This document shows positions 1 through 35,933 of a stretch of DNA of 35,933 nt, piece by piece. This DNA is from a virus. The translations under genes were made by a program, and so were the position numbers. The stretch covers positions 1-35,933 of IMG/VR virus record IMGVR_UViG_3300001920_000005. One strand, written 5' to 3'. The notes beneath the pieces are model-generated. The model worked only from the letters and a program-made list of their open reading frames with translations, searched no databases and was not told where the DNA came from. The first letter of the stretch is position 1. Each line of letters starts with the position of its first letter.

Positions 1-1864
1 GGCGGTAGGTCTGGTTGTTCTCGCGCACCACGTCGGTGACGATGGTCTTCATGCCCATGTAGCCCCAGCCGTGGCGCTGGAAGCGCGCGATGGCGTCGGC
101 GTGGAACGGGTAGACCGTCTGGAAGCCGAAGCCCGTCATGCCCTTCGGCACGATGCGGTCCTTCACGTGCACCGCGGCCAGGCGACCGGGCTGCAGCACG
201 CGCATGAGCTCGGGGATCAGGAAGTCCATCTGCTCCCAGAAGTGCGCGTTGTTGTCGGTGTGGCCGAAGTCCGCGTAGTTGGGCGAGTACTCGTACTGGG
301 TCGAGAACGGGATGCTGGTGAGGATCAGGCCCGCGTAGTTGTCTGGCATGCGTCTCAGCTCGCGCACGCAGTCGTCGTTGACCAGGGTGTAGCGCTCGCC
401 CTTGACCTCGATACGCTCGGCCACGCCCATGGCGCGCGTCAGGGTCTGGGCCATGGCGGCCTGCGACAGGCCGAATTCCTTGATGATTTCGCTCATACGC
501 TGCATCAGCTCCTTGTGCTGTGCCCAGCGTCGCTCCAGCTCGCGCCGGACCTGGCGCTCGGCCTCGGTGTAGATCAGGTCGATGCGCACGCGCCGCTGCT
601 GCAGGAAGCGGTGCAGGCGATGGATCGCCTGGATGAAGTCGTTGAACTTGAAGCCGATGCCCAGGAAGATGGCCCAGGCACAATGCCGCTGGAAGTTGCA
701 GCCGCTGCCCAGCATCACGGGCTTGCCCGCGAGTTCGCGAATGCGGCCCTCGGAGAAGCCCACGATGGCCGCGGCCTTGTCGTCGTCATCCTGGCTGCCG
801 TAGACGCTCACCACGTCGGGGATGGCGCGCTCGATCGCGGCGCGCTCTGCCTCGAGGTCGTGCCACAGGATGCGGTGCTCCTCGGGCGCCTCGGCGCGCA
901 GCTCCATCATCTTGGCCACGCGCGCCGGCAGGCTCTCGCGCTTCTCGCGCGCGGCCTCGATGATCCCGATGGCCTCTTCCTTGAACATCAGGCCCTGGCC
1001 GGCGAAGTTGGTACCGGCGGCGGTGTGATCGCTCGGGATCTCGTGCCAGCGCACGTCGAGCTCGGGCATTTCGTAGCCCTCGTCGCTGTAGCCCAGGTCC
1101 GAGGGCTTCTGAACGAACAGGCCCCAGGACGCGCACCACAGCCAGAACTCGCGCTCCTTGTGCGGATGGATCGTCAGCTCGTCGGCCTTCTCGCTGTTGC
1201 GCTTGAAGAAGCGCGTCTTGGCCTGGCTGACATCCATGATGCCCAGGAAGGCGGCGTAGGCCAGCAGTTCGACGTACTCGTTGGGGCTGGGCGTGGCCGT
1301 GGCCACGAACCGGTACCGCACGCCCGCGCTGCGCACGCGCGCGTCCAGCGTCTTGTAGTCGCCGGCGAACAGGCCCATGAACTCGCGGAAGGTCTTGGTG
1401 CCGCCGAAGCCGCGCAGGCAGGCCGCCTCGTCCAGGCTGGCCACGGTGAACGCGCGCGGGTCGAGCTTGCCGTCGCGCACCGTCTCGTAGTTCGTGAGGT
1501 AGATGCCCTCCGGGTCATCGACCTCCTCGATGCGACGGATGAACTTCACCCGGATGCCCAGCAGCGCGGCGTCGCGTTCGAACTCCTGGCGCACGCCGAG
1601 CGGGATGACGATCAGCGCCATGCCGTCCGCTTTAGTGCGCGTGATGCGCACCACCTCGAGCTGTATCAAGGTCTTGCCCAGGCCGAAGGCTGCGAAGATG
1701 CCGCGCTGCCCACCACGTACGGCCCAGCACACCATGGCGACCTGGTGCGGCTTGAGCAGCGGGTTCACCTCGTGCGGTTCGCACGGGAAGCCCCGCGCGT
1801 CAGCCATGGTGACCTTCGCGCGCAGAAACTGCTGGTAGGCGTCGGCAGGGGCTTCTCCCGTCAT
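1..1864 (-). CDS. SNF2-type helicase / DNA methyltransferase fusion (C-terminus beyond window)
   Basis: The minus strand stays open from the ATG at 1862-1864 to base 1, at least 621 residues. The N-terminal half is a superfamily 2 ATPase: KPHQ (38-41), Walker A AFGLGKT (59-65), a DEAA box (145-148) and TATPSPN (189-195) resemble SNF2 motifs Q, I, II and III. From about residue 490 an amino-methyltransferase begins; TSIPF (516-520) matches the (D/S/T)PP(Y/F) catalytic loop with Ile in place of the first Pro. In beta-class enzymes the SAM-binding FxGxG motif follows this loop, so it should lie off the left edge. Likely role: modifying phage DNA, perhaps as an antirestriction system; P1 DarB is a known helicase/methylase fusion, but its domain order differs. 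The start overlaps the stop of the upstream membrane-protein gene by ATGA. Residue-level motifs are seen; the function is inferred. Confidence 0.85.
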   Translation of the reverse strand, partial: MTGEAPADAYQQFLRAKVTMADARGFPCEPHEVNPLLKPHQVAMVCWAVRGGQRGIFAAFGLGKTLIQLEVVRITRTKADGMALIVIPLGVRQEFERDAALLGIRVKFIRRIEEVDDPEGIYLTNYETVRDGKLDPRAFTVASLDEAACLRGFGGTKTFREFMGLFAGDYKTLDARVRSAGVRYRFVATATPSPNEYVELLAYAAFLGIMDVSQAKTRFFKRNSEKADELTIHPHKEREFWLWCASWGLFVQKPSDLGYSDEGYEMPELDVRWHEIPSDHTAAGTNFAGQGLMFKEEAIGIIEAAREKRESLPARVAKMMELRAEAPEEHRILWHDLEAERAAIERAIPDVVSVYGSQDDDDKAAAIVGFSEGRIRELAGKPVMLGSGCNFQRHCAWAIFLGIGFKFNDFIQAIHRLHRFLQQRRVRIDLIYTEAERQVRRELERRWAQHKELMQRMSEIIKEFGLSQAAMAQTLTRAMGVAERIEVKGERYTLVNDDCVRELRRMPDNYAGLILTSIPFSTQYEYSPNYADFGHTDNNAHFWEQMDFLIPELMRVLQPGRLAAVHVKDRIVPKGMTGFGFQTVYPFHADAIARFQRHGWGYMGMKTIVTDVVRENNQTYR

Positions 1865-2112
1865 GGCGAACCCCTCTCGCCCGGCGCCAGCAGCCAGGTG
1901 CGAATGCCGATCGCGCTGGTGATGGCGAACACGCTGTGCTGTGCCACCAGCGCCCAGTGGCCGAACAGCGCGCCGAACGCGATCCAGCCAACGTTGCTGG
2001 CCAGCCAGAGCACCCAGGCCCAGCCGGCCCATCGCGACCTGGTGGCCAGCAGCAGCGCGCCGGTGATGCCCAGCGCGCCCGAGGCGAGTTCCAGCAGGGC
2101 TTGGGCGCTCAT
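1861..2112 (-). CDS. small phage membrane protein
   Basis: Predicted 83-aa protein with about three hydrophobic segments: ALLELASGALGITGALLLAT, then a Trp-rich stretch WAWVLWLASNVGWIAFGAL, then HSVFAITSAIGIRTWLL. It should sit in the inner membrane. The Trp-rich spacing loosely recalls small PnuC-like membrane proteins, but it is far shorter than a transporter, so I give no function. I chose the ATG at 2110-2112 because it overlaps the stop of the upstream gene by ATGA and its own stop overlaps the methyltransferase start in the same way. A longer in-frame extension upstream is a shadow of the preceding gene. Co-translation with the methyltransferase fusion is likely. Confidence 0.7.
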   Translation of the reverse strand: MSAQALLELASGALGITGALLLATRSRWAGWAWVLWLASNVGWIAFGALFGHWALVAQHSVFAITSAIGIRTWLLAPGERGSP

Positions 2113-2603
2113 AGGCTCATCACCTCGATGTCGTGTGGCTGGCGCTTGCCCGCCAGAATCTCGCGGATGCGCCGCTCGGTGAGCGCGTGGGCCTGTACGG
2201 CCTGGCGGTGCGAGATGACGTCCAGCAGCTCGGCGTAGTCCGTCAGCACCGCACGCACGGCCTGAATGCCGGGCGCGTCCAGGCGCAGTGCCATGCCGCC
2301 GCGGTAGCGCCGGCCAGCGCCGGCCAGCGCGCTCACCGCGTCCTGCAGCAGACCCTGCGGGTCCTCGGCCAGGCCCATGGTGCACACCAGGGTCTCCATC
2401 AGGTTCACGGCGTCGCTGCATACGCGCCAGTCGTCCAGGCTGGGCTCTGGGTCGCGCTCCAACGCGGCCAGGCCTTCCCACATGCGCGTGAGCTGATGTC
2501 GGCGCTTCTCCGCAGGCATCGGTGCGCTGTCGCTTGCCATGAGCACATCCAGCAGTCGGTAGGTCAGGCCCGGCGCGGTTCGCCTGGTGCGGCGGCGCTT
2601 CAT
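2109..2603 (-). CDS. phage protein of unknown function (164 aa)
   Basis: Begins with a very basic MKRRRTRRT segment and continues as a mostly helical, soluble protein without membrane segments. I recognise no catalytic motif. The start at 2601-2603 overlaps the stop of the ParB-like gene and the stop overlaps the small membrane-protein gene, so it is the middle cistron of a tight early operon. The composition (charged, Leu/Ala-rich, few Cys) fits an adaptor or nucleic-acid-associated early protein, but that is a guess. Confidence 0.7.
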   Translation of the reverse strand: MKRRRTRRTAPGLTYRLLDVLMASDSAPMPAEKRRHQLTRMWEGLAALERDPEPSLDDWRVCSDAVNLMETLVCTMGLAEDPQGLLQDAVSALAGAGRRYRGGMALRLDAPGIQAVRAVLTDYAELLDVISHRQAVQAHALTERRIREILAGKRQPHDIEVMSL

Positions 2604-4540
2604 TCGGCGGGCTCCTCTTCGGTGTTGATCGGCTCGCCGTCTTCGCGCGCCAGGTCCTCGGCCACCTTGTCCCGCACGGCCAGCAGATCGATGCCGTAGG
2701 TGCCCAGCACCGCGGCCGCGTCTTCGTTGTGTGGGTAGCTGGTCAACACCAGTTCCAGCGAGGCCATGGCGATCAGTTGGCCCAGTGCGTCGGCGTCCAT
2801 GGCCAGCACCTTGTCGCGCACCACGGGCCAGACATCGGCCGCCGCCTCAAGCTCTTCCGTCCAGCCCAGGTAGTCCTTCATGCGCGGCAGCGCTTCGTCG
2901 GACATGGGTTGGGCGAGCAAGGCCAACGCGGTGCGGCGCAGTTCTTCCTCGTTGCGCTGGCCGGTGCGGATCAGGTCAAAGGCCGTGATCAGCGCAGCGC
3001 GGCGAACACCGCTGTCGCGCCAGGCCTTCTCTTCGGGCGGACACGTGTCCAGGGCGAAAGGCGTGCGCACCGGCGTGCTGGCATCGTCGTCATCCTCGTC
3101 GTCCGGCATCAGCTTGTCGGCCAGTGAGTCCGGAATCACCCTCACCGCTTCGCAGGTGTGAGGATCGATGAGCACCACAGGCTTGGGCGCCTTGCGGCCC
3201 AGGCCGCGCAGCGCATCACCGAAGGTCTCCTCGCGTTCCTGGCCATCGTCGCTGGTGACCACGCGCATCACGTCGTCCACACGCGTGTAGCCGCTGAGGA
3301 AGCTGCTAAACGGCGAAGGCCGCGCGGCGCGGGCTTCCTCGTCGCTCAGCACCTTCAGCCCTTCGGCCTCGGCCTTGCTGCGCACCACGGCCACGTGGGC
3401 AGCCTTCTTCGCGGCGAAGCAGCCCTCGTCGGTGCAGCTGTCGGTGGCGTGCTCGGCGTCGCCGAACAGATCCTGCGCGGTGCTCGTGCGCTTGGGGCAG
3501 CCGCTGCAGGCGCCGGCGGCCGGCACGAGGCTCGCGTCCTCGATGTCGAACACCGCCTGCGCCAGCTGCGTGTTGAAGCGGGAATAGAGCGCCGTGGCGA
3601 TGGCCCGAAACGGCGCGGGTTCGCCATTCACCGCCTGGCTCTTGATGTATTCCACCACCGCGGCCTGGCGCTCGGCCGGGTAGCGCGCCACCAGCAGGCC
3701 GGTGCTGCGGCCCAGGTGGCCGTCGTACATGGCCTCGCGGCTCTCCGGCGTCAGGTCCAGCAGCTTCATGGCCTTGCGCACGTAGCTTGCGCCCTTGCCG
3801 CGGCCGATGCGGTCGGCAATCTGCTCCACCGTGTAGCCGAGCTTGTCGCGCAGCAGCGCAAAGCCCTCGGCCTCTTCCATCGCGTCCAGGTCCTCGCGCT
3901 CGATGTTCTCCACCAGCTGGATCTCGAGCACGGCCTCGTCACTGAGCTGGCGCACCAGCATCGGCATGGTGGCCAGCTCGGCAATCTGTGCCGCGCGCCA
4001 GCGGCGCTCGCCGGCCACGATCTCGTAGGCCGGGCGCGGCTCAAGCTGGCTGGTTTCTTCCACGCGCGCCGCCGGCAGTGGGCGCACCAGAATCGGCTGG
4101 GCGATGCCGTGGGCGCGCACGCTGGTGGCCAGCGCGTTGAGGCTGTCGATGTCCAGGCCGCGGCGGCGCCGCGGGTTGGTGGGGCTGTTGATGGCCAGTA
4201 GCGGCGCCGCCTCCACGAACTCGGTGCTGCGCTGTGCGGCGCCCGTTGCCGGCGCGGCAGCTGCTGCCACGCCGGTGCCCTCGTGCGTCGGCAGCAGCTC
4301 CAGGTCTTTCAGGTCGAACACCTTGGCCTTCTTGCTGCCGCCAATGACCACGGTGTAGGCGCCCAGCGGCGTCTGGCCAGTGATCTCGCCGTACTTGCCA
4401 GCCCACATGTGCGGGCTGCCGCTCATCATGTCGGTGGCTTCCAGGCTGATGCGCACCTGGCGGCCGATCAGATCGGCCTCGGGCTGGTGATGCGCCTGGT
4501 GGTCGGCCTGCGCGGCCACGGTGGATTCGTCGTCAGACAT
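2600..4540 (-). CDS. ParB/Spo0J-like protein with KOW-like N-terminus and Cys cluster
   Basis: 646 aa from the ATG at 4538-4540; longer upstream starts run into the preceding gene and are not needed. Residues about 20-85 resemble a KOW-like barrel (GRQVRISLEATD, KYGEITGQTPLGAYTV). A ParB N-terminal domain follows with SPTNPRR, the CTP-binding signature GERRWRA and the ENIERED box, then a helix-turn-helix (YTVEQIADRIGRGKGASYVR). Further on, CSGC and two later Cys residues (DSCTDEGC) form a possible metal site. The C-terminus is acidic and family-specific. ParB proteins load on DNA as CTP-gated clamps. No ParA or obvious parS lies in the window, so plasmid-like partition is not implied; related stand-alone ParB-like proteins are common in phage early operons. 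It overlaps the upstream gene by 8 bp. Confidence 0.85.
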   Translation of the reverse strand: MSDDESTVAAQADHQAHHQPEADLIGRQVRISLEATDMMSGSPHMWAGKYGEITGQTPLGAYTVVIGGSKKAKVFDLKDLELLPTHEGTGVAAAAAPATGAAQRSTEFVEAAPLLAINSPTNPRRRRGLDIDSLNALATSVRAHGIAQPILVRPLPAARVEETSQLEPRPAYEIVAGERRWRAAQIAELATMPMLVRQLSDEAVLEIQLVENIEREDLDAMEEAEGFALLRDKLGYTVEQIADRIGRGKGASYVRKAMKLLDLTPESREAMYDGHLGRSTGLLVARYPAERQAAVVEYIKSQAVNGEPAPFRAIATALYSRFNTQLAQAVFDIEDASLVPAAGACSGCPKRTSTAQDLFGDAEHATDSCTDEGCFAAKKAAHVAVVRSKAEAEGLKVLSDEEARAARPSPFSSFLSGYTRVDDVMRVVTSDDGQEREETFGDALRGLGRKAPKPVVLIDPHTCEAVRVIPDSLADKLMPDDEDDDDASTPVRTPFALDTCPPEEKAWRDSGVRRAALITAFDLIRTGQRNEEELRRTALALLAQPMSDEALPRMKDYLGWTEELEAAADVWPVVRDKVLAMDADALGQLIAMASLELVLTSYPHNEDAAAVLGTYGIDLLAVRDKVAEDLAREDGEPINTEEEPAE

Positions 4541-4958
4541 GGCGGGTCTCTCGGGTGGTGGGGTTGAGGGCGGTGATGCGGCCATCCGGCCAGTGCAGGT
4601 TCGTGCCCACTCGGCTGGGCAGCCGGTAGGCGTCCATGGCTCCCGGGCGTGAGCTGGGCGCGGAGAGCTCAAGGCCCTGGTAGTTGTCCGCGTTGCGTGC
4701 GGCGCGCAGTCGGTCGGTGTCGCTGCGCTTGCGGCGGATCGATTCGCCGGCCAGCTTGGCGCGCCCGCGCGGGGTGATCGCGTAGCGCACGTCCTTCGTT
4801 GTGTGGTCCGCGTCGATGTGGCCGAGGTAGCGCAGGTTGCTCAGCGTGCTCACAGGCAGCTGGCCTAGGGCGGCAGTGATCTCGGCACGCGTGCGCGCGC
4901 CGTGCATCTGCAGGTGCCGCAGCACGTCGGTGGTGATGGGCGATGCGACGCCTTTCAT
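4533..4958 (-). CDS. winged-helix-like phage DNA-binding protein
   Basis: 141 aa. The N-terminal 70 residues look like a winged helix: helix (TDVLRHLQMHG), HTH (TRAEITAALGQLPVSTLSNLRYLG) and a beta wing (HIDADHTTKDVRYAITPRGRA). The rest is basic and low in structure. Role inferred as an early transcription or replication accessory. An AAGGA sequence about 10 nt upstream can serve as ribosome binding site. Its stop lies inside the ParB-like start region, consistent with translational coupling. The family is not named with certainty. Confidence 0.65.
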   Translation of the reverse strand: MKGVASPITTDVLRHLQMHGARTRAEITAALGQLPVSTLSNLRYLGHIDADHTTKDVRYAITPRGRAKLAGESIRRKRSDTDRLRAARNADNYQGLELSAPSSRPGAMDAYRLPSRVGTNLHWPDGRITALNPTTRETRHV

Positions 4959-4994
4959 GGCATGGGTGTCCTTCAGGGATGCGGAGGAGGGGAA

Positions 4995-5309
4995 TCAGTC
5001 GTCGTCGCGGTCGCCGGCGGCGGCGCGCTTCAGGTCAACCAGGCGCAGACCCAGAAAGGCGGTGGGTAGCGCGCCGGTGTGCTTTGGCGGCACGTAGGGC
5101 AGAACAAGGCGGCCGCGCGGCGGCGGTGGGCACGGGGCCATGCGGCGCGGGCGCTTCGCCAACGTGCGGGCGTAGCCCATGAGCAAGTTGGCGCGGGCCG
5201 CGTCCTGCATGGTCTCGGCCAGCGTGCTCGGCCAGGACGGTTGGCGCAGTGCGCGCCACGCGGCCTCCAGGTGCTCCTCGGCCACAGGGCTCAGTGCTTG
5301 GGTGGCCAT
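4995..5309 (-). CDS. phage protein of unknown function (104 aa)
   Basis: Basic, Pro/Arg-rich protein (KRPRRMAPCPPPP in the middle) with a helical first half. No domain recognised. ATG at 5307-5309 follows the preceding stop by 3 nt. It lies in the run of closely packed minus-strand early genes, which is the main support, together with GC-biased third codon positions. Confidence 0.55.
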   Translation of the reverse strand: MATQALSPVAEEHLEAAWRALRQPSWPSTLAETMQDAARANLLMGYARTLAKRPRRMAPCPPPPRGRLVLPYVPPKHTGALPTAFLGLRLVDLKRAAAGDRDDD

Positions 5310-5312
5310 GGC

Positions 5313-5534
5313 TCAGCTCGCCACACAGTGGGTCACCACCAGGCCGACCATCACGATCAACAAGCCGAGGTACGCACCCCAGAAAATCCGGAACGCGCGC
5401 GGGTCCTTGTCGCACGGCGGTTGCGCCTGTTGCTCGTCACGCTCTACCTGTTCGCCGCTCACTTCGGGTGTGGCGGCCCTGCGGCAGGCGCCCAGGTGGC
5501 CCGAATCCACGCGGTGCAGGCTTGTGGGCTCCAT
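5313..5534 (-). CDS. small single-span membrane protein
   Basis: 73 aa from the ATG at 5532-5534. The first 45 residues are hydrophilic (SGEQVERDEQQAQPPCDKD) and the C-terminus is one hydrophobic span (FWGAYLGLLIVMVGLVVTH). A tail-anchored topology is likely. The start overlaps the upstream stop as TGATG, which favours it over the longer open frame reaching 5831. No function recognised. Confidence 0.55.
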   Translation of the reverse strand: MEPTSLHRVDSGHLGACRRAATPEVSGEQVERDEQQAQPPCDKDPRAFRIFWGAYLGLLIVMVGLVVTHCVAS

Positions 5535-5752
5535 CAGCACCACCTCCAGAACGGAGCGAGCGCCTGGCGCCAGCGGGCAGGCTGGTGGGCGGTTCGTCGG
5601 TCGAGCAGCGCTGTCTGCAGCCGTTCGGCTTCCTTGCCGATCTCGCGCGGGGGTGGCACTACGTGGGCGGCGCCGATGGCCACGCGGCCGGTATGCACCA
5701 CGTCGCGGCCGGCCATGCGCACGATGCGGATGGTGTGCTGGGCGTTCTTCAT
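5534..5752 (-). CDS. small phage protein of unknown function (72 aa)
   Basis: Starts MKNAQHTIRIVRMAGRD at 5750-5752, sharing ATGA with the upstream stop; its own stop shares TGATG with the downstream gene. Contains a beta-like N-terminus and a basic, Trp-containing tail (ending FWRWC). No domain recognised; supported mainly by the overlapping gene junctions. Confidence 0.5.
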   Translation of the reverse strand: MKNAQHTIRIVRMAGRDVVHTGRVAIGAAHVVPPPREIGKEAERLQTALLDRRTAHQPARWRQALAPFWRWC

Positions 5753-6057
5753 GCCAGCACCTGGACGGCTTTTGTGCCATGCCAGCAAAGCAGCAACTGG
5801 CCACGCCGAACGACGTGAACGAGCCATTCATCGCGGCGCATCGTGATGGCCGTGTGTGCGCTGTTCAACGCACGCGAGTAGGGTCCTTCCTTGAGCTTGA
5901 GAAACTTCTGGAAGAGGAGAGCGGCCGCCAGGTCGTCTTCCAAGACGCCGCGGAGAAGGAGCATGGAGCCATAGACCGGATGTGGTTCGTAGCGACCAAC
6001 CGGCTTTGTCATCGCCTCGACGCTCGGCAGGGGCGCGGTTGTGCATTGCGCGCTCAT
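5749..6057 (-). CDS. phage protein of unknown function (102 aa)
   Basis: A soluble alpha/beta-looking protein with a central segment VYGSMLLLRGVLEDDLAAALLFQKFLKLKEG and a beta-rich end. ATG at 6055-6057 overlaps the upstream stop (ATGA). I see no catalytic motif. Position in the leftward early operon suggests an early accessory role. Confidence 0.55.
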   Translation of the reverse strand: MSAQCTTAPLPSVEAMTKPVGRYEPHPVYGSMLLLRGVLEDDLAAALLFQKFLKLKEGPYSRALNSAHTAITMRRDEWLVHVVRRGQLLLCWHGTKAVQVLA

Positions 6058-6308
6058 GCTGCACCGCCCTTCTGCTCCTCGCGCAGGGCATGCCGCGCGC
6101 TGTCGTCAATAGCAAAGCCGGCGCGGCGCAGCCTGGCACGTTGCTCGTCTTCGGGGATGGGCAGCAGCTCAAGGCCGGCGAAGTCGCTGATGGCCTCAGC
6201 GGCCTCCTCGCCCTGCAGCTCGCGCACCTCCATCGCGGCGTTGATGGCCTGGGCGCTCGCTGTGCCCTCGGACAGCGTGGCGCCGGTGGGCTTGGCGGCG
6301 CGTTCCAT
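6054..6308 (-). CDS. small acidic/Ala-rich early protein (84 aa)
   Basis: Alanine- and glutamate-rich, largely helical protein (VRELQGEEAAEAISDFAGLELL). ATG at 6306-6308 forms TGATG with the stop of the first gene of the operon; a GTG one codon earlier (6311) is also possible. No function recognised. Second cistron of the leftward operon. Confidence 0.5.
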   Translation of the reverse strand: MERAAKPTGATLSEGTASAQAINAAMEVRELQGEEAAEAISDFAGLELLPIPEDEQRARLRRAGFAIDDSARHALREEQKGGAA

Positions 6309-6535
6309 CACTGCACCGCCTCGAAGCTGAGTTCGGACACGCCGTCCTCGATGCGCTCCACGGCGGCCACGACACCGTGCACGCTGGCCGCAGCCAGCAG
6401 CTCGGCGGCGTTGGCGTTGGGCGCCTGCAGGCGGATGGAGGGCAGGGCGCCCGATTCACAGGGCTGGGGGATGCCCTGGCTGTCCTTGGGGTGGTAGTAG
6501 CAGCGGTAGCTGCGGCTGTCGGCGGATGTCTGCAC
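6308..6535 (-). CDS. first gene of the leftward early operon (75 aa, unknown)
   Basis: GTG start at 6533-6535 with a strong Shine-Dalgarno GAGGAG six bases upstream on the minus strand, which decides this start. The protein is short (MQTSADSRSYRCYYHPKDS...), with a C-terminal helical half (AAELLAAASVHGVVAAVERIE). It lies about 25 nt downstream of the predicted transcription start of the 6569-6597 promoter. No domain recognised. Confidence 0.6.
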   Translation of the reverse strand: MQTSADSRSYRCYYHPKDSQGIPQPCESGALPSIRLQAPNANAAELLAAASVHGVVAAVERIEDGVSELSFEAVQ

Positions 6536-6568
6536 CTGTTTCTCCTCGGCCCGGGGGACCGTGGAGAA

Positions 6569-6597
6569 ATATTACCGGCGCTTGTTCTTATGTGCAA
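6569..6597 (-). promoter_or_regulatory. leftward early promoter (PL-like)
   Basis: Read on the minus strand: -35 TTGCAC (6597-6592), 17-bp spacer, -10 TAATAT (6574-6569). This is a near-consensus sigma70 promoter placed directly before the leftward early operon. An AAATATT element occurs at 6567-6573, over the -10, and again at 6607-6613 upstream of the -35; the upstream copy sits in the perfect palindrome CAAATATTTG (6606-6615). These are candidate operator sites. Confidence 0.7.
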
Positions 6598-6658
6598 TAG
6601 CGCCGCAAATATTTGTTCAGATGTCGCGGGATTCCAACAGCGGCACTAATGCCGCAGA

Positions 6659-6685
6659 GGAAGAAAAGGCCGCGAAAAGCGGCCT
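6659..6685 (-). terminator. intrinsic terminator of the repressor/lipoprotein transcript
   Basis: On the minus strand a 7-bp stem AGGCCGC / GCGGCCT with loop TTTTC is followed by TTTCTTCC. It lies about 40 nt after the lipoprotein stop and before the leftward promoter, so it isolates the lysogenic transcript from the early operon. Confidence 0.75.
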
Positions 6686-6726
6686 GAATTCATGGGGCTG
6701 GTCGATGAGTTCAGCGGCCGTCGTCC

Positions 6727-7494
6727 TCAAAACGAGCGTCGACAGTTGCCGAATTCGCACTGGTAAGTCCAGCGCTCGCCGTTGGTGCATGTCACGTGGT
6801 ACTGCTCGAAGCCCGGGCCTGTACCAGCCAGCGACATTCGTGGCGATGTGCTGCAGGCCTCTGCTCGTGCTGTCTTTTCCGCCACGTACAGGTCTCGGCA
6901 GGGCAGTGTGCCGCACGCGGCTGCCATCGGCTCTGCGGTGGTCGAGTTACCGGTCACGCCGGGCACTGACGAGGTGCTTGTCGAGGGAGTTGCAAGACCC
7001 GCCTGCTGCGGCTGGGCAGGGGTGGCCGGGGAGGCCGCGACCGCCGCCTGCATGTAGGGAGAACCGCCCGGTGGATTGGGGTTTGCCATGACGCTTCCAT
7101 CGAGTGTGCGGTATCCGCGGCCCGCCATGCAGTTGATCATCACGCGCTGCTGCTGGCCAGCCGCTCTCGCCTCGGCTCCCGATAGGCCCGCAAAGCCACC
7201 GACCATGGCACTCTGCTGGTTCTGGTAGCTGTTGCCACCCAGCAGAGCAGATGCAATCCCCACGATCAGTGCACCCCCCAAGGCGCCTGCCATGGCCTGG
7301 TTTTGGCGGTCAACGATGCCCGCGAACTGGCGGCATTCGCCCAGGTCGGCGCTGTAGCGCGTGAAGTCGACCCCCTTGGTATCGATGATCGGGGTGTACT
7401 GCTCACCGTAGCCGGCGCCCGGTGTGTTGGGCGCCGTCTGGCATCCGGCCAGAACCAAAGTCATCGCCAACGTGGCGAAAGCGGTCCTTTGCAT
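6727..7494 (-). CDS. glycine-zipper lipoprotein, probable lysogenic-conversion gene
   Basis: 255 aa with a type II signal peptide: hydrophobic leader and lipobox LAGC, so Cys18 is the predicted acylated residue. A Gly-zipper-like hydrophobic segment follows (AGALGGALIVGIASALLGG), then a CMAGRGYRTL motif like that of glycine-zipper outer-membrane lipoproteins, a Pro/Ala/Thr/Ser-rich linker and a C-terminal domain with several Cys. A GGGAGG ribosome binding site lies six bases before the ATG. It follows the repressor gene on the same strand by 119 nt and precedes a terminator, the position of lambda rexAB, so it is likely expressed in the lysogen. A superinfection-exclusion or envelope-modifying role is plausible but inferred. 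Confidence 0.8.
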   Translation of the reverse strand: MQRTAFATLAMTLVLAGCQTAPNTPGAGYGEQYTPIIDTKGVDFTRYSADLGECRQFAGIVDRQNQAMAGALGGALIVGIASALLGGNSYQNQQSAMVGGFAGLSGAEARAAGQQQRVMINCMAGRGYRTLDGSVMANPNPPGGSPYMQAAVAASPATPAQPQQAGLATPSTSTSSVPGVTGNSTTAEPMAAACGTLPCRDLYVAEKTARAEACSTSPRMSLAGTGPGFEQYHVTCTNGERWTYQCEFGNCRRSF

Positions 7495-7578
7495 TGGTGT
7501 CCTCCCTGCAACTGTTCAGGCCTTGCAGCCTACAACAGGTAACACTTGGGGTCTATTCCGCTGGATGGTTCGGGGCGC

Positions 7579-7599
7579 GTGTTGTGAAGTCGTCAACAC
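7579..7599. repeat. inverted repeat between repressor and lipoprotein genes
   Basis: Perfect 6-bp arms GTGTTG / CAACAC with a 9-nt spacer. No T-run follows on either strand, so it is more likely an operator or mRNA hairpin than a terminator. The TGTT/AACA half-sites resemble those in the repressor-cro gap. Confidence 0.4.
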
Positions 7600-7613
7600 T
7601 CATGCCGCCTTGG

Positions 7614-8327
7614 TTACAGCCGGGCACCCATCCACAGTGCGCGCCCGATGATCTCAAAGCCCGTCTCGTTTTCGTGGACAAACATGTCGCGGTACATGTC
7701 GCGGTCGGGGTTGTCACTCAGCACGGTGACACCGTCCGGGTGTTTCACCAGTCGCTTGACGAACAGCTCGTCGTCGAGGCGGAAGGCATAGATCTCGCGG
7801 TCGATCACCTGCTTGGCGCTGGTGCTGACAAGAATCACTGCCCCATCGCGAATCGTGGGCTCCATGCTGTGGCCCTTCACGGTGACGATTACGGCGCTGG
7901 CGGGCGTCACGCCGATCTCCTGCAGGAAGCTGCGTCGGAAGGTGAGTGCGGACTTGCTGCCTTCCTCAAATACAAGCGCACCATTGCCAGCGGAGACAGA
8001 GACATCCACTCGACGGACAAGAGCAAATTCGTCCATCGACGAACTCTGACCCTCTGAGAGTTTCTCAATCATGGCTGCAAGCCTTGGACTGAAATCCTCG
8101 ACTCTGCAGCCAAGACCGGAAGCAAAACCAGCGGCCGCCTTGGGGCTCAGTGGTGTCTTGCCGCTCAGGAAGAGTGCAACGGCTCCCTGAGTGCCAATGC
8201 CAAATCGGTGAGCGAACTCAGCTTGAGTCGGCTTCCCGGGGGTTTTGTCCCAGATGGCTCGCAGAGCGCGCGACTCTGCCATGGTCTCCTCAGTGACCTT
8301 TGCTCGGCGGTGTTCTTTTTCAGCCAT
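7614..8327 (-). CDS. CI-like repressor, HTH plus S24 peptidase
   Basis: 237 aa from the ATG at 8325-8327 (MAEKEHRR); longer in-frame starts would cover the operator region. An N-terminal HTH spans about residues 31-60 (TQAEFAHRFGIGTQGAVALFL), then a linker with the likely self-cleavage site Ala113-Gly114 (VSAGNG). The C-terminal LexA/CI S24 domain carries Ser154 in GHSMEPT and Lys191 in FVKRLVK, the catalytic dyad. It should repress lytic promoters and self-cleave with RecA on DNA damage. Divergent from the Cro-like gene; the shared gap holds operators. No clear promoter of its own is visible, and there is no good ribosome binding site. Confidence 0.93.
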   Translation of the reverse strand: MAEKEHRRAKVTEETMAESRALRAIWDKTPGKPTQAEFAHRFGIGTQGAVALFLSGKTPLSPKAAAGFASGLGCRVEDFSPRLAAMIEKLSEGQSSSMDEFALVRRVDVSVSAGNGALVFEEGSKSALTFRRSFLQEIGVTPASAVIVTVKGHSMEPTIRDGAVILVSTSAKQVIDREIYAFRLDDELFVKRLVKHPDGVTVLSDNPDRDMYRDMFVHENETGFEIIGRALWMGARL

Positions 8328-8339
8328 ACCGGATGCTTC

Positions 8340-8375
8340 GATTCGTCTGTGAATCGCGCAACAAGCGGCGCTGTT
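8340..8375. promoter_or_regulatory. candidate repressor/Cro operators
   Basis: Two dyads lie in the repressor-cro gap: GATTC-N6-GAATC (8340-8355) and AACA-N8-TGTT (8360-8375), the latter overlapping the -35 of the rightward promoter. The core AGCGGCGC within the second dyad recurs at 8389-8396 between the -35 and -10. Binding is inferred from position only. Confidence 0.5.
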
Positions 8376-8403
8376 GACCTTGAACATTAGCGGCGCATAT
8401 ACT
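8374..8403 (+). promoter_or_regulatory. rightward early promoter (PR-like)
   Basis: -35 TTGACC (8374-8379), 18-bp spacer, -10 TATACT (8398-8403). Transcription is expected to begin at about 8409-8411, coinciding with the ATG of the Cro-like gene at 8410, so the message would be leaderless. Confidence 0.7.
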
Positions 8404-8409
8404 GCGTCC

Positions 8410-8667
8410 ATGAACCGTATTCGGACCATCCGCGACCGCCTGGGCGTCACGCAGGCTGAACTGGCGCTTGCCCTGGGCAAATCCCAGGGCAACGTGGCGT
8501 TCTACGAGAAAGGGCAGGTCATGCCGCCCGACGTGGCCAAGCGGCTGATCTCGTTCGCCGCCACCAAGGGCGTGTCCATTGCGTTCGAGGATGTGTACGG
8601 GCCGGCCGACGAGCCTGAACCCGCCGCCATCGTTCAGCCTGCTGGGCAGGGGGTGGTCAATGGCTAA
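8410..8667 (+). CDS. Cro-like HTH repressor
   Basis: 85 aa with an XRE-type helix-turn-helix in residues 2-60 (RDRLGVTQAELALALGKSQG, NVAFYEKGQVMPP). It is divergent from the CI-like gene and the first gene of the rightward early transcript, the usual place for Cro. No Shine-Dalgarno is present before the ATG at 8410; a TTG-initiated frame at 8374 would begin inside the -35 box and is unlikely. The C-terminal 20 residues are Pro/Ala-rich and probably disordered. Confidence 0.88.
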   Translation: MNRIRTIRDRLGVTQAELALALGKSQGNVAFYEKGQVMPPDVAKRLISFAATKGVSIAFEDVYGPADEPEPAAIVQPAGQGVVNG

Positions 8668-8846
8668 GCCGCTGAAGCCGATTGCCTGGCGTCGTCGCTT
8701 GCAGTCGCACTGCACCTTGGGGCATGACTGGAGCCGGCCCACTTCGTTTGCAGGTGAGATTGGCGCCCCGGCCCGACAGCTATGGCCGCACCAAGACACG
8801 TCGGCGGCCAATACCCTCCAGTTGGGGCAGCCCGTCGGAAGCGTTG

Positions 8847-9116
8847 TCAGTGCGTCGACCTGCCGCGTGAGGTTGACAGGTGGCCTTCCACAGACATGTA
8901 TGTCGCGAGACTCTGCACGAGCTCTGCCAGGTGATGGTGTGGAAGGAAGAACCACTCTGTCCACACCTCCTCTGCTCCAGGAGCTGGCTCCACCCGAAAC
9001 CGGATCTGGTATCCGTCCGGTGTCTTCTGATCCGGTGGAAAAGTGACGCCTCTGATCTCTCTCTCGGTGATCTGTGGTCCGCGCAGCACGTGCGAGCCCA
9101 ACGGTGTATCGCTCAT
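8847..9116 (-). CDS. small phage protein, possibly BssS-like (89 aa)
   Basis: ATG at 9114-9116 preceded by AAGGA seven bases upstream. The protein (MSDTPLGSHVLRG...) has a beta-rich core with EVWTEWFFLPHHHLAELVQSL near the end, the layout of BssS-family phage proteins: a strand, a W/F-FL turn and a helix that interacts with a target. It lies antisense to the flanking rightward early genes. The family assignment is tentative. The longer open frame to 9515 is antisense shadow of the CII-like gene. Confidence 0.55.
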   Translation of the reverse strand: MSDTPLGSHVLRGPQITEREIRGVTFPPDQKTPDGYQIRFRVEPAPGAEEVWTEWFFLPHHHLAELVQSLATYMSVEGHLSTSRGRSTH

Positions 9117-9209
9117 GGGTCCGTCCTTCCTGAACGTCGGTGGTGGGGACTGCCATCGTAAGGGCCTGGACGGGCCCGCCCTCTGTTGATCTGGCGGCGG
9201 TCTGCATGT

Positions 9210-9222
9210 CCAAAATTTTTGG
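9210..9222. promoter_or_regulatory. CCAAAA-T-TTTTGG palindrome
   Basis: Thirteen-bp dyad with 6-bp arms and a single central base, in the gap between the minus-strand 89-aa gene and the CII-like gene. It may be an operator or part of a promoter for either gene; no good sigma70 pair is visible beside it. Confidence 0.35.
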
Positions 9223-9230
9223 CTGACCGA

Positions 9231-9263
9231 GCCTCTCAACACCACACAACGAATTTGAGAGGC
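9231..9263 (+). promoter_or_regulatory. hairpin able to hide the ribosome binding site of the CII-like gene
   Basis: Perfect 9-bp arms GCCTCTCAA (9231-9239) and TTGAGAGGC (9255-9263), 15-nt loop. The right arm contains the GAGAGG Shine-Dalgarno (9257-9262) of the gene starting at 9271. As RNA it would sequester that site; as DNA it could be an operator. Confidence 0.55.
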
Positions 9264-9270
9264 ACTGCAA

Positions 9271-9639
9271 ATGCACCAGGTATCCATCCCTGTCGCCGTC
9301 GCTCCGCACGAGGTGATGCGCAAGACCTCGCTGGGGGGCGCCATCGATCTCTGCCTGGAACTGGCTGGCGTGGAGCCCAAGCAGTTGCAGCGAGACCTCA
9401 AGCTCGACAAGGCCCAGTTCAGTCGCTGGCAATCCGGGCAGGAGGGCATCGTCTGGCCCCGCCTGAAGCTGGTCATGGACCACTGCGGCAATGATGCGCC
9501 GCTGCTCTGGCTCAACCACGACCGCGGCTACGACCTGGGGGCCATGCGCAAGGTCGAGTCCACCCTGGAGCGTGAGAACCGCGAATTGCGCGAGCAACGC
9601 GACGCGCTGCTGACCCTGCTGCGCAGCGCCAAGGGCTGA
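9271..9639 (+). CDS. CII-like phage transcriptional regulator
   Basis: 122 aa. A HTH-like middle region (LAGVEPKQLQRDLKLDKAQFSRWQSGQEG) and a C-terminal coiled coil (ESTLERENRELREQRDALL) suggest a multimeric DNA-binding activator. Position after Cro and before the replication genes is that of lambda cII. GAGAGG eight bases before the ATG at 9271 is the ribosome binding site and lies within a hairpin arm. Stop and next start overlap (TGATG). Confidence 0.7.
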   Translation: MHQVSIPVAVAPHEVMRKTSLGGAIDLCLELAGVEPKQLQRDLKLDKAQFSRWQSGQEGIVWPRLKLVMDHCGNDAPLLWLNHDRGYDLGAMRKVESTLERENRELREQRDALLTLLRSAKG

Positions 9640-10652
9640 TGGACAACTACCACGAGGTGCTGCACCAAATGGAGCAGTTCGGCATCAAGCTGCGCGGCAA
9701 GGACACGGTGAAGTTCCCCGTGCTGGCGCGGCGCACCACTTGCGGAGCTGGTGGCAAGTACTGGTACAAGCTCTACGAGTTCCGGCCCCGCGCGGGCGGC
9801 TGCTTCCTCGTCGGCTCATTCGGCAGCTACCGCGACAACACGCACGCCAAGGTGGAGGTCGACTGGCGCCCACTGGGCGAGGCCGAGCGCGCGCGCTTTC
9901 TGGCCGAGCGCGAAGCCGCGCGCAAGCGCGAGTTGGCGGCGCGTGAGGAAGAATCGGCCCGCGCCGCCATGACGGCGGCCGAGCTGTGGGCCTCGGGTTC
10001 GCGCAGTGGCACCTCGCCATATCTGCAGAGCAAGGGCGTGCAGGCCGAGGCCTGCCGCTACCTGCCGGACGGCTCGGTGCTGGTGCCGCTGTTGCGCTAC
10101 GACCTGCCGCGCGAGCAGGCACTGCGCGCGGTGCAGCGGATCTACCCCGCGCCACGCAAGCATCCGCGAACGGGCGAGGCGCTGCCTCAGAAGGTGTTCA
10201 CCAAGGGCTTCGCCAAGACCGGCTGCAGCGTACGTCTGGGCGAGATCGGGCCCGATTCGGCGTTGCTCATCGTGTGCGAGGGCTACGCCACGGGGCTGTC
10301 GATCCGCATGGCCACGGAGCACCGGTGGCCGGTGTTCGTGGCCTTGGACGCCTACAACCTGGCGGCCGTGGTGGCGCTGCTGCGCACGCTGTATCCGCGC
10401 ACCTTCGTTCTGATCTGTGCGGACGACGACTGGCTGAGCACCGACCACGAGGGCCCGAACCCTGGCCGGCGCAAGGCTCGCCTGGCGGCCAAGCAGGCCG
10501 AGAACTGCGAAATCGTCTGGCCGGTGTTCACCGCGAGCACCCGCCAGCCCAAAGACACCGACTTCAACGACCTGCACCAGCGCGAGGGCCTTGCCGCTGT
10601 GCAGCGCCAGTTGCAGCGCGTGGTGGGCTTGATTCTGGAGCTGCTGGATTGA
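9639..10652 (+). CDS. Toprim-domain phage primase
   Basis: 337 aa. The N-terminal part is DNA-binding-like with a charged helix (residues 78-110, rich in Arg/Glu/Ala). The Toprim domain spans about residues 208-310, with the catalytic Glu214 in LIVCEGYATG and the Asp triad 262-264 in CADDDW. This is the arrangement of phage and plasmid primase-like Toprim proteins working with the adjacent SF3 helicase. No N-terminal zinc-binding motif of the DnaG type is clear, apart from isolated Cys residues (Cys35, Cys55). Expected to make primers at the phage origin. Confidence 0.85.
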   Translation: MDNYHEVLHQMEQFGIKLRGKDTVKFPVLARRTTCGAGGKYWYKLYEFRPRAGGCFLVGSFGSYRDNTHAKVEVDWRPLGEAERARFLAEREAARKRELAAREEESARAAMTAAELWASGSRSGTSPYLQSKGVQAEACRYLPDGSVLVPLLRYDLPREQALRAVQRIYPAPRKHPRTGEALPQKVFTKGFAKTGCSVRLGEIGPDSALLIVCEGYATGLSIRMATEHRWPVFVALDAYNLAAVVALLRTLYPRTFVLICADDDWLSTDHEGPNPGRRKARLAAKQAENCEIVWPVFTASTRQPKDTDFNDLHQREGLAAVQRQLQRVVGLILELLD

Positions 10653-12322
10653 CCGAGGCCGACGAACCGGCGGGCATGCCGACAACACCCCCCAAACCGC
10701 AGGACGCCAGCACTGGCGTGCCGGTGGGTGAGGGCGCGAGCACGCCAGAAACGCCCCAGGAAGCGTTGGGCGACACGGCGCCACCTAGCAATGTCGTGGC
10801 CCTCAACGGACGCGGCAAGCGCCAGCCCAAGGCCTCTCCGAGCACGAATGAAGCAGAGTCCCCCCCGCCCCCCGATAGCGCAAGCGCACCTTCACAGGGG
10901 AACGGGGGGGAGAAGGCCGGCGGGCGCGCCAAGCGCAAGATCGACTGGGGCCGCTTCACCTACCTGCTCGAGAACTTCGTGCTGATCTACCCGACCGACA
11001 CGGTGTGGGATCACAGCAAGCGCAAGCAGGTCAAGATCAGCAACATGGCCCACATGTACGGCACGGACTACGTGCGCATGTGGAAGGCATCGCCCGACCG
11101 CAAGACCATCGACGAAGAGGATCTGGTTTTCGACCCGACCATGACGTGCGGGCCGGAGAAGATCAACCTCTACCGCGGGCTGGCGATCGAGCCGATCCCG
11201 GCCACCGAGACCGACGTGGCGCCGATGCTGGATCTGCTCTACCACCTGTGTGGCCGATGTCAGGGCGACGAAGCCGGCATCGAGGCGGTGATGCAGTGGG
11301 TGCTGCGCTGGCTGGCGCTGCCGCTGCAGCGGCCAGGCGCCAAGCCGCGTTCGGCGCTGGTGTTCCATGGGCCGCAGGGCACGGGCAAGAACCTGTTCTT
11401 CGACGTGGTGCGCGGCATGTACGGCGAGTACGGGATCATGGTCGGCCAGACCGAGATCGAGGACAAGTTCAACGGCTGGCTGAGCGCCAAGCAGCTGGTG
11501 ATTGGCAACGAGGTGGTGAGCCGCCAGGAGCTGTACCACAGCAAGAACCGGCTCAAGTGGGTGATCACCGAGGAGACGATCCCCATCCGGACGATGCACA
11601 CCGACAGCCGCAGTGAGCGCAACCACGCCAACGTGGTGTTCCTCTCCAACGAGCGGCAGCCGCTGGTGCTGGAGCAGGGCGATCGGCGCTACCTGGTGGT
11701 CTATACCCCCGTCCCCGAGGATGGCGTGCTCTACGCCAGGGTGCGCGACTTCCTGGCCAACGACGGCCCGGCGAAGTGGATGCACTTCCTCATGCACTAC
11801 GACCTGGGCGACTTCCATGAGCACACCAAGCCGCTCATGACGGAAGCGAAGCAGGACCTGATCGACCTCAGCATGCGCTCCGACGAGCGCTTCATGAGCG
11901 AGTGGGTCGGCGGCTTCCTGCACTTGCCCATGCGCCCATGCTCGGCCGAACAGCTGTACCGGGCATTCCGTCGCTGGTGCGACGCCTCGGGCGAGCGTTA
12001 CCCCCCTCCCCAACATGCGTTCACGCTGGCCGCGCGCCGTTGGGTGGCAGAGAGAGTGGAGCGAGACGACAAGGGCGAGCGTCTGGACCCGTGCCTCGAC
12101 TACAAGGTGACCACCCTGCCGCCCGACCCGCTCACCTCCAGCGGCAGGCGTTCCATCCGCTGCTGGCTGCCGCGCGGCACCGGGCCGCTCAACGGCGTGA
12201 GCGAGGGCGCCTGGGTGGCCGAGTGCGTCGACGCCTTCGAGACGGCGCTGGGGCGCTTCCTGCGCAGTCGCGAGGGCGCCGAAGACTCACCTGAGGCCAA
12301 GTCGGGAGGGTCCAAATCGTGA
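10649..12322 (+). CDS. SF3/DUF5906-type replicative helicase
   Basis: 557 aa if begun at TTG 10649, which overlaps the primase stop and has GGAG eight bases upstream; an ATG at 10676 lacks a convincing ribosome binding site. Residues 1-95 are a Pro/Ser/Ala-rich linker. The ATPase core has Walker A GPQGTGKN (241-248), an acidic Walker B-like strand KQLVIGNEVV (281-290), sensor-like NVVFLSNE (328-335) and an Arg finger-like DRRYL. This is the DUF5906/D5-like helicase of phage primase-helicase systems. The C-terminal 200 residues are a partner- or origin-binding candidate. It is followed directly by the CGTWACG repeat element. Confidence 0.87.
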   Translation: MTEADEPAGMPTTPPKPQDASTGVPVGEGASTPETPQEALGDTAPPSNVVALNGRGKRQPKASPSTNEAESPPPPDSASAPSQGNGGEKAGGRAKRKIDWGRFTYLLENFVLIYPTDTVWDHSKRKQVKISNMAHMYGTDYVRMWKASPDRKTIDEEDLVFDPTMTCGPEKINLYRGLAIEPIPATETDVAPMLDLLYHLCGRCQGDEAGIEAVMQWVLRWLALPLQRPGAKPRSALVFHGPQGTGKNLFFDVVRGMYGEYGIMVGQTEIEDKFNGWLSAKQLVIGNEVVSRQELYHSKNRLKWVITEETIPIRTMHTDSRSERNHANVVFLSNERQPLVLEQGDRRYLVVYTPVPEDGVLYARVRDFLANDGPAKWMHFLMHYDLGDFHEHTKPLMTEAKQDLIDLSMRSDERFMSEWVGGFLHLPMRPCSAEQLYRAFRRWCDASGERYPPPQHAFTLAARRWVAERVERDDKGERLDPCLDYKVTTLPPDPLTSSGRRSIRCWLPRGTGPLNGVSEGAWVAECVDAFETALGRFLRSREGAEDSPEAKSGGSKS

Positions 12323-12576
12323 GTGTGTTACGCCTCCCGCGTAACGGCGTTTCGCCGCAAACCCTCGTCGTTACGTGCGTTACGCGTGTTACGCCACCTC
12401 TTCCGCATGCGTGCGCACATGTGCAGGCGCGGGTGCGCGTGCGTACATGCACATGCACGCGGGAAAACCGCGAAACAGGCGTAACGCACGTAACGACGCG
12501 GCCTGCGGGCGTAACGCGCTCGCGCGCAGGCGTAACACGTCTGGTCTTCCCTTTCCCAAAAAAGAAAGAGGGTTGA
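12319..12576 (+). CDS. doubtful ORF reading through the repeat element (Val-Thr repeats)
   Basis: GTG at 12319 overlaps the helicase stop, with GGGAGG about 10 bases upstream. The 85-aa translation is dominated by repeats: VVTCVTRVT, then alternating RVRVRTCTCT, then GVTHVT, GVTR, GVTR. Seven of the nine CGTWACG sites encode Val-Thr in this frame, because site spacings are multiples of three. It may be a real small protein, or an accident of DNA repeats selected for another reason. Both strands stay open here. Confidence 0.25.
   Translation: MSVLRLPRNGVSPQTLVVTCVTRVTPPLPHACAHVQARVRVRTCTCTRENRETGVTHVTTRPAGVTRSRAGVTRLVFPFPKKKEG
12366..12498. repeat. 20-bp perfect inverted repeat with 93-bp spacer
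   Basis: Arms at 12366-12385 and 12479-12498 are exact reverse complements, each carrying two CGTWACG sites. The spacer contains the two alternating purine/pyrimidine tracts. Extrusion as a large cruciform or looping by a bound protein are possible consequences. Confidence 0.85.
12404..12461. other. two Z-DNA-prone alternating purine/pyrimidine tracts
   Basis: Strict alternation for 22 nt at 12404-12425 and 29 nt at 12433-12461, mostly CG/CA/TG steps, interrupted by seven bases. Such tracts favour Z-DNA under negative supercoiling. They sit in the centre of the inverted repeat. Confidence 0.75.
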
Positions 12577-12579
12577 AGG

Positions 12580-13380
12580 ATGGACATCAACGTCAAGCAC
12601 AACTTCCCCGAGGTGGCCACTGCGCTCAAGCGCGCACGTTCTCAGGTGCCGTTCGCGCTGGCCCGCGCGCTCACCAAGACCGGGCAAGAGGTGAAGGAAG
12701 CGCAGCGCGAGGAGATCAGCCGCGTGTTCGACAGGCCCACCCGCTACACGCAGAACGCGGTCTACCTGCGCCCGGCGACAAAGACCCGGCTGGAGGCCGT
12801 GGTGTGGCTGAAGGATGGGAACCGGCCCACGCACTACCTGCTGCCACAGATCGAGGGCGGTGCGCGCCCGCTCAAGCGCTTCGAGCAGCGCCTGGTGCGC
12901 GCGGGCTTGATGCAACCCGATGAGCGTGCAGTGCCCGGGGGCGGCGCCCAGCTCGACGCCTTCGGCAACATCAGCCGCGGGCAGATCACCAAGATCCTGA
13001 GCCAGCTCAAGACCGCAGCGGTGGTGGGCGACACGTCGAACGCTTCGGACAGCCGGCGCAGCCGCGCCAAGCGTGCACGCGAGGCCTACTTTGTGAGCCG
13101 GGGGCCTGGCGCCTGGACCGGCAAGGGCTCATGGAAGAACGGGCTGAAGTCGCAACACCTGCCGCGCGGCGTGTGGGTGCGCCGCAGCTTCGGTCCGTGG
13201 GGCACGGCTGTGAAGCCGGTGCTGCTGTTCGTGAAGAAGGCGGACTACCAGCCCCGCTTCAAGTTCTTCGAGATCGGCCGGCGGGTCATCAACCAGCGCT
13301 TCGTGGCCAACTTCAACGAGAGCTGGGAGATCGCGATGCGCACGGCCCGGCTCAGCGGCCAAGGGAGTCTCTTCGCATGA
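12580..13380 (+). CDS. phage structural protein, possibly minor tail protein Z-like
   Basis: 266 aa, basic and Arg/Lys-rich. The start region has a helix with RARSQVPFALARALTKTGQEV followed by a segment that contacts DNA or protein (RPTRYTQNAVYLRPA). Its layout recalls lambda gpZ-family virion proteins, but identity is not established. GAGGG seven bases upstream of the ATG is the likely ribosome binding site. It is the first gene after the repeat element and precedes the terminase block, separated by a 139-bp gap. Confidence 0.55.
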   Translation: MDINVKHNFPEVATALKRARSQVPFALARALTKTGQEVKEAQREEISRVFDRPTRYTQNAVYLRPATKTRLEAVVWLKDGNRPTHYLLPQIEGGARPLKRFEQRLVRAGLMQPDERAVPGGGAQLDAFGNISRGQITKILSQLKTAAVVGDTSNASDSRRSRAKRAREAYFVSRGPGAWTGKGSWKNGLKSQHLPRGVWVRRSFGPWGTAVKPVLLFVKKADYQPRFKFFEIGRRVINQRFVANFNESWEIAMRTARLSGQGSLFA

Positions 13381-13519
13381 AACTTGCCAGGACGCGCCGG
13401 GGCCCCACCTCGACCGTGGGTCCTTCCCAGACCCTCCCGACTGAGGGTAATTCGGGGCCCGACATGGCGCTAGCGGAGCGGGCTGGGAAAAGTGAACGAT
13501 CAGGTGAACTCGGGGGGGA
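13381..13519. other. gap before terminase, candidate cos/packaging site
   Basis: 139 bp without a gene. It holds the palindrome GGGGCCCC, a GGGTC-N7-GACCC dyad, a second GGGGCCC, and three direct copies of GTGAAC (13492, 13504, 13523), the last inside the small terminase start. Lambda-like phages have cos and terminase-binding repeats immediately before the small subunit gene. Nothing here proves a nick site. Confidence 0.3.
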
Positions 13520-14104
13520 ATGGTGAACGGCCGGGTCGAACTGATCAGCCAGGCCGAGTACGCGCGCCGGCGCGGCGTGGCGAAGTCCGCCGTGGCCAAG
13601 GCTGTGAGCGAGGGGCGTATGTCGCTCATCGATGGCAAGGTGGACCCGCAGGTGGCCGACATCCAGTGGGAGCGCAACACGCGGGCACGAGCAGGGTCCG
13701 GTCGTTCCGCTGGACACGTATCCACACCTGGTGCGGATCTTCTCGATGGCGCCGGCGAGGAAGGTGCACCACCAGCAGCGCCCCCAGCTCAGCCGCCTGC
13801 CGATGGCTACTCGGCCGCCCGTGCGCGACGCGAGCACGCCGAAGCGGCCACCGCTGAGATCCAGCTCGCGAAGCTCAGAGGCGAACTGTGCTCGACGCAG
13901 GACGTGGCGCGGGCCGGCTTCGAAGCGGCACGCGAACTGCGCGATGCGCTCGAGTCTTCGGTCAACGCGCTCGCCGCCGAGCTGGCCAGCCTTGGCACTG
14001 CCGACGCTTGCGCGGCAGTACTGCGCCGCCACAACAGAGCGATCCAGGACATCCTGGCCAAGGCGTTGCGCGAGAAGATGAGCCTGCGCGTGGAGGGCGT
14101 GTGA
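13520..14104 (+). CDS. terminase small subunit (Nu1-like)
   Basis: About 194 aa from ATG 13520; GTG 13523 is one codon later. A run of seven G lies just upstream. The N-terminus is a winged-helix/HTH of gpNu1 type (ISQAEYARRRGVAKSAVAKAVSEGRM), followed by an Ala/Pro/Gly linker and a long C-terminal helical region that would bind the large subunit. It recognises the packaging site and recruits the large terminase. Stop overlaps the next GTG. Confidence 0.82.
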   Translation: MVNGRVELISQAEYARRRGVAKSAVAKAVSEGRMSLIDGKVDPQVADIQWERNTRARAGSGRSAGHVSTPGADLLDGAGEEGAPPAAPPAQPPADGYSAARARREHAEAATAEIQLAKLRGELCSTQDVARAGFEAARELRDALESSVNALAAELASLGTADACAAVLRRHNRAIQDILAKALREKMSLRVEGV

Positions 14105-16086
14105 ACGACCTGGCCGACGGCTACCACCTCATGCTCGACGCGATCGCGCGCGGGGTCGAGCCGGATTCGAACCTGCCGGTGGACCTCTGGGCTGATGAGC
14201 ACGCGATCATCCCGAAGGAGACCGGGGCATCCGAGCCCGGCCGCTACCGGACCTCGCGCACACCGCACGCGCGCATGCCTTCGCGAGCACTGAGCTCGGA
14301 CCACCCCTGCAAGCGGGTCGTGGTGATGGGCGCGTCGCAGATGCTCAAGACCCAGGTGGCACTGAACTTCCTGGGCGAGACGGTCCACCAGCGGCCGAAG
14401 AACTTCCTGTGGGTGGTGCCAACCGGCAAGCTGCACAAGCGTGCCGCGGCCAGGATCGACAAGGTGGTGGCCGCCACGGCGCCGCTGCGCGAGCGCTTTG
14501 CCCGCCCCAGTTCGCGCACGTCGACCAACAACAACGACATCAAGGCCTACCCGGGCGGTGCGCTTTACATCGCCACTGCTGGAGCCGCAGCCAACCTGTC
14601 CGAGCTCTCGGTGACCTACGTGGTCTACGACGAGGTCGACCGCAGCCGAGAGAACGTCGGCGGCGAAGGCGACCCGCGCGAGCTGGTCGAGACGCGTCAG
14701 ACCAGCCACGAGCGTGATCGCAAGAGCTACTACCCCAGCTCGCCGACCATCGAGGGCGAGTCGGCGATCGAGACCCTGTTCAAGCTCGGTACCCAGCGCG
14801 AAGCCCTGGCCGAGTGCATCCACTGCGGCCACGCCCAGCCGCTCGACTTCTTCAAGCTCATGCCCAGCGAGGACGGCAAGCGGGTGATGTACCCGTGCGA
14901 GGCCTGCGGCGGCCTGCACGAGGAAGGTGACAAGCCGCGCATGTTCGCGCGTGGCCTGTGGAGCGATGGTGTGCCTGGTGATGGGGAGACCGAGAGCTTC
15001 CACATCTCAGCCATGTTCCTGCCCTACGGCTGGCTGCCGTGGATCGCGCTGCAGCGCCAGTACGACGCCGCCAAGGCCAAGCTGGAGGAGGGCAGCGAGG
15101 AAGCCATGATCGTGTTCTACAACACGAGGCTGGCACTGTGCTGGGCGCGCACGAAGGAGACCACCAAGTACGACGCCTTGATGAACCGCGCCGAGGACTA
15201 CCGCCTGGGGACGGTGCCGGCCGGTGGCGTAGTGCTCACCGCCGCGATCGACACGCAGGCCTACCGGCTGGAGCTCAAGGTGGTGGCCTGGGGCGAAGGC
15301 ATGGAGGCCTGGGTGGTGGACTACCAGGTGGTGCACGGCAATCCGGCAGACCAGGGCACTTGGGACCGTGCCGATGAGATCCTCAAGGGCCGATACCGCC
15401 ACGCCAGCGGCGCCATGCTCACCATCAGCGCGGTTTTCGTGGACTCCGGCGGCTCCAACACGCAAGACGTGTACGCCTTCACCACGCCGCGCCGCCGACG
15501 CAACGTGTTCGCGATCAAGGGCGCAAGCCGCCCGAATCGCCCGATCCTGAGTGCCAAGCCCACTCTGGTCGACGTCACCACCAAAGGGCGCACCGAGAAG
15601 AAGGGTGCACAGCTCTGGTTCGCTGGTACCGACACCGCAAAGGACTACCTTCAGGCGCGTTGGGCCCGAACGAGCGGGCCCGGGGCGGTCCACTTCTCCA
15701 GTGATCTGCCCGAGAGCTACTACAAGGGCCTGACCGCCGAGTACCGGACGTACGGCTACCGGCGTGGGCGCAAGGTCAGCTGGTGGGAGCAGAAGAAGGG
15801 CGAGGCCAACGAACCGCTCGACCTGATGAACTACAACCTGGCAGCCGCCCACCTACTCGGCCTGCACAAGAAGAACGAGCACGCCTGGCAGGTGTTGCGC
15901 GATCGACTCGTTCCCCAGTCGCTGGACCTGTTCTCGCAACCCGAAGTCATCTCAGAGCGGCCTGTGCCTGCACCCAGTGAGACTGCTGCCGCCAGCCCGG
16001 CGCCCAAGCCTGCTCCCACACCCGCGGCGGCCCCGGTGGTGAACGGCAAGATCTCGCTCAGTGGTTGGAAGCGAGGTGGCCGGTGA
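14101..16086 (+). CDS. terminase large subunit, GpA family
   Basis: 661 aa from GTG 14101, overlapping the small-subunit stop. The ATPase has a degenerate Walker A GASQMLKT (77-84) typical of GpA, and Walker B VVYDEVD (174-180). A Cys cluster, CIHC (239-242) and CEAC (266-269), is a likely zinc site. The C-terminal nuclease domain begins near Asp384 (AAIDTQ), with VDSGG further on. Residues after 620 form a Pro/Ala-rich tail. Lambda gpA is about 640 aa, so the length is normal. It packages DNA into proheads and cuts cos. Confidence 0.95.
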   Translation: MNDLADGYHLMLDAIARGVEPDSNLPVDLWADEHAIIPKETGASEPGRYRTSRTPHARMPSRALSSDHPCKRVVVMGASQMLKTQVALNFLGETVHQRPKNFLWVVPTGKLHKRAAARIDKVVAATAPLRERFARPSSRTSTNNNDIKAYPGGALYIATAGAAANLSELSVTYVVYDEVDRSRENVGGEGDPRELVETRQTSHERDRKSYYPSSPTIEGESAIETLFKLGTQREALAECIHCGHAQPLDFFKLMPSEDGKRVMYPCEACGGLHEEGDKPRMFARGLWSDGVPGDGETESFHISAMFLPYGWLPWIALQRQYDAAKAKLEEGSEEAMIVFYNTRLALCWARTKETTKYDALMNRAEDYRLGTVPAGGVVLTAAIDTQAYRLELKVVAWGEGMEAWVVDYQVVHGNPADQGTWDRADEILKGRYRHASGAMLTISAVFVDSGGSNTQDVYAFTTPRRRRNVFAIKGASRPNRPILSAKPTLVDVTTKGRTEKKGAQLWFAGTDTAKDYLQARWARTSGPGAVHFSSDLPESYYKGLTAEYRTYGYRRGRKVSWWEQKKGEANEPLDLMNYNLAAAHLLGLHKKNEHAWQVLRDRLVPQSLDLFSQPEVISERPVPAPSETAAASPAPKPAPTPAAAPVVNGKISLSGWKRGGR

Positions 16087-16391
16087 CCGACCGCCAGCCA
16101 CCTGCAGATGACCGTGAGCCCGACATCGTGCTCGTGGTGCTGCAGCGCGTGCGGGCTGCGGCGCCAACTTTCACGGAGGCGCAGGCGCAGGAGATCGAGG
16201 CGGCATTGCGCGCTGAGTATGGCGGCATGCGTGTGCGAATTCCTAAGAGGAAGAAGCACCCGAGTCCGAGTGAGCGGCAGGCGATCATGCGAGAGGCTTT
16301 GGGACCCGCGACTGATGAGGAGATCACGCAGCGGCACGGTATTCACCGAGCCACGCTCTATCGCATGCTGAAGCGCGGCACGCAAGATTGA
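16083..16391 (+). CDS. Mor/C-family-like transcription regulator
   Basis: 102 aa from GTG 16083, overlapping the terminase stop. It has a Mor-like core (AQEIEAALRAEYGGMRVRIPKR) and a C-terminal HTH (DEEITQRHGIHRATLYRMLKRG). Mor and C of phage Mu activate middle and late promoters; many non-Mu phages have such a gene in the packaging region. A 19-bp dyad-containing repeat starts directly at its stop and recurs after the portal gene, so it may act on these sites. That link is inference. Confidence 0.72.
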   Translation: MTDRQPPADDREPDIVLVVLQRVRAAAPTFTEAQAQEIEAALRAEYGGMRVRIPKRKKHPSPSERQAIMREALGPATDEEITQRHGIHRATLYRMLKRGTQD

Positions 16392-16410
16392 TGTCGCAAA
16401 TTGCCCTGTT
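16392..16410. repeat. 19-bp twin repeat, copy 1
   Basis: Begins immediately after the Mor-like stop codon. Identical to the copy at 18329-18347 at 18 of 19 positions; the one difference is the centre of a dyad, GCAAATTGC here (16396-16404). Candidate protein-binding or promoter element. Confidence 0.75.
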
Positions 16411-16465
16411 ATGAGTTCGTGCCAAACACCAAAATCCAACGACACACACCAATCAAGTAGCGACG

Positions 16466-16690
16466 ATGGCCGGAATCACACTAGCGCAAGCCCAGGCCCA
16501 GCTCGACGCCTACCTGGCGGCCGAGACGGCGGCCCTGGCCAAGAAGTCCTACACCATTGCGGGGCGCACGCTCACCTATCAGGACCTGAAGGCGATTCAG
16601 GAGGGCATCGAGCTGTGGAGCCGTCGGGTGGGAGAACTTACGGCGCGTGCCAACGGCCGCGGTCGCGCGCGAACGCTGGTGGTGCGCTGA
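16466..16690 (+). CDS. DUF6148-like head-tail connector-associated protein
   Basis: 74 aa. Its pattern (MAGITLAQAQAQLDAYLAAE, YTIAGRTLTYQDLKAIQEGI, GRGRARTLVVR) fits the DUF6148 family of small phage proteins found between the terminase and portal genes, where lambda carries gpW. It likely has a structural role at the portal/connector. Ends two bases before the portal start. Confidence 0.72.
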   Translation: MAGITLAQAQAQLDAYLAAETAALAKKSYTIAGRTLTYQDLKAIQEGIELWSRRVGELTARANGRGRARTLVVR

Positions 16691-16691
16691 C

Positions 16692-18326
16692 ATGAGCGCG
16701 CGCACCAAGCCTCACCCCCTGGCCCAGCAGAACCTGCTGGACAAAGCCATCGCGTACTTCTCGCCCAAGCGTGCGCAGCAACGGATGGCCGCGCGGGCCC
16801 AGCTGGCCATGACCGGCGGATACACAGGCGCACGCTACGACCGCGCGGCCCTGGCATCCTGGCGTGCAGGAGGGGGATCGCCCACCACCGACATCATCGC
16901 CGACCTGCCCACGCTGCGCGCGCGCAGCCGCGACCAGATGCGCAATGCACCGATCGCGGTTGGCGCACTCAACACCACCACCAGTCACACCGTGGGCACG
17001 GGCTTGAGCTGCAACCCGGCCGTCAACAGCCAGTTCCTCGGCCTCAGCGACGAGGAGGCCGCGGCCTGGCAGGCCGACACCAAATGGCGCTTCGAGGTCT
17101 GGTGCGGATCGAAAGACAGCAGCGTCGATCGCCGCCTGAACTTCTACGGCCAGCAAAGCCTGGCCTACCGCACCTGGCGGGAAAGCGGCGACTCGTTCGT
17201 TCTCACGCCTCGACTTGCGCGCGCCGGCCGCCCAGCGCGGCTCGCGCTGCAGCTGCTGGAGGCCGATCGCGTCTGCAACCCGAACCGCACACGTGACACG
17301 GACACCCTCATCGACGGCGTCGAGGTGTCCCCAGAAACCGGGGAGACGATCGCCGTATACGTGGCGAAGTACCACCCGGGCGACCTACATCTGAAGAATG
17401 AATGGCAGCGTGTGGCCGTGCGTGGCGAGAGCACCGGCCGCCTCAACGTACTGCACCTGTTCCGCCCACTGCGGCCTGGTCAGGTCCGCGGCGTTCCATG
17501 GATCGCGCCCATCCTCGAGCCTCTCAAGCAGTTGAGCCGCTACACCGACGCCGAGCTGAAAGCCGCTGTCGATTCGGCGATCTTCAGCGTGTTCGTGAAG
17601 ATGGACCCGGACGCCTTCGACGATCTGTTCGAGGACGACGACAAGAGCAAGCTCATCAAGAAGGGGCTGGACTGGTCTGGTGAACTGGAAAGTGGCAAGG
17701 CAGTCAACCTGTTGCCTGGCGAGGAGATCCAGTCCAACACCCCGGGCCGACCGAACCCCCAGTTCGACCCTTTCGTGCAGGCCATCCTGCGCCAGATCGG
17801 CGTGGCCCTGGAGATCCCGTTCGAGGTGTTGGTGATGCACTTCCAGAGCAGCTACAGCGCTGCTCGCGGTGCGCTCCTCATGGCATGGAAGTTCTTCCGC
17901 GTCGAACGAGACTGGCTGGTCTCGGAGCTTTGCCAACCTGTTTACGAACTGTGGCTTGCTGATGAGGTCGCCGAAGGCCGCATCAAGGCTCGAGGCTTTT
18001 TTGCGGATCCGGCCGTGCGCGCGGCCTGGTGCGGCGCGCAGTGGACAGGCGACGGCCCCGGCTCCATCGATCCGCAGAAGGAAGTGCAAGCAGCTGAGAA
18101 GCGCGTGCAACTGGGCATCAGCACACTCGAGAGCGAGTCCGTCCTTCACGATGGCGTGAGCTGGGAGGTGAAGCACCGTCAGCGCGTGAAGGAGGTTCGA
18201 ATGCAGCAGAGAGATGGCGTTTCGCCCACACCAGCTGCTGCTCCGGCACCGGCCGCGGCACCGGCACCAGCTGCTGCAGACGATCCCGAGGACGAGACCG
18301 ACGAAGAAGAAGCGACAGCGAGCTGA
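16692..18326 (+). CDS. portal protein, lambda gpB family
   Basis: 544 aa from ATG 16692. N-terminal basic segment; conserved region with GGYTGARYDRAAL, DLPTLRARSRDQMRNAP and NTTTSHTVGTGL typical of lambda-type portals. A central wing and stem (FRPLRPGQVRGVPWIAPILE, IPFEVLVMHFQSSYSAARGAL) follow. The C-terminus is a low-complexity Ala/Pro then Asp/Glu tail. Forms the dodecameric DNA channel and docking site for terminase. Length matches lambda gpB (533 aa). Confidence 0.95.
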   Translation: MSARTKPHPLAQQNLLDKAIAYFSPKRAQQRMAARAQLAMTGGYTGARYDRAALASWRAGGGSPTTDIIADLPTLRARSRDQMRNAPIAVGALNTTTSHTVGTGLSCNPAVNSQFLGLSDEEAAAWQADTKWRFEVWCGSKDSSVDRRLNFYGQQSLAYRTWRESGDSFVLTPRLARAGRPARLALQLLEADRVCNPNRTRDTDTLIDGVEVSPETGETIAVYVAKYHPGDLHLKNEWQRVAVRGESTGRLNVLHLFRPLRPGQVRGVPWIAPILEPLKQLSRYTDAELKAAVDSAIFSVFVKMDPDAFDDLFEDDDKSKLIKKGLDWSGELESGKAVNLLPGEEIQSNTPGRPNPQFDPFVQAILRQIGVALEIPFEVLVMHFQSSYSAARGALLMAWKFFRVERDWLVSELCQPVYELWLADEVAEGRIKARGFFADPAVRAAWCGAQWTGDGPGSIDPQKEVQAAEKRVQLGISTLESESVLHDGVSWEVKHRQRVKEVRMQQRDGVSPTPAAAPAPAAAPAPAAADDPEDETDEEEATAS

Positions 18327-18328
18327 CT

Positions 18329-18347
18329 TGTCGCAATTTGCCCTGTT
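18329..18347. repeat. 19-bp twin repeat, copy 2
   Basis: Two bases after the portal stop. Dyad core GCAATTTGC at 18333-18341, the A/T centre swapped relative to copy 1 so the cores are reverse complements. Lies before the protease/scaffold gene. Confidence 0.75.
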
Positions 18348-18398
18348 TTCGCGGGCCTGAAATTGAGAGAGTCACGGCACCGAATCTATTCGCGTGCC

Positions 18399-19823
18399 AT
18401 GAACTATCCGCACCTCGCAGCTCGTATCTTCAATACGCCGCTGCTGATCCACCCTCAAAAGCTCGACGCGATCATCGCCGGGCTGGGTGATCGTCTGCTC
18501 GGCAGCAAGGTAGGACTGTCTGTCGATATGACCGAGGCGCAACTGCTGCCCGCAGATATGTTCAGCACGCGACGCGGAAAGCGCGGTGACATGGGTTACG
18601 TCGTCACCGATGGTGTAGCCGTCCTTTACGCGAGCGGCGCGCTCGTTCATCGTTCGCGCATCGACGCAGACAGCACCTACCTGCTTGGCTACAACGAGCT
18701 GGCAATGCAGCTGGAGGACGCGATGTCCAACCCGGAGGTGCATGCGGTTCTTCAGATCTTTGACACGCCAGGCGGCGAGGTAGCCGGCGCCTTCGAGTAC
18801 GGAGATCGTGTGCGTGCGCTTCGCGGAAAGAAGCCCTTGTGGGCGATCTCTGACTCTCTTGCCGCTTCAGCGGGATATTTAGGGAGCTCGGCATTCGAGC
18901 AACTGGCCGTGTCGGTCACTGGCTACGTCGGATCGATCGGGGTGGTGATGCGGCACGTAGATCTGTCACGCCGTCTCGCGAATGATGGGATCAACGTCAC
19001 CCACATCTTCGCCGGTGACCACAAAGTGGACGGCAATCCCTATGAGCCGCTTCCGAAGGAGGTTCGTGCCAGTCTTCAAGCCGAAGTTGACAGCATCTAC
19101 GCAATGTTCGTCGACGCGGTCTCCCGTAATCGGGGGCTCTCGCCACAGGCCGTGCGCAACACCCAGGCGGATGTGTTTCGCGGCGAAGCCGCTGTTTCAC
19201 TTGGCTTGGCAGACCGCTTGGCCACCACCGATGAACTGATCGCCGAGCTGGCTGCCAAGCGCTCCCGCTCGTTCCCTGTCGGGCAGACCGCCCGTGTCAA
19301 CGCCAACCAAGGAGCATCCATGTCTGGCAACACCAAAGAAGGCGGTCAACTGGCCGTCACACCGCCCGTTGCGCCGGCAGCCTCATTCACGCAGGCTGAT
19401 CTGGACGCCGCCCGCGCAGAGGGCGTCGCGGCCGGCGCCGCCGCAGAGCGTGCCCGAATCCAAGCTGTCGAAGAACAGTTGATCTCCGGCCACGAGTCGT
19501 TGATCAACACGATGAAGTTCGACGGCAAGTCCACCGGAGCCGACGCGGCTTTGGCAGTGAACGCTGCCGAGCGGAACATGCGCGCATCGGTGGTGCAAGC
19601 CAACCAGAGAGAAGCTCCGAAGCCGGTCGCGGTTGTTCCAGGCGCCACTGTCCAGCAGATCGCTACGCCTGGTCCGGATGCGAGCCTCTCCCTGGAGGAT
19701 CGCTGCAAAGCAGCGTGGCAGGCAGACAGCAAGCTGCGCACCGAATTCACGAGCGAAGCCGCATACACCGCTTTCGTTCGTGCTGAAGAAGAAGGTCGGG
19801 CACGCATTCTGAAGCGCGGCTGA
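18399..19823 (+). CDS. S49 (SppA/gpC-type) head maturation protease with C-terminal scaffold
   Basis: 474 aa from ATG 18399. The protease domain (residues about 40-285) has the nucleophile Ser157 in SLAASAGY and the general-base Lys209 in GDHKVDGNP, the Ser-Lys dyad of lambda gpC and SppA. After residue 300 the protein is helical, Ala-rich and acidic (the scaffold). An internal start at 19320 makes the scaffold alone, as in lambda C/Nu3. It drives prohead assembly and proteolytic maturation. The first 36 bases of the longer open frame are upstream spacer. Confidence 0.95.
   Translation: MNYPHLAARIFNTPLLIHPQKLDAIIAGLGDRLLGSKVGLSVDMTEAQLLPADMFSTRRGKRGDMGYVVTDGVAVLYASGALVHRSRIDADSTYLLGYNELAMQLEDAMSNPEVHAVLQIFDTPGGEVAGAFEYGDRVRALRGKKPLWAISDSLAASAGYLGSSAFEQLAVSVTGYVGSIGVVMRHVDLSRRLANDGINVTHIFAGDHKVDGNPYEPLPKEVRASLQAEVDSIYAMFVDAVSRNRGLSPQAVRNTQADVFRGEAAVSLGLADRLATTDELIAELAAKRSRSFPVGQTARVNANQGASMSGNTKEGGQLAVTPPVAPAASFTQADLDAARAEGVAAGAAAERARIQAVEEQLISGHESLINTMKFDGKSTGADAALAVNAAERNMRASVVQANQREAPKPVAVVPGATVQQIATPGPDASLSLEDRCKAAWQADSKLRTEFTSEAAYTAFVRAEEEGRARILKRG
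19320..19823 (+). CDS. nested scaffold protein (Nu3-like), in frame with protease
   Basis: ATG 19320 is residue 308 of the protease and is preceded by AAGGAG at 19309-19314, five bases away. The product (167 aa, MSGNTKEGGQ...) is the Ala-rich helical scaffold that is cleaved or expelled during maturation. In lambda the Nu3 scaffold starts the same way within gene C. Support comes from the strong internal ribosome binding site and the domain border. Confidence 0.8.
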   Translation: MSGNTKEGGQLAVTPPVAPAASFTQADLDAARAEGVAAGAAAERARIQAVEEQLISGHESLINTMKFDGKSTGADAALAVNAAERNMRASVVQANQREAPKPVAVVPGATVQQIATPGPDASLSLEDRCKAAWQADSKLRTEFTSEAAYTAFVRAEEEGRARILKRG

Positions 19824-19857
19824 TCAGATCCCCTCACCACTTCATCAAGGAACTCAC

Positions 19858-20463
19858 ATGAAACTCGCGCTGACTCTCTTCGCGCTCGCCCTGGTGGTGA
19901 TCGCCTTGCTGTTCATGCCCACTGTTCTCGAGAAGGCTTCGGGCTTCTTCCGCTCTCTCGGAGAGCGTCTCAATGAACTCTTCTTTCAGTACCAGGTGCG
20001 CAACGGTCTGGTGCTGGGCATGGCCACGCTGGCGGCCGACAAGCCGCGGCCGTACGAGTTGGGCTCGATCCAGGAGTACCCGGTCATCGCCGCCGACATC
20101 ATTTACGAGGGTGCCGCCGTCGGCGAGAACGCAGCTGGATACGCACGACCGCTGCAGGCGGGCGATCCCTTTCTTGGCTTTGCAGAATCAAAGGTGGACA
20201 ACTCAGCTGGTGCCGCTGGTGCTGCCTCGGTTCGAGTTCGACGTCGCGGACAGGTCCAGATCCCTGTGACTGGCGCCAGCGCCATCACCACGAACGATGG
20301 TCCCTTGGTGTACGCCAGCGACGACGACACATTCACCCTCACCGCCAGCACCAACTCGATCATCGGCCGCGTCTCGCGGTGGGTCTCCGACGGGGTGTGC
20401 GTGGTCGAGTTCGACGCTGGCCTGGCTGCGGCCGAGGCGGCTCGCGTGGCCGGCGACGTCTGA
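19858..20463 (+). CDS. head decoration protein with N-terminal hydrophobic segment
   Basis: 201 aa from ATG 19858, with AAGGA seven bases upstream. Residues 55-201 are a DUF2190-type capsid cement protein (MATLAADKPRPYELG, VIAADIIYEGAAVGE, PFLGFAESKVDNSAG, PVTGASAI, VYASDDDTF). Residues 1-20 are a signal-anchor-like hydrophobic helix, followed by an amphipathic stretch; usual relatives begin near my residue 55. ATG 20020 (residue 55) has no good ribosome binding site. So an extended protein is likely made, with the extension of unknown role. Confidence 0.8.
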   Translation: MKLALTLFALALVVIALLFMPTVLEKASGFFRSLGERLNELFFQYQVRNGLVLGMATLAADKPRPYELGSIQEYPVIAADIIYEGAAVGENAAGYARPLQAGDPFLGFAESKVDNSAGAAGAASVRVRRRGQVQIPVTGASAITTNDGPLVYASDDDTFTLTASTNSIIGRVSRWVSDGVCVVEFDAGLAAAEAARVAGDV

Positions 20464-20512
20464 TCGCCGAGCGTTCCACTCCACATCGAAGACTCAACCA
20501 AGGAACACCATC

Positions 20513-21457
20513 ATGAGTGCACAAGCTCTCTCCAGCCGAGCCATCATCGGCGAGTTCTATGCCACGCTCGAGCAGGACATGGGGGGCCTCTGGGTCCCTG
20601 GCGTGTCCAACTACTTCACCTCGGATCAAGAGCAAGAGATCTACAAGTGGTTGGGCCAGTCGCCGGCCATGCGCGAGTGGGTCGGTGGCCGTCAAGCCAA
20701 GGGTTTCCGCAGCGATGGCGTCACCATCGTGAACAAGGAGTTCGAGGCAACGCTCGAAGTCCTCGTCAAGGAAATGCGTCGCGACAAAACCGGTCAAGTA
20801 ATGGTCCGTGTGCGCGAGTTGGCTCAGCGCACCAACGCCCATTGGGCAAAGCTTCTGAGCCAACTCATTCTGGCGGCTGAGTCGTCTGTTTGCTATGACG
20901 GCCAGTACTTCTTCGACACCGATCACGTCGAGGGAGAGAGCGGTGCGCAGTCGAATGACATCTCTGTCGACGTGGCGACGCCATCGGCGCCCACGGCCGG
21001 GGAAGCCGAAAAGGTGATCCTTGCCGCCGTGCAAGCGATCCTGGGCTTCAAAGACAACCAGGGCGAGCCGATGAACGAGGGCGCTCGGGAGTTCTTGGTC
21101 ATGACCCCGATCTCGCTCATGAACGCGGTGGCCGGAGCCATTGGTGCGCAAGTGATCATGGATGGTGCTTCCGTGTCCCGTACCAACACCATCTTGACGC
21201 TCGGCACGCTGGGCGGCTTCACGATGCGCATGGCCGCAAACGCTCGACTCACCTGGACGGACAAGCTCGCTGTGTTCCGCACGGATGCAGAAACGAAGGC
21301 CTTCATCCGGCAAGAAGAAGAGCCCGTCTCCATCAGCGCGATTGCCGAAGGCTCCGAGCTCGAGTTCACGGAGAACAAGCACCACTACGGTGTGAAGGCG
21401 AGCCGCAACGTTGGCTACGGCTACTGGCAACGTGCTTGCCTGGCCACGATGACCTGA
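20513..21457 (+). CDS. major capsid protein, Mu gpT family
   Basis: 314 aa from ATG 20513 with AAGGA upstream. Signature segments of the Mu major head subunit are present: YKWLGQSPAMREWVGGR, VNKEFEATLEVLVKEM, VCYDGQYFFDTDH and the C-terminal GYGYWQRA. Mu gpT is about 305 aa. It assembles the icosahedral head with the scaffold and decoration proteins encoded just upstream. A Mu-type capsid combined with lambda-type portal and protease marks the head module as mosaic. Confidence 0.92.
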   Translation: MSAQALSSRAIIGEFYATLEQDMGGLWVPGVSNYFTSDQEQEIYKWLGQSPAMREWVGGRQAKGFRSDGVTIVNKEFEATLEVLVKEMRRDKTGQVMVRVRELAQRTNAHWAKLLSQLILAAESSVCYDGQYFFDTDHVEGESGAQSNDISVDVATPSAPTAGEAEKVILAAVQAILGFKDNQGEPMNEGAREFLVMTPISLMNAVAGAIGAQVIMDGASVSRTNTILTLGTLGGFTMRMAANARLTWTDKLAVFRTDAETKAFIRQEEEPVSISAIAEGSELEFTENKHHYGVKASRNVGYGYWQRACLATMT

Positions 21458-21468
21458 GCGAGGCCCGC

Positions 21469-21843
21469 ATGAAGCTTGTCGCGACTTCAGTCGTCGCTCT
21501 TTCGGCGGGCGCGGTGGTTGGTCTTTCCAAGGACCAGGCATCAGCTCGCTCTCACGCAGTTTCGCCTGTGCCGGACCGTAAGGGATGGTATCTCGTCAAG
21601 GCCCAGGTCCAGTTCAAAGCGGGGGAGCAGTTCTCCTACGATGGCGAGCTTCCCAAAGGTATGGCGGAGACGCTCGAACCGGTCAAGCGCGGGCCGAGCA
21701 AAGCGGAGCAGTTGTCCGCCGCGCGTCAGGCAGTCGCCGCTGCCGAGCAGGCTTGTCAGCAAGCTGGCACCGATGAAGCAGCAGCCGCTGCCGAGTCCAA
21801 GCTCGCCGAAGCCAAGGCCGCACTGGCCGCTCTCGAAGGCTGA
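21469..21843 (+). CDS. small head-region protein with Ala-rich coiled coil
   Basis: 124 aa from ATG 21469. First part is beta-like (KGWYLVKAQVQFKAGEQFSYDGELP), second part a long Ala/Glu/Gln helix (SAARQAVAAAEQACQQAG...AKAALAALEG). Lies between capsid and head-tail joining genes, so a virion or assembly role is likely. No named family assigned. Confidence 0.65.
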   Translation: MKLVATSVVALSAGAVVGLSKDQASARSHAVSPVPDRKGWYLVKAQVQFKAGEQFSYDGELPKGMAETLEPVKRGPSKAEQLSAARQAVAAAEQACQQAGTDEAAAAAESKLAEAKAALAALEG

Positions 21844-21846
21844 ACC

Positions 21847-22131
21847 ATGGCGTTCGTCGAGGACTACACCGCGTTCTTCCAGACCAACGAGTTCGCCTCG
21901 CTTGCGAACCTCAATGGTCAGGAGGTGCGCGGGATCTTCGACAACGGCTACCAAGCCTTCGAAGTGTCCTCTGGCGCCTTCGCGACCGGCCCGGTCTTCC
22001 TCATGCCCACCAGCGAGCTGCCGGCCAACGCGGTCGGTCTCGCGCTGGTCCTGGGCGCCGAAAGCTGGAAGGTCGTGGAGATCGAACCGGACGGCACCGG
22101 CTTGACCCTGTTGCGCTTGCGAAAGGCCTGA
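21847..22131 (+). CDS. head-tail joining protein, lambda gpFII-like
   Basis: 94 aa. The pattern RGIFDNGYQAFEVSSG, the central PTSELPANAVGLALVLG and the C-terminal beta strands match the small beta-barrel head-tail attachment family (gpFII). It completes the connector so tails can bind. Gene order (after capsid, before tail terminator) is as in lambda. Confidence 0.75.
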   Translation: MAFVEDYTAFFQTNEFASLANLNGQEVRGIFDNGYQAFEVSSGAFATGPVFLMPTSELPANAVGLALVLGAESWKVVEIEPDGTGLTLLRLRKA

Positions 22132-22132
22132 C

Positions 22133-22585
22133 ATGCCCCACGCCCAGCAGCAGATCCTTGCCGCGGTCCAAGCCGCCCTGGTCGCCGCGCCGCAAACCTC
22201 TGCGGCCGCCAACGTCTTCATCGATCGCGTCGATGCACTCCAACCCAGCGAGCTGCCCGCAATCCTGATCGAAGAGGACGAGGCCGGCGAGACGGTGGAC
22301 GAAGAGACCGTGCACGGACTGCTGCGCCGTGAGCTGCTGGTATCGGTCAGCGCCATGGTCGCGCACGGCACTGCTGCCCCGGCCAACGCCCGCGACCTCG
22401 GCCTGCAGATCGAGAAGCGCCTGGCTTCCAGCACCGCTCTGCGCGCGTTGTGCAAAGCCGGCGTGCAGATCGCCAGTTCCCGCCACATCAACGCTGGCGA
22501 GGCCGACCGCCTGATGGCAGCGCGCCTGCAAGTCTGGCGCATGACCTACCTGGCACACCGTGCCACGCCCGACACCATTTTCTGA
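22133..22585 (+). CDS. tail terminator, gpU-like
   Basis: 150 aa. An N-terminal helix (QQILAAVQAALVAAP), then IDRVDALQPSELPAILIEEDEAGE, a strand-rich core and a C-terminal strand (LQVWRMTYL) follow the layout of gpU/tail completion proteins of siphophages. It caps the tail tube and joins it to the head. Lies between the head-tail joiner and the tube gene. Confidence 0.72.
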   Translation: MPHAQQQILAAVQAALVAAPQTSAAANVFIDRVDALQPSELPAILIEEDEAGETVDEETVHGLLRRELLVSVSAMVAHGTAAPANARDLGLQIEKRLASSTALRALCKAGVQIASSRHINAGEADRLMAARLQVWRMTYLAHRATPDTIF

Positions 22586-22602
22586 CCCCTCAGGAGCTCA
22601 CC

Positions 22603-23247
22603 ATGTCCTTCGACGTCAACGTCTGGTCCAACGTGCAGGTCGCGATCCAGACCGCGCTGGGCGCAGCCAAAACCATCTCCGACATCAGCAAGGCCTCGCC
22701 CGCCGTCGCCGACAGCACCGCCCATGGCTTCACGACCGGCAAGATCGTGCTGCTGAAGATCAAAGGCATGCGCGAGCTCAACTGGCGCGTGGTGCGCGTC
22801 GGCGACGTCACCACCGACGACTTCGAGCTCGAGGGCATCGACTCCACCGACTTCCGCGACTTCGTCTCCGGCACCGCCGAAGAGGTGACCTTCGGTGCAG
22901 AAGCCGCCACGTTCCAGGACTTCAGCCCCAGCGGGGGCGAAGCGGCCGGTATCGGGATCAACACTATCCACGATGACCAGGACTTCGAGATCCCCGGCAA
23001 CCGCACCCCGCTGATCATGCAGTCGAACTCCCTTTGGGTGCCCGATGACCCCGCGCTGGTGGCGATGAAGGGCTTCGACATGACCAAGACCCCCGGCTGT
23101 GCCCTGCTCGAGTTCGCCACCGGCGCACGCGTGCTCATGGCCGCGTACATGAGCGCGAATCTGGCGCCCGGCGGCGCGGCCGGTGCACCGGTCACCACCT
23201 CGGTGAGCCTGCGGGTGCGCGGCCAGTTGACCATGTACGCGGATTGA
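22603..23247 (+). CDS. major tail tube protein
   Basis: 214 aa from ATG 22603, with CAGGAG upstream. Beta-rich fold with an internal loop (ADSTAHGFTTGKIVLLKIKG; FELEGIDSTDF) and a C-terminal strand TSVSLRVRGQLTMY, consistent with siphophage tube proteins of the TP901/lambda V type. Polymerises around the tape measure. The next genes are the tail assembly chaperones. Confidence 0.8.
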   Translation: MSFDVNVWSNVQVAIQTALGAAKTISDISKASPAVADSTAHGFTTGKIVLLKIKGMRELNWRVVRVGDVTTDDFELEGIDSTDFRDFVSGTAEEVTFGAEAATFQDFSPSGGEAAGIGINTIHDDQDFEIPGNRTPLIMQSNSLWVPDDPALVAMKGFDMTKTPGCALLEFATGARVLMAAYMSANLAPGGAAGAPVTTSVSLRVRGQLTMYAD

Positions 23248-23257
23248 GGGCGCTCGC

Positions 23258-23629
23258 ATGGCGCTTCTCAAACGCAACGAGGTCAAGACACCCTCCCTGC
23301 GCAAGGAGACCGTCACGGTCGAAGCGCTGGGCGGCGATGTCGTCGTGCGCGGTCTGTTGCTGAGCGAGCTGATCGAGCGACATCAGGTCGTGCAGTCCAG
23401 CAAGAAGCAGGCTGCCGGCGAAACAGCCGAGCAGGCCGCAGCGCGGGCCGGCGCACAGATCTGCGCGCTCACGCTGGCGAAGACCGTCTGCCTGGCCGAC
23501 GGCGAGCCGCTCTACAGCGTGCACGAGTGGGAGATGTTTGGCGCGCAGCACCCGGGGCAAGCCCTGCAGCTGTTTCACGTGTCCGAGCGCCTCAGCGGCC
23601 AGGTCGCGGGGGCCGTCGAAAAAAACTAG
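23258..23629 (+). CDS. tail assembly chaperone G-like
   Basis: 123 aa. Helical, with LLLSELIERHQVVQSSKKQ and a WEMFGAQHPGQALQLFHVSERLSG end. Position after the tube and before the tape measure, and the slippery heptamer just before its stop, mark it as the G protein of the lambda G/GT pair. It coats the tape measure during tail assembly. Confidence 0.82.
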   Translation: MALLKRNEVKTPSLRKETVTVEALGGDVVVRGLLLSELIERHQVVQSSKKQAAGETAEQAAARAGAQICALTLAKTVCLADGEPLYSVHEWEMFGAQHPGQALQLFHVSERLSGQVAGAVEKN

Positions 23630-23976
23630 CCACCCAGCCGGACCGGCGCTTCGCCTTCGTTCTCGCCCTCCGGCTGGGCTGCACTGTCGAGGAACTGGGC
23701 GAGCGCATGAGCGCACTGGAGTTTGCCGAATGGAAAGCCATCTTCGCCCTCGAGGAGCTGCACCCGGCAAGCCAACGCGCGCGCCACGCGCAGCTGCTGG
23801 CCTCGGCGCTCAACGGGCCGGCGAAGCGTCGCGACGGACGCGCCTGGCGCGGCGCCGACCTCCTTCCAGCGGACCCCTGGGCGAAGCTGGCGGCGCATCG
23901 CACCGCGCCCCGGCAGATCACCACGCAGCAGCTCGCATCACAGGTTGCTGCGCTTAACCGCCTGATCCAACCATGA
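23258..23976 (+). CDS. tail assembly chaperone GT fusion by -1 frameshift
   Basis: Predicted 239-aa product: the G frame to base 23625, then -1 into a frame open to the TGA at 23974-23976 (LATQPDRRFAFVLALRLGC...). The slippery site is A AAA AAC at 23620-23626, read in the zero frame as GAA AAA AAC then TAG. The T-part has no good start of its own and overlaps the tape-measure start. Lambda makes gpGT in the same way. Confidence 0.82.
23620..23626 (+). promoter_or_regulatory. -1 ribosomal frameshift site A AAA AAC
   Basis: Perfect X XXY YYZ heptamer in the correct phase, one codon before the TAG at 23627-23629. A GCCG-GAC-CGGC mini-stem (23637-23647) begins ten bases downstream; any stimulatory role is unproven. 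Confidence 0.82.
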
Positions 23977-25928
23977 ACCCACGCATCAACCTCACCGCCC
24001 AGGACCGCACCGCCGCGGCCTTCGCTGCTGTGACCAGGCGCGTGGAGAAGCTCGGCTTTAACCTCGACACATTGAAGGGCACCGCCCTTGGCGCGCTGGG
24101 TGCGCTGGCCATCCCGGTGTCGGCCGCCGGCCTGATCTCGATGCTCAACAGCACGCGAGCGGTGGTCGATGGCTTCAAGGACCTGAGCGACGCCACCGGT
24201 TCATCGATCGAGAACATCAGCGCGCTCGACCGCCTTGCCCGCGAGACGGGCGGCAACTTCGATCAGGTCAGCACCACGCTGCTGAAGTTCAACCAGGTGC
24301 TGAAGGACGCCAACCCGGACAACGGCGCTGGCGCTGTGTTCAAGGCGCTCAACCTGGAGATCGAGGAGCTCAAGCGCCTGGACCCGGTGGAGGCGCTGCG
24401 TGCGACCGCCGTCGCCCTGCAGGGCTTCGCGGACGACGGCAACAAGGCCCGTGCCGTGCAGGAGTTGTTCGGCAAGTCGGTCAAGGAAGTCGGCCCGCTG
24501 CTAAAGGACCTGGCCGAAGCCAACGAGCTGGTCGCCACCATGACCACGGAGTCGGCCGAGGAGGTGGACCGCTTCAACAAGGAGATGGCCCGCCTGCAGG
24601 CCAACACCACAGACGTCTGGCGCAGCCTGAGCGTGGATGGCATTGCGGCGATGAACAAGATCATCGACCGCTTCAACGCCGCGCGCGCCAGCGGCAAGAG
24701 CTTCTGGGAGGCCCAGTCGGAGGGGTACTGGGCGTGGGTGCGCCAGATGTACGGCATCGAGGAGAAGCTGCCGCAGCGCTTCCAGCCCACCTTCAGCGCC
24801 GACGACCAGAGCGGAGCAGAGACGGCCCGCCTGCGCCGCCAGAACGAACGCCCCAGCCTGGCTGTGCCGGAGAAGCCCGAAAAGCCCAAGCCCCCGGGCA
24901 CGCCCAAGGATCCGCTGGCCGAGTCCAAGCGCTACCTGGAGAACCTGCAACGCCAACTCGAATCGCTCGAGGAGCTCACCGCGGTCGAGCAAGCGCAGCG
25001 CGACCTCGCGCTGGGGCGACTGGGCAAAGTCACCGCCGAACAGGAACGCCAGATCCTGGCCACCGCGCAGCAGATCGACATGGAGCGCGAGCTCGCGGCC
25101 GCCACCAAGGAAGCCGACGACCTGCGCCAGGAGAGCGCCCGCAAGGCGCGTGAGGCGGCCGAGGATCGCCGCCAGACCCTGGAGGACCTGGTCAACGCCG
25201 GCGCCACGGCCAAGCTGGAGAAGCAGCGGGCCGTCATCCAGGAACTCACCTCCGCGTACGAGCGCCAGGAGAAGGGTCTCTTCGACGGTGCCGATGCGCA
25301 GCAGAAGTACACCGAGGCGGTGCAGGCCTATCTCGGTATCGCCGACGAGCAAGCCCAGAAGATCTCCGAAGTCGACCAGTTCACGATCCGCGCCGCCGAG
25401 AACATCCAGGACTACCTGGGCGAGTCGCTCTTCAACGTGCTGGAGGGCAACTTCGACGACATCCTCGGCAGCTTCATGTCGATGCTCAACCGCATGGTGG
25501 CCGAGGCTGCGGCGGCACAGCTCGCGAAGCACCTGTTCGGTGGGCTGGTTGGTGGCGGCAGCGGCTCGGGCCTGCTGGGCAACTTCCTCGGCACGGCCGC
25601 CGGCGCCCTGTTCGGTACCGGTGGCACGGCCGCGGTGGCCAGCTCCATGGGCGGCAACTCGCTCGACAACTTCCTGAGCCTCAACGGCAACTTCAGCGGT
25701 GTGAGCGTGCCCAAGTTCGACGTCGGGTCGGACTTCGTGCCGCGAGACATGCTCGCCGTCGTGCACCGTGGCGAAGCCATCATCCCGGCCGCCGAGAACA
25801 TGCAGGGCGGCGGTCGCGGGGACACCACGATCAACTTCTCCATCCAGGGCCCGATCGATCGGCGCACTGAAGCGCAAATCGCCAAGGCCGCTGCGAGGGG
25901 TCTCCAGGCTGCTCAAAGGAACATGTGA
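23973..25928 (+). CDS. tape measure protein
   Basis: 651 aa, beginning inside the GT stop (ATGA). It has the usual layout: N-terminal helical domain (FAAVTRRVEKLGFNLDTLKGTA), a hydrophobic segment (ALGALGALAIPVSAAGLISML), long coiled coil from about 310 to 450 (LENLQRQLESLEELTAVEQ...), a Gly-rich hydrophobic region (GGLVGGGSGSGLLGNF) and a C-terminal motif (FDVGSDFVPRDMLAVVHRGEAI). It sets tail length; at about 1.5 angstrom per residue a tail near 100 nm would be expected. Confidence 0.93.
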   Translation: MNPRINLTAQDRTAAAFAAVTRRVEKLGFNLDTLKGTALGALGALAIPVSAAGLISMLNSTRAVVDGFKDLSDATGSSIENISALDRLARETGGNFDQVSTTLLKFNQVLKDANPDNGAGAVFKALNLEIEELKRLDPVEALRATAVALQGFADDGNKARAVQELFGKSVKEVGPLLKDLAEANELVATMTTESAEEVDRFNKEMARLQANTTDVWRSLSVDGIAAMNKIIDRFNAARASGKSFWEAQSEGYWAWVRQMYGIEEKLPQRFQPTFSADDQSGAETARLRRQNERPSLAVPEKPEKPKPPGTPKDPLAESKRYLENLQRQLESLEELTAVEQAQRDLALGRLGKVTAEQERQILATAQQIDMERELAAATKEADDLRQESARKAREAAEDRRQTLEDLVNAGATAKLEKQRAVIQELTSAYERQEKGLFDGADAQQKYTEAVQAYLGIADEQAQKISEVDQFTIRAAENIQDYLGESLFNVLEGNFDDILGSFMSMLNRMVAEAAAAQLAKHLFGGLVGGGSGSGLLGNFLGTAAGALFGTGGTAAVASSMGGNSLDNFLSLNGNFSGVSVPKFDVGSDFVPRDMLAVVHRGEAIIPAAENMQGGGRGDTTINFSIQGPIDRRTEAQIAKAAARGLQAAQRNM

Positions 25929-26542
25929 TGTCGTTCTACGAGGAGCTATTTCCCGTTGGCATCTCCAGGAACATGCAAGGCGGCCCAGCCTTTCTGGCAA
26001 TGGAGGCCAACACCATTGGTGGCAATCGGTACACCAACCTGCTCGACCCCTATCCGCTGCATGAATTCAGTCTGGCACACCCGGTTCGCACGCGCGAAGA
26101 GTTCGAAGAGCTTCGCGCCTTTTTCTGGGTAGTTCGTGGCATCGACGGCTTCCGGTTTCAAGATCCTTCGGACTACCTGGCAACGCCAGCCAACACCTCG
26201 CTGACCCTGATCAGCGGGACGACGTGGCAGCTCAACCGCATCTACGTGAGCCCGGGCCGCACCGCGATTCGTCCGATCTACAAGCCCGCGTCCGGTCTGA
26301 AAGTCTGGCGAACCCGCAGCGGCGTGACGAGCGACATCACCGGCACCAGCACGATCACGACGACCAATGGCCAGGTGGTGATCGAGAGCCACATGAGCGG
26401 CGATACGTACACGTGGTCCGGTGAGTTTCACATCCCCGCCGCGTTTGCCGAGCCTCGCGCTCTATTTCGCGTGCTCGGTGGTTCATCCATGCTCACCGAG
26501 TGGCCGGACATCACGATCCGTGAGACGCGGGAGATCGCATGA
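25928..26542 (+). CDS. DUF2460-like tail-tip protein (GTA gp12-like)
   Basis: 204 aa from ATG 25928, overlapping the tape-measure stop by one base. Contains RTREEFEELRAFFWVVRGIDGFRFQDPSDYLA, the DUF2460 pattern of distal tail proteins in GTA-like tails. It forms a ring at the tube tip. Operon order with the next three genes matches the Rhodobacter GTA tail tip (gp12-gp15). Confidence 0.85.
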   Translation: MSFYEELFPVGISRNMQGGPAFLAMEANTIGGNRYTNLLDPYPLHEFSLAHPVRTREEFEELRAFFWVVRGIDGFRFQDPSDYLATPANTSLTLISGTTWQLNRIYVSPGRTAIRPIYKPASGLKVWRTRSGVTSDITGTSTITTTNGQVVIESHMSGDTYTWSGEFHIPAAFAEPRALFRVLGGSSMLTEWPDITIRETREIA

Positions 26543-27441
26543 GCATCCCTGCCGCTCTCCAGGCGCACTACGACACCGGCCACACATGCATGGGTGTTGC
26601 TCTTCTCATCCAGCGCAAGGACGGTCAGATCTACGGTATGAGTTCGACCGGCAAGCCACTGGTGCTGGACATCACGCCTTGGGACCTGGCGCCCTGGTCC
26701 TTGGCCGGTGAGACCGCGTTCGCGTTTGACGCCACCCCCGGGTTGAACTTCTCTGATATCGAGAGCTCTGCGGGCTTCGAGGTGGACAACGCCGAGATCA
26801 CCACACTTAACGACGGCGGGTTGTTTACCGAAGCCGACATCCTTGCAGGCCGCTGGTTCGGGGCACGCTTTAGGCTGTTCTTGTACCGCTGGGACGTGGA
26901 GACCCCCACGATCGCCAACGATGTGGAAACGCTGAAGGTTGGCACGCTTGGTCAGCCGCAGTGCGACCGCACCAAGGTGACGGTGGAGATGCGCTGTCTG
27001 AAGCAACTCCTGCAGCAGCCTATCGGCATCGTTTCCCAGCCGACCTGTCGTGTGCGTTTTGGGTCGCAAGGCGAGGCGCAGTGCAACAAGGACCCAGCGC
27101 CGTTCACCTTCTCGTTGACCGTCACTGGCGTGACGAGCAATCGTGTTTTCACCGCCAGCGCAGCCACCCAGGACCCCGACTTCTTCGGCTACGGCTTTCT
27201 GCGCTGGCTGACCGGCGCGAACGCGGGGCTTGAGGTTCAGGTCAGTGAGTTCGAGGCCGGCGTGTTCACGCTCACCGCGCCAATGATCTTCGACGTCGAG
27301 ATCGGCGACACCTTCGAGGCCGTTGCGGGATGCCGCGGCCGTCGTGCGGACTGCCGCGACAAGTTCGACAACATCCACAACATGCAGGCCGAGCCCGATC
27401 GGCCCACGACGGACCGCGTATTCAGCGGCAAGGGCGGATGA
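26539..27441 (+). CDS. DUF2163-like tail hub protein (GTA gp13/lambda gpL-like)
   Basis: 300 aa overlapping the previous stop (ATGA). An N-terminal domain (DTGHTCMGVALLIQRKDG, PWDLAPWSLAGETAF) and a C-terminal domain with Cys pairs (CRVRFGSQGEAQC; CRGRRADCRDKFDN). Homologues in this position include lambda gpL, which binds a 4Fe-4S cluster; conserved Cys here suggest the same, but this is inference. Located at the tail tip. Confidence 0.82.
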   Translation: MSIPAALQAHYDTGHTCMGVALLIQRKDGQIYGMSSTGKPLVLDITPWDLAPWSLAGETAFAFDATPGLNFSDIESSAGFEVDNAEITTLNDGGLFTEADILAGRWFGARFRLFLYRWDVETPTIANDVETLKVGTLGQPQCDRTKVTVEMRCLKQLLQQPIGIVSQPTCRVRFGSQGEAQCNKDPAPFTFSLTVTGVTSNRVFTASAATQDPDFFGYGFLRWLTGANAGLEVQVSEFEAGVFTLTAPMIFDVEIGDTFEAVAGCRGRRADCRDKFDNIHNMQAEPDRPTTDRVFSGKGG

Positions 27442-27878
27442 TCACCAGAGAACAGATTGTCCAGGCTGCCCGCGCCTACCTGGGTACGCCGTACCTGCAC
27501 CAGGGGCGCGTCGCTGGCCCCAATGGTGGTATCGACTGCGTGGGTCTGTGCGTGTGCGTTTCGTGGGACCTGGGCGTCAAGCCGCGTGGCTGGAACATCA
27601 CCGGGTATCGGCGCATTCCAGACGGTTACAGCCTGATGCGCCACCTCACCGAGCAGATGTCCGCTCAGGTCTCCCAGTCGGCCATGCAGCCCGGCGACAT
27701 GATCACTTTGGCGTGGGACCGCCACCCGCACCACGTGGGCATTCTGGGCGACTACCCGCACGGGGGGCTTTCCCTGATCCACGCCGATGGCCACTCGCGC
27801 AAGGTCGTCGAGCAGCGGCTGGTCTTCAGCGATCGCGCCAAGTTTGTGGCGGCCTTTGCTTTCCCAGGGGTCGGCTGA
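27438..27878 (+). CDS. NlpC/P60 tail-tip peptidase (GTA gp14-like)
   Basis: 146 aa starting in ATGA overlap. Catalytic Cys in GGIDCVGLC, His in HPHHVGILGD and a further polar residue in LIHADGHS form the NlpC/P60 triad. Such virion peptidases open peptidoglycan during DNA entry. Adjacent to hub genes as in GTA tails and lambda gpK. Confidence 0.85.
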   Translation: MITREQIVQAARAYLGTPYLHQGRVAGPNGGIDCVGLCVCVSWDLGVKPRGWNITGYRRIPDGYSLMRHLTEQMSAQVSQSAMQPGDMITLAWDRHPHHVGILGDYPHGGLSLIHADGHSRKVVEQRLVFSDRAKFVAAFAFPGVG

Positions 27879-30800
27879 TGGCTGTCGCGATTCCATTCAT
27901 CGGCGCAGCTGTCGGTGGCGCAATCGGCGGGACTTTCCTTGGCGTCAGTGCTGCGACGATCGGCTACTTCGCCGGCTCCCTGCTGGCCTCTGCACTGTTC
28001 AAGCCGCCCAATCAGCAAGGCCCACGTCTGGGCGATCGGCGCATCGTCGGCACCGAGTACGGGCAGGCGATTCCCTGGCTGGCCGGATCGCCTCGCCTCG
28101 CTGGTCAGTACATCTGGGTTAGCAAGCTGCGCGAAATCGCCAACACGCAGAAGGTCGGCAAGGGCGGCTCCCAGAAGGTCACCACGTACACCTACGAGTG
28201 TGACGTGATGATCATGCTCTCCGAGAACGTCACCGAGGGCGTGGCCCGCGACTGGCTCAATGCCGAGCTCATCCGCAACAACTCGCGCGTGAAGTCCAGC
28301 TTTGCCGATGCGGTGACGGTCTATACCGGCGCGCCCGACCAGATGCCGGACCCGACCTATGAGGCGGCGGTGGGGGCGGAGAACGCTCTGGCATACCGAG
28401 GCCGCACGACCATCGTGATTCGCGGCCTGCAGCTCGGCGGGGGAAAGCAACTGCCGAACCTCGAACACCAGGCGGTGAAAGAAGGGCAGCTGATCGTCGT
28501 TCAAGACTTTCAGGACTACAGCCAGAACCGCTTCGTGGTGACGCGCGACACCCTCAACCCCGCCGCAGGCTTTCAGGCGTGCACCACTGACCAGTTCAAG
28601 TTCGGCCAGTCGGGCTACTTCATCAACGGCGGCCCCACCGGCAGAGAGCCTGGTCTGATCGTCGGAAACAGTACCGATGTCGTGGACATCGGAGCCGGAG
28701 ATTGGTTTGTCGGCTGCTGGTGTTGGCTGGAGGACCGTAACGTTTCGCCGCGCGGCACCATATTCGCCAATCAAGTCAACACCGTGCCCATCAATGGCAT
28801 CTGGCTTCAGGTGCTCAACAGTGGCTCCAATCTTCGCTGCAATGTGAGGAACGACGGAAGTGCCGGGCCGACCAACCAGTACATCCTGGAGAGCGCGACC
28901 GGATGTCCCGTCGAACAGTGGTTCCACGCCGCGGTCGAGCGCAGCGGGACGACGCTGACGCTGTACCGCGATGGCGTGATCGTTGATCAGATCACCGGGA
29001 TTCCATCGGACTATCGCCTTGACCCCAATCAGCTCTGGTCCATCGGCGGAAGCCCTACGGGCAGCGCCGACAACTTCGGCGGTTATCTGGACGACTTCGA
29101 GTTCAGCACGGTCGCCCGCTATGGTGGCCTGGCGTTCACGCCTCCAACGTCTCCGCACGTGCCAGATCAGCACACGCAGATCTACGTTCCGTTCAACAGC
29201 CCGACTCAGTTGATCCCAGGTACCGAGCCGCTTGGGTCGGTCATCCAGCAGATGCTTTTGCGCGCAGGTTACTTCGGCGGTGAGATCGACGTCGATGCTG
29301 CGCTGGATACAACCGAGGTCTATGGCTACGTGACGGGTGAGGTCACCGGCACGCGCGCGCATCTGGAGACGCTGCGTCCCTTCGGAAAGTACGAGTCTTG
29401 CTGTGTCGACAAGCTCTATGTATTCCCTCGGTCCACGACGCCAGTTGGCACGATCGCTTGGGAGGACCTCGGAGCGTCTGAATCGCCTGACGCGACAGAG
29501 CCCTTTCCCTTGCAGCTTGGCAACGAGACCGAACTGCCAGGCCAGATTGCGTTGAAGTACCGCAACTGGTCTGCCGACCAGAACGTTGGCACCGAGTTCA
29601 GCGATCGCATCATCAGCACCCAGTTGAGCACGCAGGCGGTGGAGATGCCGTTTGTGATGACGCCTACGCAGGCCAAGAGCACCGTGGAGGCGATGCTGCT
29701 TGACCTGCTGGCTGGCTTGGGCAAGGTGACGATCAGCACTGGTGGGCGCAAGTACGCGTATGTGAAGCCCGGTGACATCGTAGAGGTCACCAATCCGGCC
29801 GGCCGCACCTTCCGCCTGCGAGTGCTCAGCAAGCGCGATTCGATCGTGATGATCGAGTTCCAGTGCACGCTGGATGACGCCAGCGCGCTCAATCCGCCCG
29901 CGATCACTTACGACGGTTACATCAGCACGGAAGACCCGGCACGCGTCCCTCCTGCGCTATGGGAAACGCTGCCCATTCCTGCCCTGGCTGACGGTGACGC
30001 GACCCAGCCAGGGCCCTACATCGCCATCTCGCCCGACAGAGTCGACGACAACGACGACTACCCCGGCGCGGTCTTCGTGCGGGCGAAGTTCCCAGAAGCC
30101 TACGAACAGGAATTCATCACTGCTGACGAGTGCGTGATCGGGGCCACGCTGACCGAACTGCCGGCTTTCGACAAGGGAAGCACCGCGGTCCAGTTCGATG
30201 CCAAGGTGCGTGTGCGGGTTCGCGGAGAGCTGAGCAGCTCCACCTGGGCTGACATCTTCGTCGACCGCACGATCAACGCCGCCGTGATCGGCAACGAGCC
30301 CGTTCGCTTCATCCGCGCAGACTTTGTGCAGGCCGACGGTGCGTTCAACATCTACGACATCTCGCAGATTCTTCGCGGCCAACTGGGGCAGGAGCACGAG
30401 ATCGTCGAGCACCCGATCAACACGCGCTTCGTGCTGCTCAACAGTTCGCTGCGCCGCATGGTCAACGAAACGACCGATATCGGCCAGACGCACCAGCTCA
30501 AAGCCGTCACCCTCAACACGTTGCTCTCCAGCGTGGACGGCGAGGACTTCACCGAAGACAGCGTGGCGCTCAAGCCCTACAGCCCGTGGAGCTTGCGCGC
30601 CTTGCCCGATGTGTCGGACCTCGCCGTCACCTGGCGGCGTCGCTCCCGGCTGGTGGCGCGATACACAGACGCCGGCACCTTTACGCCTTTGGGCGAGAGC
30701 GCTGAGGCCTACCGCGTGAAGGTGTACGACGGCGCCACCCTGGTGCGGACCTCAGACGTCACCAGCGCTGACTGGACGTATCCAGCGGCCGACATCACCT

Positions 30801-30904
30801 CAGACGGCTTCGCCTCCGGCGATCCCATCACCATCACCGTGCAGCAGCTCTCCGACCTGGTCGGCGAGGGCTTCACGGCCACCGTGGAGACATCTGCACC
30901 ATGA
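27878..30904 (+). CDS. large tail hub/megatron protein with LamG-like insertion
   Basis: 1008 aa from ATG 27878, one base overlap with the peptidase stop. The N-terminus has two Gly-rich hydrophobic segments (FIGAAVGGAIGGTFLG; TIGYFAGSLLASALF), then GTEYGQAIPWLAGSPRLAGQ and further hub domains as in GTA gp15/lambda gpJ-type proteins. Residues about 206-445 are not part of the usual hub: they include WFVGCWCWLEDRN, WFHAAVERSGTTLTLYRDG and YLDDFEFSTVARYGG, a concanavalin/LamG-type jelly roll. The usual hub sequence resumes at EPLGSVIQQMLLRAGY. The C-terminal 400 residues form beta-rich fibre-attachment domains. It likely binds carbohydrate at the host surface through the insertion. Confidence 0.88.
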   Translation: MAVAIPFIGAAVGGAIGGTFLGVSAATIGYFAGSLLASALFKPPNQQGPRLGDRRIVGTEYGQAIPWLAGSPRLAGQYIWVSKLREIANTQKVGKGGSQKVTTYTYECDVMIMLSENVTEGVARDWLNAELIRNNSRVKSSFADAVTVYTGAPDQMPDPTYEAAVGAENALAYRGRTTIVIRGLQLGGGKQLPNLEHQAVKEGQLIVVQDFQDYSQNRFVVTRDTLNPAAGFQACTTDQFKFGQSGYFINGGPTGREPGLIVGNSTDVVDIGAGDWFVGCWCWLEDRNVSPRGTIFANQVNTVPINGIWLQVLNSGSNLRCNVRNDGSAGPTNQYILESATGCPVEQWFHAAVERSGTTLTLYRDGVIVDQITGIPSDYRLDPNQLWSIGGSPTGSADNFGGYLDDFEFSTVARYGGLAFTPPTSPHVPDQHTQIYVPFNSPTQLIPGTEPLGSVIQQMLLRAGYFGGEIDVDAALDTTEVYGYVTGEVTGTRAHLETLRPFGKYESCCVDKLYVFPRSTTPVGTIAWEDLGASESPDATEPFPLQLGNETELPGQIALKYRNWSADQNVGTEFSDRIISTQLSTQAVEMPFVMTPTQAKSTVEAMLLDLLAGLGKVTISTGGRKYAYVKPGDIVEVTNPAGRTFRLRVLSKRDSIVMIEFQCTLDDASALNPPAITYDGYISTEDPARVPPALWETLPIPALADGDATQPGPYIAISPDRVDDNDDYPGAVFVRAKFPEAYEQEFITADECVIGATLTELPAFDKGSTAVQFDAKVRVRVRGELSSSTWADIFVDRTINAAVIGNEPVRFIRADFVQADGAFNIYDISQILRGQLGQEHEIVEHPINTRFVLLNSSLRRMVNETTDIGQTHQLKAVTLNTLLSSVDGEDFTEDSVALKPYSPWSLRALPDVSDLAVTWRRRSRLVARYTDAGTFTPLGESAEAYRVKVYDGATLVRTSDVTSADWTYPAADITSDGFASGDPITITVQQLSDLVGEGFTATVETSAP

Positions 30905-31644
30905 GCGCACCTCGCGTACCTGGCGGAAACCCCGCCGACCCTTTCCCGATCGTCAACGAGGCGCTGAACATTCTTGCCCACCAGGAGGTCTTTGGCCGCG
31001 ACCCTGAAACGACCGCTGGGCTGGATTGGGGCTACCTCGGCGGCAGATGGGGCGGCTTCACCGTGGTCGCCGACGTCGAGACGCTGACCGACGACGACGT
31101 GACCTACATGGTCGTGGAGCGCGCCACCGGCGCAGTGAGTTTCAGCACCGCGACAACGAACTGGAACAACCTTGCGGACTACGCACGGGTGTTCGAGCTG
31201 ACCGCTGCGTCGGGTGTGGTGACCGCAGTGGACTATCGCGGCGGCCCAGGTGGCGTGCATGGGCAGGTGCCTGCCGGTGCCGGATCGGTGCAAGCCATCA
31301 TCATCGCGGTCGGCGACGAGACCAGCGATCTCACCACCGGCACGAACAAGGTGCGGTTTCGAATGCCCTACCCATTCACGTTGAGTGAAGTCCGTGCCAA
31401 CGTGAATACGGCGCCCACCGGGGCCAACATCGTCGTGGACATCAACGAGAGCGGATCGAGCATTCTGTCGACCAAGCTCTCGATCGATGCTACCGAAAGC
31501 ACAAGCACGACCGCTGCCACACCCGCGGTCATCAGCGATGCGGCGCTGGCCGACGATGCCGAAATGTCCATCGACATCGATCAAGTCGGCAGCACGATCG
31601 CCGGTGCTGGTTTGAAGGTGGCCTTGATCGGGACCAAGACGTGA
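30901..31644 (+). CDS. tail fibre protein
   Basis: 247 aa, ATGA overlap with the hub stop. N-terminal attachment region (PFPIVNEALNILAHQEVFGRD), a short linker with GGPGGVHGQVPAG, and a C-terminal beta domain (FRMPYPFTLSEVRANVNTAP; DDAEMSIDIDQVGSTIAG) common at the end of phage fibres and likely a receptor or trimerisation domain. Next to the hub gene. Confidence 0.75.
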   Translation: MSAPRVPGGNPADPFPIVNEALNILAHQEVFGRDPETTAGLDWGYLGGRWGGFTVVADVETLTDDDVTYMVVERATGAVSFSTATTNWNNLADYARVFELTAASGVVTAVDYRGGPGGVHGQVPAGAGSVQAIIIAVGDETSDLTTGTNKVRFRMPYPFTLSEVRANVNTAPTGANIVVDINESGSSILSTKLSIDATESTSTTAATPAVISDAALADDAEMSIDIDQVGSTIAGAGLKVALIGTKT

Positions 31645-32363
31645 TCCGACGCGACACCGACATCATGGCAGCGCTCAGAGCGCGCCAGCGCGGCTTTCTG
31701 TTGAACCCGTTTCGCTTCGGCGGCGGCGCCGGGCCAGCGACGGACCCGTTCTTCAGCAGCACAGTGCTCAACTGCCATTTCGACACCGACAGCTCATGGA
31801 CTGACAACAGCGCTTCACCCAAGACGTTGACCGCCACCGGCACCATCGGCTGTGTATCCAGCCCGGCAAAGTTCGGCAACTCGTTGTCCGTGAACAGCAG
31901 CCAGTCCAACTATCTGAGCGTTGCGGCGTCAAGTCAGTTCATCTGCGCCGGGGAGTTCACCTGGGAGTACTGGATTTACAGCAACTTCTCGTCGCAGATC
32001 TTTGTGGTTCAGCAAGCCTCCCATTGGGCCCTCCTTGTGAACACAGCCGGCGCTCCGAGCATTGCATGGGGCGGTTCGCAGCGGCTTTTGCTGAGTGACT
32101 TAACCGTGGCCGACAACACCTGGACGCACGTGGCCTTTTGTCGCGACTCGTCCAACGTCATCACTGGCTACGTCGGCGGAGTCAAGTCGGCTGATACAGC
32201 AACAGTTTCAGGCAACGCCGGCGGCAATGTCACGTTGCGAATCGGGAACAGCAACGTCATCGGTTCGACGCAGAAGTACATCGACGACCTTCGTCTTACG
32301 CGTGGTGTCGCTCGCTACAACGCCAGTTTCACGCCGCCATCGGCGCCGTTTCCGGATTCTTGA
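31641..32363 (+). CDS. LamG-domain receptor-binding candidate
   Basis: 240 aa from GTG 31641, overlapping the fibre stop; ATG 31665 is an alternative. Residues about 45-235 are a LamG/concanavalin-like domain: NCHFDTDSSWTDNS, FGNSLSVNSSQSNYLSVA, FTWEYWIYSNF, WTHVAFCRDSSNVITGYV and KYIDDLRLTRGVARY. This resembles the insertion in the hub. Such domains bind sugars, so it may recognise surface polysaccharide. Confidence 0.8.
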   Translation: MIRRDTDIMAALRARQRGFLLNPFRFGGGAGPATDPFFSSTVLNCHFDTDSSWTDNSASPKTLTATGTIGCVSSPAKFGNSLSVNSSQSNYLSVAASSQFICAGEFTWEYWIYSNFSSQIFVVQQASHWALLVNTAGAPSIAWGGSQRLLLSDLTVADNTWTHVAFCRDSSNVITGYVGGVKSADTATVSGNAGGNVTLRIGNSNVIGSTQKYIDDLRLTRGVARYNASFTPPSAPFPDS

Positions 32364-32365
32364 GC

Positions 32366-32422
32366 ATGACCAATACCGATTTCGACTTCCTGGCGCTGCA
32401 AGCGCGCAACAAGGCAGGATGA
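32366..32422 (+). CDS. possible 18-codon leader ORF before the holin
   Basis: ATG 32366 opens 18 codons (MTNTDFDFLALQARNKAG) ending in a TGA that overlaps the ATG at 32419. There is no ribosome binding site, but it lies two bases after a stop and could be coupled. It may only relay ribosomes to the holin. Confidence 0.3.
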   Translation: MTNTDFDFLALQARNKAG

Positions 32423-32673
32423 GCATGAAGCAAGAAGCTTTTGACGCAACCGCCGCTGCCCTGGGCAGCAAGGCCACCTACACCGGCGCGGCAACCACCA
32501 CCGCAAGTTGGCTACTCAGCAGCGAGTTCGGCGTTCTGTTCGGTCTGCTGCTCGGTGCCTTGGGCTTGCTGGTCAACATGTACTTCCAGCACCGCAGGGA
32601 CCGCCGGGAGGAGCGTGAGCACTTGCGCCGCATGGACCGCATGAAGTCCACTCAACCAGGAGATCTGCAATGA
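32419..32673 (+). CDS. holin, HP1-like
   Basis: 84 aa from ATG 32419 or 82 aa from ATG 32425 (MSMKQEAF...). One clear transmembrane helix (FGVLFGLLLGALGLLVNMYF) preceded by a weaker one, then a highly charged tail (QHRRDRREEREHLRRMDR), the layout of HP1-type holins. It sits first in the lysis cassette, before a second membrane protein and the lysozyme. Two in-frame starts two codons apart recall the lambda S dual start. Confidence 0.75.
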   Translation: MSMKQEAFDATAAALGSKATYTGAATTTASWLLSSEFGVLFGLLLGALGLLVNMYFQHRRDRREEREHLRRMDRMKSTQPGDLQ

Positions 32674-32927
32674 AGCTCGTCGAAGACTGGAGGCGTGCAT
32701 GGCGCTGGTACTCCATGTGGGCGTTCTCTGCCATCAGCATCATCAGCGGCGGCAGCGGCATCCTGGTGCACCTCACACCGACCATGCTGGGTGCCAAGGT
32801 GTTGTTCATGCCCACGTGGACCTGGGCTGAGGTGGTGGCCTCGGTCATCGCCTTCCTGGCGATCACGGGGGGCATCGGCCGCCTCATCAGCCAGAAGCCG
32901 GAAGTCGACATCGAGGTGGGCACATGA
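32670..32927 (+). CDS. second lysis-cassette membrane protein (holin/antiholin candidate)
   Basis: 85 aa, ATGA overlap with the holin. Two hydrophobic segments (FSAISIISGGSGILVHL; VVASVIAFLAITGGIGRL) separated by a short Trp-containing loop. Similar two-span proteins are found between holin and endolysin in related phages and may be an antiholin or the actual holin. Assignment rests on topology and position. Confidence 0.62.
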   Translation: MKLVEDWRRAWRWYSMWAFSAISIISGGSGILVHLTPTMLGAKVLFMPTWTWAEVVASVIAFLAITGGIGRLISQKPEVDIEVGT

Positions 32928-33421
32928 AGAGCCCTCGCGCCACTATCGGTACGCTGGTGCTCAGTGCGGCGTCTTTGATCGGCATCGCCATCAACGAAGG
33001 CTACACCGACAAGGCCATCATCCCCACCAAGGGAGACGTGCCCACGCTGGGATTCGGCACCACGACGCGGCCCGACGGCTCCCCGGTGCGCATGGGCGAC
33101 ACCACGAACCCGGTGGAAGCCCTGCAACGCAAGGCGCGCGACCTGCAGCGCTTCGAGGGTGCGCTCAAGCAATGCGTCACCGTGCCGCTCTATCAGCACG
33201 AGTACGACGCCTATGTGGACATGGCCTACAACATCGGCTCGGCCGCCTTCTGCGGCTCAACCATGGTGCGCCGGCTCAACGCTGGGGACTACCAAGGCGC
33301 GTGCGACGCCATCCTGATGTGGAAGCGGGTCGGGCAGCAGGATTGCTCGGTACCCGGGAACCGCGTCTGCTGGGGCCTGTGGCAGCGCCGCCTGGCCACG
33401 CACAAGCAGTGTCTGGGGTAA
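32924..33421 (+). CDS. lysozyme (GH24), probable SAR endolysin
   Basis: 165 aa. The N-terminus (IGTLVLSAASLIGIAI) is a weakly hydrophobic, Gly/Ala/Ser-rich signal-anchor-release segment. The catalytic Glu is in INEGYTDK and the conserved GFGTTT loop follows after DVPTLGFGTT, matching GH24 T4/P21-type lysozymes. Further Cys residues (KQCVTVPL, AFCGST, QQDCSVPGNRVC) could support disulphide-controlled activation in the periplasm. It cleaves peptidoglycan at lysis. ATGA overlap with the upstream gene. Confidence 0.87.
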   Translation: MKSPRATIGTLVLSAASLIGIAINEGYTDKAIIPTKGDVPTLGFGTTTRPDGSPVRMGDTTNPVEALQRKARDLQRFEGALKQCVTVPLYQHEYDAYVDMAYNIGSAAFCGSTMVRRLNAGDYQGACDAILMWKRVGQQDCSVPGNRVCWGLWQRRLATHKQCLG

Positions 33422-33425
33422 GGCC

Positions 33426-33791
33426 GTGATCTACACCCACGCCGCTGCGGCGCTGGCCGGCCTGGCTATCGGGTTCACCGGTGGCTGGTGGGTGCAGGGC
33501 TGGCGCCATGACTCCATGGAGCTCGAACGCCAGGAGACGGCGCGCGAGTCCGGCCGCCTGGCGGCCCGCGCCGCTGAAGCCGTCAGCGCGCGCCACGAGG
33601 ACGACAAAGCCGCGCTGCGTGCCGAGTTCAAGCCCATCTACAAGGAGGTGGAAGTTGTTGTCCAGAAGCCTGTGTATCGCAACGTGTGCCTGGATGCTGA
33701 CGGCCTGCGCCTCCTCGAGCGCGCCGTACGAGGTCCAGCCACCGCCAGCCAACCTGCGTCAGCCGTGCGCGGATCTGGCGCCACCCGCTGA
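33426..33791 (+). CDS. Rz-like i-spanin
   Basis: 121 aa from GTG 33426. One N-terminal membrane span (AAAALAGLAIGFTGGWWVQGW) followed by a charged periplasmic helix (ERQETARESGRLAARAAEAV, EDDKAALRAEF), the form of Rz i-spanins. It bridges to the o-spanin lipoprotein to fuse the membranes at lysis. The Rz1 gene starts inside it in another frame. Confidence 0.82.
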   Translation: MIYTHAAAALAGLAIGFTGGWWVQGWRHDSMELERQETARESGRLAARAAEAVSARHEDDKAALRAEFKPIYKEVEVVVQKPVYRNVCLDADGLRLLERAVRGPATASQPASAVRGSGATR

Positions 33792-33894
33792 CGGCACGAG
33801 CGCGGCGATGTTGCGCTGGTCGATCAACACCGCAGAGGCCTACCGCGAATGCCAGCAGCGCCACCGGCGCCTGGTGGAGGCGTGGCCACGCTGA
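33655..33894 (+). CDS. Rz1-like o-spanin lipoprotein (embedded)
   Basis: 79 aa in the +1 frame relative to Rz, starting at TTG 33655. The start is chosen because AAGGAGG (33642-33648) sits six bases before it and because the next residues give a lipoprotein signal (LSRSLCIATCAWMLTAC) with lipobox LTAC; the acylated Cys is residue 18. A Pro-rich segment (PPPANLRQPCADLAPP) follows, as in Rz1. Overlaps Rz by 137 bp and extends 103 bp past it. Confidence 0.85.
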   Translation: MLSRSLCIATCAWMLTACASSSAPYEVQPPPANLRQPCADLAPPADGTSAAMLRWSINTAEAYRECQQRHRRLVEAWPR

Positions 33895-33938
33895 ACCGAC
33901 AACCCGCAGTTGTCTCCAGGGCGGGCGACCGCCCTTTG

Positions 33939-33977
33939 AGCCCGCCACCCACCAAAGGTTGGCGGGCTTTCTTCTTT
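33939..33977 (+). terminator. terminator of the late/lysis operon
   Basis: Perfect 9-bp stem AGCCCGCCA (33939-33947) / TGGCGGGCT (33960-33968) followed by TTCTTCTTT. Lies 45 bases after the Rz1 stop and abuts the end of the convergent GIY-YIG gene. No T-run on the other strand. Confidence 0.88.
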
Positions 33978-34332
33978 ATCGCAGGAGGCTGCCGTACGGG
34001 GACGGCTTGTGCTGCTCGTTCAGCGCCGGTGCGAAAGCCCTGATCATCGCTGCTTCGACGTTGGAGCGTTCCCAGTCGTTCCGGAGCAAGCAGATCCCGA
34101 CGTGGGTCGCCCCGCGCCGCGCTGCTTCATCCCACCGTTCATGGAACGGGAGGCGCTGGGCAAGGTTCTCTGTTTTGCCAACGTAGTGAAGCAGCCACTT
34201 GCTGTACCCGGCGGCTGGCGGAGTGAGGAACAAGTAAACCCCTCCTGACTGAGTCCAAAGGCTCAGCTTGGGGTAAGCGCCGAAGTCATAGCGCAGACCA
34301 TCGATGGTCGTGAAGGAGATTGTCGGTACCAC
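33976..34332 (-). CDS. GIY-YIG nuclease-domain protein
   Basis: 118 aa from GTG at 34330-34332, chosen because AAAGGA lies six bases upstream and the residues from here form one compact domain; a longer frame to 34599 crosses a perfect terminator-like hairpin. Motifs: GVYLF (31-35, GIY), HYVGKT (49-54, YIG), Arg60 and Glu93 (SNVEAAMIRAF), the expected catalytic residues. The ARRGATHVGICLLRND stretch matches stand-alone GIY-YIG proteins. Convergent with the lysis operon, so it is a separately expressed right-end gene. Function unknown; anti-phage defence or a homing-type nuclease are possibilities. Confidence 0.75.
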   Translation of the reverse strand: MVPTISFTTIDGLRYDFGAYPKLSLWTQSGGVYLFLTPPAAGYSKWLLHYVGKTENLAQRLPFHERWDEAARRGATHVGICLLRNDWERSNVEAAMIRAFAPALNEQHKPSPYGSLLR

Positions 34333-34807
34333 TGGTCGTCCTTTCGAGACGGTGAGCGATCGACCATCCAAACGCACCAGACCTGTGGCAATATTCCCTT
34401 GCGATCGGATCCCACAGATCCAGCACCCCCGGTCGACCAGATTGGGGTTGACAAAGCCGGCCTGCCAGCCGGCTTTGTCGTTTCTGGACGGCACCAATGT
34501 ATATGGTGTGAGCGGGGGCATCAAGGCACTACCGGTAGTGTTTTTCATGGGCTTGGTGCTGTCCTGAGCTTCATAGAGCCACACACGAAGGACCTTCAAC
34601 TTCTGTACCCGTACGTACGGGTTCTGTGCGGCTCCTAGAGCGATTTCGCTCCGCAGCCCGCATGACGCCTAGCTTCCGTCCTCTAGGCGCTTTCCGACGA
34701 GTGGTTGCTTTGCTACCACCTTGGACATGTCGACTGCACGTACTCGACTGGGCCAGGCCATCGAAACCCTGTCACGAGCCTTTTCGCGGTGGGTACAGTG
34801 CCCATGC
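34333..34807. other. 475-bp palindrome-rich intergenic region
   Basis: No convincing gene on either strand; open frames here are shadows. It contains dyads at 34450-34479 (12-bp arms), 34527-34540 (CACTACCGGTAGTG, then TTTTT), 34587-34597 (GAAGGACCTTC), 34607-34622 (ACCCGTACGTACGGGT), 34631-34651 (two alternative GAGC/GCTC hairpins) and 34666-34689 (CGCCTAG-N10-CTAGGCG). It may hold a small RNA, attenuator or operator set. Confidence 0.6.
34450..34479. terminator. perfect 12-bp hairpin, bidirectional terminator-like
   Basis: GACAAAGCCGGC / GCCGGCTTTGTC with a 6-nt loop. T-containing flanks on both sides (TTTGTCGTTTC on plus) give a modest bidirectional terminator. It separates the GIY-YIG gene from sequence to its right. 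Confidence 0.55.
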
Positions 34808-35047
34808 ATGAACACCGACGAAACGAACGGGATACTCGTCCAAGTCCCAGGCGCAACCATCAGCGAAGCCCAGAACACGCTGCCGCCTGCCGGGCCAGAC
34901 GTGCCTGAGGTGATGTATGTTGAAGTGGGGTGCTCAGGTGTCGGCGTGGTGCGTATCCGGTACCGCGCCAAGAAGAGCCCCAGGCGGGGTTTCTCGAACT
35001 GGTTCTGGGTGGCTGAGCATGCAGAACGCGTTGAAAACCTGCCCTGA
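34808..35047 (+). CDS. right-end phage protein of unknown function (79 aa)
   Basis: MNTDETNGILVQVPGATISE... with a beta-rich middle (EVMYVEVGCSGVGVVRIRYR) and a C-terminus with KKSPRRGFSNWFWVAEHAERVE. ATG 34808 lies about nine bases after a TACAGT sequence (34794-34799), a possible -10; no ribosome binding site is seen. Longer in-frame starts at 34721/34727 exist. Last gene before the attachment site; may be a cargo gene. Confidence 0.5.
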   Translation: MNTDETNGILVQVPGATISEAQNTLPPAGPDVPEVMYVEVGCSGVGVVRIRYRAKKSPRRGFSNWFWVAEHAERVENLP

Positions 35048-35049
35048 TC

Positions 35050-35154
35050 TTTGGAATACTGCCCGAGGCTTCCCAGGGAAACTGCACTTCTGTCGCGCAG
35101 TTTTTGGAATATCAATTCAGCGCAGAAGACCCGCTATTACTCACATTTGGCATA
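35050..35154. repeat. three TTTGG(A/C)ATA direct repeats beside the att core
   Basis: TTTGGAATA at 35050-35058 and 35103-35111, and TTTGGCATA at 35146-35154, all in one orientation and ending exactly at the att core. Candidate integrase arm-type or core-flanking sites. Confidence 0.5.
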
Positions 35155-35202
35155 GGCCTGTCACGCCGGGGGTCGCGGGTTCGAGCCCCGTCCACTCCGC
35201 CA
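35155..35202 (+). other. attR: 3' fragment of tRNA-Asp
   Basis: The 48 bp contain the anticodon loop CTGTCAC (anticodon GTC), the variable loop, the T arm GCGGG-TTCGAGC-CCCGT and the acceptor strand CCACTCC plus G73 and CCA. The 5' half (acceptor, D arm, start of the anticodon stem) is absent upstream, so this is not a functional tRNA but the duplicated core left by integration into the tRNA 3' end. The intact gene should lie at attL beyond the left edge. Confidence 0.9.
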
Positions 35203-35212
35203 GATTTCCCGA

Positions 35213-35253
35213 ACGGGGCAAGCACTTAGCTGTGCTTGCCCCGTTTTTGTTTT
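35213..35253 (+). terminator. host terminator downstream of the tRNA locus
   Basis: Thirteen-bp perfect stem ACGGGGCAAGCAC / GTGCTTGCCCCGT, loop of 6, then TTTTGTTTTTG. Its position 10 bp after the tRNA 3' end shows it is the original tRNA terminator, now separated from the promoter by the prophage. Confidence 0.92.
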
Positions 35254-35534
35254 TGAAGTCTGGAACCGTTTCGGACATGCGTTTTCAGGCACGCGGCCAG
35301 CCATCCCCCTTGGCGGCCTGGCGGCATCGGCCCGTGCGCGACGGCTCAACGCCGCCAGGGTACAGGGTTGACAGAAGCATTGCGCCGCGCCCACACCTTG
35401 ATGTGCATCAACGGACCCGGACCTCGGGATCTGGATACTGATTCGCATGCGTGGCATTCGCGCATGAGGTGCTGCGCCTCGTCATGCAGTGCTCACCAGC
35501 CCTGGAACGTTCATTACAGGCGGAAGGAGATCCC
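35254..35534. other. host intergenic region
   Basis: 281 bp between the tRNA terminator and the YdcH-like gene. It has a TTGACA at 35368-35373 without a matching -10, and a TTGATG-TG-CATCAA dyad at 35398-35411 that could be an operator. No gene is supported. Confidence 0.5.
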
Positions 35535-35753
35535 ATGTTCCCTGAGTACCGAACGCTCATCACAACCCTCAAGCAGACCGATCAGCACTTCACAAGGTTG
35601 TTCGACAAGCACAACGACCTTGATCAGCGGATCAAGAACATGGAGGGGCAGATCGAGCCGGGAACCGGGTTGGAGATCGAGAACCTCAAAAAGGAGAAGC
35701 TGCGGCTCAAGGACGAGTTGTACGCGCTGCTGAAGAAGGCGAGCGGTCACTGA
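35535..35753 (+). CDS. YdcH family (DUF465) protein
   Basis: 72 aa from ATG 35535 with GGAAGGAGA upstream. A short helical hairpin (FTRLFDKHNDLDQRIKNME) and a coiled coil (LEIENLKKEKLRLKDELYALL), the YdcH pattern. A small cytosolic protein of poorly known function. First chromosomal gene past attR. Confidence 0.85.
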   Translation: MFPEYRTLITTLKQTDQHFTRLFDKHNDLDQRIKNMEGQIEPGTGLEIENLKKEKLRLKDELYALLKKASGH

Positions 35754-35794
35754 CGATCCCGGATCCTGTTCATGCAATCTGACCGGGAGCGCTC

Positions 35795-35933
35795 ATGAGG
35801 TCCAGGATGAAAGCCGCCGTCTTCGTCGAAAAGAACCGCATCGAAGTGGTCGACAAGCCCATACCCGACGTGGGCCCCAACGATGCGTTGATCCGCATCA
35901 CCACCACGACCATCTGCGGCACCGATGTGCACA
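35795..35933 (+). CDS. zinc-dependent alcohol dehydrogenase, N-terminal part
   Basis: Runs off the right edge. ATG 35795 has GGGAG five bases upstream; ATG 35807 (MKAAVF) is the alternative and the usual family start. The 46 visible residues (MKAAVFVEKNRIEVVDKPIP, LIRITTTTICGTD) are the start of medium-chain zinc alcohol dehydrogenases, with the catalytic zinc Cys in ICGTD. Substrate cannot be judged. Confidence 0.88.
   Translation, partial: MRSRMKAAVFVEKNRIEVVDKPIPDVGPNDALIRITTTTICGTDVH

Follow-up and report, generated by a model that had tools for sequence, protein, structure and literature searches.

What is the repeated sequence behind the helicase gene of this phage, and does it mark the place where replication starts? 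The window (the whole stretch of DNA that was analysed, a 35,933-base IMG/VR virus record) carries a Toprim primase gene (9639..10652, plus strand) directly 5' of the gene for an SF3-type helicase with a DUF5906 domain (10676..12322, plus strand; start codon inferred, ORF open from 9986). This helicase is the proposed initiator, and its C-terminal domain (~11900-12274, plus strand) is the proposed reader of the repeats. The gap 3' of the helicase gene extends to 12580 and contains the array; it is followed by a tail-completion-like gene and by genes for the small and large terminase, portal, head protease, tape measure, tail and lysis proteins, a content at odds with a PICI or SaPI satellite, which lacks a full capsid and tail set of its own. 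From sequence comparison, 12323-12540 is very likely the replication origin of this phage, or failing that a cis-acting region at which the phage loads its own SF3 helicase. Searches of 12200-12700 found no sigma-70 promoter or intrinsic terminator, and there was no Rfam RNA match; the GC skew trend of the window was weak and confounded by gene direction, and was therefore left unused. Elsewhere in the window, a minus-strand ORF (2600-4672) has a strong ParB-like match (phrog_4715, E 3.5e-34), and the phage might have a plasmid-like stage.

The preliminary description had placed nine copies of a 7-bp palindrome, CGTWACG, around a perfect 20-bp inverted repeat (12366-12385/12479-12498), in an array at 12319-12580 directly after the helicase gene. 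The coordinates, the inverted repeat and the position directly 3' of the helicase stop (12322) were all confirmed, but the exact CGTWACG occurs only six times in the window, and the count of nine is reached with the 6-bp core GTTACG/CGTAAC. Nor is the unit a palindrome: it is an asymmetric GCGTAAC, and the units of relatives (e.g. CCTTCACA) are clearly non-palindromic. As CGTTACG is the reverse complement of CGTAACG, the reported preference of T-centred copies for the left and A-centred copies for the right, which does exist, reflects one asymmetric unit in two opposite orientations. When one mismatch to GCGTAAC is allowed, the array has eleven sites in two half-arrays (6+5), the left sites in one orientation and the right sites in the other, around a 75-bp core. 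On the left these are L6 (12327..12333), L4 (12349..12355, GCGAAAC, one mismatch), L3 (12370..12376, ACGTAAC, one mismatch), L2 (12379..12385) and the innermost L1 (12388..12394), all on the minus strand, together with L5 (12339..12345), which is flipped to the plus strand. The right sites are all on the plus strand: R1 (12470..12476, GCGAAAC, one mismatch), R2 (12479..12485), R3 (12488..12494, ACGTAAC, one mismatch), R4 (12509..12515) and R6 (12530..12536). The sites for which no mismatch is given read GCGTAAC. Five mirror pairs share one axis at ~12432, so that every right site (5/5) has a partner (L4, for example, is mirrored by the site at 12509), and there is no recognisable site at the mirror position of L5 (~12519). 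The 20-bp repeat is itself enclosed in a 57-nt imperfect inverted repeat (12338-12394/12470-12526, 77% complementary).

Chance is excluded as the origin of the array by shuffle tests. Against the nine local copies of GTTACG/CGTAAC, 5000 local dinucleotide-preserving shuffles gave 0.73 on average and never more than 5, and the largest cluster within 211 bp in 300 whole-window shuffles was 2.

We then compared related helicase loci, of which 80 were taken from IMG/VR and 63 were non-redundant (helicase identity <85%). Whole-ORF helicase searches gave few or no loci; a pattern of CGTTACG pairs and an alignment query did find them. The preliminary description had proposed to look for arrays next to related helicases, and had held that their absence would count against an origin. 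The outcome was the opposite, since in 63/63 non-redundant DUF5906/SF3 helicase loci an array lies within ~300 bp of the helicase stop codon, at the same place as in the window. Just 3' of each helicase a lineage-specific unit is repeated 6-15 times (GCGTAAC, CCTTCACA, CCGCACA, TCAGACA and others), with a mean site density of 11.3 per 350 bp in the arrays vs 0.53 elsewhere in the same 63 loci. Because the motif was chosen in the array itself, de novo motif discovery was repeated in 12 control windows per locus: 59/63 arrays exceeded every one of the 12 controls from the locus concerned, and 58/63 lay above the 99th percentile of all control windows. The closest relative, L001, is a prophage in a Hydrogenophaga genome whose helicase is 82% identical in an alignment of 530 residues; it shares the GCGTAAC unit at the same place with several virus contigs whose helicases are 52-63% identical. 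In an alignment of the regions of five close relatives, 69% of bases were invariant in the sites, 34% in the arm between sites and 16% in the core. The more distant helicases (30-40% identical) of the isolated phages S1, Lodos, LPPA56, pAN and H4907 are followed at the same place by an array of another unit, as is that of Mcat7, where the array is weaker. In Stenotrophomonas phage S1, the annotated gene gp2 spans the array (L127, 2454-2804) and may for that reason be a spurious gene call. A virus contig without a detected related helicase (L101) contains a very dense set of 23 GTTACG/CGTAAC sites at 2692-3061. The H4907 genome paper makes no mention of an origin, and a literature search covering mostly papers available without subscription found no earlier report of such arrays in tailed phages.

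Arrays were also present in small plasmids. We considered five in which the related helicase is the sole evident replication gene among those listed, in gene tables that are incomplete. In three of the five (Roseomonas, 9.7 kb; Vibrio pMP1, 7.6 kb; Klebsiella, 6.5 kb) the best-scoring window was just 3' of the helicase, and pMNOD07 has an array which is not the best window of the plasmid. The 4.9 kb E. coli plasmid pRHB09-C13_4 (L213) encodes a related helicase with no recognisable array behind it, and may have an origin of another type.

The geometry of the arrays is regular. Six is the commonest number of sites per half (left in 36/63 loci, right in 29/63), and the totals peak at twelve (22 loci) and eleven (15 loci). 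Steps of 8-9, 11-12, 21 and 33 bp are prominent over the 63 loci, the half-arrays are separated by 84 +/- 17 bp (site start to site start), and the innermost sites are oppositely oriented in 59/63. Each locus has on average 4.17 pairs of sites that mirror each other to within 1 bp, vs 2.98 after permuting spacings within halves (the highest mean among 200 permutations was 3.24), and in nine loci the number of pairs is six. The 6+6 arrangement would be accounted for by a pair of helicase hexamers in which every subunit occupies one site.

With regard to the protein that may read the units, sequence comparison indicates that the unit tracks the helicase's C-terminal domain more closely than the ATPase core. 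With core identity allowed for, unit similarity was associated with the identity of the C-terminal domain (partial r 0.39, reached in 0/2000 label permutations), a value from which shared ancestry is not fully removed; core identity added little once the C-terminal domain was known (0.08). The association was positive whichever band of core identity was considered, and residues 331-390 of the 400-aa model gave the strongest value. A residue-level scan singled out no specificity residues; clade markers of the core ranked equal to C-terminal residues in it. AlphaFold models of the helicase and of its C-terminal domain had a pLDDT of 93. In Foldseek searches the whole helicase model matched NrS-1, D5/E5, AsfvPrimPol and the SaPI5 primase-helicase, the best hit being the C-terminal (helicase) region of the NrS-1 phage primase-polymerase (PDB 6k9c). 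NrS-1, the closest solved relative, also gave a profile match (E 1.3e-29) spanning the ATPase core (profile positions 179-418). The C-terminal domain is modelled as helix-helix-strand-strand-helix, a winged-helix-like order, and on its own had no significant PDB match in Foldseek. Proteins matching the window helicase are annotated as 'integrase' in records such as OR538761 and JX131330 (YuA-like Pseudomonas phages), which looks like a propagated misannotation.

The preliminary description knew of no family with this arrangement, yet P4 crr, the SaPI/PICI origins and SCCmec Cch2 are of the same kind (PMC6092414; PMC7581432). In SaPIs and PICIs (pri-rep-ori) the origin likewise lies directly 3' of the initiator gene, with two sets of iterons around a central region and iteron sequences which vary between elements, and the function of a Gram-negative PICI origin of such layout was tested (PMC6092414). 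Both features recur here: a site directly 3' of an SF3/D5-like initiator helicase gene in the window and in 63/63 non-redundant relatives, and short iterons in two sets around a central region (6+5 in the window, with a mode of 6+6 in the relatives). In SaPI Rep and SCCmec Cch2 the C-terminal domain binds downstream iterons, for Cch2 short ones (AAGTG) just downstream of the operon, although there are three direct repeats there vs a mirror array of 12 positions here (PMC7581432). The position of the array and its two iteron sets match the SaPI/PICI origins (PMC6092414; PMC7581432) and P4 crr, as would its predicted reading by the C-terminal domain. The best explanation of the comparative data is an iteron origin of the P4/SaPI/PICI type, or a cis region for replication, which would be read by the helicase C-terminal domain, and an iteron origin beside the primase and helicase genes, as had been suggested, remains the best-supported reading. 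The present arrays differ from those of PICIs in that phages carrying them are complete and have genes for terminase, portal and tail.

For such an origin we infer that the helicase binds the array with one subunit per site and as a double hexamer, and that replication starts there. The helicase encoded directly upstream would bind the GCGTAAC units via its C-terminal domain, probably as two hexamers, which the six unit positions per side, in opposite orientations, would seat face to face; the facing hexamers would open the 75-bp core that separates them, after which the Toprim primase encoded next to the helicase would prime both strands.

The core itself (12395..12469, no strand, dyad axis ~12432) has 65% GC vs 66% for the locus, and contains a 29-nt alternating purine-pyrimidine run, a length reached by none of the control windows of the locus. 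An alternating run in the top 5% of the locus was found in the core of 55/60 loci and an unusually AT-rich core (lowest 5% of GC) in just 12/60, and in some cores a short alternating tract occurs together with an AT-rich stretch. In locus L208, the putative origin contains a 59-nt uninterrupted alternating tract in its core. Alternating CG/TG sequence is prone to form Z-DNA. The cores of PICI origins are AT-rich (PMC6092414), unlike the window core and unlike the present cores in general, which are mostly alternating, and this is the least explained feature of the arrays. It is conceivable, though rather unlikely, that they form a distinct class of origin, with twelve sites in mirror symmetry, two facing hexamers and a Z-DNA-prone, GC-rich tract in place of the AT-rich element. 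In such a class one subunit would occupy each of twelve helicase sites placed in near base-pair-exact mirror symmetry, and the alternating tract would store or absorb torsion while the hexamers open the core.

Returning to the P4-type reading, the comparison with P4 itself raises the question of whether the array is the start site. P4 alpha combines a Toprim-type primase with an SF3 helicase, activities also found in the window phage, and the crr repeats of P4 are 8 bp long, lie in both orientations immediately behind the helicase gene (3'), and have 9-bp steps among their spacings; they are bound by a winged-helix domain (PMC4234260). In our procedure, with P4 as positive control, the top windows of its genome were the annotated crr (directly 3' of alpha) and ori. 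P4 is however a satellite with two crr copies of five repeats each and a separate ori, whereas the window represents a full tailed phage with separate primase and helicase genes, a different unit and a single mirror-symmetric array. As P4 needs both crr and ori, which share one unit, the array could correspond to crr and act together with a start site that was not seen, i.e. be a helicase-binding cis region aiding replication begun elsewhere, or else an autoregulatory or copy-control array. We regard this as very unlikely, as there is no second cluster of the GCGTAAC unit within the window, and PICI origins at the corresponding position do function as origins (PMC6092414).

A slimmer chance still goes to an origin of the pRN1 type, in which the large inverted repeat would act as a hairpin or cruciform and not as a set of protein sites. 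pRN1 requires a stem-loop of 100 nt that lies 3' of the SF3 replication gene, and the authors of that work proposed a stem-loop behind the replication gene of the Bordetella (Burkholderiales) phage BIP-1 (PMC4234260), so that the proposed origin again lies 3' of an SF3 helicase replication protein gene; the window strand, too, folds strongly as DNA (z = -8.1). Those stem-loops are however without iterons, and here the units repeat within each half. A hairpin needs neither these repeated units nor the outer flipped sites, nor a unit that tracks the C-terminal domain. BIP-1, our negative control, has no array by the same procedure (score 3.4), from which it appears that the stem-loop type and the array type differ.

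The reading as a packaging site (cos/pac), or as some other operator close to the terminase genes, which lie ~1-1.5 kb downstream of the array in the window, has practically no probability left. Terminase-binding repeats are known in other phages and were counted in its favour, but the array stays with the helicase and not with the terminase, and this candidate was rejected: in Lodos and H4907 the arrays are directly behind the helicase and the terminase genes are >2 kb away, beyond the lysis genes, the unit tracks the helicase, and arrays also occur in small plasmids that list no terminase gene. Equally negligible is a small protein gene with the repeats as coding repeats. The 85-codon ORF 12319-12576 is open and fills the gap almost exactly, with several site spacings in multiples of three, but its reading frame is broken in the closest relative L001 and spacings elsewhere (8, 11 etc.) are not multiples of three, on which grounds it was rejected.

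Finally, since the loci include complete tailed phages, the description of this layout as peculiar to phage satellites (PICIs and their cousin P4) should be widened: it would be a general replication module, found in ordinary tailed phages and also in some small plasmids. Nature offers many combinations of an iteron unit with a helicase C-terminal domain, which form a ready dataset for a recognition code, and the regular 6+6 geometry with its unusual alternating core would make duplex opening by SF3 double hexamers testable in a simple bacterial system. An array behind the helicase may also serve as a rule for locating origins in metagenomic phages.
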